Assembly (NCBI RefSeq): GCF_029582805.1
Contig: NZ_JAKKUT010000002.1
Coordinates: 1,140,001-1,204,000, forward strand
Source: Candidatus Synechococcus calcipolaris G9
GTDB taxonomy: Bacteria > Cyanobacteriota > Cyanobacteriia > Thermosynechococcales > Thermosynechococcaceae
Reading direction: 5' to 3'
DNA: 64,000 nt
Below the pieces are notes generated by a model. The model did no database searches and was not told where the DNA came from. It saw only the letters and a list, made by a program, of their open reading frames with translations. A program made the position numbers and the translations under genes. Shown here one piece after another: positions 1 to 64,000 of this stretch; positions within the stretch are counted from its first letter, which is position 1; every line of letters starts with the position of its first letter.

Positions 1-84
1 TTGGAAAGTCCATATTAACGTGATAGCGGAATTCTTACGAAATATCAAGGGAAATGGAGGAACTCTCTCATAATTCTCATACTT

Positions 85-115
85 TCCCTGCCCCGCCTGA
101 GCGCCGGGGAAGGGA
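85..115 (+). terminator. Hairpin, probable terminator of a gene left of the window
   Basis: Two 11-base arms (85-95 and 105-115) pair with one mismatch around a 9-base loop. The stem is GC-rich and is followed by TTAATATTC, not a clean T run, so termination is only likely. The rest of 1-224 shows no gene and presumably holds the promoter of the following transporter. Confidence 0.4.
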
Positions 116-224
116 TTAATATTCTTAAGGGCAGCTTGTTTTTTTGAACTTTAACAATTTCATGGTATGAAATTTAGGGAACTGAGTGACTCGCTGCAAT
201 ACCTCGGAGAATAAATTTTAGATA

Positions 225-1430
225 ATGAATATCGTTCTGTTTGATACTCGACAAACGATTATTGCGGCTATTTTAACCCTATACCTGGGCAAGTACCTCA
301 CCCGTCATAGTCGATTTCTGCGGAATTTTAATATTCCCGACGCGGTCTCTGGTGGTGTTGTCGCCTCGTTGTTTTTTGGGTTTTGCTACGTTGCTCTGAA
401 TCTCCAAATTGAATTTAGTCTCCAAATTCGCGATGTGCTGCTGATTGTTTTTTTTACTACCATTGGCCTTTCGTCAAAGCTGAAAACCCTGCTGGAAGGT
501 GGCAAGCCCCTTTTGATTTTATTAGTCACCGCCTTAGTTTATCTGGTGTTGCAAAACTCTGCGGGGATAGCGGTGGCCAGTCTGTTGGGGCTGGATCCAG
601 CTATTGGCATTTTAACGGGTTCCGTTTCCTTAAGTGGTGGCCATGGGACGGCGATCGCCTGGGCTCCTATTTTTGCCGACTATGGGATTCCCAATGCCTC
701 GGAAATCGGAATTGCCAATGCGACCTTTGGCTTAATTATTGGCGGGATCGTGGGTGGCCCAATAGCTCGGTATTTAATTCTGAAATATCAGTTACAGCCC
801 GTCAATGAGGAGGAACAATTAAGCGTTAGTATTAAGCACAGACAAAAAAATGTCAAAATCGACTATGACACCATGCTCAATTCCCTATTGGTTTTGGGCC
901 TGACCATTGGCTTTGGTCTGCAAATTAGTGTGGTGATTGAGGCCATTGGCTTAAACTTACCGATGTTTGTGGCCTGTCTATTTGCCGGGATTATTTTGAC
1001 GAATACCATGCCCTTGCTGTTCAAACGATTTCCCTGGCCGACGGGCACCCCCACCCTGGCCCTAATTTCCGATCTAAGTCTGGGATTATTTCTGTGTATG
1101 TCCCTGATGAGTTTGCAATTATGGACATTGGTAGATGTGGCGGGGCCGATTTTGATCTTAGTTTTAGTTCAATTTTTACTCAGCACCGTTTATACAATTT
1201 TCTTGGTCTTTCCCGTCATGGGCAAGGACTATAATGCGGCAGTTATTGCAGCGGGTTATTCGGGCTTAACGCTGGGTACAACTCCCACGGCGATCGCAAA
1301 TATGACCGCAGTTACGGCTCACTTTGGCGCGGCTCCCCAAGCCTTTGTGATTTTACCCCTAGTAGGGGCATTCTTTATTGATATTGCCAATGCCTTTGCT
1401 ATTCAGACGTTCTTAAACTTTCTCGGTTAA
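225..1430 (+). CDS. gltS: Sodium/glutamate symporter, GltS family
   Basis: A 401-residue, almost entirely hydrophobic protein with about ten membrane segments. It matches the GltS family in length and in its two glycine/serine-rich re-entrant regions (GSVSLSGGHGTA at about 137-148 and the related GYSGLTLGTTPTA near 345). The family couples Na+ entry to glutamate uptake across the inner membrane. The ATG start gives the family N-terminus, which begins with a membrane helix; a weak purine-rich stretch lies about 16 bases upstream. The gene stands alone and is followed by 340 bases without an obvious gene except a short leader ORF. The family assignment is firm; the transported substrate is inferred. 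Confidence 0.88.
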   Translation: MNIVLFDTRQTIIAAILTLYLGKYLTRHSRFLRNFNIPDAVSGGVVASLFFGFCYVALNLQIEFSLQIRDVLLIVFFTTIGLSSKLKTLLEGGKPLLILLVTALVYLVLQNSAGIAVASLLGLDPAIGILTGSVSLSGGHGTAIAWAPIFADYGIPNASEIGIANATFGLIIGGIVGGPIARYLILKYQLQPVNEEEQLSVSIKHRQKNVKIDYDTMLNSLLVLGLTIGFGLQISVVIEAIGLNLPMFVACLFAGIILTNTMPLLFKRFPWPTGTPTLALISDLSLGLFLCMSLMSLQLWTLVDVAGPILILVLVQFLLSTVYTIFLVFPVMGKDYNAAVIAAGYSGLTLGTTPTAIANMTAVTAHFGAAPQAFVILPLVGAFFIDIANAFAIQTFLNFLG

Positions 1431-1638
1431 ACGTAATCCTTCATTCCGGAGAAACCTAAAATAGCCAAAAATCAGGTTGGATTGAGATGGGAATCATGGG
1501 TTTGTCCTACTAGTCTTAAGCCCTGGGTCTTGATCCCTGCCCAAAGAGCGGCAATTCTTGGTTCGCGTTAACATAAATATGGTGTTGTATCCCATGGATT
1601 GAGCGTGATCAGGAATGGTAACATTCAAGGGAGGACGG

Positions 1639-1776
1639 ATGAAACGAGCAACTCTCAGGAGCGTTGGCACAGTCTACGCCCAGCAGGTTTTTGAGAAGCC
1701 AGTGCTGTCCCCCTTGCGGCCAGTGACTGGAAATGCCACTATGTTAAGAATTGTTTTGGGACACACATCAGCATGA
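1639..1776 (+). CDS. Possible 45-residue leader ORF
   Basis: The ATG at 1639 follows a strong ribosome site (GGGAGG four bases upstream). The frame runs 45 codons to a TGA that overlaps the start of the next gene as ATGA. The product starts MKRATLRSVGTVYAQQ and has no recognisable domain. The good ribosome site and stop-start overlap suggest a translated, coupled leader for the PRC-barrel gene. It could equally be a chance frame in a 5' leader. The rest of 1431-1638 shows no gene. Confidence 0.35.
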   Translation: MKRATLRSVGTVYAQQVFEKPVLSPLRPVTGNATMLRIVLGHTSA

Positions 1777-2702
1777 CCATACCGGAACAACTGCTTCAAC
1801 GGGCGGATCTGATTGGTACTCAGGTAATTACCCGGGATACGGGCCGTAAATTAGGGGTAATTAACCAGGTCTGGGTGGATGTGGATCAACGTCAGGTTGT
1901 GGCCATGGGATTGCGAAGTACCCTGTTTACGGGTGAACAGCGATTTATTTTGCTCGCAAACATTAGTCAAATTGGCGATGTCATTCTAATTGAAGATGAG
2001 GATGCGATCGCCCCAATTAATACCTATAACTACAGCAGCCTGATTGATAACGAAGTCATTACGGAAACCGGTGAAATTTTAGGGAAGGTTCGGGGTTTTA
2101 AGTTTGACCCGGATACGGGGGATGTCACGGATTTGATATTAGCCTCCATTGGCCTACCCTGGATTCCCGCCCAACTCATTAGTACCTATGAGTTACCCAT
2201 TGAAGAAATTATTAGCAGTGGCCCAGAGCGATTAATTGTCTTTGAGGGTGCCGAAAGTCGCTTAGTACAAATTACTGTGGGTCTTTTGGAGCGGGTTGGC
2301 TTAGGCGCACCCCCCTGGGAGGACGAAGAAGATGAATACCTCCAGCCCATGACTCCGAGCAGTAACCAGTTACCTTCAGGCAGCCGCAATCGGGTCTATC
2401 CACCGGAACGTCGCGCTCCTCGCACCCAGGAATGGGATGAACCCGTCAGCTATCGTCAGCGGGATCAATACGATTATGCCGAGGAAGAGATTTATTATGA
2501 AGACGACTATGAACCTGAGGTGATTGAGCGGCCGGCTCCCCCGCCTCGGCGGCCCCGTGTGGTTCAAGAACCCCTGAATCCTCCTCTTCGGGCCAATGTT
2601 CAGCCCACCCCGGCGGATCCAGAGGAAGACTACTGGGATAACGAAGAGTATCAGGGCCAACCCTTCAAGGTTCAGGAGAAGCAACCGGAGGAAGAGTACT
2701 AA
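1773..2702 (+). CDS. PRC-barrel domain protein with acidic, proline-rich tail
   Basis: A 309-residue protein. Residues about 8-80 and 88-165 are two consecutive PRC-barrel-like units: each has the G-x-x-LGxVxxxxxD pattern, seen here as RKLGVINQVWVDVD and EILGKVRGFKFDPD. From about 185 the chain becomes low-complexity, rich in Pro, Arg, Glu and Tyr, and is probably disordered. PRC barrels occur in photosynthetic reaction-centre H subunits and in the RNA-processing protein RimM. Stand-alone cyanobacterial versions are mostly uncharacterised and often proposed to bind membranes or proteins. The start overlaps the stop of the short upstream ORF. Function unknown. Confidence 0.75.
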   Translation: MTIPEQLLQRADLIGTQVITRDTGRKLGVINQVWVDVDQRQVVAMGLRSTLFTGEQRFILLANISQIGDVILIEDEDAIAPINTYNYSSLIDNEVITETGEILGKVRGFKFDPDTGDVTDLILASIGLPWIPAQLISTYELPIEEIISSGPERLIVFEGAESRLVQITVGLLERVGLGAPPWEDEEDEYLQPMTPSSNQLPSGSRNRVYPPERRAPRTQEWDEPVSYRQRDQYDYAEEEIYYEDDYEPEVIERPAPPPRRPRVVQEPLNPPLRANVQPTPADPEEDYWDNEEYQGQPFKVQEKQPEEEY

Positions 2703-2846
2703 TTTTTGGTGATACCTTTTGATTCCAATTCCAAAACTGATCGTTTGGAGTCAAGGATTTAATCGCAATAGGGTAGACTGATAATTAGCATTTCATCTGT
2801 CCAATAGACGGTCTTACTCAGACCGTCTTTTTTTAGTCATAGATTA

Positions 2847-3986
2847 ATGTCGTCAAATTTAGAGTTGATTGAACAGGACATTGCCACGCTTCAGGGCCGG
2901 GTAATGGGAGTGCTTCAGGAAATGCAGGGGGTTTATGGCCAGTACCTGGATCAATTAGCGGCCGTTGCCCGGCAGCAATTAATTACGGTGACGTTTCAAA
3001 TTTGTACCCAAATGTTTCCCGATCGCTTTTTGTCGCTGAATGACGACGATCGCCAAGGGTTACAGGATCGGATTGATGCGATCGCCAAGGGAACTGAACG
3101 TCAGCTTTTAGACCTACGCCCCCAGTCCTTAATTCCCCGTTGGGAAACCTTAGACAGGCAAGATGATGATCCTGGGGATAAAAGGGTGGAGGATGATCTA
3201 GAAGAGGACGATCTAGAACTTGATCTAGGGGATTATACTCCCACGGATAAGGAGCAATGGGCGGCGGATAAACCGCAGTGGGATGATTTCTTTGAAGACG
3301 TTACGGAAGGAAAACTCACCCAGGAAGACGAAGATATTGAGTTTATTGAAAATTTAACCATTGATGATTTTACAGACAGTTTAACGATGGATGTTGCCCC
3401 CCTGTCCCTCATCGAGACTGAGGAAACAGTAAACGAGAGTCGTGAAACACCGCAGACAGGAGAATCATCCCCCCCTTCGACGGAGGCCCAGGGAAACAAG
3501 GACGAAATCCCAGAGCTAGAATCCGATAAAAATCAACCCCACCACCTATCCCTAGACCAGCGAATTGCCTTGGTCTTACAGCAGGGATCCCTGTATTGTA
3601 ATCAGGTTCTACAGCAGGCAAATATTTTACCCCCCGCCCCCATTGAACTCATTCTTGAAATTGCCGCAAAAGCAGAGGGTCGTCCCTTGGGTCGGGTTCC
3701 CCATCTATTAACATTAATGATTGAGGAGCGATCGCCCAATGAGGAGGAGGATACTGGGGAAAACAATCGAGATAACCGGGATGATTCCCCAGCATTGTCC
3801 ATTGCAGCAATTTATTTACAGCTAGAAGAAATTGAGTTTCACCATCCGGCCCTAACCAGTTACCGTGGTCAACTGCGTAAGCTGGAGAATCAATTGAGTC
3901 AACTTCACCAGCAACTCCAACAAAAGCAACAACAACGCCTTGTATTAAAAGCCACTCGAGCTTGGTGGGAAACCTGGAAAGGATGA
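2847..3986 (+). CDS. Uncharacterised acidic protein with C-terminal coiled coil
   Basis: I do not recognise the family. The 379-residue product has an alpha-helical N-terminus (about 1-100) and a long, very acidic stretch (about 105-225) rich in Asp and Glu. A folded-looking helical segment follows (about 235-290), and then a C-terminal Gln/Leu-rich coiled coil (about 325-375). There is no signal peptide or membrane segment. The stop overlaps the start of the next gene (ATGA), so the two are probably co-translated, and the following two genes are nearly contiguous. The composition suggests a protein-interaction scaffold, but this is inference. Confidence 0.6.
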   Translation: MSSNLELIEQDIATLQGRVMGVLQEMQGVYGQYLDQLAAVARQQLITVTFQICTQMFPDRFLSLNDDDRQGLQDRIDAIAKGTERQLLDLRPQSLIPRWETLDRQDDDPGDKRVEDDLEEDDLELDLGDYTPTDKEQWAADKPQWDDFFEDVTEGKLTQEDEDIEFIENLTIDDFTDSLTMDVAPLSLIETEETVNESRETPQTGESSPPSTEAQGNKDEIPELESDKNQPHHLSLDQRIALVLQQGSLYCNQVLQQANILPPAPIELILEIAAKAEGRPLGRVPHLLTLMIEERSPNEEEDTGENNRDNRDDSPALSIAAIYLQLEEIEFHHPALTSYRGQLRKLENQLSQLHQQLQQKQQQRLVLKATRAWWETWKG

Positions 3987-4291
3987 CGGAGGTAGAACTG
4001 CAAGAATTACTCATTGCCAAATGGGGTCGCTCCTATGACCTACAACTGCGGCGTACCCAAGGTAAGATTTTTTTACAGGTAATGTGGCGGTATTTAGAGC
4101 AAGCGTCCTTTCCCCTGACACCGGAAGAGTATCTAGAGCATTTGCGGACAATCGTCACCTATTTGAACGATTGGGGGTGTACTGAACAGGTAAGATCCCA
4201 TTTGGTTCACACCAAGGCCAAACCTCGTTTGGGTAAGGCGGTTAATATTCCTTTGGACTTAGGCGGACGCGAAAGCGAATGGTTAAATTAA
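3983..4291 (+). CDS. Small conserved protein, DUF3067-like
   Basis: A 102-residue soluble protein starting MTEVELQELLIAKWGRSYD. From memory it resembles the DUF3067 family found in cyanobacteria and plastids, which has no assigned function. I chose the ATG at 3983 over the TTG at 3962 because it forms a typical ATGA overlap with the upstream stop and begins the conserved part. The stop codon directly abuts the ATG of the purine nucleoside phosphorylase, so all three genes look like one transcription unit. The family name is moderately sure; gene reality is very likely. Confidence 0.65.
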   Translation: MTEVELQELLIAKWGRSYDLQLRRTQGKIFLQVMWRYLEQASFPLTPEEYLEHLRTIVTYLNDWGCTEQVRSHLVHTKAKPRLGKAVNIPLDLGGRESEWLN

Positions 4292-5119
4292 ATGGATGAT
4301 CTTACCCAACGGATTCAAGCGGCGGCAGACTTTTTGCGATGCCACTGTTCCGTCTCTCCCGACATTGTTGTTATTTTGGGATCGGGTTGGGGGGGGCTGG
4401 CCGATCAAGTCACTCCAGACTATGGGATCGCCTACGAAAAAATTCCCCATTTCCCTAAGACCACGGTTCCTGGCCACTCAGGTCGCTTAGTGATTGCATC
4501 AATCGGGGGCCGACCTGTGGCGATGCTTCAGGGCCGATTTCATCTCTATGAAGGCTATAGCCCCCAGGAAACAACCCTACCTCTACGGGTTTTGGCTGAG
4601 TTGGGAGCCAGGTTTCTCATTGTCACAAATGCGGCTGGGGGATTAGACCCGAAATATTGCCCTGGAGATTTGATGATTATCCGAGATCACCTCAATCTAT
4701 TGCTAGAAAGTCCCCTGCGGGGGCTAGGGGAAGCGGAATTTGGTTCCCGCTTTATTGATATGGTAAATGCCTATCCATCCCAGTGGCGATCGCTGGCTCA
4801 GGAGTTGGCCCAAAAGTTAGGGATCACCTGTCATGAAGGGGTATATGCCGCCGTACCCGGCCCCAGTTATGAAACCCCCGCAGAAATTAAAATGTTGCGA
4901 ATCCTGGGGGCAGATGCGGTGGGAATGTCCACCGTGCCCGAAGTGATTGTCGCCCGTCAGCTAGGGCTTCAGGTGTTAGGGTTGTCCTGTATTACCAATT
5001 TAGGAGCGGGTATTGCCCCCAATCAATCCGTGAACCACGCAGAGGTTTTGGCGGTGGGAGCCGATCGCGCCGAACGGTTTAGTCAGTTTTTGGAACAACT
5101 CATCCCGCAGCTAAGGTAA
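4292..5119 (+). CDS. punA: Purine nucleoside phosphorylase (trimeric, PNP/MTAP type)
   Basis: A 275-residue soluble enzyme that would split purine nucleosides (inosine, guanosine) with phosphate into base and ribose-1-phosphate for purine salvage. Family signatures are clear: the phosphate loop GSGWGGLAD (about 31-39), the conserved VPGHSGRLV, the FHLYEGY segment, the LIVTNAAGG motif (about 109-117), and the later GPSYETPAEIKM and MSTVPEVIVA motifs. The start directly follows the upstream stop with no gap, and the downstream ArsR gene begins four bases after its end. It may accept methylthioadenosine, but the length and NAAGG motif favour classical PNP. Confidence 0.9.
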   Translation: MDDLTQRIQAAADFLRCHCSVSPDIVVILGSGWGGLADQVTPDYGIAYEKIPHFPKTTVPGHSGRLVIASIGGRPVAMLQGRFHLYEGYSPQETTLPLRVLAELGARFLIVTNAAGGLDPKYCPGDLMIIRDHLNLLLESPLRGLGEAEFGSRFIDMVNAYPSQWRSLAQELAQKLGITCHEGVYAAVPGPSYETPAEIKMLRILGADAVGMSTVPEVIVARQLGLQVLGLSCITNLGAGIAPNQSVNHAEVLAVGADRAERFSQFLEQLIPQLR

Positions 5120-5123
5120 ACGA

Positions 5124-5456
5124 ATGATTCAACGCCGAGCCAGTCTATCCGAACCGGAAACAGAGATTGCCCTAGGGTTTCATGCCCTATCGGAACCCAT
5201 CCGTCTACAGGTTCTAGAGCACTTAAAAATTCAAGAGCTGTGTGTGTGTGATCTGTGCGATCGCCTAGAACTGAGTCCCTCTAAACTATCCTTTCACCTA
5301 AAAACACTCCGGCAAGCGGGACTCGTCCAATCGCGACAACAGGGCCGCTGGGTCTACTACAGTCTGAATATTCCCCAATTTCAGATACTAGAAGGCTACT
5401 TAAATCAGTACCGCTCCCTAGATGCTATCCGTCCTGCCCAACCCTGCTCTCCCTAG
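5124..5456 (+). CDS. ArsR/SmtB-family transcriptional repressor
   Basis: A 110-residue winged-helix DNA-binding protein. Residues 38-45 read ELCVCDLC, the arsenite/antimonite-sensing cysteine motif at the start of the recognition region (Cys40, Cys42, Cys45). It is followed by the helix-turn-helix LSPSKLSFHLKTLRQAGLV and the wing sequence GRWVYYSLN. ArsR proteins leave DNA when metal binds these cysteines. The gene follows purine nucleoside phosphorylase by four bases. No arsenic reductase, efflux pump or metallothionein gene is adjacent, so its targets may be elsewhere or the operon itself. Metal specificity is inferred from the Cys motif. Confidence 0.85.
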   Translation: MIQRRASLSEPETEIALGFHALSEPIRLQVLEHLKIQELCVCDLCDRLELSPSKLSFHLKTLRQAGLVQSRQQGRWVYYSLNIPQFQILEGYLNQYRSLDAIRPAQPCSP

Positions 5457-5585
5457 ACATTTTCTTCAGGGATGTGCTTTAGGAATGTTATGTTAAATTC
5501 GGGAATACCGCTAAACTACAGACATTCAAGTTATCCTTTTCTTAACCTTGATGCGCGATAGATAGGTAAGGTAGGTTTATAGAGT

Positions 5586-6116
5586 ATGGCCCATTTGGGA
5601 AACGACGCGGCAATTCAATCCTCAGATCGCCTACTCCGTCAGTATGGCTTTGATTTGGCGGGACAAACCGTAGAATCTATTTTAGATAGCTGGTTGCGGC
5701 AGTTCCCGTCCCGCTGGATTCGTTTGGCCCTGATTGAAGCCCTCTACCAAGGACGGTACAAGGCTTTTTCCGTGGAGCATATTCTCGATCAATGGTTACG
5801 TCGGGAGCAACCTACTTATCACTTTAATAGCGAATTTGAGGCGTTGATTTGCAATAATATGCCGAGGAATCTGTGTCAAGTTGAACCAGAGAGCCACCAT
5901 CCACCCCGCCACCGCCCTAAAGAAAAAGAATCAGAGCAGATCACGCCGCCGTCCTCAGATTTAACCCACGTCACCGATCTTGGGGAGGGTATTACCTCCT
6001 CCATTCGCCAATTTCATCCCGATCCACCGGCCAGTGAATTTACCAGTAAACTAACTGAGATTGTCCGCCGCTGGCGATCGCAGGGAGATATGGAAACCCG
6101 TCTACCCCAGCGTTAA
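5586..6116 (+). CDS. Uncharacterised cyanobacterial protein
   Basis: A 176-residue soluble protein I do not recognise. The first ~95 residues are helical and well structured, with two related segments (SILDSWLRQFPSRWIRLALI and HILDQWLRREQP) that look like a short helical repeat. The middle (about 100-140) is polar and probably disordered. A short C-terminal helix, FTSKLTEIVRRWRSQG, follows. There is no signal peptide. The start is an ATG after 130 bases of non-coding DNA. The gene lies convergent with the prepilin peptidase, 24 bases away. Confidence 0.6.
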   Translation: MAHLGNDAAIQSSDRLLRQYGFDLAGQTVESILDSWLRQFPSRWIRLALIEALYQGRYKAFSVEHILDQWLRREQPTYHFNSEFEALICNNMPRNLCQVEPESHHPPRHRPKEKESEQITPPSSDLTHVTDLGEGITSSIRQFHPDPPASEFTSKLTEIVRRWRSQGDMETRLPQR

Positions 6117-6140
6117 ATAATAGAGCTAAAAATAATCGAG

Positions 6141-7013
6141 CTAAACGATGGCCCCACCATGGGTCGCCGCCAAAATGATCCCCTGAATCATCCCTGGAAA
6201 TAACCAGTCTAAATAGCTGTTCATTAAGGCATCACCAAAGAGGGCCGCTACCATTGCCGCCACCGCTAAGAAGGGACCAAAGGGAATGGGTTGACGGCGG
6301 TGAATTAGACCTAGGGCAATCCCGCCCACGCCAACGATCGCCCCAAGAGTTGAACCCAAAAAGAAGGTCAACAATAATAATTTCCAACCGAGCCAAGCTC
6401 CAATCAGAGCCGCTAATTTACCATCGCCCCCCCCCATCACGTCCTGTTTCATGGCGATCGCCCCACCCCAGCGAACCAGATCAAACAACCAAATCCCGAT
6501 CACTGCCGCAACAACAGACTCACTGAATCCGATGAGCGTTGCCTGCCATCCCCCAGTAAGTCCCGGCATCACCGTTTGTATCACCACCCCAGTGATCAAC
6601 CCCCACTTCGTCAATGGATGGGGCAACGTCAGGGTATCGAGATCAATCATTCCTAGGGCCAAAAGCCAACTCAGAAATATCCAGTAGCTCAGGGTTTGCC
6701 ATTGCCAACCCAATAGGAGAAAGACCCAGAGAAAGAGAATCGCCGTCAGGGTTTCAATCAGGGGATAGCGATAGGAAATGGATGTGTGACAATAGCGGCA
6801 TTGCCCCCGCAAAAGAATCCAACCCAAAATGGGAATATTGTCGTAGGGTCGGAGACGGGTCAGACACACTGGGCAGCGGGATGGCGGATAGAGCAGGGAT
6901 ATCCCTGCCGGAATTCGATAGATTACTACATTCAGAAAGCTACCGACAGCGGCCCCCAAGCTAAACACAAGCAAGCCACTAAACAGGTGAATGACCGTAT
7001 TAATCAGGAGCAA
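6141..7013 (-). CDS. pilD: Type IV prepilin peptidase/N-methyltransferase
   Basis: A 290-residue inner-membrane aspartyl protease that cleaves the leader of type IV pilins and pseudopilins and methylates the new N-terminus. Two CxxC pairs near residues 47-75 (CPVC and CRYC) form the cytoplasmic zinc-binding loop of the bifunctional form. The catalytic aspartates sit in MIDLDTLTLP (about 121) and in the GGGDGKL motif (GxGD, about 195). Eight or so membrane helices follow the family pattern. The only in-frame start matching the family N-terminus is a TTG directly abutting the stop of the upstream gene, implying coupled translation. Type IV pili drive motility and DNA uptake in cyanobacteria. 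Confidence 0.92.
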   Translation of the reverse strand: MLLINTVIHLFSGLLVFSLGAAVGSFLNVVIYRIPAGISLLYPPSRCPVCLTRLRPYDNIPILGWILLRGQCRYCHTSISYRYPLIETLTAILFLWVFLLLGWQWQTLSYWIFLSWLLALGMIDLDTLTLPHPLTKWGLITGVVIQTVMPGLTGGWQATLIGFSESVVAAVIGIWLFDLVRWGGAIAMKQDVMGGGDGKLAALIGAWLGWKLLLLTFFLGSTLGAIVGVGGIALGLIHRRQPIPFGPFLAVAAMVAALFGDALMNSYLDWLFPGMIQGIILAATHGGAIV

Positions 7014-7259
7014 CTAGGCGCAACCTACTTCGGGTAAATCATGATAGGGCACAAAACATTCATGGGGCAGAAGCACAGGCTGGGCGGCAAAAATAACGTG
7101 GCCCCGTAGGGTCTGACGATCCACCGCAACCCCCGCAGGAGCGGTTCGACTACCATGAACCTGTTGATAGAGATTATAAATGGTTTGGGCAACCGCCAAT
7201 AATGAGGTGTCAAAGCCCAGATCGTGCTCTGGTATATCGAGAGTTGGCATGGTTTGCAT
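7014..7259 (-). CDS. Small uncharacterised protein upstream of pilD
   Basis: An approximately 81-residue soluble protein starting MQTMPTLDIPEHD, with an internal segment LLAVAQTIYNLYQQVHG. I do not recognise it. The ATG at 7259 is preferred over an in-frame TTG at 7307 because the latter would add an odd hydrophobic extension with no clear ribosome site; a second ATG lies at 7250. Its stop codon abuts the TTG start of pilD, so the two are surely co-transcribed. A role in pilus biogenesis would be guilt by association only. Confidence 0.5.
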   Translation of the reverse strand: MQTMPTLDIPEHDLGFDTSLLAVAQTIYNLYQQVHGSRTAPAGVAVDRQTLRGHVIFAAQPVLLPHECFVPYHDLPEVGCA

Positions 7260-7498
7260 AATGATGAACCCCACTCCTAGGCAAAACGAATCGGACAAAC
7301 AAAGCAAAAAAAAGTAAGAAAGCAGATGAACACTCGGTTGTTAATTTCTTTTACATTTGCCTAAGTATGCAGTCCTGAGCAGTCCAAACTAGCTCCCAGG
7401 ACAGTTTTCAAACTAGAACATCGCTTCCTCTAGTTTAGTGATCAATTTGGAATTTCCTTGCTAGGATTGCATTACACTATCCTGCTTGAGGTAAGGAA

Positions 7499-7843
7499 AT
7501 GTTGAAATCCTTGGGTATTGTCGGTGGTTTGGGGGTCGCTGTTATCATGACTGCGGCAATGCCTGTGTTGGCTGAACAAGAAGTTCCCGTTGCCCGTGAC
7601 AGTAATGGGCGTGTCTATACCGCTGATATGGATTCCCGCGAGTTTTATCAGAATAGTAATGGTGTAACTCAGGTGGATTTCAGCTTATCCACCGAGGGAG
7701 ATGGCTATTGGCATGATGCAACTGCCTCCTGCAATCCCTACGATGTCAAAAGTGAATTCTATGGCTGGGACTGGTCAGGGACTCGCAGCTATGCCGCCGG
7801 AACCGTAGGGGGAGATATTGCCCGAGCGGTCTGTGCGCGTTAA
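7499..7843 (+). CDS. Small secreted protein of unknown function
   Basis: A 114-residue protein with a clear Sec signal peptide (MLKSLGIVGGLGVAVIMTAA, cleavage expected after the LAEQE region near residue 25). The mature part of about 90 residues is aromatic- and Gly-rich and holds two cysteines (in ASCNPYDV and at the very end, AVCAR) that could form a disulphide in the periplasm. A good ribosome site (GAGGTAAGGA) precedes the ATG. The family is not recognised. It is followed by a terminator-like hairpin, so it is probably a single-gene transcript. Confidence 0.65.
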   Translation: MLKSLGIVGGLGVAVIMTAAMPVLAEQEVPVARDSNGRVYTADMDSREFYQNSNGVTQVDFSLSTEGDGYWHDATASCNPYDVKSEFYGWDWSGTRSYAAGTVGGDIARAVCAR

Positions 7844-7868
7844 TCTCTGCCCCTAGCGTAACGCTGTG

Positions 7869-7901
7869 CCCCCTTAGTCTAGGTATTTTAGTCTAGGGGG
7901 G
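7869..7901 (+). terminator. Hairpin after the small secreted protein gene
   Basis: CCCCCTTAG (7869-7877) pairs with CTAGGGGGG (7893-7901) around a 15-base loop, 26 bases after the stop codon. Only a short TT follows, so it may be a weak or bidirectional terminator. The remainder of 7902-8106 shows no gene. Confidence 0.45.
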
Positions 7902-8106
7902 TTGGACTCTGGGCCTATTTGAGCAGAATCTACTTGGTCCCCATAGGTTTGGGCAATCTCGCGAATATTTGCTATCGTTCCAATCACAATACCGATTGGT
8001 TATGCTGACCTGATTCTTATCTTCGTATTCAATAAAAATAGCAGCAATGCGTTAAAATCCAGTAAGTATAAGCGTAAGTAATATTTGAGTTATCTTGCAC
8101 AAGTCT

Positions 8107-8817
8107 ATGAAAATAAAACCGCTCGTAATGTTGGCGATCGCCCTGGTTGGGGGGTTATACCTACTAAGTTTTAATGTGAGAACATCTGTGGCTCAAGATG
8201 CCAACCCGTTGCTTGATATCAATGAAATCAATAAAGTCAGGGTTAGTAATATTGATACGAATTTCCCTGATTTTAGCACCAATGAACAGGTCAATTTAGC
8301 CCAGCGATCGCCCGCTCTCGGCCAAGCTGCCGCCGCTACCCATCCACGATTTTCCTGCGATCCAAGGCAGGTGGATGTGCATCAATATAGTGGCGGAGTC
8401 ATTTCCTACTGCCGCAACGAGCAGTTGACCGCCGCCGAAACCGATTCAGCCAGGGTAGACATTCAGCCCAATGCAGCCCGTACCCCCCATTGGCATAACA
8501 CCTGGGAAGAACAGATTCTCCTATCGGGCACAGCAACCACCACCATGATTGATCCCACAGGCCAGAGCTATCAAGAACGCCTTGAACCAGGAACTATTGT
8601 CGTTATTCCTGCGGGGTGGACCCATTGGTCGGAAACCCTGGGCAATCAGACCGCAAGTTTTATCCTGGTATTTCCCGCAGGATTCAAGACCTTTGAGTTG
8701 AGTGACTCCATGGTCAAACTCAATCCCGCCATCATGGCCGCAATGATGGGTGAGGAGCTATCCAACGTCAAACACAATCGAGATAAACTCGTTCTTTTGA
8801 AGTCTCCTAACCCCTAG
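8107..8817 (+). CDS. Exported cupin-domain protein
   Basis: A 236-residue protein starting with an N-terminal signal anchor ([20 protein letters not shown]), so it acts in the periplasm or membrane. The second half is a single cupin barrel: motif 1 is [15 protein letters not shown], with the metal-ligand pattern HxH...E, and motif 2 is [16 protein letters not shown]. Related oxalate-decarboxylase/germin-type cupins bind Mn or Fe, but the substrate here cannot be read from sequence. The ATG at 8107 was chosen over a TTG four codons upstream. The stop overlaps the convergent hpnH stop by four bases. Confidence 0.75.
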
Positions 8818-9824
8818 AATAGGCTCCCCGCCGCCTTCATCATGTTGGAGGGATTAAAGGCATCCATGGCCGCAGTGGGTTCATAGCCACAATGCACCAT
8901 GCAATCCTGACATTTGGGATTGCCGCTCTGGTGGCCATAATTATCCCAGTCCGTGTTATCCAGCAACTCCTGCCAGGTTTGATAATGGCCTTCATTCATC
9001 AGATAGCAGGGCTTCTGCCAACCTAGGACACTATAGCTGGGCATTCCCCAGGGGGTGCATTCATAGTCCTTTTCCCCGGTCAGGAAATCTAAAAAGAGGG
9101 GATTATGGTTGAAATTCCATTTTTTCTCACCGGCGCGGAAGGGAGCTAAAATTTCCCGGAACAGGGCCCGAGTTTGCTCCCGTTTGAGGAAATGCTGTTG
9201 ATCCGGGGCCCATTCGTAGGCATAGCCTGGAGAAATCATCATGCCATCGGTGCCCAGGGTACTGACAAAATCAAAGAAGGCCTGAGTTTCCTTGACATTG
9301 GCCCCTTCAAAAATGGTGGTGTTGGTGGTGACGCGGAACCCCTTGGACTTGGCGGCTTTAATGGCTTTGACCGCCGTGTCAAATACCCCCTTGCGATCGA
9401 CACATTTGTCATGCCATTCCCGGAGACCATCCAAGTGAACGCTGAAGGTGAGGTAAGGAGAGGGCTGGAACTTGTGGAGATTGTCTTCCAGGAGAATCCC
9501 ATTGGTACAGAGGTAAACAAACTTACGCCGGGCCACCAAACCCCGCACAATTTCATCAATTTGGGGATGGAGGAGGGGTTCTCCCCCAGGAATGGCCACC
9601 ACCGGCGCACCACATTCCTCAACGGCGCGAAAGCACTCTTCAGGAGTTAAATTTTTCCGTAAAATATCTAGGGGATGCTGAATTTTGCCACAACCGCTAC
9701 AGGCAAGATTGCAGCGAAAGAGGGGTTCAAGCATGAGGGTAAGCGGAAACCGTTTTTTGCCCTGCAACCGCTGGGAAATGATGTAGGTTGCAATCTCAAC
9801 CGCTTGCTTTATGTGTACACCCAT
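8814..9824 (-). CDS. hpnH: Adenosyl-hopene transferase HpnH (radical SAM)
   Basis: A 336-residue radical SAM enzyme that adds an adenosyl group to diploptene, the first step towards extended C35 hopanoids (bacteriohopanepolyols). The cluster motif reads [14 protein letters not shown] (about 37-50; CxxxCxxC). It is followed by [11 protein letters not shown], a typical radical SAM GGEP motif. C-terminal cysteines ([15 protein letters not shown], about 300-314) match the HpnH/SPASM-like tail. Length and motifs fit HpnH closely. No squalene-hopene cyclase or hpnG is nearby, so the hopanoid genes must be scattered. The start ATG ([14 protein letters not shown]) is the family start. Confidence 0.93.
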
Positions 9825-10452
9825 GCATATTCCTCCTCAAGGCTCTATGGGTTCCAGAAACTTAATAGAACTAAATATATAAGTTATAGCGGCTTTGGGG
9901 GCGATCGCCAAAGTGTCCCTACAGGTTTGGGAATTGGCACAGGGGAACAACAGTACACAACGATACACAACAACACAAAGGGGAAATAGTAGTCCAACCC
10001 AACGTTGTCCCAAAAATCCGCACTTTTTAGGCCATACCCCTAGTCAAGACCGACTAAGGCGCGTATAATTCTTGAACATTAGGGTTACTGTAGACGTTTA
10101 GCCCTTGCTCGGCTTATCTTGGTTAACTAAGCTTATTTTCAGTTAACACTTCAGGGGGAGCACGTCATTTTCCCCGCTAGGTTGGCATCATTCGACATTA
10201 ACCATTCCCTAGGGTTTGCAGGTTAGGCAAGGACAATGGGAAAATTAGGTCGTTAGTATTGCCACTGATCAATGCAGTGCTATCTCCAGTCTCTACAGAT
10301 TGTCCCTCCTGATCCATGTTCTTAGTAGCGGTTCCTAGGGCTTCGTTCCCCTAGGGCGGCCGAGCTTCCGGTAAGCCCCTAGAACCAACCAACCTTTGAC
10401 TAATGTAAAACCAATGCCATGGTCACTCATTCAATATTTTTAAGGATATTTA
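9825..10452 (+). promoter_or_regulatory. Long leader/promoter region of the RNase E gene
   Basis: There are 628 bases without a convincing gene between the divergent hpnH and rne. The stretch nearest rne holds a strong stem-loop (listed separately) and a ribosome site AAGGA eight bases before the ATG. Long leaders that control rne expression are known in E. coli and reported in cyanobacteria. That this one acts similarly is inference. HIP1 sites are the only other notable sequence. Confidence 0.45.
10330..10386 (+). promoter_or_regulatory. Stem-loop in the RNase E leader
   Basis: The 14-base arms 10330-10343 and 10373-10386 pair almost perfectly, with one shifted base (outer arms GGTTCCTAGGGCTT and AAGCCCCTAGAACC). 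They enclose a 29-base apical region with smaller self-complementary CCCCTAGGGC/GGCCG parts. It ends 66 bases before the start codon. There is no T run after it, so it is more likely an RNA structure in the leader than a terminator. Confidence 0.5.
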
Positions 10453-12654
10453 ATGTCTAAGCAAATTATTATTGCCGAACAGTTTCGCCTTGCTGCCGTT
10501 TTTGCTGAAGATCAAATTCAAGAACTCATCGTCGCCACCGGAAGTCACCAAGTTGGAGATGTTTACCTAGGAATTGTTGAGAACGTCTTACCCGGTATTG
10601 ACGCAGCCTTTGTGAATCTGGGGGATACGGCTCGCAATGGGTTTATCCATGTCAGTGATTTAGGCCCCCTGCGCCTGAAGCGCACCGCTGGGGCCATTAC
10701 AGAGCTATTGACTCCCCAGCAAAAGGTTTTGGTTCAGGTCATGAAGGAACCAACGGGGAATAAGGGGCCTCGGCTGACGGGAAATGTGTCCTTACCGGGA
10801 CGCTACTTAGTATTGATGCCCTATGGTCGTGGGGTGAATCTCTCCCGTCGCATTGGTAGTGATAGTGAACGGCATCGGCTGCGGGCCCTCGGTATTTTAG
10901 TCAAGCCTGCGGGCATGGGCCTGTTAGTGCGGACAGAGGCGGAGGGCGTTTCCGAGGAAGCCATTTTAGAGGATTTAGAGCTATTGCAGCGGCAGTGGGA
11001 AACGGTGCAGCAGCAGGCGGCCTCGAATCGTCCCCCCACCCTCCTTGGCCGGGATGATGATTTTATCCAGCGGGTACTGCGGGATGTCTATAGCAGTGAC
11101 GTGAATCGGATTGTGGTGGATACTGCCGGTGGAGTCAAGCGGGTGAAGCAACACCTGATGAATTGGAATAGTAATAAGCCACCGGTGGGAGTTTTAATTG
11201 ATCATCACCAAGAAAATATTCCCATCCTGGATTACTTCCGAGTGAATGCCGCCATCCGCGAAGCCCTCAAGCCTCGGGTGGATCTCCCCTCCGGTGGTTA
11301 TGTGATTATTGAGCCAACGGAAGCCCTCACCGTTGTGGATGTCAACTCTGGCTCCTTTACCAGTTCAGCCACGGCCCGAGAAACGGTATTGTGGACCAAT
11401 TGTGAAGCGGCCACCGAAATTGCCCGTCAACTGCGGCTACGGAATGTGGCGGGGGTGATCATTGTCGATTTTATTGATATGGATTCCCGCCGTGATCAAC
11501 TTCAGTTATTAGAGCATTTTAGTAAGGAGCTACGGGCAGATAAGGCCCGTCCTCAAATTGCCCAATTGTCAGAACTGGGATTGGTGGAACTGACCCGGAA
11601 ACGACAGGGACAAAACATTTATGAGTTGTTTGGTCGGCCCTGTGGAGCCTGTGGGGGCCATGGTCATCTCGTCCATTTACCCGGGGAGTCTGAGGAAAGT
11701 CCGGGGGAAAGTTTGGAGCGAACGGTGATTTCCCGAACCATTGAGACGCGACGTTCCCCTGAATCCCGCAGTGATAGCTATGATTCCAGCGCCAGTGATA
11801 TTCAACTTATTAATCATCCTGGCTACCAGGAGGTGGGAGGAACTCGCCAGCGATCGTCCCGTTCCCGTGGCGGGAATGGATCCCCAGCGCGGCCAACCCG
11901 TTCCCGTGGTGAGGCTCCCAGTAATGGTCGCAAAAATGCTAGTCCCGCCCCGGAGCTAACAGATGCGGTTAATTCTCCGGCCAACTCGGTGACTAAGGTT
12001 ATTCCCACGGAGAAAGCGACTCCGGTGGAAACCCATCGAGATAACTCTAGTTCTGGTGGTGGTCGTCCATCGCGGCCGACCCGTGCGCCCCGTCCCCGAT
12101 CTGAACCCAGTGAAGTCATTGCCGTCACTATGACCCAGGAAGAACAGCAGATCTATGCGGCCATGGGTATTTCCCCCATTGTGCTCTATCCAGATGAGGT
12201 CAAGAATGTGCGATCGGCGGTTGTGATGGTGGCCTTGCCGGGCCAGACTCCGGTACCGCCGCCGGAAAAAGAAGCTCCAGCGATCGCCAATGAAGACAGT
12301 TCAGAGAATTCTGAAAGTTCTGAGAATGGTGAGGGGTCTGAGAGTCCTGGGGATTCTAAGGGGGGCGAAAGTATGAACGATACAACGCCAGTGACCTCTT
12401 CTAAAACAACCAAGGTCATTAAGGTTGAACCAATTGTGGTAAAAACGGCGGCGATCGCCCCGGATGGGATCGGTTCAGCTTCCTCAAAGAACGAGTCTGA
12501 TGAACCCACTGAAAAACCTGAGCCAACTCCCCTGCCAGTTCCAGCAGAAGCTCCTAGCCCAGAAGTAAAAAATGCTGAGGTAGCTGTCCCCAGTGGACGA
12601 CGGCGGCGGCGGCGAGGTGCCTCGGAGCAATTATCCCTTGAGACGGATACCTAG
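10453..12654 (+). CDS. rne: Ribonuclease E/G family endoribonuclease
   Basis: A 733-residue RNase E, the main mRNA-decay endonuclease. It has an S1 RNA-binding domain (about 35-120, GDVYLGIVENVLPGIDAAFV) and the catalytic DNase-I-like region with TVVDVNSGSF (about 296-305; the Mg-binding Asp) and VIIVDFIDMD (about 336-345). A zinc-link-type CGACGGHG follows at about 397-404. The C-terminal third is low-complexity and disordered. At its end is GRRRRRRGAS (about 717-726), matching the arginine-rich nonapeptide by which cyanobacterial RNase E is reported to bind polynucleotide phosphorylase. The ATG has a good AAGGA ribosome site. Confidence 0.95.
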   Translation: MSKQIIIAEQFRLAAVFAEDQIQELIVATGSHQVGDVYLGIVENVLPGIDAAFVNLGDTARNGFIHVSDLGPLRLKRTAGAITELLTPQQKVLVQVMKEPTGNKGPRLTGNVSLPGRYLVLMPYGRGVNLSRRIGSDSERHRLRALGILVKPAGMGLLVRTEAEGVSEEAILEDLELLQRQWETVQQQAASNRPPTLLGRDDDFIQRVLRDVYSSDVNRIVVDTAGGVKRVKQHLMNWNSNKPPVGVLIDHHQENIPILDYFRVNAAIREALKPRVDLPSGGYVIIEPTEALTVVDVNSGSFTSSATARETVLWTNCEAATEIARQLRLRNVAGVIIVDFIDMDSRRDQLQLLEHFSKELRADKARPQIAQLSELGLVELTRKRQGQNIYELFGRPCGACGGHGHLVHLPGESEESPGESLERTVISRTIETRRSPESRSDSYDSSASDIQLINHPGYQEVGGTRQRSSRSRGGNGSPARPTRSRGEAPSNGRKNASPAPELTDAVNSPANSVTKVIPTEKATPVETHRDNSSSGGGRPSRPTRAPRPRSEPSEVIAVTMTQEEQQIYAAMGISPIVLYPDEVKNVRSAVVMVALPGQTPVPPPEKEAPAIANEDSSENSESSENGEGSESPGDSKGGESMNDTTPVTSSKTTKVIKVEPIVVKTAAIAPDGIGSASSKNESDEPTEKPEPTPLPVPAEAPSPEVKNAEVAVPSGRRRRRRGASEQLSLETDT

Positions 12655-12667
12655 GGCTAAGTGACCT

Positions 12668-12785
12668 AGTATAGCTGTCGCCTCTTCTCTTAGGACATTT
12701 CTCATAAGGGGGTGTGGGGGCTTCGCCCCCAGCCAGGGGTTCCACCCCTGCACCCCGTCCTAACCTAGGTGACGATAGCTATACT
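12668..12785. repeat. 118-bp MITE-like element with terminal inverted repeats
   Basis: The terminal 15-mers (12668-12682, AGTATAGCTGTCGCC, and 12771-12785 in inverse) match at 13 of 15 bases. Between them are nested hairpins, GGGGGCTTCGCCCCC and CAGGGGTTCCACCCCTG, flanked by GGGTG/CACCC. No coding capacity. It resembles the short dispersed non-autonomous repeats of cyanobacterial genomes. Because it begins 14 bases after the rne stop it may also serve as that gene's terminator. Confidence 0.55.
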
Positions 12786-12802
12786 TACTTGGGACTCAGT
12801 TA

Positions 12803-12997
12803 AAGTGAGTTCGGGAAAAGAGAGGAACAGAACAGATCGGCTGAACGTGCTAAGTTTCCATCCCTCTGTTCGCTCTATGTTTCATCTAGAAGAGTTATTT
12901 TGCTCCGTTGATGATTTCTGCGACAGTTTGAACCGATGGGGCAGCAGCAGTTACTGAGCAATGGACTCGCTCATCGTTGCTTAAACCGAACTCACGT
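12803..12997 (+). mobile_element. Internally deleted IS982-like element (MITE)
   Basis: About 195 bp that reproduce both ends of the IS at 47.6-48.6 kb. The left ~155 bases match its left end, including the start of transposase (the LEELF and VDDFC segments). The right ~25 bases (GCTTAAACCGAACTCACG) match its right end, with everything between lost. Inverted ends GTGAGTTCGG and CCGAACTCAC are both present. It has no transposase of its own and could move only in trans. Its right end abuts or includes the stop codon of petL. Confidence 0.8.
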
Positions 12998-13089
12998 CAA
13001 ATTAACTTAGCGGAACGCAGGCCATAGAACAGACCCACCGCAACCCCCATCACCGCAGCAACCCAGATAAAATACGCTAAAACTGCCAT
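12997..13089 (-). CDS. petL: Cytochrome b6f complex subunit PetL
   Basis: A 30-residue single-span membrane peptide (MAVLAYFIWVAAVMGVAVG at the start, ending GLRSAKLI). Size, one hydrophobic helix and the basic RSxKLI-type C-terminus fit PetL, the small subunit VI that stabilises the cytochrome b6f complex in thylakoids. The ATG is preceded by AGGATGACCT. The stop TGA falls exactly at the right end of the IS982-derived element. The assignment rests on remembered resemblance to PetL; another small thylakoid subunit is the alternative. Confidence 0.65.
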   Translation of the reverse strand: MAVLAYFIWVAAVMGVAVGLFYGLRSAKLI

Positions 13090-13143
13090 AGGTCATCCTT
13101 GAATGTATTGATTAAAGTGTCTTGATTTTATCAGTCCCGCGGA

Positions 13144-15525
13144 TCACCGCAATGGCGATCGCGGTTTCAATAGGAGTGAATTTGTTACCACCGCAATGGA
13201 ACTGACGGCCATACAGGCAGCGGCCACACTCGGCGTGAGACTAATGTGCCAATGGGGTAACAACACCCCCGCCGCAATGGGCAGACCAACTAAGTTATAG
13301 GCGCAGGCCCAAAAAAGATTTTGGCGAATTTTCCCCAGGGTGGCCCGACCTAAGGCAAGGGCGGTGACGACATCCTCTAACTGATTATGGATAAGGACAA
13401 TATCCGCCGCTTCTAGGGCCACATCCGTACCACTAGCTAGGGCAATACCCACATTTGCCGTTGTTAGGGCCGGACCATCGTTGATGCCATCCCCCACCAT
13501 GGCCACCTTTTCTCCTTGGCTCTGCCAGGTTTGGATTAATGTCACTTTTTCACCGGGTAAGAGGCGAGTATGGATCTGTTCCGGCGATAGGCTCAAGGGT
13601 TGGAGCAATGCTAAGGTTGCGTCCCGTTGATCACCCGTCAACACATGGACGGTTAAGCCCAGGGATTTGAGGGCCTCAAGGGTTATTTTGGCATCGGCCC
13701 GTAGCGTATCCGCCAGGGTAAAACAGGCCGCCAGTTCTCCGTTAATGGCAAGGCCAATCTGGCTCATAGCTTGCCTAGGGGAGGGTTCGCGGCAAATATC
13801 AATGCCTTGGGTTTCTAACCAACTCAAACGACCAATGGCTACGGGTTGATCCTGAATGACGGCCCGAATCCCCTGGCCGGGACAGACCTGTTTATGGGTT
13901 ACAGGTAAGAGAGCTGGATGGTTCTGGGCCATGTCATTATCATTTGGCGTACCATCAGACTCAGCCATTGCACAATGGGTTTGCCAAGCCTGGGCGATCG
14001 CGTTAGCCAGGGGGTGATGCACCTCCTGCTCTAGACTGGCGGCCCAGCGCAATAGCTCTGAGGTATCCATGCCATTGACGGACTCTAGGGACTCTAGGGT
14101 CAGTTTGCCGGTGGTGAGGGTTCCGGTTTTATCGAAGGCGATGGTGGTGAGTTGCTGCACCTGCTCCAAAATATCTCCACCACGAATGAGTAGCCCCTGT
14201 TCAGCCCCACGGCTAGTTCCCACTAAAATCGCGGTGGGGGTAGCCAGGCCAAGGGCACAGGGACAGGCAATGACCAAAACCGTAATGGCTAATTTTAGGC
14301 TGATTAAAGCCACACTTTGGCTATCCGTTAACCCCAGGAGCGATCGCCCCCCTAGGAACCAAAAGGCAAAGGTGAGGGCGGCAAAGGTTAGGACACCATA
14401 GCAAAAATACCCCGCCAAGGTATCGGCAAATTGTTGTACCGGTGCTTTTCGGGTTTGGGCCGCTGTCACCAGAGCAAGAATCTGGCCGAGAAAGGTGTCT
14501 TGACCACGGCGATCGGCTTGAATCGTCACGGGTGCCAATTGATTCATACTGCCGGCAATCACGTAGGAGAGACGCTGATCCGTGGGTTGGGGTAAGGTGT
14601 CCGGGGCGATCGCCACCTTGGGCACGGGTAGGGATTCCCCCGTTAACATCGATTCCTCCACCAAGGTTTCTCCCCGCACCACATAGCCATCCACAGGAAA
14701 TTTATCCCCCCCTAAGACCCTTAGCCAATCTCCGGGTTGAATCTGGGTGACTGGCACAGGCAAACTGGTCTCACTATCGGGGTGAGGTAACCACTGGGCG
14801 ATCGCCGGTTGGAGAGCTAAAAGAGCCTGTAAGCTATGCTTGGCACGAGAACGGGCCCTTTCCTCTAGGGTGCGTCCCAAAAGGATAAAGCTAATCATCA
14901 TCACCGGCTCATCAAAAAAGCACTCCCAGCCCAACTGGGGCCATAACCAGGCCACCCCACTGGCCCCATAGGCCGCCAAGCTCCCCAGGGCCACCAAGGT
15001 ATTCATATTGGGCCGTCCTTCCCAAGCTCCCCGGCCCCCCTCTTGCAAAATACGACGGCCGGGGCCCAGCAACGCAACAGTGGCCAGGGCCCAATGCCAG
15101 AGCATCGAACTTAAAATCGGTACATGGATCGGTACAATATGCTGAAGATGGCCCAAGCTGGAGAGGAGTAACAGGCCCAGAGCAGATACCAATGGCCAGG
15201 GAGAGGGGGATTCCGCTGGGGAAATCGTCCAGTCTAGGGGATCCGCCGGGTTGGGAACATGGGTCTTAAATCCTGCGGCCGTGAGGCGATCGGCCAAATC
15301 CTGGGGATCAAGTTCTGTTCCTTGGGATGTTACCTGGTATGTCACCATCGCCGTTCCGGTCATTAAATTCACCGCGGCCCCTGTGACTTGTTCCTGGCCC
15401 AATAGGATCCGCTCCACGGATTTAACACATCCGCCACAACGCATTCCCCCCACATTCAGGGCGATCGTGGCAGAGGGCATTGGGGTTGAATCCCTGGGAA
15501 CCACTGCCGAGGTAAGCTGGGCCAT
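13144..15525 (-). CDS. ctaA: Copper-translocating P1B-type ATPase
   Basis: A 793-residue heavy-metal pump. An N-terminal HMA domain carries GGMRCGGC (about 26-33), the Cu(I)-binding CxxC. Membrane helix 6 has the CPC motif in IACPCALGLATP (about 420). The phosphorylation loop shows DKTGTLT and the hinge shows GDGINDGPAL. The late helices have YNLVGLP and MAVSSIAVVTNS, the Cu+-selective (P1B-1) signature. Cyanobacteria usually have two such pumps, CtaA (plasma membrane) and PacS (thylakoid), supplying plastocyanin; which one this is cannot be decided here, so the symbol is tentative. It reads in the same direction as petL, 54 bases upstream of it. Confidence 0.88.
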   Translation of the reverse strand: MAQLTSAVVPRDSTPMPSATIALNVGGMRCGGCVKSVERILLGQEQVTGAAVNLMTGTAMVTYQVTSQGTELDPQDLADRLTAAGFKTHVPNPADPLDWTISPAESPSPWPLVSALGLLLLSSLGHLQHIVPIHVPILSSMLWHWALATVALLGPGRRILQEGGRGAWEGRPNMNTLVALGSLAAYGASGVAWLWPQLGWECFFDEPVMMISFILLGRTLEERARSRAKHSLQALLALQPAIAQWLPHPDSETSLPVPVTQIQPGDWLRVLGGDKFPVDGYVVRGETLVEESMLTGESLPVPKVAIAPDTLPQPTDQRLSYVIAGSMNQLAPVTIQADRRGQDTFLGQILALVTAAQTRKAPVQQFADTLAGYFCYGVLTFAALTFAFWFLGGRSLLGLTDSQSVALISLKLAITVLVIACPCALGLATPTAILVGTSRGAEQGLLIRGGDILEQVQQLTTIAFDKTGTLTTGKLTLESLESVNGMDTSELLRWAASLEQEVHHPLANAIAQAWQTHCAMAESDGTPNDNDMAQNHPALLPVTHKQVCPGQGIRAVIQDQPVAIGRLSWLETQGIDICREPSPRQAMSQIGLAINGELAACFTLADTLRADAKITLEALKSLGLTVHVLTGDQRDATLALLQPLSLSPEQIHTRLLPGEKVTLIQTWQSQGEKVAMVGDGINDGPALTTANVGIALASGTDVALEAADIVLIHNQLEDVVTALALGRATLGKIRQNLFWACAYNLVGLPIAAGVLLPHWHISLTPSVAAACMAVSSIAVVTNSLLLKPRSPLR

Positions 15526-15688
15526 CAGTTTGTCCTATTTCTCTAAAGAGTCTAAGAAATGGTCAGTGATCAGTTCAATGAGCTAAGAATTTTTAGCTCC
15601 TAGCCCCCATTATGGGGAGAGCCTTCAGTCTGAGCAAATCTAGCCTAACCGCAATGCCCAGAAACTCGATACAATTTCCATACCTCCC

Positions 15689-15717
15689 TTGACAAGAATG
15701 TAAGAGCAAGAATAGAA
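15689..15717 (+). promoter_or_regulatory. Candidate promoter of the glk operon
   Basis: TTGACA at 15689-15694, then 17 bases, then ATAGAA at 15712-15717, is a sigma70-like arrangement 23 bases before the glk GTG. The -35 is perfect; the -10 is a weak match. Confidence 0.35.
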
Positions 15718-15739
15718 GAGAGTACGAGGCAACCCAACG

Positions 15740-16738
15740 GTGACGACAATTCTGTCCGGCGATATTGGTGGGACAAAAACCATTCTCCGCCTGACTCAGG
15801 TAAACCCACCCCAAGTCAAAGTTCTGGCGGAAGAGACCTATGCCAGTGGCGATTTTCCCCATCTCACCCCCCTGATTCGCCAATTTTTAGACCAGATTCC
15901 TGGCCATGATCCCGATCGAGCCTGCTTGGCGATCGCCGGCCCCGTCTTTAATCAAACCTCCCAAGTCACGAATTTAGGTTGGCATCTCAGGGCCGATGAC
16001 ATGGCCGCAGACCTCAATATTCCTGATCTCACTCTGATCAATGACTTTGTGGCGATCGGTTACGGTATTTTAACCCTGAATCGAGCAGACCTGTATGTCC
16101 TCCAAGATCGGCCCAGCCATGACCACGCCCCCATTGCTATTCTTGGAGCCGGCACTGGCCTGGGGGAAGCCCTATTAGTCTGGCAGGGCGATCGCTACCA
16201 AGTTTTGCCCCTTGAGGGGGGGCATACCGACTATCCACCCCGGAATCCCCTGGAAATTGGCCTGTTAGAATACCTCTTAAAAAAACTGGGGCGCGTGTCC
16301 GTTGAGCGGGTCGTATCCGGCCAGGGTATTTGCAATATCTATGCCTACCTGCGGGATACGGGCAAATTTCCCGAATCTGCCAAGCTGGCCCAACAGATGA
16401 GTCGGGAATTAGATGCAGCCATCATCAGCGATGCAGCCATGGCAGGTCAAGACCCCCTCTGTGAAAAAACCCTAGATATGTTTATTGCTGCCTACGGGGC
16501 CGAAGCGGGCAACCTCGCCCTAAAAACCTTACCCTTAGGAGGGGTGTACATTGCCGGCGGCATTGCCGCTAAAATTTTAGCCAAACTACAGGATGGGAAA
16601 TTTTTAGATAGCTTTGTCGATAAAGGTCGATTACGTCCCCTACTAGAACAACTGCCGGTCTCCATTGTTCTCAATCCCAAGGTTGGATTACAGGGAGCGC
16701 ACCTAGTAGCCGCATCCAAACCTATAACTGCACCATGA
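15740..16738 (+). CDS. glk: Glucokinase
   Basis: A 332-residue enzyme phosphorylating glucose to glucose-6-phosphate with ATP. The N-terminal phosphate motif LSGDIGGTKT (about 5-14), the sugar-binding INDFVAIGYG (about 98-107), GAGTGLGEAL (about 137-146), and the late LGGVYIAGGIA are the bacterial Glk (ROK-like/GLK) signatures. It starts with GTG. Its stop overlaps the ATG of the next gene (ATGA), so the FHA histidine kinase is translationally coupled to it. This is an unusual partner for a sugar kinase. Confidence 0.92.
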   Translation: MTTILSGDIGGTKTILRLTQVNPPQVKVLAEETYASGDFPHLTPLIRQFLDQIPGHDPDRACLAIAGPVFNQTSQVTNLGWHLRADDMAADLNIPDLTLINDFVAIGYGILTLNRADLYVLQDRPSHDHAPIAILGAGTGLGEALLVWQGDRYQVLPLEGGHTDYPPRNPLEIGLLEYLLKKLGRVSVERVVSGQGICNIYAYLRDTGKFPESAKLAQQMSRELDAAIISDAAMAGQDPLCEKTLDMFIAAYGAEAGNLALKTLPLGGVYIAGGIAAKILAKLQDGKFLDSFVDKGRLRPLLEQLPVSIVLNPKVGLQGAHLVAASKPITAP

Positions 16739-18987
16739 AGGATAAGGATACCGAAGCCCAACGACAGCAAGTGCGTCACCTTCTCGTCCTCGAAGATACG
16801 GAAGGTCGTCGTCCCATCCTGCTAGAAGCAGCAACCTACTCTATTGGCCGGGATAGTACCAATTCAATTGTTCTCCATTCCAAACTTGTCTCACGGCAGC
16901 ATTCTCTACTTTTGCGGGTCACCAATCCTGACTCCGGCAGCTATATTTTTCGGATTGTGGATGGCGATCTCCAGGGCAAACGCAGCACCAACGGCATCTT
17001 AGTGAATGGTCAACGCTGTTTTTCCCACGATCTCAAGCATGGTGACACCATCGTCTGGGGCGGCGATGTACGGGCTCGCTATCTCACCCTGACAAACATG
17101 AGTGATGACGAATTTGCGGAGTTCTGCAAAGGCACGGATGTTCTCGGTTTTCTCTCCAAAAGTAGTAATCCCTTTGCCACCCTTGTTCCAGTTGACAATC
17201 AAGACATTGCCGAATTTAGTGAAGCGGCCCTTGTTCGCCTCGCCTCCTATCCCGAACTCACCCCCAACCCTATTTTAGAAATTGATCTCCAGGGAACCAT
17301 TACCTATCTAAATCCAGCGGCGGTGATGCAGTTCAATGATTTACAACGCAATGGGGTACGCCATCCAATTTTGCTAGGGCTGCCGGAAATGGCCCGCTAC
17401 ATGAAACAAACCGAGGAAAAAGTCCATGTGCGGGAGGTGGAATACCATCAGCGCATCTACGAGCAATCTATTCATTATATTTACGAGAGTGAGTTAATTC
17501 GCAGTTATATTACGGATGTAACCGAGCGCAAGCGGGCCGAAGAACAACTCCGCCACCAAGCTCGTCGTGAAGCCGTCATCAACCGCATTATTCAGGCCAT
17601 GCGAACCACCATGATTGCCGATGAAGTGCTGCAAATTACCGCCGATTTACTATTAGAAGCCCTAGGGGCAAACTGTTGTCTGATCACCCAATCTAAGAAC
17701 CAAGCGACAACGGTTTCTAGCCATCCTCCCTTAACAGATGTAGAGCTACAACTGGGACAGCTAAATAACTTGGCTCTCTCAATTTATCAAGATTCCCTTG
17801 TCATGGGAAATCAAGTCTTACTTTTAGCTAACTCAGAGAACTTACCGGACTCCCTAGCATCCCAATTTAAGGAATTTCACTTAGATGTGGTGGTTGTGAC
17901 TCCCCTGATCTATGTTAATAAATTTCTAGGGAATATTACTCTCTTCCAGAGTCGTCTTGATCGGAATGTGGAACATCAAGAGTACGAAGAACAGGAAGAA
18001 TACGAGATGACTATTCTTAATCACGGCCAGGCAGTCCCGATACTTAATCCTCCCTCAATCACAGGTGCCCATCATTCCAACTCCAACCATTGGACCTTAG
18101 ATGAGCTTAGTTTAGTTAAAACCATTGCGGATCAATGTGCTCTAGCGATTCATCAAGCCCATCTCTATCAGCAGGTACAGGAACTCAATGCGGATCTAGA
18201 ATGCCAGGTGCAAGCCCGAACCGCTGAACTGGAACAAAAAATGCAGGAACTAGAGCGGCTTAATGCCCTCAAAGATGATTTTCTCAGTACGGTTTCCCAT
18301 GAGTTGCGTACCCCGATGGCAAATATCAAAATGGCCATTCATATGTTGAAACAATTTCCCTTGGAGCAACGCCAAGAACGCTATTTAACCATTCTCAGTA
18401 ATGAATGTAATCGAGAAACGGAACTGATTAATGACTTATTAGATTTACAACGACTAGAAGCCGGCCGCACCCCCATTCAGCAGGAAATCATTGATCTAAA
18501 TAGTTGGCTCCCCTTAGTGGTAGAACCTTTTCGCAACCGCATGCAGCAACGGAATCAAGCTCTCCACATCCATCGCCCCGAAGTCTTACCCCAGATTGAA
18601 TCCAATCGCCATGCCCTAGAACGAATTCTTGCGGAATTATTAAATAATGCCTGTAAGTATACCCCTGCGGCGGGGCAAATTGCCTTAAATGTTGTGATGA
18701 GTTCTGATGGATCGATTTTACCCAGCCATCCCAGGGCGATCGCCGGGGATTATATTCAGTTTCAGGTCATTAATCCCTCAGAAATTCCTGCCACTGAACT
18801 GCCGCGTATTTTTGAAAAATTTTATCGAATTCCCAATGCAGACCCCTGGCATCAAGGGGGAACTGGTTTAGGATTAGCTTTAACCAAAAAACTGGTGGAA
18901 CAATTGCGCGGGGAAATCGATGCCCAAAGCAATGAAGGGATCACCTCCTTTACCTTGACCCTACCATTAGTTACATCCCAGGATTAG
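16735..18987 (+). CDS. Hybrid-input histidine kinase: FHA-PAS-GAF-HisKA-HATPase
   Basis: A 750-residue soluble kinase. Residues about 20-110 form an FHA domain (SIGRDSTNSIVL; VSRQHSLLL; RSTNGILVNG), which binds phosphothreonine peptides. A PAS domain follows (about 170-275), then a GAF domain (about 285-470) with an acidic insertion. A coiled coil (about 475-515) leads to the phosphoacceptor VSHELRTPMANIKM (about 521-534) and a HATPase with LNNACKYTP, KFYR and GTGLGLAL. No membrane segment, so input is cytoplasmic. It overlaps glk by four bases. No response regulator is adjacent. The FHA input suggests a link to Ser/Thr kinases. Confidence 0.9.
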   Translation: MKDKDTEAQRQQVRHLLVLEDTEGRRPILLEAATYSIGRDSTNSIVLHSKLVSRQHSLLLRVTNPDSGSYIFRIVDGDLQGKRSTNGILVNGQRCFSHDLKHGDTIVWGGDVRARYLTLTNMSDDEFAEFCKGTDVLGFLSKSSNPFATLVPVDNQDIAEFSEAALVRLASYPELTPNPILEIDLQGTITYLNPAAVMQFNDLQRNGVRHPILLGLPEMARYMKQTEEKVHVREVEYHQRIYEQSIHYIYESELIRSYITDVTERKRAEEQLRHQARREAVINRIIQAMRTTMIADEVLQITADLLLEALGANCCLITQSKNQATTVSSHPPLTDVELQLGQLNNLALSIYQDSLVMGNQVLLLANSENLPDSLASQFKEFHLDVVVVTPLIYVNKFLGNITLFQSRLDRNVEHQEYEEQEEYEMTILNHGQAVPILNPPSITGAHHSNSNHWTLDELSLVKTIADQCALAIHQAHLYQQVQELNADLECQVQARTAELEQKMQELERLNALKDDFLSTVSHELRTPMANIKMAIHMLKQFPLEQRQERYLTILSNECNRETELINDLLDLQRLEAGRTPIQQEIIDLNSWLPLVVEPFRNRMQQRNQALHIHRPEVLPQIESNRHALERILAELLNNACKYTPAAGQIALNVVMSSDGSILPSHPRAIAGDYIQFQVINPSEIPATELPRIFEKFYRIPNADPWHQGGTGLGLALTKKLVEQLRGEIDAQSNEGITSFTLTLPLVTSQD

Positions 18988-19079
18988 TGCGCAGTCCGCA
19001 AAAATGAGCATGATAGAATTTAACTGCCCCATTGAGCCAAATGCAACCCTATAATGCAGCCCTACAGAGGAGTAGCACC

Positions 19080-19496
19080 ATGATTCACCATTCCCTCACC
19101 CTTGGCTTCGGAGCAGGAATTGCCTTGCTAGCCATGGTTGAAGTCAAGGCCCTAGAGCCTTACAGGCACTCCCTTCTTTTGGGGCAAAGTGGTGCAGAAC
19201 TGTTAGAGCAGGGGGGCCCCATTGAGAGTCAGGGAGTTCCCGTACCCCAACCCGCGCCCAACCTAGAGGGTGCCGATCGCCAGTTAGAGGAAAGCGCAGA
19301 CTTGGCCCGTCAACAGGCTGCCTCCGATATTATTCGCCAAGCCCAGGACTATAGTTTGCTCAATGATGGCTATGTGGGCAACCCCAACTATGTGGGCTGG
19401 ACGGGGGGAGAACAGATGGGTCTAGATTACCTAACACCGGATCCCTACATTGGCAGTTGGGGAGATGGCTACTGGCCCTATACCCTTGGATTCTAA
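19080..19496 (+). CDS. Small exported protein, unknown
   Basis: A 138-residue product when started at the ATG at 19080, which has GAGGAG eight bases upstream. Other in-frame starts are TTG 19032 and ATG 19041. The start gives a signal peptide (MIHHSLTLGFGAGIALLAMV) with cleavage expected around VEVKALE. The mature part has a helical segment rich in Glu, Ala and Gln (about 55-95), then a Gly/Tyr-rich tail with GNPNYVGWTGG. No family recognised. It sits 92 bases after the histidine kinase gene and may be in the same transcript. Confidence 0.55.
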   Translation: MIHHSLTLGFGAGIALLAMVEVKALEPYRHSLLLGQSGAELLEQGGPIESQGVPVPQPAPNLEGADRQLEESADLARQQAASDIIRQAQDYSLLNDGYVGNPNYVGWTGGEQMGLDYLTPDPYIGSWGDGYWPYTLGF

Positions 19497-19563
19497 TTGA
19501 GTTCTCATTGCCCCATTTTTCTAAATCCCATTTTATTGAATCGCTCCTATTTCTTTGGCCCCC

Positions 19564-22191
19564 ATGACCGCTGACAATATTTCCGATCGCGCTGCCAAAC
19601 AAGAAGGTCAACTCCTTGCCCTCTTCACGGCCCTTGGCTATGGGCTATTTACCCTACTCCCAGATAGCCATAGTCTAATGGTGGCTTGGCCCTGGGTCTT
19701 TATTTGGCAAGTGACCCTCATCCTACCCATCCTTTGGTTTTTGCAAAATCTGGCCTATCAACGGCGGATTCAACTCCTAGGCAATGGATTTGATGGGGTG
19801 ATCTTACTGCTGCTTTTGGGTTTGGGCATTTCGGGAACGTTTAGTGAATTTCCCAATCAGGCCCGTTGGTTTGGCTGGGCGGCGGTGGGGGGATGTGCGG
19901 CCCTCTATGCCCTAAATGCCTGGCTGCGAAAGCGCGATCGCCAACAACAGTTGCTTCAATGGCTGGGCTATTTCACGATTGTTTTTATCATCTGGAGCTT
20001 ATTTCTCTGGCTCAAAGATACGATTTTCCCAGAGTATCTTCGTATTCAAGAATTGAGTACTCAGGGTTTCAATATTGGCCTGAACCATCAAAACCTAGAA
20101 TTTCGCAACTGGGCCCCCATGGGTCATCAAAACTATGTGGCGGGCTTTTTGCTGCTCAGTTTACCCTTGCTGGGGGCACTGGCCTGGCAAGGTGGGAATG
20201 GCGATCGCTGGTGGCGAACCCGTTGGTTTTGGTTAGGGGGCCTGGGCTTGGGCTTCGTCGATCTCTATTCCACCAATTCCCGGGGTGGCTGGCTGGGTCT
20301 GATTACGATTTTAGTGATTATCACACCGACCATCTGGCAGCAATGGCGACAGCGATCGCCCTGGGGACAGCATTGGTTTTTCCACCCCTGGATCATGGGA
20401 ACTGGGATCACACTGGTGATGGCCCTGTTTTTATTTTTTACTAACTCCCGCCTCCGCCGCTCTCTCCTTGCTCTGGGCAAAGGCTACGAAGGGACGGAAC
20501 TGGCCTACCGTTGGATTACTTCCGAGGCTGGTTGGCTCATGGGTTGGGATCATCCCCTGACGGGCCATGGTTTAGGAACCGTTCCCCTGGTCTATCAGAG
20601 GTATCGGCCGGTCTGGGCGGGCCGGGAAGCGGAATTGGTATTTCAACTCCACAATACCCCCATGCAGATTTGGGCTGAGTTGGGCCTGTGGGGGGTGGCT
20701 AGTTTACTGCTGCTAGTGGGTTTATTATTCTATTGGCTATTTCAACGACACCGTTGGCTGGATAGCCTAGATGGGGGCGATCGCCCCTGGGTATTAGCCC
20801 TATACGCTGCCTTTGGGGGCTACGCCGTCCTGAGTGTAACGGACTATCAACTCGATAATATTAGTATTAGCGGCATCCTCATTTTTGAACTGGCCCTGCT
20901 CACCACATTTATCCGCACCGGCCTGGGCCAGTCACCGCCGCCGCGCACTCGCTTCCGCTATGCCCTAACCACCGTCGGCATTGGCCTCGGAATCGTCTTA
21001 GCCATAGTTCTCTGGTTAATTCCCATTCAACGGGCCTGGCAACTATCGAGTCAAGGCTTTCTCGCTCTCCTGGAAGAGACCCCAAATTGGGAACAGTTTA
21101 CTAAAAAACTCACTGCTGCCCAAGAACTGGCTCCCTGGGAACCCTATTATCCCTTTCAACTGGGCTGGAACCTAGGAAATCGGGGACTGAGAGGAACGGA
21201 AACCGACAGGGAAAACCAGCAGTCCTTAATGACTCAGGCGATCGCTGAATTTAACCAAGGGAATCGCATCTCACCGGATCAGGAATTTGGCCATAGCAAT
21301 GTGGCATGGTTATATCTTCGCACTGAACCCCAGGGTGCGCTTTATCCCTTTGGGCGAGCCAGCCAGCTCGTCCCTGCGAAACGGGGGAATTTTCTAGGTT
21401 TAGGTCTGACCCTACTCTACCTGAATCAGGAATCCTTAGGGACGGAAGCCCTGACCCTAGAAGCCCTCAGGGATCCCTCATTTATTACCAGTCCCCTATG
21501 GCGAGACCCCCTACTTACCCCACTCTATCCCCGTGTTTTAGAGGCCCTGAGCGATCGCTATCAAGCCTTACAAACGGAATTTCCGGTGACGAATACCACT
21601 GGCCGCTATGCTCGGCAAGTCGATGCCGTCTTACTCTGGTGGAAAAAAGACTACGCTGGGGCCATGGCGGTACTTAAGGATCTGCCTCCCCAATTTCAAT
21701 CCGCCATCCTACAGGATTTGATTGAGTTTGAGCAAAAAGACTTTCAGGCCCCCACCGTTCCTGATCTTCAAGACCTGCGCCCGGATCAGCTTTTTTTACT
21801 CGCTTGGGGATCGGCCCAGAATCGGCCCAGATTATTACAAACTGCCTGGAGCAAAGCCACCCAAGAAACCCTGCCGGCCCATCAAATGAAAGATTTATTG
21901 GACAGTATCTCTGATGCAGAGGATCCGGCAACGCGCACGGACTTTGATACCTGGCTCCGGTTTAAGTCTCCTGCGGTTGCGGTCACATTTCAGCGGGCGG
22001 GCTTTGGTGTACTCAGCCGTCATATTGATGGCCCCCAACCCGTAGACTTTTTTGTCTCAAACCAAAATTTAGTTCTCTCTGCCCTATTCCAAGATCTATG
22101 GCCCAGTAATATTTTTCTGCCGGATTTAGATAAGTCCCTCGAACCCGATCGCCAGCACCTGCTCACCCAACTGAATTTAGGGCTTAATTAG
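19564..22191 (+). CDS. O-antigen ligase-like (Wzy_C) membrane protein with soluble C-terminal domain
   Basis: An 875-residue protein. The first ~465 residues hold about twelve hydrophobic segments. The Wzy_C core includes NYVAGFLLLSLPLL and a periplasmic loop with TNSRGGWLGL, MGWDHPLTGHGLG and FQLHNTPMQIWAELG, the conserved ligase region. Family members join or polymerise surface glycans (O-antigen ligase, polymerase). The C-terminal ~400 residues are soluble and helical, with TPR-like pairs near 490-640. The ATG at 19564 is preferred to a TTG three codons earlier. No glycan cluster surrounds it, so the substrate is unknown. Confidence 0.78.
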   Translation: MTADNISDRAAKQEGQLLALFTALGYGLFTLLPDSHSLMVAWPWVFIWQVTLILPILWFLQNLAYQRRIQLLGNGFDGVILLLLLGLGISGTFSEFPNQARWFGWAAVGGCAALYALNAWLRKRDRQQQLLQWLGYFTIVFIIWSLFLWLKDTIFPEYLRIQELSTQGFNIGLNHQNLEFRNWAPMGHQNYVAGFLLLSLPLLGALAWQGGNGDRWWRTRWFWLGGLGLGFVDLYSTNSRGGWLGLITILVIITPTIWQQWRQRSPWGQHWFFHPWIMGTGITLVMALFLFFTNSRLRRSLLALGKGYEGTELAYRWITSEAGWLMGWDHPLTGHGLGTVPLVYQRYRPVWAGREAELVFQLHNTPMQIWAELGLWGVASLLLLVGLLFYWLFQRHRWLDSLDGGDRPWVLALYAAFGGYAVLSVTDYQLDNISISGILIFELALLTTFIRTGLGQSPPPRTRFRYALTTVGIGLGIVLAIVLWLIPIQRAWQLSSQGFLALLEETPNWEQFTKKLTAAQELAPWEPYYPFQLGWNLGNRGLRGTETDRENQQSLMTQAIAEFNQGNRISPDQEFGHSNVAWLYLRTEPQGALYPFGRASQLVPAKRGNFLGLGLTLLYLNQESLGTEALTLEALRDPSFITSPLWRDPLLTPLYPRVLEALSDRYQALQTEFPVTNTTGRYARQVDAVLLWWKKDYAGAMAVLKDLPPQFQSAILQDLIEFEQKDFQAPTVPDLQDLRPDQLFLLAWGSAQNRPRLLQTAWSKATQETLPAHQMKDLLDSISDAEDPATRTDFDTWLRFKSPAVAVTFQRAGFGVLSRHIDGPQPVDFFVSNQNLVLSALFQDLWPSNIFLPDLDKSLEPDRQHLLTQLNLGLN

Positions 22192-22313
22192 CTCCCCATC
22201 CCTGGGATTTTGTCTACACAATGTAACATTTCTGTAATGTATCGTTATCAGCCCTAACCTTTTCGGTAGGATGCAAACAGAGTGCCATTATCCAAAATCG
22301 AGACATAGCGACT

Positions 22314-23471
22314 ATGGTCAATACTGTAACCAAGCCTGAATTTGACGAACTACGCCCCGGTATCAAAGCTCCGGCGAAGGAGACCATTCTCACTCCCCGC
22401 TTTTACACCACAGACTTTGATGCAATGGCGGAGCTAGATGTTTCCGAAAATCTGGACGAACTACAGGCCATTATCGAAGAATTTCGCACCGACTATAACC
22501 GTCACCACTTTGTCCGGGATGCAGAATTTGAACAGTCCTGGGATCACATTGATGGTGAAACCCGGCAACTCTTTATTGAATTTCTAGAGCGTTCCTGCAC
22601 CGCTGAATTTTCGGGATTTTTGCTCTACAAGGAACTCAGCCGCAAGCTGAAAAATCGCAACCCGGTTTTAGCGGAAGGATTTGCGCTGATGTCGCGGGAT
22701 GAGGCTCGCCATGCGGGTTTCCTCAATAAGGCCATGTCGGACTTTAATTTATCCTTGGATCTAGGCTTTTTAACCCAGAGCCGCAGCTACACCTACTTTG
22801 AGCCAGAATTTATTTTCTATGCCACCTATCTTTCCGAGAAAATTGGCTACTGGCGGTATATCACCATCTATCGCCATCTCGAAAAGAACCCCGAAGATCG
22901 GATTTATCCTATTTTCCGTTTCTTTGAAAACTGGTGTCAGGATGAGAATCGCCACGGAGACTTCTTTGATGCGGTGATGCGGGCCCAACCCCAAATGCTA
23001 GATCGCCCCCGCAGCTTCTGGCAAAAAATTAAAGATATTCCTGGTTCCTTTTCTGGCAAAGCCTGGGCCCGGTATTTCATGGTATCCCTTGTCCCCCCCA
23101 AACTTTGGTGCCGCTTTTTCCTGCTGTCGGTCTTTGTCACCATGTATCTGAATGATCTCCAGCGATCTGATTTTTACGCCTCCATTGGCCTAAATGCCCG
23201 GGACTACGATCGGGAAGTGATTCTCAAAACCAATGAAACGGCGGGTCGGGTTTTCCCAATCATCTTGGATGTCGAACATCCTGAATTTTACGATCGCCTA
23301 GAACGGTGCGTAGAAAACAATGCCAAGCTGAATGAGATTGTCAGCGATGACACCACCCCAGGTTGGTTAAAGGGTCTGCGGAAACTACCCCTTTACTTAG
23401 CCAATGTGGGTGAGTTTTTCCGTCTATTCACCTTACCTGTGAAAGAAATTCCTGCCCAACAGGTGCGTTAA
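22314..23471 (+). CDS. acsF: Mg-protoporphyrin IX monomethyl ester oxidative cyclase, aerobic
   Basis: A 385-residue diiron enzyme forming the isocyclic ring of chlorophyll with O2. Ligand motifs are visible: [12 protein letters not shown] (about 97-108), [10 protein letters not shown] (about 126-135; ExxH), and [11 protein letters not shown] (about 204-214; ExxH). Start [16 protein letters not shown] and length match cyanobacterial AcsF/ChlE/CycI. It has its own upstream region of about 120 bases. Many cyanobacteria carry a second isoform for low oxygen; only one is in this window. Confidence 0.96.
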
Positions 23472-23928
23472 TTCCAGCAAGACCTAAAGTATCAACGGAT
23501 CAGACTCGGCGATCGCTACCCCAGGGATAGGGCGATCGCCCATTGCTGTAAAAAAACATGGGTCAAATTCTGAATTGGCATGACTTCAATTTTTTGTATT
23601 TTGAAGTAATGTTGTCATTGATGTTGAAAGATGAAGCCGGGGCGATCGCCCATTTTAAGGATCCGCAGATCCACTAAAGCTAAGCTGAGCCTGTCTTGGG
23701 GATGATAGCAAAGGATGGAATGTTTTTAATTTTTAATTTTTATTCTCTTGCATATATTTCGGATCATTACGCCAATATGAAAAGATTCTAAAACTTCTAA
23801 AACCCGATCTGGAACCCTACAACTCCAACTCAATCAGGGTTTAGACCTGTGATCGGTCAATTTTATCCCCAAACCAAATCCTTAGGATATTAGTAGAGGT
23901 ATCTTTTTTCTTCGGAGTTGATCCCCAA
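23472..23928. other. Intergenic region with no visible gene
   Basis: 457 bases between acsF and the next gene. Three HIP1 sites lie in GGGCGATCGCC contexts, one followed by an A/T-rich stretch; otherwise the region is A/T-rich. I see no coding frame with a ribosome site and no clear terminator. Confidence 0.5.
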
Positions 23929-24204
23929 ATGGCAAGCTCTCCTGAAACCGTTTCTACCTGCCGCTTTTGTGCCTTTTATGACATTGAAGGTAGACGCGGT
24001 GGCCAATGTCAAAAACTATCCGTACCCGTGCGGGGATTTTGGCGGGCCTGCCCTTTGGCTCTTTCACCCTTTACAACTCCCCTGCCCTTACCCCAAGACC
24101 AAGTGATTAAGCTGGCGGAAGCCTCCCAGACATTACCTACCAAAACTCGTTTATTATTCTCCGATCGTGATCTCGAAGAAACTGTTTTACCTGATCAAGG
24201 CTAG
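23929..24204 (+). CDS. Small four-cysteine protein, unknown
   Basis: A 91-residue protein with Cys11, Cys14 (CRFC), Cys27 and Cys41, a spacing that could hold Zn or an Fe-S cluster. The N-terminal half (residues 8-45) looks conserved and folded; the C-terminus is polar. The start ATG has GGAG about 12 bases upstream. The last 68 bases overlap the 3' end of the PfkB kinase gene on the other strand, so the two are convergent and overlapping. Function unknown. Confidence 0.55.
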   Translation: MASSPETVSTCRFCAFYDIEGRRGGQCQKLSVPVRGFWRACPLALSPFTTPLPLPQDQVIKLAEASQTLPTKTRLLFSDRDLEETVLPDQG

Positions 24205-25120
24205 GTTGGGCGGCGATCGCCCCTGGTTTGAGGGTAATGTAGGCCCCCACCGCACTGGCGAAGGTTAGGCAAGCTTGCTGCCACTGGGGATCAGCGAATT
24301 GCTTAGGGGTTCCCTGGACTAAGCCGTAGAGCCAACCCGCCACAAAACCATCCCCTGCTCCGGTCGTATCCACAGGCTTAACTTGAAAGGGATCAATCCT
24401 GCCCCGATGGCCCTGCCAGGCATAGGTAGTAGGTTCGGGGCCGTCCGTAATCACCACAGCGGCCTCTGGGCGATCGCCCCAGAGTTCCTGGCTAATGGCT
24501 TGGGGATCGGAGTCAGAGAAAAATAAATCCGCCTCTTCCTGGGACAATTTCAGATAATCTGCCTGCTTGAGAAATCCTTTAATTTCGGGAATGGCAGCGA
24601 TCTCATCGGCCCAAAAGATTGGTCGCCAATTCAGATCCACCATCACCTTCCCTCCCTTTTGATGAATGGCCGCCACAGCTTGGTGCATGGCCGCAGCGGT
24701 GGCTGGAGCCGCCAAGCCCAGGGTTCCCACCACCAGATAGTCAGCTTCGGCAAATAATTCCTGGGGAAGGTCATCCCCCCTAAGACCCTCATCGGCAAAC
24801 TGGGTGCAGTCCTCCGGCAAAAAACCAACAAAGCGGCGATCGCCCGTAGCATCATGGTGAACCAAGACCCGCCGTGTTGGCCAATTCTGAGCGACCTGTA
24901 AGCCCCGCAGATCAACGCCTACTGCCTCTAAATTCTGACGAATAAGGGAACCATCGGCATCATCCCCGATCGCCCCCAAAAAAGCCGCTGGAATGCCCAA
25001 ATTAACCACACCACAGGCTACATTCGCCGGTGCCCCTCCCATATAGGCTTTAATTTCGTTGGTCGTTGTATTTTGAAGGCAGTCGAAAAGAACTTCGCCA
25101 AGGGATAAAATATTAACCAT
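24137..25120 (-). CDS. PfkB-family sugar kinase, probable fructokinase
   Basis: A 327-residue ribokinase-fold enzyme. The N-terminal substrate motif GGAPANVACGVVNLG (about 28-42) and the C-terminal catalytic PVDTTGAGDGFVAGWLYG (about 248-265), with its GAGD anion hole and catalytic Asp, are both intact. Sequence and length fit fructokinase (fructose to fructose-6-phosphate), which would link to sucrose breakdown, but PfkB substrates are hard to read. The 3' end overlaps the four-cysteine gene on the opposite strand by 68 bases. Confidence 0.85.
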   Translation of the reverse strand: MVNILSLGEVLFDCLQNTTTNEIKAYMGGAPANVACGVVNLGIPAAFLGAIGDDADGSLIRQNLEAVGVDLRGLQVAQNWPTRRVLVHHDATGDRRFVGFLPEDCTQFADEGLRGDDLPQELFAEADYLVVGTLGLAAPATAAAMHQAVAAIHQKGGKVMVDLNWRPIFWADEIAAIPEIKGFLKQADYLKLSQEEADLFFSDSDPQAISQELWGDRPEAAVVITDGPEPTTYAWQGHRGRIDPFQVKPVDTTGAGDGFVAGWLYGLVQGTPKQFADPQWQQACLTFASAVGAYITLKPGAIAAQPSLDQVKQFLRDHDRRIINEFW

Positions 25121-25683
25121 TCTTAACCACTAATAACTATTCGTCACATCTTAAATAACAATTAATTTGTATGTACTTTTGTTACTCTCCACTGATGTTC
25201 TTCGACATTTCCATTGACAATGTAAAGTTAGAATTACTAGATTATAAATGAATTGCTCCTGTCGATTAAACCTAGGATCGTTCATTCACCTATTGGATAA
25301 CCTTAGGGACACCTCGAAAAATTGCTCGAACTGCTAAAAATAGAGGCTGAAATCATTGAAATATCGTTTGACGTCGCCCCAAAATTTGAATTAATCGAGG
25401 TGATCTATAGATCATTAAGACTTGCCTTTGGAAACGTTGCGCTTTTGTAGCAGATGCTTACTGCGTCAGTAGGAGGGATGGCGATTTATCACTCTTAATA
25501 AAACAAGAATCTATTATTGAGTTCTTTAATAAAATGTCAGCTAGGAACTATTTTTCAGTTCATGGGGCTCTTTAATGATGTTAATGATCCTTAGAATTTA
25601 TGATCCATTTCCTTAGACTTTGAGTGTTCCAATTTTAAGATTTTTTCCATGAGTCATTTATTCCTAAATTTTTTTACATTTAG
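25121..25683. other. A/T-rich intergenic region with no visible gene
   Basis: About 560 bases between two divergent genes (PfkB kinase and the GGDEF-EAL gene). It is notably richer in A+T than the neighbours. I find no frame with a credible start and no strong hairpin. It must hold the promoters of both flanking genes. Confidence 0.5.
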
Positions 25684-25716
25684 GTGTTCCTTGCATCAAG
25701 GGTTAGGCATAGGGCT

Positions 25717-27804
25717 ATGACTTTTTCCTTCTCCTCTGCCTTTGATCTCGATTCCGGGCAAGATCCCTACACCATTATTCGCTCCAGTTGTGCCCGCTTA
25801 CCCTTTCTCATTGCCTTTTACCACCCCCTTGGCTCCCTCATTACCGTCAATCAAGAATTCACCTCTATCCTTGGCTGGGATACCTCGGATTTAGTTACCA
25901 CCGATGTCCTGGCGGCCTGCTTCCCCGACCCAGGGACTCACCAACAATTTCGGGACTGGATGATCCAACCGGCTCCAGGCTGGCGAGAAATTCCTACCCA
26001 TAATCGCGATGGTCGCCTGATTGAAACCCTTTGGGCCGTTGTCAAATTCCCCAATGGCAGTGGCATGATTTGTGGACAAAATATTACTCCCCTCAAGCAC
26101 CTCCAGACCTCCCTCCTCGAAACCAGTGAACGCTACGCCCTATTGGTGATGGGCATTAACGACGGTGTCTGGGATTGGGACTTAAATACCGATGAAGTGT
26201 TCTACTCATTTCGCTGGAAAACCCTCCTAGGCTATGGCGACGATGAACTGGGCAACCACATTAGCGATTGGCTCTCTCGCATTCATCCCCAGGATGTAGA
26301 GCGGGTCAAGCTAAATCTCACCCTCCATATTCAGGGTCAAACACCCCACTTCCAGCAGGAATTTCGCATCCAGCATAAAAATAGTGGCTATCGCTGGGCC
26401 CTTGTGCGCGGTTTAGCCTTGCGGGATCCCCAAGGCAAAGCCTATCGAATTTCTGGCTCCCTCACAGATTTAACAGAACACCGCCTAGCGGAAGCCCAAC
26501 TCCTCCACGATGCCCTTCACGATGCTCTAACAGGTCTAGCTAATCGAACCCTTCTCTTTGATCGCATTGCCCAATCTATTCGCCATGGTCGCCGTCGCCC
26601 CAACTACAATTTTGCCCTGCTGTTCATTGACATCGATCGCTTCAAGGTGATTAACGATAGTCTCGGCCATAGCTTAGGAGATAAGGTACTGATTGAAATC
26701 TCCAAACGTTTGACCGCCATCCTACGCCCTGATGATACAGTAGCCCGTTTGGGGGGTGATGAGTTTGTGATTCTCCTAGACGACATGGTCAGTCCTGAGG
26801 ATGCTCTTTCCGTAGCCGATCGCATACTTCGGGATATGGAACGACCCTTCATGATCAAAGGGGAGACCATTTTTACCAATGCCAGTATTGGCATCGCCCT
26901 GCGCGCCAAGGATTCCGATCAACCGGAAGATTATGTGCGGAATGCTGACTTAGCCATGTATCGGGCCAAATTGGCGGGGGGACAACGGTATCAAATTTTT
27001 ACCGACGATATGCACGTCATGTCCCGGGAACGATTAGCCGTTGAAATTAATCTGCGGCGGGCCCTAGAAGAAAAGGAATTATGCCTCTACTACCAGCCCA
27101 TCTATAGCCTCCAGGATAATCGCCTCAAGGGATTTGAAGCTCTGATCCGCTGGCAACACCCCCAGGAGGGACTGGTGGGCCCAGAACGTTTTATTGATTT
27201 GGCGGAAGAAACGGGCCTGATTATTCCCATTGGCAATTACGTTCTCTGGCAAGCCTGCCAACAAATGCAAGCTTGGCTCACGGAATTCCCTGGGGATGAT
27301 CTATCCATCAGCGTCAATGTCTCCAATCGCCAGTTTATTCAACCGAAGATCGTTGAGCAGGTGCTAACCACCCTAGAGCGCACCCAATTGTCCCCCCACT
27401 GCCTGCAACTGGAAATTACAGAAACAATGGTCATTGAAAATCCCGAACTGATGCAGCAGGTTTTACTGGATCTCAAGGCCCATGATATTCGCCTCAACAT
27501 GGATGACTTCGGCACGGGTTACTCGTCCCTCAGTTACTTGGCCCGTTTACCCATTGATGTCTTGAAAATCGATCGCAGCTTTGTGCAGCAAATTCAGGAA
27601 GGAGATGAAAAATTAGAAATTATTCGGGCGATCGCCAGCCTTGCCTGTAGTCTCAACCTAGAAGTCGTCGCCGAAGGCATTGAAACCGCCCATCAAGTCA
27701 GTAAACTAAGGGAACTTGGCTGTCAGTATGGCCAAGGCTATTACTTTGATCGCCCCCTATCCCTAGAGGCTGCCACAGAATTATTAGCGAGAACTCCCCG
27801 ATAG
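25717..27804 (+). CDS. PAS-PAS-GGDEF-EAL cyclic-di-GMP enzyme
   Basis: A 695-residue soluble protein from the ATG at 25717; a GTG at 25684 would add 11 residues. An N-terminal PAS-like region (about 20-130) and a PAS/PAC (about 140-265) precede a diguanylate cyclase domain with intact RLGGDEFVILLDD and an I-site RPDD five residues before GGDEF. The phosphodiesterase domain keeps FEALIRWQHP, MDDFGTGYSSL, KIDRSFV and VVAEGIET. Both enzyme halves therefore look active, so it may make and break c-di-GMP depending on its PAS input. The 3' end overlaps the convergent small secreted gene by 21 bases. Confidence 0.92.
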   Translation: MTFSFSSAFDLDSGQDPYTIIRSSCARLPFLIAFYHPLGSLITVNQEFTSILGWDTSDLVTTDVLAACFPDPGTHQQFRDWMIQPAPGWREIPTHNRDGRLIETLWAVVKFPNGSGMICGQNITPLKHLQTSLLETSERYALLVMGINDGVWDWDLNTDEVFYSFRWKTLLGYGDDELGNHISDWLSRIHPQDVERVKLNLTLHIQGQTPHFQQEFRIQHKNSGYRWALVRGLALRDPQGKAYRISGSLTDLTEHRLAEAQLLHDALHDALTGLANRTLLFDRIAQSIRHGRRRPNYNFALLFIDIDRFKVINDSLGHSLGDKVLIEISKRLTAILRPDDTVARLGGDEFVILLDDMVSPEDALSVADRILRDMERPFMIKGETIFTNASIGIALRAKDSDQPEDYVRNADLAMYRAKLAGGQRYQIFTDDMHVMSRERLAVEINLRRALEEKELCLYYQPIYSLQDNRLKGFEALIRWQHPQEGLVGPERFIDLAEETGLIIPIGNYVLWQACQQMQAWLTEFPGDDLSISVNVSNRQFIQPKIVEQVLTTLERTQLSPHCLQLEITETMVIENPELMQQVLLDLKAHDIRLNMDDFGTGYSSLSYLARLPIDVLKIDRSFVQQIQEGDEKLEIIRAIASLACSLNLEVVAEGIETAHQVSKLRELGCQYGQGYYFDRPLSLEAATELLARTPR

Positions 27805-28173
27805 GGCCGATGTTAGTAGTTCTATCGGAATCATATTACAGGCCACCATTTTACTAATGAGAGGCGGCCCCACCTTGGATGAAATAATACCTTGGAGATT
27901 ACTGCTATCCTTAATGGACAACACCAACTGACCCATAATTGAGCTTGCATCGGGAGGTGTGCCACCATCTGTGGGAATGAGCTTAATTAATTCCGAGAAT
28001 TCTTGACAGGAACTGGTGCTAATGTGTTCAGCCAAGGCATCACTCACTTGGGTCACAGTACTATTCATGACATCATCGGGCAAAGCAGATTGGGCTTGGG
28101 CAGACAATCCACCCCCTAGACACAAACTACCCAGGATCACGGCGAAACTCAGTTGATTTATTTTCTTGAGCAT
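27784..28173 (-). CDS. Small secreted protein, unknown
   Basis: A 129-residue product from ATG 28173, which places a clean signal peptide (MLKKINQLSFAVILGSLCLG, cleavage near AQAQS) at the N-terminus; the longer frame from 28209 would bury it. The mature part is helical with two cysteines (SSCQEFSEL and MVACNMIP) that may pair in the periplasm. No family recognised. It is convergent with the GGDEF-EAL gene and overlaps its last 21 bases. Confidence 0.55.
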   Translation of the reverse strand: MLKKINQLSFAVILGSLCLGGGLSAQAQSALPDDVMNSTVTQVSDALAEHISTSSCQEFSELIKLIPTDGGTPPDASSIMGQLVLSIKDSSNLQGIISSKVGPPLISKMVACNMIPIELLTSALSGSSR

Positions 28174-28374
28174 GAAATTATTCTCCGATACCTCATCACT
28201 TACCACCATAACTTTTAGAAAGGTGGTTGTGGCAGGGTAATCAAGGTCTCTTTAGTCCCAGTCTTGGCAAAAATAAACCAGGCACCTCGTTGTCAAGTAC
28301 ACCTTATCAAAAACTTTGGGTCTAAAACCCCGTCCTTTAGGACGGCTTTATGTCAGCTATGTTAATATAAGAAT

Positions 28375-29592
28375 ATGCTCATCCTTGAATCCAAACTCAA
28401 AGGGAAAGACAGTCAGTTTAGCCTAGTCAACGAGGCTATTCGGACAGTTCAGTTCGTTAGGAACAAAGCCTTACGGTTTTGGATGGAGGGAAATAGCAAG
28501 TCGCAATACGACCTGAACAAATACTGTGCAGTCTTGGCGAAAGAGTTTGAATGGGCAAAGAAGCTTAACTCCCAGGCACGGCAAGCTGCGGCAGAGCGGG
28601 CATGGTCAGCTATTGCGAGATTCTTTGATAACTGCAAGAAGTCGATTCCAGGCAAGAAGGGTTATCCCAAGTTTCAGAAAGACAACCGCTCGGTGGAGTA
28701 CAAAACGACTGGGTGGAAACTTTCAGATGACCGGAAATCTATCACCTTTACCGATGGTTTTGGCATAGGTAGTTTTAAGCTATTAGGCAGCCGTGACTTA
28801 AATTTTTACTCAATTGACCAAATCAAGCGGGTGAGAATTGTTAGACGGGCTGATGGCTATTACTGCCAGTTTTGCATTGCAGTTGATCGAGAAGTAACGA
28901 CTGACCCCACGGGCAATGCTTTAGGTATTGACCTAGGGCTGAAATACTTTTTGGCTGGTTCTGATGGCTGTACAGTTGAAAATCCTCGTTGCCTGAGAAA
29001 GTCTGAGCAAGCACTTAAGCGTTTGCAACGGCAAATATCTCGCAAGGCGAAGGGGTCAAAGAACCGCATCAAAGCCAGAAAGCGACTGGCAAAAAAACAC
29101 TTGCAAATATCCAGGCAGCGCAAAGATTTCGTGGTAAAAACTGCGAGAGCGTTAATCTTGTCTAGCGACCTGTTAGCCTATGAAAATTTGCAAGTGCGTA
29201 ACATGGTTAAGAATCATTCATTGGCTAAATCCATCTCTGATGCAAGTTGGGGAATGTTTGTGCAGTGGCTTGGATATTTTGGGAAAGTATTCGGCAAGGT
29301 TGTTGTGCCAGTACCGCCTCAATTCACTAGCCAAGAATGCGCAAACTGCGGGCATCGAGTTCCAAAAACTCTGAGTACCCGTACCCATACTTGTCCAAAA
29401 TGCGGATATTCCGAATGTCGGGATGTCAATGCAGCACGGGTAATTTTGCAAAGGGGATTGAAAGTAGCATCTGAACAGTACCCACGGGCAGTGGGAAACT
29501 TAACGCTTGGGGAGAGTTTAGTCCCTACTTTGAGCAATGAGAGTTGTTCAAAGCAAACTATCTCGATGAACCAAGAATCCCCGTCTCTTTAG
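28375..29592 (+). CDS. tnpB: RNA-guided endonuclease TnpB (IS200/IS605 OrfB)
   Basis: A 405-residue TnpB. The three RuvC acidic residues are in place: GIDLGLKYF (about 182-190), AYENLQVRNM (about 265) and CRDVNAARVI (about 344-353). The zinc finger CANCGHR...CPKCGYSECR lies between the second and third. Recent work on this family shows it is a reprogrammable nuclease guided by an RNA made from the right end of the element. The protein looks full-length and undamaged. The TnpB RNA would run through the 3' end of this gene to the right hairpin. Confidence 0.92.
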   Translation: MLILESKLKGKDSQFSLVNEAIRTVQFVRNKALRFWMEGNSKSQYDLNKYCAVLAKEFEWAKKLNSQARQAAAERAWSAIARFFDNCKKSIPGKKGYPKFQKDNRSVEYKTTGWKLSDDRKSITFTDGFGIGSFKLLGSRDLNFYSIDQIKRVRIVRRADGYYCQFCIAVDREVTTDPTGNALGIDLGLKYFLAGSDGCTVENPRCLRKSEQALKRLQRQISRKAKGSKNRIKARKRLAKKHLQISRQRKDFVVKTARALILSSDLLAYENLQVRNMVKNHSLAKSISDASWGMFVQWLGYFGKVFGKVVVPVPPQFTSQECANCGHRVPKTLSTRTHTCPKCGYSECRDVNAARVILQRGLKVASEQYPRAVGNLTLGESLVPTLSNESCSKQTISMNQESPSL

Positions 29593-29599
29593 AGCGGGG
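29579..29599 (+). ncRNA. Right-end hairpin, expected 3' end of the TnpB guide RNA
   Basis: The arms CCCCG and CGGGG plus inner CTCT/AGAG form a tight stem-loop overlapping the stop codon. In IS200/IS605 elements the guide RNA scaffold ends at the element's right border and the adjoining host sequence acts as guide. I infer this role by position; the RNA itself is not shown. Confidence 0.4.
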
Positions 29600-29710
29600 A
29601 GTGTCAAACTGGATCAATGCGTTTACCCTAAAGGCCATATTCACTGTATGGACGGATGGGGTATTCCGCGAGTACGATAATTCTTTGAATCCCCTAGGAG
29701 GACATTAATC

Positions 29711-30076
29711 ATGGGACTCAATGTGGTGAATCTTGTCGGCCGGGTCGGCACAGAACCAGATGTGAAATATTTTGAGTCGGGTAGTGTCAAATGCCGCCTC
29801 ACATTAGCTGTTAATCGCCCCACCAAAGATGATCAACCCGACTGGTTTAACTTAGAGCTTTGGGGGAAAACTGCCGAAATTGCCGCCAACTATGTGCGAA
29901 AAGGTAGCCTGATTGGTGTCAAAGGCTCTCTCAAATTGGATCAATGGGCCGATCGCGCCACAGGTGCCCCCCGATCTAGCCCCGTTGTCGTCGTCGATAA
30001 ATTAGACTTACTCGGCTCCAAGAAAGATACTGAAGCCCATGCCGGTCAAATTCGGGAAACCGCCAGCGAATTTTAG
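29711..30076 (+). CDS. ssb: Single-stranded DNA-binding protein
   Basis: A 121-residue OB-fold protein starting MGLNVVNLVGRVGTEPDVKY, with WFNLELWGKTAEIAANYVRKGSLIGV, the core SSB region (aromatic DNA-stacking residues). It is at the short end of the family and lacks the acidic DDDIPF-type tail that recruits partners, as in many cyanobacterial SSBs. A good ribosome site (AGGAGG) precedes the ATG. It could be the main or an accessory SSB. Confidence 0.9.
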   Translation: MGLNVVNLVGRVGTEPDVKYFESGSVKCRLTLAVNRPTKDDQPDWFNLELWGKTAEIAANYVRKGSLIGVKGSLKLDQWADRATGAPRSSPVVVVDKLDLLGSKKDTEAHAGQIRETASEF

Positions 30077-30100
30077 CCGCGCTCAAGATGGGCCCCAGAA

Positions 30101-30421
30101 CTAGGGCTTCGTTTTAACACAGACCGAGCCATGAACCAGTGTTTGACAGGCCAAGCGGTAGGTGTCTGGCTTGCGGCGCAGCTTTCGTTCCTCTACTTTT
30201 GTTCGAGGCGAAAGGCTGTCCATCCCTTCGACAATTTCAACGATGCAGGTGCCACACTGGCCGTAGCCATTGCAATTCATTAATTTCCCTTTTAGAGTAT
30301 AAATATCAATTCCTGCCTCTAGGGCCTTCGCGCGTAAATTAGCTCCATCGGCAACGATAATTTCCCGATCTTCTTTAATAAACTTAATATTTGTGCCTCC
30401 AGATTCAGCTTTACTTGCCAT
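30101..30421 (-). CDS. [2Fe-2S] ferredoxin
   Basis: A 106-residue protein with the cluster motif [10 protein letters not shown] (about 50-59; Cx5CxxC) and the distal cysteine in LACQTLVHG (about 91-99). The spacing is adrenodoxin/bacterial-type, unlike the CxxxxCxxC of the main photosynthetic ferredoxin. Soluble, no signal. Divergently transcribed from psbB, 190 bases away. It could donate electrons to an unknown acceptor; a photosynthetic role is not shown. Confidence 0.88.
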
Positions 30422-30612
30422 AGCGACTCACGATAGTTACACTTCTTTATACATTCTCATTCTGGCAGAAAACTAGCCAAGGGTTGGCTCATATACGGTC
30501 AGGTTGACAGCTACACTCATAGTAGTGGCGCGGTAAACTCACCGTGATCCGGCCAAATTAATAAAATTTCATCATGCAAACTCTAAACTTTTGTATAGGA
30601 GGAGCGTAGTCA

Positions 30613-32145
30613 ATGGGACTACCCTGGTACCGAGTTCACACTGTCCTGATTAACGATCCGGGGCGGTTGATTGCGACCCACCTGATGCACACGGCTCTGG
30701 TGGCAGGTTGGGCCGGATCAATGGCCCTCTACGAGCTAGCCATTTTCGATCCAAGTGATCCGATTCTCAACCCAATGTGGCGGCAAGGTATGTTTGTGCT
30801 GCCCTTCATGACTCGCTTGGGCATTACTGGCTCTTGGGCGGGTTGGAGTATTACCGGCGAAACCGGTCTTAATCCTGGTTTCTGGAGCTTTGAAGGCGTG
30901 GCCTTGGCTCACATTGTTCTTTCTGGGTTATTATTCCTAGCCGCCATCTGGCATTGGGTCTACTGGGATTTGGAATTATTCCGTGATCCCCGCACGGGCG
31001 AACCAGCCCTAGATTTGCCGAAAATGTTTGGGATTCACCTATTTCTGTCTGGCTTACTATGTTTTAGCTTTGGGGCATTCCACCTCACGGGCTTATTTGG
31101 GCCGGGGATGTGGGTGTCTGACCCCTACGGATTAACCGGTAGTGTACAGCCCGTTGCACCTGCTTGGGGCCCAGAAGGCTTTAACCCCTTTAATCCGGGA
31201 GGGATTGTTGCCCACCACATTGCTGCGGGGATTGTGGGGATTATCGCTGGCTTATTCCACCTGTTGGTGCGGCCCCCACAGCGACTCTACAAAGCCCTGC
31301 GGATGGGGAACATTGAAACCGTTCTCTCTAGCAGTATTGCCGCCGTCTTCTTTGCCGCCTTTGTGGTGGCTGGAACCATGTGGTATGGCAGTGCCGCTAC
31401 CCCCATTGAGCTATTTGGCCCTACTCGTTATCAGTGGGATAGCAGCTATTTCCAACAGGAAATTAATCGTCGGGTTCAAGGCTCCTTGGCTGCTGGCGAT
31501 AGCTTGGAGCAGGCTTGGTCTGCTATTCCAGAAAAGCTTGCATTTTATGACTATATCGGCAATAACCCCGCCAAAGGTGGTTTGTTCCGTACCGGTGCAA
31601 TGAATAACGGCGATGGCATTGCCCGAGGCTGGAAAGGCCATGCGGTTTTCAAGGATAAGTCTGGGGAAGAGCTATTCGTGCGGCGGATGCCCAACTTCTT
31701 TGAAAACTTCCCTGTGGTTCTCACTGATAAGGATGGCGTTGTCAAGGCGGATATTCCCTTCCGTCGGGCTGAATCTAAGTTTAGCTTTGAGCAGCAAGGG
31801 GTAACGGTCAGCTTCTATGGCGGTGAACTGAGTGGCCAAACCTTTAGTGATCCCAACACCGTCAAGAGCTATGCCCGTAAGTTGCAATTGGGTGAAGCCT
31901 TTGAGTTTGACCAAGAAACCCTCAACTCCGATGGGATTTTCCGCACTAGCCCGCGCGGTTGGTTCACCTTTGGCCATGCGGTCTTTGCGTTGCTCTTCTT
32001 CTTTGGCCATATTTGGCATGGTGCCCGCACCCTCTTCCGGGATGTGTTCTCTGGGATTGACCCCGAACTATCGGCGGAGCAGGTGGAGTGGGGCTTCTAT
32101 CAAAAAGTGGGTGATCTATCTACCCGCCGTAAGGAACCTGTCTAA
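30613..32145 (+). CDS. psbB: Photosystem II CP47 chlorophyll-binding protein
   Basis: A 510-residue thylakoid protein carrying about 16 chlorophylls as inner antenna of photosystem II. The start [18 protein letters not shown], six membrane helices, the many His pairs that ligate chlorophyll ([20 protein letters not shown]), and the large lumenal loop between helices 5 and 6 (about 260-450) all match CP47. A strong ribosome site (AGGAGG) precedes the ATG. psbT follows after 32 bases, the usual psbB-psbT pairing. Confidence 0.99.
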
Positions 32146-32177
32146 TCTCGTTGACTCACGTTAGGAGGATTTAACCC

Positions 32178-32276
32178 ATGGAAAGCATTGCTTACGTGTT
32201 TATTTTTGCCTGTTTAATTGCATTGTTCTTCTTTGCCATCTTCTTCCGGGAGCCTCCCCGGATTACCAAAAAGTAA
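32178..32276 (+). CDS. psbT: Photosystem II small subunit PsbT
   Basis: A 32-residue single-helix protein (MESIAYVFIFACLIALFFFA at the start, ending REPPRITKK). PsbT sits at the dimer interface of photosystem II beside CP47. Its sequence, length and position directly after psbB, behind an AGGAGG ribosome site, make the call firm. It is too short for routine gene finding. Confidence 0.96.
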   Translation: MESIAYVFIFACLIALFFFAIFFREPPRITKK

Positions 32277-32285
32277 GCTGAGTTG

Positions 32286-32405
32286 GGGTTAAGTCTCTCC
32301 TGATCTCAAAAAGATCTAAGGCTTAACCTCAATATTCGCGAATATTTGTGGAAAAATAAAAATCCAAAAATTAATGGGCGATCGCTGCGGTGATGGCCCA
32401 TTTTT
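32286..32405 (+). terminator. Hairpins at the end of psbB-psbT
   Basis: Two stem-loops: GGTTAAG...CTTAACC around an inner GATCT/AGATC (32286-32328), then AATGGGC (32373-32379) pairing with GCCCATT (32396-32402) followed by TTT. The second is the better terminator. Between them lies a perfect 16-base palindrome, AATATTCGCGAATATT (32331-32346), of unknown role. Confidence 0.5.
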
Positions 32406-32460
32406 CATAGATGCCCCAAAGAATCGCAAATGGGGGAAAGTTAGGGTTTAAGGGTCGTGA

Positions 32461-32820
32461 TTACACCTTATCGAAGAGGGACACCTTAGCCAATAGTCCG
32501 ATCAAGGCTAACACTAGGGCAATGACAAAAGACCATAGACGGGCATCTGTTCCCGTTTGTCTAGCGCGGAGATCGTCTACCTTGTCATCCATGGCTTTGA
32601 TCTGGGCACCGAGCTTTTCGTCGACTCCTTTGATTTGGGTACTGAGTTTTTCATCTAACCCATCAATCTTGGCCTGGCTAACCTTGACTTCTATGGTCAG
32701 GGCTTGAATATCCCCCTGCATAGACTTGATATCGCCCTGCATGGATTTCATATCGGACTGCATAGAGGCGATCGCATCCAACACTTGCCCTAGCTCTGAT
32801 TTGGTGGATATTTCACTCAT
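32461..32820 (-). CDS. Coiled-coil protein with C-terminal membrane helix, paralogue A
   Basis: A 119-residue protein. The N-terminal ~20 residues are polar. Seven-residue repeats then follow (SMQSDMK, SMQGDIK, SMQGDIQ) and a second coiled-coil block with GVDEKLGAQIKAMDDKVDDL. One hydrophobic helix (WSFVIALVLALIGLLAKV) anchors the C-terminus. It is a tail-anchored coiled coil, probably oligomeric. The next gene upstream is a close paralogue; both lack any recognised domain. Function unknown. Confidence 0.6.
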   Translation of the reverse strand: MSEISTKSELGQVLDAIASMQSDMKSMQGDIKSMQGDIQALTIEVKVSQAKIDGLDEKLSTQIKGVDEKLGAQIKAMDDKVDDLRARQTGTDARLWSFVIALVLALIGLLAKVSLFDKV

Positions 32821-32839
32821 GACTCACGCCCCTTCAGAG

Positions 32840-33154
32840 TTACACTCTGTCAAACAATGTCACCTTTGCCAGTAGTCCAGCCATCGTGAAGAACAGAGCC
32901 ACCAAGAAGGCCCATAGGCGGTTATCGGTAGATGTCTGACGCTTGCCTAGGTCATCTATTTTGGTGTCAAGCGCGTCAATTTTTGCCTGATTAACCCTGA
33001 CTTCTATGGTTAGAGCTTGAATGTCACCCTGTATGGACTTGATATCCCCCTGCATAGACTTGATATCGCCCTGCATGGATTTCATATCGGACTGCATAGA
33101 GGCGATCGCAGTTAACACTTGCCCTAGTTCTGATTGGGTGGCTGGTTCACTCAT
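32840..33154 (-). CDS. Coiled-coil protein with C-terminal membrane helix, paralogue B
   Basis: A 104-residue near-twin of the downstream gene, starting MSEPATQSELGQVLTAIAS, with four heptad units (SMQSDMK, SMQGDIK, SMQGDIK, SIQGDIQ) instead of three. It lacks the STQIKGVDEKL block of paralogue A. The C-terminal helix is WAFLVALFFTMAGLLAKV. The two genes are 19 bases apart and clearly arose by tandem duplication followed by repeat gain and loss. Unknown function; possibly hetero-oligomers. Confidence 0.6.
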   Translation of the reverse strand: MSEPATQSELGQVLTAIASMQSDMKSMQGDIKSMQGDIKSIQGDIQALTIEVRVNQAKIDALDTKIDDLGKRQTSTDNRLWAFLVALFFTMAGLLAKVTLFDRV

Positions 33155-33183
33155 GGCTCACGTTATCCCTGCCAATATCAAAC

Positions 33184-33269
33184 GGAGAGGGGGGGATTCG
33201 AACCCCCGGAAGGTGTGACCCTTCAACAGATTTCAAGTCTGCCGCAATCGACCACTCTGCCACCTCTCC
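33184..33269 (-). tRNA. tRNA-Ser(UGA)
   Basis: 86 bases on the minus strand. The acceptor arms GGAGAGG and CCTCTCC pair perfectly, the T arm holds GGTTCGAATCC, and the anticodon loop CTTGAAA gives anticodon UGA. A long variable arm (GGGTCACACC region) is typical of serine tRNA. The CCA end is not encoded. Confidence 0.95.
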
Positions 33270-33443
33270 TAAAAATTTTTAGGCCATTAAATTAACTCAA
33301 CAGAACTATATTCTACAATAATCCTTGGAAAAATTTATTCCTGACAACACGAGAGGCTAACATGACCCATGTATAGGGCACAGGAAATCCTATATGGTAA
33401 ATAAATAATTGAACTCCATGTTTTTTGGTTTTAGTAACGGCCC

Positions 33444-34548
33444 ATGATTGATCTTTCTGGACTTAAACGAGACATTACCCTGATCAGCGATCGCCTGGGG
33501 AAAGCCCAGGACTATCTTTGACCCCCCTGCCCTCCATGCCAAAATTACGGATCTGGAACAGGTGGCGGCCCAGCCCAATTTTTGGGATGATCAATCCCTG
33601 GCTCAGGCAACCCTACAGCAATTAACAGACGCAAAATTTACCCTGGAGCAGCTAGATCGGTGGACATCTTCCCTGGAGAATAGTGGTACGGCCCTAGAGC
33701 TTTTAGAGGTAGAAGATGATCCGGGTCTTTACGATGAAGCCGTAGAAGTATTGGGCCAGCTTGATCAAGAGTTAAGCCGTTGGGAACTGGAGCAACTTTT
33801 GAGTGGCCCCTACGACAAGAATGGGGCCATCCTAACCATTAATGCCGGTGCCGGTGGAACCGATGCCCAAGACTGGGCGGAAATGCTTCTACGCATGTAC
33901 ACTCGTTGGGCCGAAGGCCGGGGCTATAAGCTGCACTTAACGGAACTATCTGAAGGAGAAGAGGCAGGGATTAAATCGGCAACATTGGAAATTGACGGTC
34001 GCTATGCCTATGGTTACTTACGCTCCGAAAAAGGAACCCACCGCCTGGTGCGAATTTCCCCCTTTAACGCCAATGGTAAGCGGCAAACGAGTTTTGCGGG
34101 CATAGATGTGATGCCCCAGTTAGATCACAGTGTCACCCTAGACATTCCGGAAACGGACTTAGAGATTAGTACCTCTCGCTCGGGTGGAAAAGGGGGGCAA
34201 AATGTCAATAAAGTGGAAACGGCGGTTCGAGTCGTCCATCTTCCCACAGGTTTGGCAGTGCGCTGTACCCAGGAGCGATCGCAGCTTCAAAATAAAGAAA
34301 AAGCCCTTGCCCTCCTCAAGGCTAAATTATTAATTATTGCCCAGGAACAAAAAGCCCAAGAAATTTCGGATATTCGTGGTGATATTGTAGATGCGGCCTG
34401 GGGCAATCAAATTCGTAATTATGTTTTTCATCCTTACCAGATGGTCAAAGACCTACGCACCGAAGAGGAGACCACCGCGATCGCCGATGTCATGGACGGC
34501 GAGATTGATGCCTTTATCCAGGCCTACCTGCACCGTAGTACGGAATAA
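33444..34548 (+). CDS. prfB: Peptide chain release factor 2, with programmed +1 frameshift
   Basis: RF2 recognises UGA and UAA stops. The start ATG at 33444 gives 25 codons ([15 protein letters not shown]...) to an in-frame TGA at 33519-33521. The CTT-TGA-C slip site then moves the ribosome +1, and the remaining frame runs to 34548. The main part has the catalytic GGQ in [16 protein letters not shown] and the RF2 region [17 protein letters not shown]. An AGG upstream of the slip site (33508-33510) is the Shine-Dalgarno-like stimulator. The product autoregulates: scarce RF2 favours shifting. Total about 366 residues, usual for RF2. Confidence 0.96.
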
Positions 34549-34751
34549 TCATGAATGATGGTAGTATTGACTTCTTATTAATTTATTTATTTTTCTTCGT
34601 TTTTCAACGTTGCCTTCAATGTTCCTACGTTTTTTCCTATGGACAGCCATGGGACATTTCTGGGATCACAGGGTTTAATGTATCACAAGGTTAAGTTATG
34701 ATAAGGGGACTGTTCCCATTAATGATTATTCAGTGTCAGGAGATAATATAG

Positions 34752-35441
34752 ATGACCCAAGCGACCCTGGAACTAAATTATACGAGTGCCACCTACAAAG
34801 ATGCCTACAGTCGTATTAATGCGATTGTGATTGAGGGTGAGCGGGAAGCCCATGACAACTACACTCAACTGGCACAGTTGCTCCCAGACGACACCGATGA
34901 ACTCATCAGGCTTTCTAAGATGGAAGCTCGTCATAAAAAGGGGTTTGAAGCCTGCGGTCGCAATCTAGAGGTTGAACCGGATCTCAAGTTTGCTGAAGAG
35001 TTTTTCTCGAAGTTACACCAAAATTTCCAGGATGCCGCTGCCGCCGGTCAAATCGCCACCTGCTTGGTGATCCAGGGCTTGATTATCGAATGCTTTGCCA
35101 TTGCTGCATATAACATTTACATTCCCATGGCGGATCCCTTTGCCCGTAAAATCACTGAGGGCGTAGTCAAGGATGAATACACCCATCTCAACTTTGGAGA
35201 GGAGTGGCTTAAGGCAAACTTTGAAACCAGTAAAGAAGAGGTAGAAGCAGCTAATCGCCAAAATCTTCCTCTTGTCTGGAAAATGCTGAATCAAGTAGAA
35301 GCGGATGCAAAAGTATTGGGCATGGAAAAAGATGCCATGGTCGAAGACTTTATGATTCAGTACAGTGGGGCCCTCGAGAATATTGGTTTTACCACCCGTG
35401 AAATCATGAAAATGTCCGTTTATGGCCTAACTGCGGCATAA
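34752..35441 (+). CDS. ado: Aldehyde-deformylating oxygenase (alkane synthesis)
   Basis: A 229-residue diiron protein that turns fatty aldehydes into alkanes (mainly C15/C17) plus formate. The ligands are visible: [11 protein letters not shown] (Glu), [10 protein letters not shown] (ExxH), [10 protein letters not shown] (Glu) and [10 protein letters not shown] (ExxH). Length and sequence are typical for cyanobacterial ADO. The partner reductase aar follows after 36 bases, so the pair is a complete alkane pathway. An RBS-like AGGAG precedes the ATG. Confidence 0.97.
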
Positions 35442-35477
35442 TGAACGGTTAACTCACTTACCGGTTGCCCTACGCCC

Positions 35478-36503
35478 ATGTTTGGATTGATTGGCCATCT
35501 AACTAGCCTCGAACACGCCCAAGCTGTTGCCCATCGTCTAGGCTATCCTGAGTACGGGGATCAAGGGTTAGAGTTCTGGTGTATGGCCCCACCCCAAATT
35601 GTGGATGATATTGTGGTCACCAGTGTCACTGGAAAGACCATTTACGGTAAGTACATTGAGTCCTGTTTTTTGCCGGAAATGCTGGCTAGTCAACGGGTGA
35701 AGGCGGCTACACGGAAAATTATTAATGCCATGGCCCACGCCCAGAAACACGACATTGATATTACGGCATTGGGGGGATTTTCCTCGATCATCTTTGAGAA
35801 TTTTGATCTAGAGAAAATGTCCCATGTGCGAAATGTGGATTTAGATTTTCAACGATTTACCACAGGGAACACCCATACCGCCTATGTGATCTGTCAACAG
35901 ATTGAACATGCCGCCCCCCAAGTAGGTATTGATCTGAGCCAAGCCACGATCGCTGTGTGTGGAGCAACGGGAGACATTGGTAGTGCAGTGTGTCGCTGGC
36001 TGGATGCCTGTTTAGAGGTTAAAGACTTACTTTTAGTAGCCCGTAACCGCGATCGCCTGAACGAATTACAAACGGAATTGGGGCGAGGCAAAATTCTGCC
36101 CCTAGAAGAGGCCCTACCCTTGGCAGATATTGTCGTTTGGGTTGCCAGTATGCCCAAGGGTGTGGAGCTTGATCCCCAGACATTAAAGAATCCTTCCCTA
36201 ATGATTGATGGCGGGTATCCGAAAAACATGGCAACAAAGCTTCAACATCCAGGGATTCATGTCCTCAATGGCGGTATTGTTGAGCACTCTTTGGATATTG
36301 ATTGGAAGATCATGGAAATCGTAAGTATGGATGTCCCTTCTCGGCAGATGTTCGCCTGTTTTGCCGAGGCGATGCTCCTAGAGTTTGAAGGGTGGCATAC
36401 TAATTTTTCCTGGGGACGGAATCAAATTACCGTAGAGAAAATGAAACAGATTGGTCAGGCTTCCCTTAAGCACGGCTTTCAGCCCCTCTTACTGGGGATG
36501 TGA
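35478..36503 (+). CDS. aar: Long-chain acyl-ACP reductase
   Basis: A 341-residue enzyme reducing fatty acyl-ACP to aldehyde with NADPH, feeding ADO. The Rossmann motif is [16 protein letters not shown] (about 159-174), and the likely thioester cysteine sits in [12 protein letters not shown] (about 289-300). Start [20 protein letters not shown] matches the family. It lies between ado and accA in the order common to many cyanobacteria. Confidence 0.97.
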
Positions 36504-36564
36504 TTTTTAATTTTAAGTCTAATTTTTAAGTGTCATTCAAGTTCAATAAGGAATCAAAAAAATA

Positions 36565-37545
36565 ATGGCTGGTGAACGTCGCACGCTCCTCCTCGACTTT
36601 GAAAAACCCTTAGCGGAATTGGAAAGTCAAATTCAACAGGTGCGGGATAAATCCTCAGAGTTGGGTGTGGATGTTGCCGATCAAATTCGTGATTTAGAGC
36701 AGCGGGCCCGCCATGTCCGTCAAGAAATTTTCAGTAAGCTGACCCCGGGACAAACCCTACAGGTGGCGCGTCATCCCCGCCGGCCCAGTACCCTAGATTA
36801 TATCCAAGCCATTAGTGACGAGTGGTTAGAACTCCATGGCGATCGCCGTGGGAGTGATGATCCAGCGATTGTGGGCGGAGTGGGCCGGTTAGGTCAGCAA
36901 CCTGTGGTCATGCTCGGCCATCAAAAGGGGCGAGATACTAAGGACAATGTGGCCCGTAATTTTGGCATGGCATCCCCCGGAGGCTACCGCAAGGCGATGC
37001 GATTAATGGAACACGCCAATCGCTTTAGTCTGCCCATTCTCACTTTTATTGACACCCCTGCGGCTTGGGCGGGCATTGATGCCGAGAAATTTGGCCAAGG
37101 GGAGGCGATCGCCTATAACCTACGGGAAATGTTTCGCCTAGATGTGCCGATCATTTGTACGGTGATTGGGGAAGGCGGTTCCGGCGGGGCCTTAGCCATT
37201 GGCGTGGGCGATCGGTTGCTGATGTTTGAACATGCGGTGTATAGCGTTGCGCCACCGGAAGCCTGTGCGGCCATTCTTTGGCGAGATGCCCAAAAGGGCC
37301 CCATTGCCGCAGAGTCCCTGAAAATCACTGCCCCCGATCTCCTCAAATTAGGGATTATTGATGAAATTTTGCCCGAACCCATTGGCGCAGCCCACAGTGA
37401 CCCAGTACAAGCTGCGGAAAATCTGAAGCAGTCCCTAGGGCATCATCTCGCTGATTTACAAAAAATGAGCGGGGCAGAGCGGCGAGAACTTCGCTATCAA
37501 AAATTCCGGCGCATGGGGGTTTTTAGCCAGGCTAATGAGAGCTAA
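36565..37545 (+). CDS. accA: Acetyl-CoA carboxylase carboxyltransferase alpha subunit
   Basis: A 326-residue subunit which, with AccD, transfers CO2 from biotin to acetyl-CoA, making malonyl-CoA for fatty acids. Signatures: [29 protein letters not shown] and the crotonase-like oxyanion region [16 protein letters not shown]. The length is normal. Its place right after aar puts fatty-acid supply next to alkane production. The gene is preceded by about 60 bases with AAGGAATC. Confidence 0.97.
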
Positions 37546-37580
37546 GTTAGCGAGTCACCAGTCGCGAGTAACGGATTAAC

Positions 37581-38309
37581 ATGACCCATTCATCAACACC
37601 TCGGCAGGCCTTAATTACGGGTGCCAGTAGCGGCATTGGGGCTGCCACAGCCCTAGCCTTTGCAGCAGCAGGAATCAACCTGGTTCTTGTGGCCCGATCC
37701 CTGGAGAAACTGCATCAGGTGGGGGAGAAAGCAGCCCAGCAGGGCGTTAAGGTTGCCACCTATTCCCTGGATCTATCCGATCCTAGTTCGATTCAAGACT
37801 CCCTCAAGGATATCTTGGCGGAGGTGGGTGGAATCGATATTTTAGTGAATAATGCCGGCTTGGCCGTGAATGCCCCCCTGGCAGATATGCCCCTCGGAGA
37901 TTGGCAATACCTCCTGAACTTAAATGTGACGAATGCCTGGCTCTGTAGTCAAGGGGTAATTCCTGGAATGCGATCGCGGGGGTGCGGTACGATAATTAAT
38001 ATAGTTTCCATTGCCGGACGACAGGTCTTTCCCAACTGGGGAGCCTACTGCGTGACTAAATTTGCCCTGATGGGACTGACTAAAGCCCTAGCCAGCGAAG
38101 AACGCTCCCACGGAATTCGTGTCATTGCCCTCTGTCCCGGTGCCGTTGATACCCCCCTTTGGGATCAGGAAACTATTGAAGGTAGCTTTGACCGCTCTGC
38201 TATGTTATCCGCTGACAGTATCGCCCAATCGATTCTCTATGCGGTAAATCTTCCCCAGAATGCTCTTGTGGAAGAGTTGATTCTGATGCCCTTGGGCGGT
38301 GCTCTTTAG
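37581..38309 (+). CDS. Short-chain dehydrogenase/reductase
   Basis: A 242-residue classical SDR. The cofactor motif is TGASSGIGAATALAF (about 13-27) and the NNAG motif follows at about 90. The catalytic Ser-Tyr-Lys are in VSIAGRQVFP and YCVTKFALMG. An Arg after the second strand (VARSLEKL) favours NADP(H). The substrate is unknown. The gene always seems to travel with ado-aar-accA in related genomes as far as I recall, so a role in lipid or aldehyde chemistry is plausible but unproven. Confidence 0.88.
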   Translation: MTHSSTPRQALITGASSGIGAATALAFAAAGINLVLVARSLEKLHQVGEKAAQQGVKVATYSLDLSDPSSIQDSLKDILAEVGGIDILVNNAGLAVNAPLADMPLGDWQYLLNLNVTNAWLCSQGVIPGMRSRGCGTIINIVSIAGRQVFPNWGAYCVTKFALMGLTKALASEERSHGIRVIALCPGAVDTPLWDQETIEGSFDRSAMLSADSIAQSILYAVNLPQNALVEELILMPLGGAL

Positions 38310-38354
38310 GGAGTATCGTTCGTCCATTTACTTGCAGATTTCTACGATATCTCT

Positions 38355-39071
38355 ATGACGATTTCTCCTCCTCAAAGCTTTAGTGCGTCTGAACCTAGTT
38401 TCAACGGGAAAAAGGACAGCAAAGACAATCAGCCCGCGATCCTCCCCGATCGCAATACCCACCAAGGAAAAGAACCCAAATTCCAAGCTCCTCCAGCGGA
38501 TATTGCCAAGGAGGAAATGATGGCGGCGGTGCATTCCATCCTTGTGAATGTGGGGGAAGATGCGGAGCGGGAAGGCCTGCTGAAGACACCAAAACGGGTT
38601 GCCGAGGCCATGCAGTTTCTCACCAGTGGCTATAGCCAGTCCCTAGAAACCCTCGTAAATGGGGCAATCTTTGACGAAGGCCACGATGAAATGGTTCTCG
38701 TGCGGGATATTCATGCCTTTAGTCTCTGTGAGCATCATATGCTGCCCTTTATTGGCAAAGTCCATGTGGCCTATATTCCCAATCAGCGGGTCATTGGCCT
38801 GAGCAAGCTCGCACGCATTGTCGAAATGTATGCCCGTCGCTTACAGGTACAGGAACGCTTGACTCGCCAGGTGGCTGAGGCGATCGAGACGGTTTTAGAT
38901 CCCAAGGGGGTTGCCGTTGTCATGGAAGCGAGCCACATGTGCATGGTGATGCGGGGGGTGCAAAAACCTGGCTCTTGGACGGTGACCAGTTCAATGATCG
39001 GGCAGTTTCGGGATGATTCCAAAACTCGGGAAGAATTTCTGAATCTGATTCGCCATCAACCCAACTTTTGA
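38355..39071 (+). CDS. folE: GTP cyclohydrolase I
   Basis: A 238-residue enzyme opening GTP to dihydroneopterin triphosphate, the entry to folate and pterin synthesis. The zinc-binding site is [18 protein letters not shown] (about 122-139) with the second cysteine in [15 protein letters not shown]. The first ~50 residues are polar and poorly conserved, likely a disordered extension. The gene follows the SDR by 45 bases, probably in one operon. Confidence 0.95.
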
Positions 39072-39117
39072 AGGTAAGCAAGAACGATTCATGGGTGGAG
39101 CCAGAACTCTAGAAATT

Positions 39118-39141
39118 AAATCCCTAGCATACCTGGGATTT
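39118..39141 (+). terminator. Hairpin after folE
   Basis: AAATCCC (39118-39124) pairs with GGGATTT (39135-39141) around TAGCATACCT and is followed by AGGTTTTGTG. A moderate candidate terminator 47 bases after the folE stop, separating it from the aminotransferase gene. Confidence 0.4.
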
Positions 39142-39223
39142 AGGTTTTGTGTTCCACCGGTCAGTTCAAGGATAGGGCAACCCTTAAAATTCAGTCTATA
39201 AAACGTGTGGAAGGGAGAAGGCA

Positions 39224-40387
39224 ATGGAACTGGCGACTAGAGTGATGCAGGTCAAACCATCAGTCACCTTAGCCATTGATACCAAAGCCAAGGGAATGCG
39301 GGCTGCGGGGGAAGATATCTGTAGCTTCAGTGCCGGCGAACCGGACTTTAATACCCCAGATCATATTAAACGGGCGGCCCAGGATGCTCTGGATCAGGGG
39401 AAAACTCGCTACGGCCCAGCGGCGGGAGAACCGGCTCTACGGGCAGCGATCGCCGAAAAACTGAACCGGGATAATCAGTTAGCCTACGCCCCTAGCAATA
39501 TTGCCGTCACCAATGGTGGCAAGCAATCTCTCTTTAACCTCATGTTGGCCTTGATCAATCCCGGCGACGAAGTGATCATTCCCGCCCCCTACTGGTTGAG
39601 CTATCCAGAAATGGTTCATTTGGCAGCGGGGGTTCCGGTAATTGTACCCACCAATGCTGAAAGTGGCTATCGCATTACCCCAGAGCAATTAGAGGCGGCC
39701 ATTACCCCGAAAACCCGCCTATTTGTCTTAAACTCTCCCAATAATCCCACGGGGATGGTCTATAGCCCAGGGGAAATTCAGGCCTTGGCTGAGGTAGTGG
39801 TTAAGCATCAGTTGTGGGTGGTATCCGATGAAATCTATGAAAAAATTCGCTACGATGATACCCCGCACCTGAGTATTGGTGCCGTGAGTTCTCCGGCCTT
39901 TGAACGTACCATTATTAGTAGTGGCTTTGCTAAGGCCTATGCCATGACCGGTTGGCGGGTGGGCTATTTAGCGGGCCCTGAGGAACTAATTAACGCCACG
40001 ATTAAAATTCAGGGCCATAGCACATCCAATGTCTGTACCTTTGCCCAGTTTGGGGCGATCGCCGCCCTAAACGGTTCCCAGGATTGCGTAGAAACGATGA
40101 TGATGGCCTTTAAGCAGCGACGGCAGATCATGTACGAGGGCATGGCCGCTATTCCTGGTCTGAGTTGTATCCAACCCAAAGGGGCATTCTATTTATTTGT
40201 GAATATCAGTAAAACAGGCTTGGGATCCCTAGAGTTTTGCGATCGCCTCCTAGGGGAAAAAAAAGTAGCCGTCATTCCCGGCAAAGCCTTTGGGGCAGAC
40301 GACCACATTCGCTTATCCTATGCCACAGATGTAGAGACGATTCAAAAGGGTATTGAACGCATCGCTACATTTGTGTCGAGTATTTAG
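39224..40387 (+). CDS. aspC: Aspartate aminotransferase (class I, PLP)
   Basis: A 387-residue fold-type I aminotransferase exchanging amino groups between aspartate/glutamate and oxo-acids. Signatures: [13 protein letters not shown] (substrate loop), [12 protein letters not shown] (about 171-182; PLP pyridine contact), [13 protein letters not shown], and the PLP-lysine in [17 protein letters not shown] (about 230-246). The sequence class is the thermophilic/prephenate-type AspAT common in cyanobacteria. The stop is three bases from the stop of the convergent gene. Confidence 0.9.
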
Positions 40388-40390
40388 AAT

Positions 40391-40705
40391 TTATTCCTCG
40401 GATGGAGATTCGGAGGCTTCCGGTAACTCTTTGGATTCGCAAAGAATATCCCAAGCGGCCTTGGCGGCTCTGCTCACCCGTTCTTCAAAGCCCTTGGCCT
40501 GGGTGGTCACCGTATCCGCACCGGATTTAATTTCCGAAACAGCCTTTTCTATAGCAGCTTGAACATCCGCCGGTAAACTTTTGAACTGGGCCGCCGTAAG
40601 ACGTTGGAGAGCTTCAATGAGAGCTTTGGCGGCTTCCGTTACCTCTGCTGGATCAACGGTCTCCTCAACAGGAGTATCAACAGAGGTGGTTGATTCTTCA
40701 CTCAT
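40391..40705 (-). CDS. Small helical protein, unknown
   Basis: A 104-residue acidic protein with no cysteine pair, no signal and no membrane span; predicted largely helical (TEAAKALIEALQRLTAAQ and AAIEKAVSEIKSGAD). I do not recognise it. It has an ATG preceded by a GGAGT-like site and is convergent with the aminotransferase. It lies 88 bases upstream of ftsW in the same direction and could be co-transcribed with it. Confidence 0.55.
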   Translation of the reverse strand: MSEESTTSVDTPVEETVDPAEVTEAAKALIEALQRLTAAQFKSLPADVQAAIEKAVSEIKSGADTVTTQAKGFEERVSRAAKAAWDILCESKELPEASESPSEE

Positions 40706-40793
40706 GATTTCTTTGACTCCAGGAATTACAACTAGATAGGTCTGCTTGGAGTATACCGCGTGTTTCCGGAGGATGCTAGAGGATGGGTACCAG

Positions 40794-42131
40794 CTACCGT
40801 TTTGTGCTGCGGTGGGGTTTCCCTCGGGGGCGTTTTAGGGGAGTGACGCGGCTAGAGGGGGGCGGTGATGGTCGGAGTCTAGAAGCAGATGCCGGAAATG
40901 GGGCAGGGGTCGCGGGCTGTTTTTTCTGACGTTTCTTGCGAATTTTGATCTGCTCTAGGCGCTGCTCAACGGACGTTTTTTCCGGGAAAGACAAAATATC
41001 AGCTTGATGACATTCCCGGGCCGCCCGAATCAAAATCCCAGCGATCGCTAGACTGGCCATCATGGAACTGCCACCATAGCTAAACAGGGGAAAGGGTAAT
41101 CCCGTCGTCGGCAAGATGCCAATGGATACCCCCACATTAATGAGTGCTTGGAGGAGCATCATCACCATTGCCCCTAAGGCGACAAGGCGGGAAATGGGAT
41201 CTCGGGTTTGACCTACCACCCGCAGGGCGATCGCCCCATATATCCCCAGCAACACCAGTAGTAATAGGCAACCAATGAAGCCCATTTCTTCCGCAAAAAT
41301 AGCAAATATAAAATCGGTATGTTGAATGGGTAAGTAGGAGAGTTTCTGTTGGGACATACCATAGCCCACTCCGGAGACCCCCCCAGAGCCAACGGCCAGT
41401 AAGCTTTGTACCAGTTGATACCCATCTCCCATGGAATCGGACCAGGGATCTAAAAAGGACATCACCCGTCGCCGTTGGTACTCCCGTAGGCTAATACTCA
41501 GCACCGCCAAACCCACTCCCCCCAAAGCCGTCAAACCCATGGGAATCAAGGGTAAACCTGCTCCTAAGGCAATCAGCCAGAGACTCATGCCACACAGAGC
41601 GGTGGTACTAAGATTGGGTTGAATTAAAATTCCCAACAGGGTGAGGGCAAAGGCCGTCAACCAGAAAAAGCGGGCACGATTATGTAAACGGTGCCAACTA
41701 CCAAAAAACCACGCCGCCTGCAACACTAAAAAGGGCTTCATTAGTTCTGAGGGTTGGATCTGCACCGGCCCAATCGCAATCCAACGGGTTGCCCCCATTA
41801 CCGTGGTTCCCACCCCTGGTATTCGCGTTGCCCAAATTAGTAAAAAACAAAGGAAAAATCCAGGAATTGCTAATTGCAGCGATCGCCGTAGGGGAGTACG
41901 GATAAAAAATTGAAACCCAACCCAACCCAGTACCGTCCAAATTAACTGCCGCTTAAAATAAAAAAGACCATCCCCAGCCTCCGCCAATCCCACGGGCAGG
42001 GATGCCGAAAAGAGAACCAGTAACCCCAAGCCTAGCCAAAGTACCGTTAACCAATTCAGGAGTCGTGCTTCTAAACTCCAGGTACGAACGGATGGATCCA
42101 ATAGAGGAATGAATCGCCACCAATTTGCCAA
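40794..42131 (-). CDS. ftsW: Cell division protein FtsW (SEDS glycosyltransferase)
   Basis: A 445-residue SEDS protein with about ten membrane helices. With FtsI it polymerises septal peptidoglycan. Signatures: GATRWIAIGPVQIQPSELMK (about 128-147), PNLSTTALCGMS, SYLPIQHTDFIFAIFAEEMG (about 263-282) and FPLFSYGGSSMMA (about 339-351). The basic C-terminal tail (about 385-445), rich in Lys, Arg, Pro and Ser, is cytoplasmic. RodA is excluded mainly by sequence resemblance, so FtsW is likely but not certain. Confidence 0.88.
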   Translation of the reverse strand: MANWWRFIPLLDPSVRTWSLEARLLNWLTVLWLGLGLLVLFSASLPVGLAEAGDGLFYFKRQLIWTVLGWVGFQFFIRTPLRRSLQLAIPGFFLCFLLIWATRIPGVGTTVMGATRWIAIGPVQIQPSELMKPFLVLQAAWFFGSWHRLHNRARFFWLTAFALTLLGILIQPNLSTTALCGMSLWLIALGAGLPLIPMGLTALGGVGLAVLSISLREYQRRRVMSFLDPWSDSMGDGYQLVQSLLAVGSGGVSGVGYGMSQQKLSYLPIQHTDFIFAIFAEEMGFIGCLLLLVLLGIYGAIALRVVGQTRDPISRLVALGAMVMMLLQALINVGVSIGILPTTGLPFPLFSYGGSSMMASLAIAGILIRAARECHQADILSFPEKTSVEQRLEQIKIRKKRQKKQPATPAPFPASASRLRPSPPPSSRVTPLKRPRGKPHRSTKR

Positions 42132-42230
42132 GATTAGTTCTTCTCCCTATCCCAGTTAATTGTTATACCCTACCGCCATCCTTATAGGTACAATTTTGTA
42201 TCTGGCACAGGTTCTATGCAAATTTGTGCA

Positions 42231-42278
42231 TAAAAAAAAAGAAAAACCCGACCCCTAACCGCTGAGGTTAAGATCGGG
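42231..42278 (-). terminator. Rho-independent terminator of apcABC
   Basis: On the minus strand a GC-rich stem (CCCGA/TCGGG with inner AACC/GGTT, 42247-42278) is followed by T5, C and T9. It is a textbook intrinsic terminator about 85 bases after apcC. Confidence 0.85.
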
Positions 42279-42361
42279 AAGATGGAATTTCGAGTAATTC
42301 GAGTAAACTGACTTGCCGGAACAGGCTACTTGCTGCCCAAGACCTAGAGAATCTAGCTCCC

Positions 42362-42565
42362 TTAAGCAAGTCCAGTATTTGCTCCCGGCTTACCGGTAGA
42401 GAGTTCTACCTTGACAATCGTGCCACCCATCTTTTGAATTCGTTGCTGTTCCCGGAACCAGTTATCGTAGGGAACCAGTTTAGTAAAGTAGGTATTTTGC
42501 AATTCCCGCTGGGTGCGAATCCGGGTTTGACTTGGAACGCAGGCTGTAACTTTGAACATGCGCAT
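42362..42565 (-). CDS. apcC: Phycobilisome core linker ApcC (LC 7.8)
   Basis: A 67-residue linker capping the allophycocyanin core cylinders. The sequence (MRMFKVTACVPSQTRIRTQR at the start) is nearly invariant among cyanobacteria. It comes after apcA and apcB, 193 bases downstream of apcB, and before the terminator. Confidence 0.97.
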   Translation of the reverse strand: MRMFKVTACVPSQTRIRTQRELQNTYFTKLVPYDNWFREQQRIQKMGGTIVKVELSTGKPGANTGLA

Positions 42566-42758
42566 AGGTTATCGGCTCCAAACTGAAAACGTCCAGAAAT
42601 AGTTTCTTTTTAATTAAATACTACAAGGCTGGGAGCTAAGGACTTGCCTCAGACTGTCTAAGCTCACGTATGGGCCATGCACAGGCTGAAACCCTCCCCT
42701 AACTTCCCAGACCTGAAACGCTTAGAAGAATTACCCTAGGGCAATCACCTCAAGACGA

Positions 42759-43244
42759 CTAGCTTAAGCCAGAGCAGATATAGTCAAGGTAGACACCCAT
42801 TTCTTTACCAGCATCGGCACCCACCAAGCTGGCGGTGACTTCTTTGATGGCTTGAATGGCTTGGACTGTGGCAGCAATGGGCACGCCCAAAGAATTGTAG
42901 GTTTCTTTCAGACCATTAAGTACCCGCTCATCCAAAATGGAGGGATCCCCAGCCAACATGGCATAGGTTGCATAGCGAAGGTAGTAGTCTAGGTCACGGA
43001 TACAAGCCGCATAGCGACGGGTGGTGTACATGTTGCCACCGGGACGGGTAATGTCAGAATAAAGCAGGGACTTGGCCACAGCTTCCTTGACGATACCAGC
43101 AGCATTGGAGCTGATGACGGTGGCGGCCCGAACCCGAAGTTCGCCGGTGGAGAAGTAAGCCTTAAGCTTTTCCAACGCAGCGGTGTCTAGATACTTGCCC
43201 TGCACATCAGACGAATTGATGACAGCGGTAATCGCGTCTTGCAT
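42759..43244 (-). CDS. apcB: Allophycocyanin beta subunit
   Basis: A 161-residue phycobiliprotein. The chromophore cysteine is in [20 protein letters not shown] (about 81), and the preceding Asn in [10 protein letters not shown] is the residue normally methylated in beta subunits. It forms trimers with ApcA in the phycobilisome core and passes energy to photosystem II. Follows apcA after 63 bases with an AGGAA-type ribosome site. Confidence 0.98.
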
Positions 43245-43307
43245 AGTTAAAATTCCTCAGAAATTTTCTCAATGATTAACAAAGTTCAAACGCAAGAGAT
43301 CGCAGAC

Positions 43308-43793
43308 CTACTGCATGGCCCCGATGACAAAATCGAAGTAAGCGCCAGCTTCAGCGGCATCTTCGGCTGACAGTAGGGAAGCAGCGGCGTTTTTAGCAGC
43401 CCGGACACCCTCTGCAACAGCCGGGATGGGGGTTCCCAGGGAATTGTACATTTCCCGCACGCCGACTAAACCGATTTCTTCAATGGGGGTGACATCACCA
43501 GCAACGACTCCGTAGGTGACCAGACGAAGGTAGTAGTCTAGGTCACGCAGGCAGGTGGCGGTCATTTCTTCACCGTAGGCATTGCCACCGGGGGAAACGA
43601 CATCGGGCCGCTTCTGGAAGAGTTGGTCGCCAGCTTGCTTAACAATCCGCTCCCGATTCTCTGTCAATGTTTGGGCAATGCGGAGACGCTTTTCGCCACT
43701 GGTGACGAAGCTTTTGATCCGATCTAATTCGCCAGGGCTGAGGTAACGGGCCTCGGCATCAGCATTCACGATCGATTTCGTGACAACGCTCAT
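43308..43793 (-). CDS. apcA: Allophycocyanin alpha subunit
   Basis: A 161-residue phycobiliprotein with the bilin cysteine in [18 protein letters not shown]. Partner of ApcB. A GGAGG site lies before the ATG (AGGAAATAA). This is the first gene of the operon apcA-apcB-apcC. The core-membrane linker apcE, often upstream of apcA, is not here. Confidence 0.98.
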
Positions 43794-44151
43794 TTATTTC
43801 CTCCAAAATTGGAATTGTGAAACAAGGGGCTTGATTTTTAGGGCATATGCCGCCAGAAAGTTTCGACTGCTCCGTTAATATCCCTGAATTGAACTCTTCA
43901 GAAATTTTAATGGGCAGAATCCCCTAGGGGTTGAGAAACCTTCCGGGAAACATTCTCGGACATTGTGGGGACATCTCTCACATCCTCGCAATGCTTTTTA
44001 ACATTCTTTCACCTGAACCATGATCCGCTTGGGGCAGGTAGCGTACATAAGACCTAAAATGCATTAATTTTTGTAACATTGTGTCACGGAATCTTTACCA
44101 AAACAGGGTAAATCAAGGATTCGTGGCGATCTCAGGCGAACTAATATCTCT
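43794..44151 (-). promoter_or_regulatory. Promoter and leader region of apcABC
   Basis: 358 bases without a gene between apcA and the GIY-YIG-like gene on the same strand. Highly expressed apc operons have long leaders. I cannot place the transcription start from sequence alone; no coding frame is visible. Confidence 0.45.
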
Positions 44152-44748
44152 CTAATATCTAAAGGGCGTATGCCAATAGGGCCAATTTTCTTTATTAAAG
44201 GGCGATCGCCATTTTAGGATCAGGTGTCGCTCCTGTTCTTGGCGTTGGTGTTTTCGGCTGGGGGCATGGTACCAAAAGGCAATTCCCACGGCGACGGCCG
44301 CATCCACATGACGATGGGCGGCTACATAATTTTGGAGGTACTGTTTACAGTCATGGTTTCCCTGCCAGCGTTGCCCCGATCGCCCGGTTTCGCCAATATA
44401 GAGGAGCAAGGGATAATTGTAGTCCATGACAAAGTAAAAGGCCGCCTGGCCCTTGGGAGAGCTTTTTTGTCGCCAGAATAGGGTATTTTCACAGGGCAAT
44501 GTAAAGGGATTAAGGTTTTCCCAGGTTGGGGGTGGGGTCTCAAGGTCAAATAGAGGGACTTGGGCGGTAGTCTTTGCCTGGGATACCTGGGTCTGGTAGG
44601 TGCGAATGGGCTGTTTCCAGGCATCAAGATGATCGAAATTAAGGTGAGGTGATTTCCCCTGGGACGGGCCGACGTTGTACTGGCCCGTTTGTCCCCGAAC
44701 GCGCCAAAGAACCTCTGGGGGAAAGAGTTGGCCTTGTTCCGGTTTCAT
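44152..44748 (-). CDS. GIY-YIG nuclease-like protein
   Basis: A 198-residue soluble protein. The C-terminal half carries a GIY-YIG-like core: LLLYIGETGRSGQRW (about 115-129; YIG with the following Arg), a His-rich middle (AAHRHVDAAVAVG), and QEQERHLILKWRSPFNKENW (about 168-187; Glu and Asn of the metal site). The first ~90 residues are not recognised. The GIY half is not obvious, so activity is uncertain. Could be a DNA-repair or mobile-element enzyme. Confidence 0.6.
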   Translation of the reverse strand: MKPEQGQLFPPEVLWRVRGQTGQYNVGPSQGKSPHLNFDHLDAWKQPIRTYQTQVSQAKTTAQVPLFDLETPPPTWENLNPFTLPCENTLFWRQKSSPKGQAAFYFVMDYNYPLLLYIGETGRSGQRWQGNHDCKQYLQNYVAAHRHVDAAVAVGIAFWYHAPSRKHQRQEQERHLILKWRSPFNKENWPYWHTPFRY

Positions 44749-44850
44749 GGAATCAGGGGTGTATTTACAACGGACGAAGCCTTCAATATGATAACTTCCA
44801 TCTCGGCGATCGCCCTAGGGGTAAATCAAATATCCTGTAATGCCCTATAC

Positions 44851-44880
44851 TATTTTAATATTGAGAATATATTGCATTAG
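44851..44880 (+). promoter_or_regulatory. Possible Fur-type operator upstream of futA
   Basis: An A/T-rich imperfect palindrome (around AATATTGAGAATATATT) about 60 bases before the futA ATG. Iron-uptake genes are normally Fur-repressed and this resembles the A/T-rich Fur box only loosely. Confidence 0.25.
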
Positions 44881-44930
44881 TTGGACACCAGTAGTAAACC
44901 TTAGAGTACGTCATTTTCGGGAAATTATCT

Positions 44931-45983
44931 ATGAAGCGGCGACGGTTAATTGGCTATATGGGCTTGATGGCGATTGTTTCAACTCTGACGATTAGTTGCA
45001 ATAATGTACCTCCAGGCTCCACTCCAGAAGCTACCGCCCCAGATGTTGCGGTGGTATCGAACGGAGAATTGACCATCTATTCTGGTCGGAATGAAAACCT
45101 AATTGGCCCATTACTGGAAGAATTTGAGGCGGAAACAGGGACAAAAGTGAATGTCCGCTATGGGGATACGGCGGAGTTGGCCGCAGCTATTTTAGAGGAA
45201 GGTGCAAACACCCCCGCAGATCTATTTTTTGGCCAGGATGCTGGGGCATTGGGGGCCCTCCAGAAGGAAAATCGTGCCCGAACTTTGCCGGAACCAATCC
45301 TAGAAAAGGTGGATGTTCGGTTTCGGTCTCCTGAAGGTCAATGGATTGGTATTTCTGGGCGGGCCCGGGTCTTAGACTACAATACAGAACGGGTACAACC
45401 CAGTGAATTGCCCAATTCCATCTGGGAACTCACGGAAGAAAAGTGGCGGGGCCGGGTGGGTTGGGCCCCAACTAATGGTTCCTTTCAATCCTTTGTGACG
45501 GCCCTGCGCTTAACTGAGGGGGATGAGAAGACCCTAGAATGGCTCAAGGCAATGCGGGCCAATGATGTTCAGGTTTACAACAACAACACTGGGATTGTTG
45601 AGGCTCTGGGTCGAGGTGAAGTGGATATTGGCTTGGTAAATAATTATTATTTGGGTCGATTCAAGGCGGAAAACCCTAATTTTCCAGTAGCCCACCACTA
45701 TACTCAGGAAGATGCTGGTTCCATGGTTAATGTGGCCGGAGTGGCTATGATCAATGAATCGGATCAGCAGGAGGCCGCCCTAGGGTTGATTGAATATTTA
45801 CTCTCACCCCAGTCCCAGGCCTATTTTGCTGAGGAAACCAACGAGTATCCCTTGGTTAAAGGTAGCCCCTCTCCCAAGGATCAAATCCCTCTAGATCAAA
45901 TCAAAGCCCCCCAAATTGATTTGAGTAATCTGGATGATTTGGAAGGAACGCTGGTTCTGTTGAAGCAGTCTGGGGCACTTTAA
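44931..45983 (+). CDS. futA: Iron(III) ABC transporter substrate-binding protein
   Basis: A 350-residue periplasmic lipoprotein. The signal ends in a lipobox, LTISC (about 19-23), so the mature protein is membrane-tethered. The body follows the FutA/FbpA family: ELTIYSGRNENLIGPLLEEF (about 47-66), then the Tyr-rich iron pocket with VNNYYLGRF (about 238). It delivers Fe(III) to the permease FutB, whose gene follows after 29 bases. The usual ATPase FutC is not in the window. Confidence 0.92.
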   Translation: MKRRRLIGYMGLMAIVSTLTISCNNVPPGSTPEATAPDVAVVSNGELTIYSGRNENLIGPLLEEFEAETGTKVNVRYGDTAELAAAILEEGANTPADLFFGQDAGALGALQKENRARTLPEPILEKVDVRFRSPEGQWIGISGRARVLDYNTERVQPSELPNSIWELTEEKWRGRVGWAPTNGSFQSFVTALRLTEGDEKTLEWLKAMRANDVQVYNNNTGIVEALGRGEVDIGLVNNYYLGRFKAENPNFPVAHHYTQEDAGSMVNVAGVAMINESDQQEAALGLIEYLLSPQSQAYFAEETNEYPLVKGSPSPKDQIPLDQIKAPQIDLSNLDDLEGTLVLLKQSGAL

Positions 45984-46012
45984 AATCACGGGAATTTGAA
46001 ATCACGGAAATA

Positions 46013-47644
46013 ATGGCAAATTCATTCCAGGCCATAACTAGGCGTTGGCAGGATTGGCGGGGAAAAGCAAAAAAATCTCCGCCCCTTTTTCTCATACTCA
46101 TGGCAGCGGTAACGGCGATCGCCCTAGTGTTGCCCCTCATTTACTTGATCCTACGCACTGCCAGCATTGAACCGGTTCAGTTGTGGGAGTTTATTAGTCG
46201 ACCCCGCACCCTTACCATCGTCTGGAATAGCCTGATCATGGCCGCATTAGTCACCCTCTTTTCGGGATTGATTGCCATTCCCTTGGCCTTTTTGACGGTG
46301 CAGACAGATTTGCCCTGGCGACGGTTTTGGGCCGTGGTGACCGCCCTACCCTTAGCGGTGCCGACCTACGTGGGTAGTTTTGCCCTCATTGCCATGTTTG
46401 GCCCCCGGGGCAGTTTACTACAAACCTGGCTGGCTCCCTTGGGGGTGGATCAGTTGCCGGCAATTTATGGCTTAACTGGGACAGTGGCAGCGATTACGAT
46501 GTTTTCCTACCCCTACGTGTTACTAACGGTGCGGGCGGGGTTGCAGGGAATGAATCCCTCCATGGAGGAAGCGGCCCGCAGTTTGGGGCATAACCCTTGG
46601 TCGGTGTTTTTTCGGGTGATATTACCTCAACTACGTCCCTCCATTGTGGCGGGTTCTCTTTTGGTCGCCCTCTATGCCCTCCAGGACTTTGGCACACCCA
46701 CATTAATGCGGTTTGAATCCTTTACTGAGGCGATTTTCATCCAGTATCGGGCCAGTTTTAATCGCAATTTTGCCGCAGCCCTCTCCCTGATGCTGGTGCT
46801 ATTGGTGCTAGTGATTTTATTTCTTGAATACAGGGCCCGAACCCGGGCTGTTTACTATACCAGGGGGACGGATAATCGCCAAAACCGTCGCCTCATTCCC
46901 CTAGGGCGGTGGCGATGGCCAGCGATCGCCTTTTGTGCCACGGTGACAGCGTTGTGTGTGGTGTTACCCGTAGGTGTGATCTTATACTGGCTGCTGCGAT
47001 CGCCCCAGATGTGGGCTGCCCTGCAAGCCATTATTCCCATGGCAGTAAACTCAGTTTGGGCCGCTGGTTTAGCAGCCATTTTTTCGACGATTTTTGCGTT
47101 GCCCGTAGCCGTTTTAGCGGTGCGTTTTCCCAGTGGGATGACAACGATGATTGAGCGGGGCACCTATATTGGCTTCGGTTTACCAGGGGTTGTGGTGGCC
47201 ATCGCCTTGGTCTTTTTTGGTGCGAACTATGCACCTTGGCTCTACCAAACCATGCCAATGCTGATCTTTGCCTACATGGTTTTGTTTTTGCCCCAATCCG
47301 TGGGAACCCTGCGGAATTCACTACTGCAAGTGAGTCCATCCCTAGAGGAATCGGCCCGCTGTTTAGGGCGATCGCCCCGGCAAACCCTATGGGAAATTAC
47401 CATTCCACTCATTCGCCCTGGTTTTATTGGCGGCTTGGTCTTAATTTTCCTAACGGCCATTAAGGAACTACCGGCCACCATTTTGTTATCCCCCATCGGA
47501 TTTCGCACCCTAGCAACTCAAATTTGGCTGGCAACGAACGATGTCTCCTTTGTGGATGCAGCGGCAGCATCCCTGGCTATTTTGGTGGTGTGTACCGGTT
47601 TAACCCTGATTGTGCTATCCCAGGAGCAGAAAACCTATCGTTAA
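46013..47644 (+). CDS. futB: Iron(III) ABC transporter permease
   Basis: A 543-residue double permease with two six-helix halves. Each half has an EAA loop contacting the ATPase: EEAARSLGHNPWSVFFRVIL (about 185) and EESARCLGRSPRQTLWEITI (about 446). It forms the channel for iron delivered by FutA. The gene ends CGT-TAA at 47642-47644; the TAA overlaps the left end of the IS982-like element (TTAACGTGAG). The C-terminus seems complete, so the insertion sits at the stop codon rather than inside the gene. Confidence 0.93.
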   Translation: MANSFQAITRRWQDWRGKAKKSPPLFLILMAAVTAIALVLPLIYLILRTASIEPVQLWEFISRPRTLTIVWNSLIMAALVTLFSGLIAIPLAFLTVQTDLPWRRFWAVVTALPLAVPTYVGSFALIAMFGPRGSLLQTWLAPLGVDQLPAIYGLTGTVAAITMFSYPYVLLTVRAGLQGMNPSMEEAARSLGHNPWSVFFRVILPQLRPSIVAGSLLVALYALQDFGTPTLMRFESFTEAIFIQYRASFNRNFAAALSLMLVLLVLVILFLEYRARTRAVYYTRGTDNRQNRRLIPLGRWRWPAIAFCATVTALCVVLPVGVILYWLLRSPQMWAALQAIIPMAVNSVWAAGLAAIFSTIFALPVAVLAVRFPSGMTTMIERGTYIGFGLPGVVVAIALVFFGANYAPWLYQTMPMLIFAYMVLFLPQSVGTLRNSLLQVSPSLEESARCLGRSPRQTLWEITIPLIRPGFIGGLVLIFLTAIKELPATILLSPIGFRTLATQIWLATNDVSFVDAAAASLAILVVCTGLTLIVLSQEQKTYR

Positions 47645-48564
47645 CGTGAGTTCGGGATAAGAGAGGGGCAGAACAGATAGGCTGAAAGTGCTCAATTCTC
47701 ATCCCTCTGCTTGCCCTATGCTTAGTCTAGAAGAGTTATTTTGCTACGTCGATGATTTCTGCCAACAGTTTGAACCGATGTGGCAGCAACAGTTGCTAGG
47801 CAATGGACTCGCTCATCGTAGTCGAAGGCGCAGTTTGTGTCTGAGCGAAATTATGACGATTCTCATCGGCTTCCACCAGTCTTCCTATCGCAATTTCAAA
47901 GCTTACTACACCGAGAAGGTACACGCTCACTGGTGCTCTGCCTTTCCAGGCTTGGTTAGCTACGGGCGTTTTGTTGAGTGAATACCCAGCACCCTGCTGC
48001 CCTTGTGTGCCTATCTCCGTTCTTGCTTCGGCCACTGTACAGGCATCAGTTTTCTTGATGCCACCAGTCTCAAAGTTTGTCACAACCGTCGCATCCCTCA
48101 GCACAAAGTGTTTAAAAACTTGATCTGGTGATCAACGACAAAGGAGAGTTGCTCAACTTCACCTTCACACCAGGTAACACAGATGACCGTACACCTGTCC
48201 CTCAACTGCTGAAACACCTCTTTGGCAAGGTGTTTGCAGACAAGGGCTATATCTCCCAGAAATTGGCAAAATAGTTGATGGAGGCAACGGGGATACAACT
48301 GATCACGAAGCTACGACGCAACATGAAGAATCGTTTGTTGGGATTGAGCGATCGCTTGATGCTGAGAAAACGGGCCATTATCGAGACAGTAATTGATCAG
48401 TTGAAGAACATTTCTCAAATTGAACACTCTCGTCACCGTTCCCCGATCAATTGCTTAGTGAACATCGTCTGTGGGCTAATTGCCTATACTCACCAACCGA
48501 AGAAGCCCTCCATTGCCATTGATCACCATTTGCTCACAGTTGCTTAAACCGAACTCACGTTAAT
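47641..48564 (+). mobile_element. Decayed IS982-like insertion sequence
   Basis: About 924 bp bounded by the inverted repeats TTAACGTGAGTTCGG (left) and CCGAACTCACGTTAA (right). It holds one transposase pseudogene. The left end abuts the futB stop; the right end opens inside a truncated PD-(D/E)XK gene. The size and transposase are those of the IS982 family. A 195-bp deletion derivative lies at 12803-12997. Confidence 0.85.
47718..48547 (+). pseudogene. IS982-family transposase, broken
   Basis: The N-terminus ([18 protein letters not shown]) is intact up to FVE, where a TGA (47979-47981) replaces a Trp codon. The frame then continues (FLDATSLKVC, which carries a DDE Asp) to about 48115. There a deletion of some codons shifts the frame. 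A third segment (VINDKGELLNFTFTPGNTDD) reads on to a TAG at 48272-48274, and the last ([20 protein letters not shown], with the DDE Glu) ends at 48547. At least three disabling changes, so no active transposase. Confidence 0.85.
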
Positions 48565-48993
48565 CAACAAATTGGTAACTTGGGCAACCGCCTCGGCGAA
48601 TTTGTTGAGTTGCAAGTCCGTCCCGCGGCCGTCCGTCTTTTCCAAGAACGGGGAATTGATGTCCATGAACTCCATGCCGATATTTCTGTGAACCGACCGG
48701 AAGGAGCCATTGAAATTGACCTACTTGTGGTGAACGAGACCGATGTGATTTTGATTGAAGTGAAAAGCAAACTCAGTCAAACCGATGTGGATGAACATTT
48801 AGAACGGTTAGCCAAATTCAAAGACCTGATGCCTCGTTACCGTCAAATGAATGCAATGGCCGCCGTTGCCGCCATGGTAATTCCCGCAGATGTTGCCCTC
48901 TATGCCTACCGTCAGGGATTATTCGTTCTGGCCCAATCCGGGGATAATATTGTGATTCTCAATGATGATAAATTCCAGCCAAAAACCTGGTAG
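48565..48993 (+). pseudogene. 5'-truncated PD-(D/E)XK nuclease-like gene
   Basis: The frame is open from the IS border and reads QQIGNLGNRLGEFVE, which looks like the end of an N-terminal coiled coil. A nuclease-like core follows: EGAIEIDLLVVNETDVILIE then VKSKLSQTDVDEHLERL, with Asp and E-x-K of a PD-(D/E)XK fold. The family in cyanobacteria (DUF3782-type, from memory) normally has a longer coiled-coil N-terminus, lost here at the IS. A TTG at 48580 could start a shortened product of 137 residues. Confidence 0.65.
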
Positions 48994-49044
48994 GAGCATA
49001 ATTTTCTGGATAGCTGCCTGCCCTAAAATAGGGAGGCTGGACTA

Positions 49045-49206
49045 TTGGCTGGGTCACAGCATAGTAAAGAGATTCTTCAGGAAGGGGAACGGAGAGGACT
49101 TCAACAAGGTCTCCAACAGGGATGGCAGGAAGGCCAGATTGAGGGAGAGCGCACATTTTGCGATTACTTGCTCTTCAACTGGGGATTATTGCAGATGAAG
49201 ATATGA
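49045..49206 (+). pseudogene. Left part of a Rpn/DUF4351-like relic
   Basis: The frame 49045-49206 reads KEILQEGERRGLQQGLQQGW and further EGxxxG repeats, the linker that precedes the DUF4351 tail of PD-(D/E)XK/Rpn-type proteins. It then loses frame near LLFNWGLL, close to the left border of the IS630 element. No start and no catalytic domain remain. The matching tail lies at 50060-50155 beyond the IS. Confidence 0.45.
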
Positions 49207-50058
49207 TTAGGACAAAATAAAATAGAACCCCAAATGTCTTCTCACCCCTATGCCTTTACCCTATAGCCTCGACCTCCGTCACAAAGCCTTGCGTGCCATC
49301 GACCAAGGAGAGAAAAAAACACAGGTCTGTCGCCTGTTCAATATCAGTCGCAACACCCTTGATTTGTGGCTCAAGCGTCGTCAGCAGACCGGTAGTGTCG
49401 CCCCAAACACCCACTATCGTCGAGGTCCTGCCCCCAAAGTTAATGACTTAGATGCCTTTGGCACCTTTGCCCAAGAACACGGTCATCTCACCCAACAGCA
49501 AATGGCCGAGCCTACCGCGAGCGCAATGAAGATCGCCGCCAAGCCTTCTTGACGCAACTGGCTCATTATGACCCAGCCGAGATTGTTTATCTCGATGAAG
49601 CTGGAGTGGACAATACCATAGACTATCCTTACGGGTATTGCCATCAGTCTGAACGCTTTCATGCTCTGAGGCTAGGACATCGCACCCAACGCATCAGTAT
49701 GATTGCAGGTTGGTGTGATCGCCAAATACTAGCCCCGATGACCTTTGAGGGATATTGCAACAGTGACCTATTCGAGAACTGGGTAGAGCAGTTTTTAGTG
49801 CCTGAACTGAACGCAGGTCAACTCGTTGTCCTTGACAATGCGAGCTTTCATCAATCGCAGCGGACTCAAGAGTTAATTGAACAGGGTGCATCCAGCCTGT
49901 TATTTTTGCCGCCTTACTCCCCTGACTTGAATAAGATAGAGAAATTTTGGGCACGGTTAAAGCAGTATTTGGGTCAGACCCTGAATCGGTTTGATCTCTT
50001 GTAGGATGCCGTCGATGAAGCTTTCAGGCATATGTCCTAACTATCATTTCATTTGCAA
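49206..50058 (+). mobile_element. Decayed IS630-family insertion sequence
   Basis: About 850 bp. The ends are imperfect inverted repeats (ACAAAATAAAATAG on the left; ATTTCATTTGC region on the right). The transposase inside is broken. It lies between two fragments of the same DUF4351-like relic and so was probably inserted into it. Borders are approximate because the TA duplication cannot be pinned down. Confidence 0.7.
49250..50037 (+). pseudogene. IS630-family transposase, broken
   Basis: The N-terminal helix-turn-helix part (SLDLRHKALRAIDQGEKKTQ, then RNTLDLWLKRR) is intact until QQQMAE at about 49507. A deletion there removes roughly the segment linking it to YRERNEDRRQAF and shifts the frame. 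The DDE part is then open: IVYLDEAGVDNT, LVVLDNASFHQS and FLPPYSPDLNKIEKFWARLK carry the Asp, Asp and Glu. A TAG at about 50002-50004 interrupts the end (FDLL*DAVDEAFRHMS). Not functional. Confidence 0.85.
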
Positions 50059-50059
50059 T

Positions 50060-50155
50060 ATGCCTGATACCTATCAGAAGCAAATTTATAGCTTATCCCT
50101 AGAACAGTTAGAAGCCTTGGGAGAGGCTCTGCTAGACTTTCAAGAACTGGCGTGA
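50060..50155 (+). pseudogene. Right part of the Rpn/DUF4351-like relic
   Basis: An ATG-led 31-codon frame reads IYSLSLEQLEALGEALLDF and then a stop. This is the C-terminal DUF4351-type signature (LSLEQLExLGEALLDF). With the segment at 49045-49206 it forms one gene split by IS630. Confidence 0.5.
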
Positions 50156-50174
50156 CTTCGGGGAGGGGGCTGTG

Positions 50175-51545
50175 ATGGATGAAGCGTTACTGGAAAATTT
50201 CATTGCCTTAATTTTGACCCATACTGGCATTCATATCCGATCGCAGGATAAATCACTGCTGGCGAAAAAACTCTCCGATCGCAGCCGCGCCCTCTCCTAT
50301 TCCCGCCTTTCTAGCTACTATGCCCTGCTGGCCAATGGGGGCGATCGCGACAGTCAACAGGAATGGAAAGTTCTTGCCTCGGTCATCACCACTGGCGAGA
50401 GCTACTTTTTCCGAGATCAGGGCCAAATTACCCTACTGCAAGAGCGTATTTTGCCGGAACTCATGACTACCCACAGCGAGGATCGGCGGTTAAATATTTT
50501 GAGTGCGGGCTGCTCCAGTGGCGAAGAGGTCTATTCCCTGGCAATTTTGCTGAAGGAACTCATTCCCTACATTCACAACTGGAACATTTCCCTCGTTGGT
50601 CTGGACTTAAATCAGGAGGCCATTGCCAAGGCTAAGGAGGGATTGTACAGCGAGTGGTCTTTTCGGGGGGTAGAACCAGCCCGGCGATCGCACTATTTTC
50701 AACGCACGGCTCAGGGGTGGCAAGTGATCCCGGAACTGCAAAAAATGGTGGAGTTCCGCTGTGCCAACTTAATTCAAGATGGGATTACCTGTTTTGCCCA
50801 TGAATCGGTGGATCTAATCATTTGCCGCAATGTGTTTATCTACTTTGATAGAGATCGCATTAGCCTAGTTCTGAAAAAATTCATTGATCTATTGAAACCC
50901 AAAGGCTATTTATTAACGGGCCACACCGAACTCCAAGGGCAAATCGTCGAACCCTTACAGATACTAAGCTTTCCTGAATCCGTCATTTATCAACACTCCC
51001 CCCATCCCCCGGAAATCTTGCCCGCCCCAACCCCCTCCCAACCGCTGATCCCTGCCAATACATGGGAACGGGCCCAGGATGCCTTTAGCCAGGGAAACTA
51101 TGGGGATGCCATTCGCCTAAGCAAGGACTGGCTAAAACTCAACCCCAAGGACGACCAAACCCTTTCTCTGATCGCCCAAGCTGCGGCCAATCAAGGCAAA
51201 TATGCCGCCGCCATTGACACCTGCCATCAGATACTGGCGATCGCCCCCACCTCTAGTTCAGCCCTCTTTTTACTGGCCCAAATTGCCGAGTCCCAGGGGG
51301 ACATCGATAAAGCAAAGGAATACCTCCGCCGCATTCTCTTCCTTGATCCCAACTCCATTCCCGCCTACCTAGAACTCTTAGAACTCCATGCCAGGGACAG
51401 GGAATCAGGCCAGGCCCAGCGTCTTCTGGAAACAGCAGCGGCCCTATTACAGGAACGCCCAGATACAGACATTATTCCCTACCGCCAAGGCGTAACTGTG
51501 GCTACCCTCCGCACCCACCTAGAACAACTTCTTAAATCACTATGA
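50175..51545 (+). CDS. CheR-type methyltransferase with C-terminal TPR repeats
   Basis: A 456-residue protein (ATG 50175; a GTG lies one codon earlier). The N-terminal helical domain is followed by TGESYFFRDQ (about 72-81) and the SAM-binding LSAGCSSGEEVYS (about 109-121). NVFIYFDRD (about 218) completes the methyltransferase core. CheR adds methyl groups to receptor glutamates. Residues about 290-430 are three or four TPR units (GNYGDAIRLSKDWLKLNPKD; GKYAAAIDTCHQILAIAP), as in WspC-like CheR proteins. First gene of the seven-gene array. A GGAGG site precedes it. Confidence 0.9.
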   Translation: MDEALLENFIALILTHTGIHIRSQDKSLLAKKLSDRSRALSYSRLSSYYALLANGGDRDSQQEWKVLASVITTGESYFFRDQGQITLLQERILPELMTTHSEDRRLNILSAGCSSGEEVYSLAILLKELIPYIHNWNISLVGLDLNQEAIAKAKEGLYSEWSFRGVEPARRSHYFQRTAQGWQVIPELQKMVEFRCANLIQDGITCFAHESVDLIICRNVFIYFDRDRISLVLKKFIDLLKPKGYLLTGHTELQGQIVEPLQILSFPESVIYQHSPHPPEILPAPTPSQPLIPANTWERAQDAFSQGNYGDAIRLSKDWLKLNPKDDQTLSLIAQAAANQGKYAAAIDTCHQILAIAPTSSSALFLLAQIAESQGDIDKAKEYLRRILFLDPNSIPAYLELLELHARDRESGQAQRLLETAAALLQERPDTDIIPYRQGVTVATLRTHLEQLLKSL

Positions 51546-52038
51546 TTGATCCCCCCCATTCTTGCCTGAATATATAACGATTCAGTTAATCTATTCCCCT
51601 CAAATGAGGATAAAAACATTTATGGTTAGCATATTGAAAGCAAATATTATAAATATCATTAAATGTGATCTTTGATACACGATCCCAGCAGATCATCGAG
51701 TAAAGTGTCACCTATGCTGGTACAGTGTCGTCCAAGTTGGTATCGTCAAATATTTTTATTTTTTTATTCGCAGTTGGGGAATTAATGCAACCGGTGTTTT
51801 TCAAGGTGTTCCCTTTGGCATCGATCTTTAGGCTGGGATCATTGCTATTTCGTACACTGATTGCGTTTAATTTGCTAGATTAATCTTTATTAAGATTAGT
51901 TAAGGTTACAAATGAGTTCAAACTAAGATTTTGACATCCATAGACTTTTCTCTATGGTTTGATCGATCTGAATTCCGGGTCACTTTTTCTGTGATCCGAC
52001 CTGTTGAAGTTCATTATTATGATTGCGGGGAATTTTCT
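51546..52038 (+). promoter_or_regulatory. Intergenic region with direct repeat and palindrome
   Basis: About 490 bases between cheR and the PATAN gene. Two adjoining 20-base units (51704-51723 and 51724-51743, both AGTGTC...GGTA) agree at 14 of 20 bases. A palindrome TAATCTT-TATT-AAGATTA sits at 51881-51898. Neither is a known operator to me. It probably contains the promoter of the downstream six genes. Confidence 0.4.
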
Positions 52039-53184
52039 ATGCAAGCCTTTGATCGTGTTCCACAGCCATCAGATCACGAATCCGATGAATTAACGAGCCT
52101 TATTCAAGCCCTTGCTGGCTATCAAGAAAGTGGCTTTTCGGGGGTCATTAAAATCTCCACCAAAATTCCCCATACCCAAAGGCGACTATGCTACTTTCTC
52201 GGATTTCAAGACGGAAATCTCACATTTTCTGAAAATAAAATACCCTCCCCGGAAGAGTTTGTTCAATCCCTAGGGCGATACCTCAAGGTGGGGATCATGG
52301 ATTCCCTAATGCAGTATGCCTCGAATCGCACCACTGACAATCCCTCTGTACGGGAACTATTAGAAGCCATCGTTAGTACCCGTGCCCTCTCCTGGGATGA
52401 TCTGGAAAAAGCAACCATGAGTCGCATTACGGTGATCCTAGAGCGGTTACTGCCCTACTCCTGCGTGACCCACACCGAAGCCGATGTGGAATATGATCTC
52501 TCCTTTGGGGACGATCGCCATGGTATCAGTTACGAAAAAGTGCTTGAGCGGATTAACGAACGGCAAAAATTGTGGAAGCAATATCTACCGATCATTTCCT
52601 CAGTGGAAGGGATTCCCCACCTAAGGGAAGGAGTTTTGCCTAGCGTTAAGCATGAACCCACGGCCCAACATCTCAAGCAGTGGGTCAATGGTAAAAATTC
52701 CATTGCCGATATTGCCGAAGCCCTCCACCAAGATCCCCTCACCCTGGCTCCCTTATACCTGCGCTGGGCCAATGAAGGGTTGATTAGTGTTATTGACGAT
52801 CACCAGCCCCAGACCAGTGGTCAAACCATGCCAGTGGTTCTAACGGTGGATGATAGCCCCATTGTTCAGGCCATGATTCGCCGGGCCCTGTGTGAAAACT
52901 ATGAAGTCATTGGTGCCACCAGCGCCATTGATGCCCTAGGTATCTTAAATAATCGGAACGTGTCTCTGATTTTCTTGGATGTCACTATGCCGGAAATTGA
53001 CGGCCTAGAGTTTTGCCGCACCATTCGTAAAATTGAAAAGTTCAAAGAGATTCCGGTGATCATGCTCACGGCCAAAGATGGCCTCATTGATCGGGCCAAA
53101 GGGCACATGGCCGGAACCAGTCGTTACCTCACCAAACCCGTTGATAAGGAGATGCTTTTGAATACGGTTCAAGAGTTCATCTAA
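52039..53184 (+). CDS. PatA-like PATAN-domain response regulator
   Basis: A 381-residue protein from the ATG at 52039 (a TTG at 51931 would extend it). The N-terminal ~220 residues form a PATAN-type domain (HESDELTSLIQALAGYQESG, GVIKIS, LCYFLGFQDGNLTF). A helical linker follows, then a C-terminal receiver with VDDSPIVQAMI, the phospho-Asp in LIFLDVTMPEIDGLEF, IMLTAKD and YLTKPVDKE. PatA/PixG/PilG-type regulators control pili or cell differentiation in cyanobacteria. Here it is likely the output of the array's CheA. Confidence 0.85.
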   Translation: MQAFDRVPQPSDHESDELTSLIQALAGYQESGFSGVIKISTKIPHTQRRLCYFLGFQDGNLTFSENKIPSPEEFVQSLGRYLKVGIMDSLMQYASNRTTDNPSVRELLEAIVSTRALSWDDLEKATMSRITVILERLLPYSCVTHTEADVEYDLSFGDDRHGISYEKVLERINERQKLWKQYLPIISSVEGIPHLREGVLPSVKHEPTAQHLKQWVNGKNSIADIAEALHQDPLTLAPLYLRWANEGLISVIDDHQPQTSGQTMPVVLTVDDSPIVQAMIRRALCENYEVIGATSAIDALGILNNRNVSLIFLDVTMPEIDGLEFCRTIRKIEKFKEIPVIMLTAKDGLIDRAKGHMAGTSRYLTKPVDKEMLLNTVQEFI

Positions 53185-53231
53185 TTACAACCGTGTAGTT
53201 TGTTATGTAACTTGAGTGTGGTGACGAGGAA

Positions 53232-54245
53232 ATGAATTATTTACGTTTCCGGCTCCAGGGATTGAGCTATGGATTGCCTTTGGACATCGTGAAGGAAGTT
53301 TTTTTTCTACCTGAACTCACGCCCCTTCCCGAAGCCCCCGCCGATATTATTGGAGTCTTGAATTTACGGGGAACCTTGCTACCCGTGATGCACCTAGGCA
53401 AACGATTGGGCCTGGCCAACCCCATTTGTTTGACAACGGATATCGTGATTACCTTGGAATGGCAAGGCCTACGGGTGGGGGTAATTGTTGACACGGTGGA
53501 GGAGGTCATTACCCTTGATCCCCAGCAGATCAATCCTGAACCCGATTATGGCCGCCTCAATCCCCTGGCAACCGCTTTTATGGATGGGATTGCCCAGGTG
53601 GGTGAAAATCTGATCCTTTTAGTGAATCCCGATACCCTGATTCGATCGCCGGAAGATGTAGCCAATCTCACGGACGTGGACATGGAGACCCTGGTGATTC
53701 CTGAGGATTTCTATCAGTTGTATGCCGCCGATATGGATACCCAGGGGCGATCGCTGTTGCAACAACGGAAGGTAGACTTTGCCCAAACTGAGAAGAATAG
53801 CCAAGAGGTGGAGGATCCCCTGATTTTGGCGATCGTCAAGCTGGAACATGAACGGATTGGCATTTCCCTGGAATATATTCGTGAGTTTGTGGACATCTCC
53901 CACTATGTTCCCGTTCCCTGCTGCCCTGAGCATATTGTCGGTAATATGAATCTGCGAGGGGAAATTATGACCCTGATTGATATTCGTCCGACCCTTAACT
54001 TGGCCCAGTCTGCTCAACACCTGCGTAAGGCAGTTGTCATTGAAGTGGATGACATTAGTGCCGCTGTTTTAGTTGAGGATGTGGAAGATGTACTTAAAGT
54101 CACCTATTCTGACCTGCGGTTGTCTCCATTCTTTGGTGAAAACCATCATCGCTTAGGAACAGTGATGCAGGGGGATCAGATAGTCACCCTGTTAAATACA
54201 CGACAACTGTTGCAGGGAAATAGTTTGATGGTTGAGGCGGCGTAA
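53232..54245 (+). CDS. Fused double CheW coupling protein
   Basis: A 337-residue protein with two CheW domains: residues about 1-140 (VLNLRGTLLPVMHLGKRLGL; VGVIVDTVEEVITL) and about 190-330 (NMNLRGEIMTLIDIRPTLNL; AVLVEDVEDVLKV). A polar linker with EVEDPLILAI joins them. CheW couples receptors to CheA. In Wsp-type systems two separate CheW proteins exist; here they are one chain. It lies between PATAN-REC and the receptor, 47 bases after the former. Confidence 0.92.
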   Translation: MNYLRFRLQGLSYGLPLDIVKEVFFLPELTPLPEAPADIIGVLNLRGTLLPVMHLGKRLGLANPICLTTDIVITLEWQGLRVGVIVDTVEEVITLDPQQINPEPDYGRLNPLATAFMDGIAQVGENLILLVNPDTLIRSPEDVANLTDVDMETLVIPEDFYQLYAADMDTQGRSLLQQRKVDFAQTEKNSQEVEDPLILAIVKLEHERIGISLEYIREFVDISHYVPVPCCPEHIVGNMNLRGEIMTLIDIRPTLNLAQSAQHLRKAVVIEVDDISAAVLVEDVEDVLKVTYSDLRLSPFFGENHHRLGTVMQGDQIVTLLNTRQLLQGNSLMVEAA

Positions 54246-54311
54246 CCGGGGGCGATCGCCCTAGGGTTATGGATTAGATTAGTTTAATTTTTTATTTGTG
54301 AGGATGTTTGG

Positions 54312-55655
54312 ATGCGGATTAGATACCAACTGTATTTACTGACCAGTGCCGTCGGCTTTATGGCCATTAGCAGCTTGGGGATTATTCTTTTCAGTCAAAC
54401 CAGTAAATATCCCAAAATCATCAATGAGGCGGGCCTAGTGCGGGGGGGAACCCAGCGGATTGTCAAATTACGTCTCCTCGGCCAAGTCCCTACAGATTTA
54501 ATAACGGCTACAGATGAGCGGATTAATACGTTGATCAATGGTGATCCAGCCCAGGATATTCCCCCAGCAACGGATCCTGAATTTCGCCAGGCAATGCAAA
54601 ATGTGCAACAGCAGTGGGACGCCCTCAAGGTTGAACTCAATCGTCCCCAAATTAACACCGCTGCCATTGCTGAGAGGAGTGAAGAACTTTTTGATGCGAC
54701 AAACAATGCTAACAGTGTAATGGAGAAAATAGCCGGCCGGGAATATCAACGGGTGTTTGTCCTGGAAACCGTGGTCGTTGTTGCCGAATTAATCATTTTG
54801 GTGATTGTTGGTTTTGTGATTCAACGGATTACCAAGGTTCTTTCCGGTATTGCCAACCAAATTGCCAGTGCCTCCACGGAAACCGCCGCCGCCATTGCCG
54901 AGCAGGAAAAGGTGATTGCCCAACAGGCCGCCTCGGTGAATCAAACTACTACCACCATGGAAGAATTGGGGGCCTCATCCCGCCAATCTGCGGAGCAAGC
55001 GGATGCCTCCTCGGCTGGAGCTAAACAGACCATGGAACTTTCCACCTCTGGGCTTCAGGGGGTGCGTCATACTACCGAAGGTATTGATGTCCTCAAAGAT
55101 AACGTCTCGGCGATCGCAGAAAAGATTATGCAACTGAGCGAACAAACCACCCAAATCACTTCGGTGTCGGAACTGGTGGCAGACATTGCCAATCAGACCA
55201 ATATTCTCGCCCTGAATGCCGCCGTGGAAGCCGCCCGGGCCGGGGAGCAGGGTAAGGGCTTCTCCGTCGTTGCCCAGGAAGTACGGAAGCTGGCGGATCA
55301 GAGTAAAAAATCCGCAGAAAAGATTACCGCCCTGATTCGGGAAACCCAGGCCTCCATTAATAGCACCGTCATGGTCACGGACGAAGGAACCAAAACCGCC
55401 GCCGAATGTATTAAATTGGCCCAGTCCACCCGGGAAACCTTTGAAACCATTGCCGATTCCATTAATTCCGTCTTTGTCAACAGTCAACAGATTGCCCTGA
55501 GTTCTAAGCAGCAAGCCGTGGGGGTGCAGCAGGCCGTCTCCGCCATGAATGCTATTAACTTAGGAGCCAGGGAAGCTTCCACCAGTGTGTCCCAGATCAA
55601 AACCGCCACCCAACAACTGCTTGAGTCTGCCCAGACCCTGAAAGAGCGAGTGTAA
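54312..55655 (+). CDS. Methyl-accepting chemotaxis receptor
   Basis: A 447-residue receptor. An N-terminal membrane helix (about 7-30) and a second one (about 148-172) bound a ~115-residue periplasmic domain with [17 protein letters not shown], typical of PilJ/nitrate-sensor-like helical bundles. There is little or no HAMP. The cytoplasmic signalling tip is [20 protein letters not shown] then [20 protein letters not shown], the CheA/CheW-contact hairpin. Probable methylation helices flank it. Its ligand is unknown. Confidence 0.92.
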
Positions 55656-55662
55656 ATGGCCT

Positions 55663-57984
55663 ATGTATATCGAGGACGACGAACTACGGAATCTTTACCA
55701 GGCAGCCAGTCAGGAGCATCTGCACAATATTGAAGCAGGTCTTTTGGTTCTGGAAAAGCAACCGCAGGATCGGGGCAAGCTGGAGGAGCTACTCCGGGAA
55801 ACCCACTCCCTGAAGGGGGACTCCAGAATGCTGGGGGTAACAGACGCCGAATCCTTGACCCATCACATCGAAGAAATTCTCACGGCCGTTCACAATGGCG
55901 AGGCGAGTTTTTCACCCCAGGTATTTGATTGCCTCTACGAAGGCGTAGATGCGATTAAAAAAGTTGCCCAGGAAGCGGTGACGGGAACTCCCTCCGGCGT
56001 TAGTGTCTTCCATGTGTCTGCCCAACTTTTGGCCCTCATTGGTTCCAGCAGTGAGGGGGAAGACCCAGCCCAAATCCCAGATAGAGGAGCGGAAGTTGCC
56101 CCAGATCTAACCCCAGAACCTACCTTGTTTGAGGCTGACCTAGGGGCGATCGCTGATTTTGAACAACTGCTCAGGGATACCACGGCCCAGGAATCGGAAC
56201 CCCGTCTGCCCCTGCCTCCACCCCCAGAGATTCCCTCTCCCCAGGAAATAGTAGAAGAAGAATATCGCTTTGATACGGTGCGAATTGAGGCCACTAAACT
56301 CGATGCCCTCATGCACCACATTGGCGAGTTAAGCGTGACCCAGCAGCGGATTGCCCGCCAGCGGATTGTCATCCATACCCTGAATGAACTTTGGGAAGAG
56401 GCCCAACGCCAAGCCAGCCAAGGGCAACAGTTCTTAGGCAGTGATTCCAGTACGGTTCCCCTGCGCCAAACCTACCACCAGTTACAAAAGCAGCTTGACT
56501 TGATTGGTCAATCCCTACAGCAGTTGGTGGGTAATACCCAGGTGGATGATTCCCGCCTAGAAGTCTTGGCAGATATTCTGGAAACCGATGTTCGCAATCT
56601 TCAGCTTCTGCCCTTTTCCAGTATTTTTAACCTCTTTCCACGCACAGTGCGGGATCTGGCCAAGCAACAGAAGAAACAGGTTGATTTTATTGTGGAAGGA
56701 GCCGACAACTCCGTGGATCGCCGCATCCTAGAGGAAATGAAGGCCCCCCTCACCCACCTGCTACGGAATGCCATTGATCACGGAATTGAATCACCGGAGG
56801 AGCGACTGAGCCAGGGCAAACCAGCGGCAGCCACCTTAATTCTGCGGGGGGCGATCCGGGGCAGTGAAATTGTCATCGAAGTGACGGATGATGGTCGGGG
56901 CTTAGACCTGGAGGCCATTAAGCAAACGGCCATTAAGCGGGGATTACGCACCGCCACCGAACTGGCCATGATGACTCCTAGCCAGATTGAAGCCTTGGTC
57001 TTTATGCCAGGGTTTTCCACCCGCTCCCAGGTGACGGAAATTTCTGGCCGGGGCGTGGGTCTGGATGTGGTACGGGCCAATGTGGAGCGACTCAAGGGAA
57101 CCCTGACGGTGACATCCCGCCCCCAAAATGGCTGTACCTTTCGGGTGACGTTGCGGGGAAATCGGGCCACCATCCCCATTCTTGTTGTCCGCCTGGGGGA
57201 AACCTACTATGGCGTGCCCACGGATGCGGTGGAAACCTCGCTCCTACTCACCACGGATCAAATGATCACCATTGATGGAAGTCCCAGTATTGTCTGGCAG
57301 GGACAGCCCATTGGGGTGAGTTGGTTGGCGGATATTTTGGATCATCCCCACCGCGATCGCCTGCGTCAGTATCCCTGTATGGTGCTGCGCCAAGGGGAGC
57401 ATTATCGGGGCATGATTGTGGACGAGTTAATTGATTGCCAAGATATTCAACTCAAAACCCAGAGTAAACTACTGAAACGGGTTCCCAACCTCCTGGGGGT
57501 GACGATTCTCAGTAGTGGTGAAATTTGCCATATTCTCAATCCCCAGGATCTGATTCAGGTGCCTGGGGCCCACACCTCCCTGGAACGGCTCAGTGCCGAG
57601 GCGATCGCCAAGCCCAATGTCCTACTGGTGGAAGATTCCCTGCCCATTCGTACCCAGTTGCGCCGGATTTTAGAAGCGTCGGGCTATGCGGTGACAACGG
57701 CCGTGGATGGCATGGACGGCTTTCATCAGTTGCGGGCCGGGGAGTTTGATGCGGTGGTCTCGGATGTGGAAATGCCCAACCAATCTGGCATTGAAATGAC
57801 TGAGAAAATTCGCCGCTTAAGTGACTATAATAAGTTGCCGATTATTCTCGTCACCACCTTAGCCGCCGATAGCGATCGCCAACGGGCCATGAATGCCGGG
57901 GCCAGTGCCTACCTGACCAAGGGGGATTTTGATCAGACGTTATTGTTGAATACCTTAAGGAATTTTATTTATGGCGAAAATTAA
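55663..57984 (+). CDS. Hybrid chemotaxis kinase CheA-REC
   Basis: A 773-residue kinase. The Hpt domain has the phospho-His48 in RETHSLKGDSRMLG. A linker rich in Pro/Glu (about 130-200) precedes dimerisation and ATPase domains with LLRNAIDHGIES (about 366), VTDDGRGLDLEA and SGRGVGLDVV. The CheW-like regulatory domain spans about 500-635. A C-terminal receiver (about 645-770) has LLVEDSLPIRTQL, VVSDVEMPNQSGIEM and YLTKGDF. It starts seven bases after the receptor stop. This is the CheA-CheY hybrid plan of Wsp/Pil-type arrays. Confidence 0.94.
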   Translation: MYIEDDELRNLYQAASQEHLHNIEAGLLVLEKQPQDRGKLEELLRETHSLKGDSRMLGVTDAESLTHHIEEILTAVHNGEASFSPQVFDCLYEGVDAIKKVAQEAVTGTPSGVSVFHVSAQLLALIGSSSEGEDPAQIPDRGAEVAPDLTPEPTLFEADLGAIADFEQLLRDTTAQESEPRLPLPPPPEIPSPQEIVEEEYRFDTVRIEATKLDALMHHIGELSVTQQRIARQRIVIHTLNELWEEAQRQASQGQQFLGSDSSTVPLRQTYHQLQKQLDLIGQSLQQLVGNTQVDDSRLEVLADILETDVRNLQLLPFSSIFNLFPRTVRDLAKQQKKQVDFIVEGADNSVDRRILEEMKAPLTHLLRNAIDHGIESPEERLSQGKPAAATLILRGAIRGSEIVIEVTDDGRGLDLEAIKQTAIKRGLRTATELAMMTPSQIEALVFMPGFSTRSQVTEISGRGVGLDVVRANVERLKGTLTVTSRPQNGCTFRVTLRGNRATIPILVVRLGETYYGVPTDAVETSLLLTTDQMITIDGSPSIVWQGQPIGVSWLADILDHPHRDRLRQYPCMVLRQGEHYRGMIVDELIDCQDIQLKTQSKLLKRVPNLLGVTILSSGEICHILNPQDLIQVPGAHTSLERLSAEAIAKPNVLLVEDSLPIRTQLRRILEASGYAVTTAVDGMDGFHQLRAGEFDAVVSDVEMPNQSGIEMTEKIRRLSDYNKLPIILVTTLAADSDRQRAMNAGASAYLTKGDFDQTLLLNTLRNFIYGEN

Positions 57985-58384
57985 AGTAGTTCTCATTGAA
58001 GATTCCGTGGTGGCCCTAGAAATTCTGCAACGGCTGATCAACTCATCAGAGGAAGTGGAAGTCGTAGGTACGGCCCTAGATGGTGCCTCAGGTCTCCAAG
58101 TAATTGAGCAAAATCAGCCGGACGTGATTTGTACCGATCTTCAGATGCCTGGCATGGATGGGCTGGAGTTCACGAAGGAAGTGATGAAACGCTTTCCCCG
58201 GCCGGTTCTGGTCGTTAGCAACGCGGTGCAGCCCAGTGATGTGGATAATATCTATAATTTGATGCAGGCAGGGGCTCTCGACTTCTTTCCCAAGCCCACC
58301 AGTGGCATATCCACGGATTACGAACGGCTCAAGAGTGCCCTTGTCACTAAGATTAAGGTTCTCGCCAGCAAGCGTGTCTCCTAA
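57971..58384 (+). CDS. Stand-alone CheB-type receiver
   Basis: A 137-residue single-domain response regulator. It has the acidic pair LIEDSVVAL, the phospho-Asp in VICTDLQMPGMDGLEF, SNAV in place of the usual T/S switch region, and the Lys in FFPKPTSG. The FPKP motif and flanking residues match the receiver half of the next gene (CheB), not CheY. So it is a duplicate of CheB's receiver without the methylesterase half. Overlaps the CheA stop by 14 bases. Confidence 0.85.
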   Translation: MAKIKVVLIEDSVVALEILQRLINSSEEVEVVGTALDGASGLQVIEQNQPDVICTDLQMPGMDGLEFTKEVMKRFPRPVLVVSNAVQPSDVDNIYNLMQAGALDFFPKPTSGISTDYERLKSALVTKIKVLASKRVS

Positions 58385-58404
58385 GGAACGGCCCTAAGAC
58401 CTCC

Positions 58405-59463
58405 ATGGCTATCCGTGTCTTTCTGGTGGAAGATTCCCCCATTGCCCTGCACATCCTAGAGCAAATTCTGCAAGCCGCCCCCGGTCTGGAGGTGGTGGGA
58501 ACTGCCCAAAATGGCAAAGATGCCCTCCTGCGTATTCCTGAATCCAAGCCCGATGTGATCTGCACCGATCTCTACATGAAGGAGATGGATGGGGTGGAGC
58601 TTACACGTCAGATTATGGCCCGCTATCCCCGCCCCATTTTGGTGATTAGTGTGGCCGTGGGCCAAGGCAACGAGCAAAATGCCTTTCAGTTATTGCAGGC
58701 CGGGGCGATCGATGTTTTTCCAAAACCGGGGACAGGATTGATTGCCGACTACGACCGAGGGCAACTGATTAATAAAATCAAGGTTCTGGCAGGGGTTAAG
58801 GTATTTACGCGGCCCCTGCGGCCAACCCTGGGTACACCCACTAATGGACAATCCTCTGGGCAACCGTCATCGCCCCCAATCAAGTTTCAACAAAATGGAA
58901 AATATACCATTATTGGTATTGGTGCATCCACAGGGGGCCCCCAGGCGATCGCCAAGATTCTGTCCAAACTGCCGGGGAATTTTCCCTTACCCATTCTCTG
59001 TACGCAGCATATTAGTATGGGTTTTCTGGAGGGGCTGGTCTCGTGGATCCGCCAGGAATGTGCCCTAAAAGTGAAAATTGGTGAAACCGGCGAAACACCG
59101 CAACCGGGGGTGGTCTATTTTGCCCCCGATCAATGTAACCTGGAACTGGATCGCCGGGGAAAATTACTCCTGTCTGCTCCCACTGCCTCAGAACGCCACT
59201 GTCCCTCAGTGAATGTGATGTTACGATCCCTTGCCTTAGTCTTTGGCCAGGAAGCCATTGGTATTCTACTGACGGGAATGGGGGATGATGGTGCCGATGG
59301 AATGCGCTGTTTGGCCGCAGCGGGGGGACTCACCATTGCCCAAGATGAAGCCACCTGTATTGTCTATGGGATGCCCAAGGAAGCCATTGCCCTAGGTGCG
59401 GTGCAACATACCTTGGCGATCGATGCCATTGGTGAATCTTTGGTGACATACTGCCGACGCTGA
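58405..59463 (+). CDS. cheB: Protein-glutamate methylesterase CheB
   Basis: A 352-residue protein. The receiver (1-125) has VICTDLYMKEMDGVEL and VFPKPGTG. The methylesterase (about 160-350) has the catalytic Ser in GIGASTGGPQAI (about 173-184), the His in CTQHISMGF, and the Asp in LTGMGDDGADGM. It removes methyl groups from receptors, opposing CheR. With CheR it gives the array a full adaptation cycle, which most cyanobacterial Che-like systems are known to lack. Confidence 0.93.
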   Translation: MAIRVFLVEDSPIALHILEQILQAAPGLEVVGTAQNGKDALLRIPESKPDVICTDLYMKEMDGVELTRQIMARYPRPILVISVAVGQGNEQNAFQLLQAGAIDVFPKPGTGLIADYDRGQLINKIKVLAGVKVFTRPLRPTLGTPTNGQSSGQPSSPPIKFQQNGKYTIIGIGASTGGPQAIAKILSKLPGNFPLPILCTQHISMGFLEGLVSWIRQECALKVKIGETGETPQPGVVYFAPDQCNLELDRRGKLLLSAPTASERHCPSVNVMLRSLALVFGQEAIGILLTGMGDDGADGMRCLAAAGGLTIAQDEATCIVYGMPKEAIALGAVQHTLAIDAIGESLVTYCRR

Positions 59464-59561
59464 TTTGTGATGTTGTGATATTGGCAGAGCGACCAGGAAA
59501 GGCTTTAATTCCCACCAAGGAAAACAATCCAGGGTAAAATGCTTCTGGCACTTACGAGGAT

Positions 59562-60932
59562 TTGGTTCTGTCCACACGAGTTGTTATTGTCCGCCACGGC
59601 GAAAGTACATTTAATGCCGAGGGGCGTGTCCAGGGCCACAGTGATGCCTCTGCCCTCAGCGATCGCGGCCGGCAAATGGCCCAACGGGTTGCCCAGGCCC
59701 TTAAGGGGATTGCCTTTGATGCCTTCTATACCAGTCCCCTGCGCCGGGCCCAAGAAACCGCCGCCGAAATTTTTGCCGGCATTGCCAATGGTTCCATTCC
59801 CTCACCCTACCCCCTCAAAACCCTCATCGAAATTTCCCTACCCCAGTGGGAAGATATGTATTTTGAAGAGGTTAAAGAAAAATTTCCTGAGGCCTACCGC
59901 TGTTGGCAAGAGCAACCCCACTTGTTGGCCATGGATATTAAAGACGAGGCCGGCAACGTTACTACCTTTTATCCGGGGCGAGACCTCTTTGAGCGGGCCC
60001 AGCAGGTGTGGCCAACCCTACTAGAGCAGCATTCTGGGCAAACTATTTTAATTGTGGCCCACAGTGGCATTAATCGGGCCCTGATCTGTACCGCCCTAGG
60101 GATGGGTATTGAAGGATATTTACGTTTCCAGCAGGCCAACTGCGGCATTACGGTGCTTAATTTTCCCGGTGCCTGGGGGCAGCCGGCCCAGCTAGAGGCC
60201 CTTAATGTCACCAGTCATTTGGGGAATCCCTTTCCCACACCTCGGTTTAAGGAACAAACCCTGCGAATTTTTTTAGTGCGCCATGGGGAGACCGATTGGA
60301 ATCGTCAGGGTCGGTTTCAAGGTCAAATCGATGTTCCCCTCAATGCCACGGGCCAGGCCCAGGGGGAGCAAGTGGCCGCCTTTCTAAAAGAGGTGTCCTT
60401 CCATCAAGCCATTAGCAGTCCGATGCTGCGGCCGAAGGCGACGGCGGAGGCCATCCTGGCCCATCATCCCCAGGTTCCCCTGAAATTGATACCGGCCTTT
60501 GCAGAAATTAGCCATGGGGACTGGGAAGGAAAGTTTGAACCGGAGGTGGAAGCCCTCTATCCGGGGGAACTTCATCGCTGGCGGCAGACTCCGGCGGTGG
60601 TGCAAATGCCCAATGGCGAAAATCTACGGCAGGTTTGGGAGCGGGCGATCGCCGCGTGGGAGCAATTAATTAACGAATTACGGGAATCGCCTTCCAGCCC
60701 CCAGCAGTTGCCCCATCAGGTGTTAGTGGTTGCCCATGATGCCATTAATAAATTGATTTTGTGTCAAGTGGCGGGGTTAGGGATTGAGCAGTTCTGGCAT
60801 TTTAAGCAGGGCAATGGCGGTGTGAGTATCATTGACTATCCCCTCCAGGGCGGTCATCCCCGCTTACAAGCCATGAATATTACCACCCATTTAGGCGGAG
60901 TTTTGGACCCCACGGCCGCTGGAGCATTGTAG
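59562..60932 (+). CDS. Tandem histidine-phosphatase (phosphoglycerate-mutase-like) protein
   Basis: A 456-residue protein with two branch-2-type phosphatase domains. Each has the catalytic RHG: VRHGESTFNAEGRVQGH (about 11-27) and VRHGETDWNRQGRFQGQ (about 241-257), with later His in AHSGINRALI and AHDAINKLIL. The first N-terminal codon is TTG at 59562, only a base or two after GAGGA; a CTG at 59568 is better spaced, so the start is uncertain. Cyanobacteria have such fused proteins; the substrate is unknown. Confidence 0.85.
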   Translation: MVLSTRVVIVRHGESTFNAEGRVQGHSDASALSDRGRQMAQRVAQALKGIAFDAFYTSPLRRAQETAAEIFAGIANGSIPSPYPLKTLIEISLPQWEDMYFEEVKEKFPEAYRCWQEQPHLLAMDIKDEAGNVTTFYPGRDLFERAQQVWPTLLEQHSGQTILIVAHSGINRALICTALGMGIEGYLRFQQANCGITVLNFPGAWGQPAQLEALNVTSHLGNPFPTPRFKEQTLRIFLVRHGETDWNRQGRFQGQIDVPLNATGQAQGEQVAAFLKEVSFHQAISSPMLRPKATAEAILAHHPQVPLKLIPAFAEISHGDWEGKFEPEVEALYPGELHRWRQTPAVVQMPNGENLRQVWERAIAAWEQLINELRESPSSPQQLPHQVLVVAHDAINKLILCQVAGLGIEQFWHFKQGNGGVSIIDYPLQGGHPRLQAMNITTHLGGVLDPTAAGAL

Positions 60933-60937
60933 ACCCT

Positions 60938-62233
60938 ATGGTGGTTCGGTTGCTGCAACAGGTTCGCATTCTTGATCCGGTGAACCAGCGGGACGTTTGC
61001 GGCGATGTGTTGCTCGATGATCGATCCATTTTGGCGATCGCCCCCCACATTGACACCTACCCTGACGAAACATACTGTCAAAATGCCCAGGGCTTGATTT
61101 TGGGGCCGGGCTTGGTGGATCTCTACAGCCATTCCGGTGAACCGGGCTATGAATACCGGGAAACCCTCGCTTCTCTGGTGGCGGCGGCGGCGGCGGGGGG
61201 ATTTAGTCGCATCCATCTGTTGCCCGATACCCAACCGGCGATCGATGGCCCAGCGGTCTGGCAACAGATTCAGGCCGGTCTATCGCAAAATGCTCAAAAT
61301 TCTCGGGTACAGGTGGGGGCATGGGCAGGGTTGACCCAAAATTTAGGGGGAACAGCCCTAAACGATCTGGCAGAGTTAGCCGCCAGTGGCATTGTTGGCT
61401 TTAGCGATAGCCGTGGCTTAACCCATTGGCCCCTCTTGCAGCGGGCCCTAGAGTATCTCCAACCCTTTAATCGGCCCGTGGCCCTGTGGCCCTTTGATTC
61501 TGGCTTAGGGGGGCAGGGGGTGATGCGCCAAAGTCCTGAGGCTGTGGCATTGGGTTTAGTGGAGCAGGGGGCGATCGCCGAGACGGGGCCCCTGGCCATG
61601 ATCCTGGAGTTAGCCGCCACCGTCGAATTGCCCATCCATGTCATGCGCCTGTCCACGGCCCGCAGTGTGGAGATGATGGAACAGGTTTACGCCCAAGGCC
61701 AGGCCCCCGCCTTCAAACCCACCGCAAGTGTCTCCTGGCTCCATTTACTTTTGAATACCACCGATTTAGGCAGTTATGATCCCAACTTACGGCTCGATCC
61801 TCCCCTAGGAACCCCCAGGGATCAGCAGGCCCTCATTGCTGGTGTCAAATCCGGGGCGATCGCCGCCATTGCCATTGATCACACCCCCCTGACCTACGAA
61901 GAAAAGATGGTGTCCTTTGCCGAAGCCCTACCAGGGGCCATTGGCCTAGAGCTGGCCCTACCCTGTCTATGGCAGCAGCTTGTCACCACGGAGCAACTAA
62001 CGGCCCTAGAGTTATGGCAGGCCTTGAGTACCCGTCCCGCCGAGATTTTGGGGCAAACCCCGGCCCAACTCGTCCCTGGTCAACCCTCGGAAGTGATTCT
62101 CTTTGATCCCAACCCGGTCTGGACGGTTACAGCGGATGCGCTCCATAGCCATGCCCAAAATACGCCCTTTTTAGGAAAAACACTCCAGGGTAAAGTTGTG
62201 ACCCACCTCCTCTACGATCGCCCAGGAGATTAG
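60938..62233 (+). CDS. Dihydroorotase-like protein, probably inactive
   Basis: A 431-residue amidohydrolase-fold protein close to dihydroorotase (pyrC). The metal motif that should read HxH is YSH here (GLVDLYSHSGEPGYEY, Tyr63/His65). A cluster normally HCED reads WPFDS, and the DHAPH motif reads DHTPL. So the binuclear site is degraded while the fold is kept. Inactive DHOase homologues are known partners of aspartate transcarbamoylase in some bacteria; that role here is a guess. Starts 6 bases after the upstream stop. Confidence 0.8.
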   Translation: MVVRLLQQVRILDPVNQRDVCGDVLLDDRSILAIAPHIDTYPDETYCQNAQGLILGPGLVDLYSHSGEPGYEYRETLASLVAAAAAGGFSRIHLLPDTQPAIDGPAVWQQIQAGLSQNAQNSRVQVGAWAGLTQNLGGTALNDLAELAASGIVGFSDSRGLTHWPLLQRALEYLQPFNRPVALWPFDSGLGGQGVMRQSPEAVALGLVEQGAIAETGPLAMILELAATVELPIHVMRLSTARSVEMMEQVYAQGQAPAFKPTASVSWLHLLLNTTDLGSYDPNLRLDPPLGTPRDQQALIAGVKSGAIAAIAIDHTPLTYEEKMVSFAEALPGAIGLELALPCLWQQLVTTEQLTALELWQALSTRPAEILGQTPAQLVPGQPSEVILFDPNPVWTVTADALHSHAQNTPFLGKTLQGKVVTHLLYDRPGD

Positions 62234-62276
62234 GGCATAATCAGAAACGTTCACCAAATTACCCCTAGGCATTGTC

Positions 62277-63542
62277 ATGAATCCTGCCCTCTCCCCCATT
62301 GGTCTGCAAATGTCGTCTCTGACAGGGGTACGGGCGATTATGAAAGATATTATCGAAACCCTGCGATCCAATCGGGGTCAGGATCTGATTAATCTCAGTG
62401 CTGGTAATCCCCTGATTGTCCCAGAGGTGGAACAGTTATGGCGGGATTGTACCCAGGAACTCATGGCCAGTCCCGAATTTGGCCAAGTGGTCTGTCGCTA
62501 TGGTACAAGCCAAGGCTATGAACCCCTCATTGAGGCGATCGTCGAAGATTTTAATCGTCGCTATGACCTGAATCTGACGGAACGAAATGTCTTGATTACC
62601 CCTGGGAGTCAGTCCATCTATTTCTTTGCCGCCAATGCCTTTGCGGGCCCCCTCGGCAATGGGGAATCCAAAAAAGTCGTTTTACCCCTTAGCCCTGAAT
62701 ATACGGGGTATGGCGGCGTTAGTTTAAGCCCGGAAACCGTGGTTGCCTACCGGCCGCGCCTAGATATTGCCGAGACCCAGCATTACTTTAAGTACCGTCC
62801 CGATTTTCGGCAACTCCAGATTGATGGTACGACGGGCTGTGTTATTTTTTCCCGCCCCTGTAACCCCACAGGTAATGTCCTCAGTGATGGGGAAGTGCGC
62901 CAGATTGCAGATTTAGCCATTCCCTACGGTGTCCCTGTTTTGGTGGATGCCGCCTACGGCCCTCCCTTTCCCAGTTTGAATTTTACGGAACTCGTACCAG
63001 TCTTTGGCGGTAATATTGTCCATTGTTTAAGTCTATCCAAGGCCGGCCTGCCTGGGGAGCGGGTGGGTATTGCCATTGGCGATAGTGGCATTTTAAGTGT
63101 CCTAGAGGCCTTTCAAACCAATGCCTGTATCCATTCATCCCGTTTTGGCCAGGCGATCGCCGCCCTTGCCATTGCCAATGGGGCCCTGGCAGATGTGTCC
63201 CTAAATGTGATTCGACCGTTTTACCAGAAAAAATTCACGGTCTTAGAAACCACCCTCAATCAGTTTTTACCCGATCACCTCCCTTGGTTTTTACATCGGG
63301 GCGAAGGGGCAATTTTTGCCTGGTTATGGCTACGGGATTTGCCCATTTCTGACTGGGATCTCTATCAAGAGTTGAAACAAGCGGGTGTGATTGTTGTTCC
63401 CGGTAGTTCCTTTTTCCCCGGACTCCAGGAAGAATGGCAGCATAAACACGAGTGCCTACGGATTAGCCTCACCGCCAGTGATGAAGAAATTGCCCTGGGC
63501 ATGGAACGCCTCGCCCAAACGGTCACAGCCGTCTATCGGTGA
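62277..63542 (+). CDS. avtA: Valine-pyruvate aminotransferase-like (class I PLP)
   Basis: A 421-residue fold-type I aminotransferase. Signatures: SAGNPLIVPEVEQLW (substrate loop), TPGSQSIYFFAANAF, PCNPTGNVLSDGEV (PLP contact, about 199-212), VDAAYGPPFPS and the PLP-lysine in CLSLSKAGLPGERVG (about 256-270). Its length and N-terminus match AvtA, which makes valine from pyruvate-linked transamination. Substrate not certain. Confidence 0.88.
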   Translation: MNPALSPIGLQMSSLTGVRAIMKDIIETLRSNRGQDLINLSAGNPLIVPEVEQLWRDCTQELMASPEFGQVVCRYGTSQGYEPLIEAIVEDFNRRYDLNLTERNVLITPGSQSIYFFAANAFAGPLGNGESKKVVLPLSPEYTGYGGVSLSPETVVAYRPRLDIAETQHYFKYRPDFRQLQIDGTTGCVIFSRPCNPTGNVLSDGEVRQIADLAIPYGVPVLVDAAYGPPFPSLNFTELVPVFGGNIVHCLSLSKAGLPGERVGIAIGDSGILSVLEAFQTNACIHSSRFGQAIAALAIANGALADVSLNVIRPFYQKKFTVLETTLNQFLPDHLPWFLHRGEGAIFAWLWLRDLPISDWDLYQELKQAGVIVVPGSSFFPGLQEEWQHKHECLRISLTASDEEIALGMERLAQTVTAVYR

Positions 63543-63571
63543 AGTTAGCTAGCTGGCAGTAGCACCCACCA

Positions 63572-64000
63572 CTAGGCTTGGCACGGATCATCTCCTGGAG
63601 GGTGCAATTTAGTTTGTATCCAAAACCGTCTTGTTGATCGAATAGAATCGTTCTCAGGATAACGGGAATCATTCAAATCAAGACGCAGGCAAGTTGCGCG
63701 ACCAATTGGTGAAGTTCCTTCTATAACAACACCTTGATTTAGCCAAACAAAATGTTGTCCCCACTTCTGTTTACGCGGGTTGAAAATAGGAACAATCTCT
63801 TGAGTATCTGGATCAATACCAGCTACAAAGTTGTATCGCCTCTCGTTGCAGCGACGACAGGCAAGTGCAAGATTATCAAGTTCATCAGAACCACCCAAAG
63901 ATTTTGGAATGACATGATCAAAGGTAAATCGATTGGCGCTCAACCGCTCTGGTGAATGACAATACTCGCACACATATTTAGCTCGCTCTCGAATGGCTTG
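63572..64000 (-). CDS. HNH endonuclease, 5' end beyond the window
   Basis: The visible 142 codons are the C-terminal part: the frame stays open through the window edge (RAKYVCEYC), so the true start lies to the right. The HNH core is CEYCHSPERLSANRFTFDHV then IPKSLGGSDELDNLALACRR, with CxxC pairs and the His/Asn of the motif. It resembles small cyanobacterial HNH proteins often found next to mobile DNA. Convergent with avtA. Confidence 0.85.
   Translation of the reverse strand, partial: QAIRERAKYVCEYCHSPERLSANRFTFDHVIPKSLGGSDELDNLALACRRCNERRYNFVAGIDPDTQEIVPIFNPRKQKWGQHFVWLNQGVVIEGTSPIGRATCLRLDLNDSRYPENDSIRSTRRFWIQTKLHPPGDDPCQA

Follow-up and report, generated by a model that had tools for sequence, protein, structure and literature searches.

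A chemosensory operon with CheR and CheB in Candidatus Synechococcus calcipolaris G9 and its placement in a tandem-CheW array lineage

Gene Content of the Operon

The window analyzed here is a 64,000-nucleotide stretch of the Candidatus Synechococcus calcipolaris G9 genome. Open reading frames together with Pfam and NCBIfam searches revealed seven intact, co-oriented genes at positions 50175-59463 of the forward strand, encoding CheR-TPR, PATAN-REC, CheW-CheW, a receptor, CheA-REC, a lone receiver, and REC-CheB (Table 1). This is the gene content that an earlier note had read from the sequence, and the domain matches were far above chance level. A DDE_3 transposase gene (49250-50004) is located directly upstream. 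The cheR open frame spans 50172-51545, with a GTG at 50172 followed immediately by an ATG at 50175. The PATAN-REC frame is open from a TTG at 51931 to 53184; its homologues begin at the internal ATG at 52039, and the protein probably comprises 381 aa from this start. In the gap of ~0.5 kb between these two genes, promoter- and terminator-like sites were no more common than in shuffled sequences, and a search for repeats found none. The lone receiver gene overlaps cheA by 14 nt. No GGDEF gene was detected among the open reading frames and Pfam matches within 50172-59463, and Pfam found no P2 domain in CheA-REC.

Genome-wide searches detected exactly one CheB and one CheR, both inside the operon, and four CheAs, of which one belongs to the operon and three are pix/pil/tax-type. 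PilB and PilT are encoded in the genome, and a search of it for FliG found none, in keeping with the earlier remark that flagellar genes are missing. The distance between pilB and the operon is 22 kb, with DXP synthase and other unrelated genes in between and no sign of conserved linkage, and this proximity was not relied on as support.

Table 1: Genes and motifs of the operon (positions in the window).
Feature	Position	Strand	Description	Basis
cheR-TPR	50175..51545	+	Methyltransferase for receptor glutamates; TPR repeats at the C-terminus	PF01739, 3e-49; TPR
PATAN-REC	52039..53184	+	Response regulator	REC, 4e-24; PATAN via homologues and profile comparison
CheW-CheW	53232..54245	+	Two coupling domains in one fused protein	Two PF01584 stretches
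Receptor	54312..55655	+	Methyl-accepting, two TM helices, extracytoplasmic four-helix sensor of putative PilJ/NIT type	PF00015, 4e-39
P-box-like motif	54420..54458	+	13 residues (receptor 37-49), start of sensor domain	Kept in most receptors of this type
Canonical methylation motif	54951..54977	+	T-T-M-E-E-L-G-A-S, Glu217/Glu218	E-E invariant in close relatives with CheR and CheB
Second, C-terminal methylation-like motif	55500..55523	+	S-S-K-Q-Q-A-V-G, Gln400/401	Pattern match and conservation
cheA-REC	55663..57984	+	Hpt, H-kinase_dim, HATPase, CheW, REC	Pfam
Lone CheB-type receiver	57971..58384	+	137 aa, without methylesterase	CheB models best in NCBIfam, 1e-32
REC-CheB	58405..59463	+	Methylesterase/deamidase	PF01339, 2.7e-58

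Placement of CheA and the Tandem CheW

The operon CheA falls into a clade of 19 entries (support 100/99) consisting of photosynthetic cyanobacteria and one deltaproteobacterial MAG, with Melainabacteria as its sister (97/96). Non-cyanobacterial CheAs, which made up most of the matches in a contig scan, served as outgroups. The pix/pil/tax CheAs of the same genome form a separate clade (99/96), outside which the operon CheA also fell in a wider quick tree, and an AU test spoke against uniting the operon CheA with them (p=0.0003). The Wsp CheAs also form their own clade (100/100), from which the operon CheA was excluded in both trees; union with Wsp was disfavoured in the AU test, at only p=0.03. 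Inside the Wsp clade sits another cyanobacterial family (L211-L217), whose regulators are REC-class III cyclase or REC-HK.

Within this CheA lineage, loci from cyanobacteria and from Melainabacteria alike carried the CheW-CheW fusion, which was absent from the outgroup loci examined. By sequence, the fused tandem CheW is thus a marker of the lineage, and the operon represents a distinct and widespread cyanobacterial array lineage that carries it. Close CheA homologues were present in 39 of the 386 sampled genomes of the phylum, spread over 19 families. The earlier note had named two outcomes that would speak against its proposal of an undescribed system, namely a CheA within the Pix/Pil clades and relatives that routinely carry the same locus with published function. 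The CheA lies outside those clades, as that note had expected, and the locus proved to be routine at the frequency just given. Our literature search found no functional work on the tandem-CheW lineage. Genomes G404 and G402 carry the operon and presumably correspond to Thermosynechococcus NK55 and S. lividus, whose extra chemosensory sets would then probably be this same locus. Extra sets are only mentioned for both strains, in a passage that discusses neither CheR/CheB nor the lineage (PMC7005997), and cyanobacterial CheR-TPR clusters have been noted before (PMC3447774).

CheR, CheB, and the Receptor Methylation Site

The adaptation pair is complete, as had been claimed, with catalytic motifs intact in both enzymes. 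The SAM-binding and C-R-N-V-F-I-Y-F motifs of CheR aligned with the solved CheR structures 1AF7 and 5XLX, and the G-A-S-T-G-G, T-Q-H, and G-M-G-D-D-G motifs of REC-CheB aligned with CheB 1A2O. The Synechocystis tax1/pix and tax3/pil arrays are without CheR and CheB (PMC4758948). The supposed rarity of these enzymes held for experimentally studied strains only and not across the phylum, where CheB was found in 123/386 genomes. CheB could not be equated with this array everywhere, since many of the matches were CheB-CheR-kinase fusions or receiver-less CheB.

In Thermosynechococcus-like genomes (g2), CheR and CheB were either both present or both absent, with one exception, a degenerate remnant (G406). 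The glutamate pair of the receptor changed from E-E to E-G in L228-L230, where CheR and CheB are lost, and to D-Q in L240. Within group g143, genome G390 keeps both enzymes and a receptor with T-I-E-E-L-G-A-S, whereas G386, G389, and G391 are without array-type CheR/CheB genes and their receptors read I-E-G-L; in G070, both enzymes are absent genome-wide and the receptor reads V-D-Q-L. Joint loss was counted as two events among photosynthetic cyanobacteria (g143 and G070) plus Melainabacteria, in a comparison that includes three genomes only 87-98% complete. Among 127 positions that are otherwise invariant, the g143 receptors differ at 14, and loss of the methylation site is therefore not their sole change. 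Loss of the receptor glutamate along with CheR/CheB provides independent evidence of adaptation acting on this receptor. Together with the intact enzymes, it argues for an array that adapts by methylation.

No CheR-binding pentapeptide was found at the receptor C-terminus. The sensor gave no direct Pfam match at relaxed cut-offs, and phmmer against the PDB gave only a weak match to PilJ (E 0.005). A single-sequence AF2 model (pLDDT 79) had the ligand-binding domain of the nitrate receptor McpN as its best PDB match (E 1.5e-4), followed by NarQ and PilJ, suggesting a sensor of PilJ/NIT type. The P-box-like motif at its start resembles, as we presume, the P-box of NarX/NarQ, and is taken as a lead only.

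The PATAN-REC Regulator and the Lone Receiver

Pfam gave no direct PATAN match to the PATAN-REC protein of the window, even at relaxed cut-offs. DUF4388, which we take to be the PATAN domain, was detected in homologue L237 (E=1.1e-5, better than the curated cut-off) and in homologue L224 (9e-4, short of it), and all PATAN-position regulators of the tax-type clusters in the same genome match DUF4388. In profile-profile comparison, the N-terminal domain aligned with these tax-type regulators at an hhalign probability of 88 (E 3e-6). The homologues and this alignment bear out the earlier naming of a PATAN regulator. Synechocystis PATAN regulators bind PilB1/PilC (PMC12288463, PMC9090330). By this analogy, the type IV pilus motor is most likely the output of the operon; with PATAN-REC and pilB/pilT present and FliG absent, pili are probable among the outputs first listed. 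PATAN-REC was found at 22 of 46 loci of the CheA lineage and is absent from about half of them, partly at contig edges. Pilus output may therefore not be general across the lineage.

The lone receiver grouped with CheB receivers and not with the CheY of tax operons (100/100), and its phospho-Asp aligned with that of CheB 1A2O. No other domain of the operon is as well conserved: identity is 72-92% for the lone receiver, compared with 51-77% for the CheB receiver, 63-76% for the CheA receiver, and 56-86% for the PATAN-REC receiver. The lone receiver is retained where array-type CheB has been lost (G386, G389, G391, and G070).

Discussion

We favor, with a probability of about 0.6, the reading that the operon encodes a tandem-CheW-lineage array that adapts by methylation and steers surface behaviour, most likely through the type IV pilus motor. 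In the scheme that we infer, from ligand through phosphotransfer to pilus, the membrane receptor with its PilJ/NIT-type sensor would be coupled to CheA-REC via CheW-CheW. CheA would phosphorylate PATAN-REC, which would act on PilB/PilC by analogy with PixG/PixE, and also the lone CheB-type receiver, which may serve as a CheY substitute and second response regulator. CheR-TPR and phosphorylated CheB would set the methylation of Glu217/218 and thereby provide memory.

The lone receiver might instead be a phosphate sink or competitor that tunes CheB phosphorylation, leaving PATAN-REC as the sole output. Its descent from a CheB receiver, its position next to cheB, and its single domain with an intact phospho-site would suit such a part, but persistence without array-type CheB means that CheB tuning cannot be its sole role, and its conservation also speaks against this proposal, which we consider doubtful. 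Less probable still is a locus of little function, accessory or decaying, that was spread by mobile elements. The adjacent transposase gene, the absence of the operon from several close relatives, and a related copy in another family (G014) could be read in this manner; however, none of the seven reading frames is interrupted and the catalytic motifs are retained, strong constraint acts on the lone receiver and on the signalling domain of the receptor, and the lineage reaches 19 families. We regard such decay as very improbable.

The earlier description of the array as Wsp-like implies a pathway of the alternative cellular function (ACF) class with c-di-GMP and exopolysaccharide as output. CheR-TPR and CheA-REC, both recognized by Pfam, are common to the operon and Wsp, and REC-GGDEF is carried by the sister Melainabacterial systems. 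CheR-TPR clusters, including cyanobacterial ones, have been assigned to ACF, and the CheR-TPR and multidomain regulator of the operon fit that class by its description rather than by class-specific CheA models (PMC3447774). Against this, the CheA lies outside the Wsp clade, which includes a different cyanobacterial family, a REC-GGDEF regulator (WspR) is missing from the operon, and the CheWs are fused rather than separate (WspB, WspD). The label was thus abandoned, and a Wsp-type output appears improbable, though less so than a decaying locus.

Returning to the tandem-CheW array steering the pilus, we tentatively suggest, at somewhat less than even odds, that its lineage is older than the split between photosynthetic cyanobacteria and Melainabacteria. 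The tandem-CheW chassis would have been kept while outputs were swapped, a diguanylate cyclase in Melainabacteria and a PATAN pilus regulator in cyanobacteria; a duplicated CheB without methylesterase would have become a CheY, and methylation memory would add temporal sensing to pilus steering. If this is true, a CheY has arisen twice, the second time from CheB in the form of the lone receiver, and one array chassis serves two outputs, as the contrast between GGDEF and PATAN shows. Light direction is presumably sensed spatially in Synechocystis. Current views of cyanobacterial taxis derive from strains that have neither CheR nor CheB, a lack that has been used to argue for non-temporal directional control (PMC4758948). 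The lineage occurs in some Thermosynechococcus-like genomes and is absent from close relatives, making temporal memory in surface behaviour testable genetically in related thermophiles.

Comparison with Known Systems

The operon resembles Pseudomonas Wsp (ACF) in CheR-TPR, CheA-REC, CheB, and two CheW modules, whereas Wsp has separate CheWs, REC-GGDEF output, and a CheA of another clade, that of WspE (L127, L124). With the Melainabacteria/Gastranaerophilales arrays (L105, L106, L120, L208-L210), it shares CheA-REC, the CheW-CheW fusion, and a sister CheA clade; in contrast, those arrays have REC-GGDEF output, a short receptor, and no CheR/CheB at the locus. Like Synechocystis tax1/pix (PixG, PixH, PixI, PixJ, PixL) and tax3/pil, it combines PATAN-REC, a single-domain receiver, CheW, a receptor, and CheA-REC in one cluster, in a host with type IV pili. 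It differs from them in having CheR and CheB (PMC4758948) and, judged by the tax-type clusters of the same genome, in its CheA clade and in the fused CheW where theirs is single. Of the pairing of PATAN-REC with a CheY-type single-domain receiver in pix/pil/tax arrays, the operon has the PATAN-REC, and its receiver is CheB-type.

Organization of the Chemosensory Operon

The earlier note had described a seven-gene chemosensory array with both CheR and CheB, and this was confirmed by ORFs and domain matches (see the table). The genes from PATAN-REC through CheW-CheW and the receptor to cheA are separated by 47, 66, and 7 bp; cheA overlaps the gene of the lone receiver (a 137-aa CheB-type REC protein) by 14 nt, and a further 20 bp precede cheB. 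About 0.5 kb separates cheR from the rest, and two relatives (G014 and G402) have the sole CheR of their genomes away from the array. The Ser, His, and Asp catalytic motifs of CheB (compared with 1A2O), the SAM-binding and C-R-N-V-F-I-Y-F regions of CheR (compared with 1AF7/5XLX), and the phospho-Asp of the lone receiver are all retained. The genome encodes four CheAs, one CheR, and one CheB, the latter two both in the operon. FliG was not found when the genome was searched; PilB (with its MshEN domain) and PilT are present.

Features in and around the operon
Feature	Position	Strand	Description
Operon	50175-59463	+	Seven ORFs: CheR-TPR, PATAN-REC, CheW-CheW, methyl-accepting receptor, CheA-REC, lone receiver, REC-CheB
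Split DDE_3 transposase	49250-50004		Two frames; immediately upstream of cheR
Transposase-like remnant	47688-48547		
Histidine-phosphatase gene	59562-60932		Downstream of operon; two fused (phosphoglycerate mutase-like) domains; not thought to belong to the array

In several relatives (L238, L206, L196, and L182), cheR has a GAF/PAS histidine kinase gene immediately before it or divergent from it, which may provide extra input. A gene for an AAA/R3H-domain protein (PF25516, PF01424, PF19568) adjoins the array in two distant groups: in L202-L204 it lies directly upstream of cheR, and in L224, L225, and L233 it is convergent to cheB and has LdpA as a neighbor (L225 was scanned; L224 and L233 were matched by equal ORF sizes).

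Phylogenetic Position of CheA

About 60 loci from the phylum were annotated for architecture together with 80 found by scanning named genomes, most of them from other phyla, and CheA kinase-core trees were built from 132 rows (quick) and 56 rows (careful). The window CheA grouped with CheAs of photosynthetic cyanobacteria and of one deltaproteobacterial MAG (support 100/99), and the sister of this clade was Melainabacteria/Gastranaerophilales (97/96). The Wsp label of the earlier note was rejected: the Wsp clade (100/100), which includes the REC-GGDEF-bearing wsp loci of Pseudomonas and Paraburkholderia, lies apart from the window CheA, and forcing it together with the window lineage was disfavored (AU test, p = 0.03). 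A second cyanobacterial CheR/CheB family (L211-L217) sits inside the Wsp clade; in L211 and L215 its regulator is REC fused to a class III nucleotide cyclase, and in L217 the fusion partner is a histidine kinase. The other three CheAs of this genome, whose clusters comprise PATAN-REC, CheY, CheW, and receptor without CheR/CheB, form a separate clade (99/96). The window CheA lies outside this tax-type (pix/pil) clade, and union of its lineage with these CheAs was rejected (AU test, p = 0.0003). The MAG locus (L102, RIFOXYD12_FULL_50_9) has the same gene order (CheR-TPR, CheW-CheW, MCP, CheA-REC, CheB), and regulators of the REC-HK and REC-HD types come after it; this may reflect transfer or mis-binning.

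Distribution of the Tandem-CheW Lineage

Among 46 loci of the cyanobacterial lineage, several of them interrupted by contig ends, the CheW-CheW fusion was intact in 33, CheB was present in 36, CheR in 27, and a PATAN-type REC protein in 22; a lone CheW (119 aa) occurred only once, at a fragment edge. No fusion was seen in the outgroup loci inspected. The Melainabacterial sister arrays (L105, L106, L120, L121, L164, L208-L210) carry CheW-CheW and a REC-GGDEF regulator with a G-G-E-E motif (G-G-E-E-I/L/M), with no CheR/CheB at these loci. Counted from the matches listed, CheAs scoring at least 430 bits against the window CheA occurred in 39 of 386 genomes, these 39 spanning 19 families; Melainabacterial CheAs scored below 350 bits. 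A CheB methylesterase domain was found in 123 of the 386 sampled genomes of the phylum. The operon was not found in G089. In G406, a genome with no CheR, L234 is a degenerate remnant of the operon in which CheB is truncated, the lone receiver is altered, and the other genes are missing.

A 2012 paper reported CheR-TPR in cyanobacteria and assigned it to ACF pathways (PMC3447774), and Synechocystis is without CheR and CheB (PMC4758948). Extra chemosensory sets of Thermosynechococcus NK55 and S. lividus are mentioned without analysis in the part of PMC7005997 consulted. Our search, mostly limited to open-access literature, found no functional study of the tandem-CheW cyanobacterial lineage.

Receptor Methylation Sites and Sensor Domain

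The receptor carries a canonical methylation pattern, T-T-M-E-E-L-G-A-S, 83 residues ahead of the hairpin tip, and its Glu217 and Glu218 are invariant in all 10 receptors from relatives with CheR and CheB. The pair is E-G in three g143 genomes without array-type CheR and CheB (G389, with none at all, and G386 and G391, with essentially only CheB-CheR fusions), E-E in their congener G390, which kept both, and D-Q in G070 (99% complete; CheR and CheB missing genome-wide). Melainabacteria mostly have E-K, and more distant CheR/CheB-bearing lineage members mostly D-E, with exceptions. This joint loss of CheR/CheB and the methylation Glu suggests that adaptation acts on the operon's receptor, in a comparison comprising few independent events and g143 receptors also altered at 14 of 127 invariant positions; the earlier proposal of complete CheR/CheB adaptation was strengthened.

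A single-sequence structure model (mean pLDDT 79) predicts for the sensor region a four-helix bundle whose best PDB match is the McpN nitrate-receptor domain (E 1.5e-4, 26% identity), followed by NarQ and PilJ. Most receptors of this type share a conserved 13-residue box; elsewhere in the lineage, receptors bear different sensors. Candidate ligands are nitrate and similar small anions.

The Lone Receiver

The lone receiver was recognized by CheB models and grouped with CheB receivers, split from the CheY proteins of tax clusters (100/100). No other part of the operon is as well conserved: across eleven loci its identity is 72-92%, compared with 56-86% for the receiver of PATAN-REC, 63-76% for that of CheA, and 51-77% for that of CheB, whose best match at loci without CheB is the lone receiver itself. 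It is still present where CheB was lost (L228-L230, L240). It is probably a CheB-derived CheY. The pilus motor is a known binding partner of PATAN regulators (PMC12288463, PMC9090330), and the lone receiver and PATAN-REC mirror the PixG/PixH pair, two response regulators with antagonistic action on pili (reviewed in PMC12288463).
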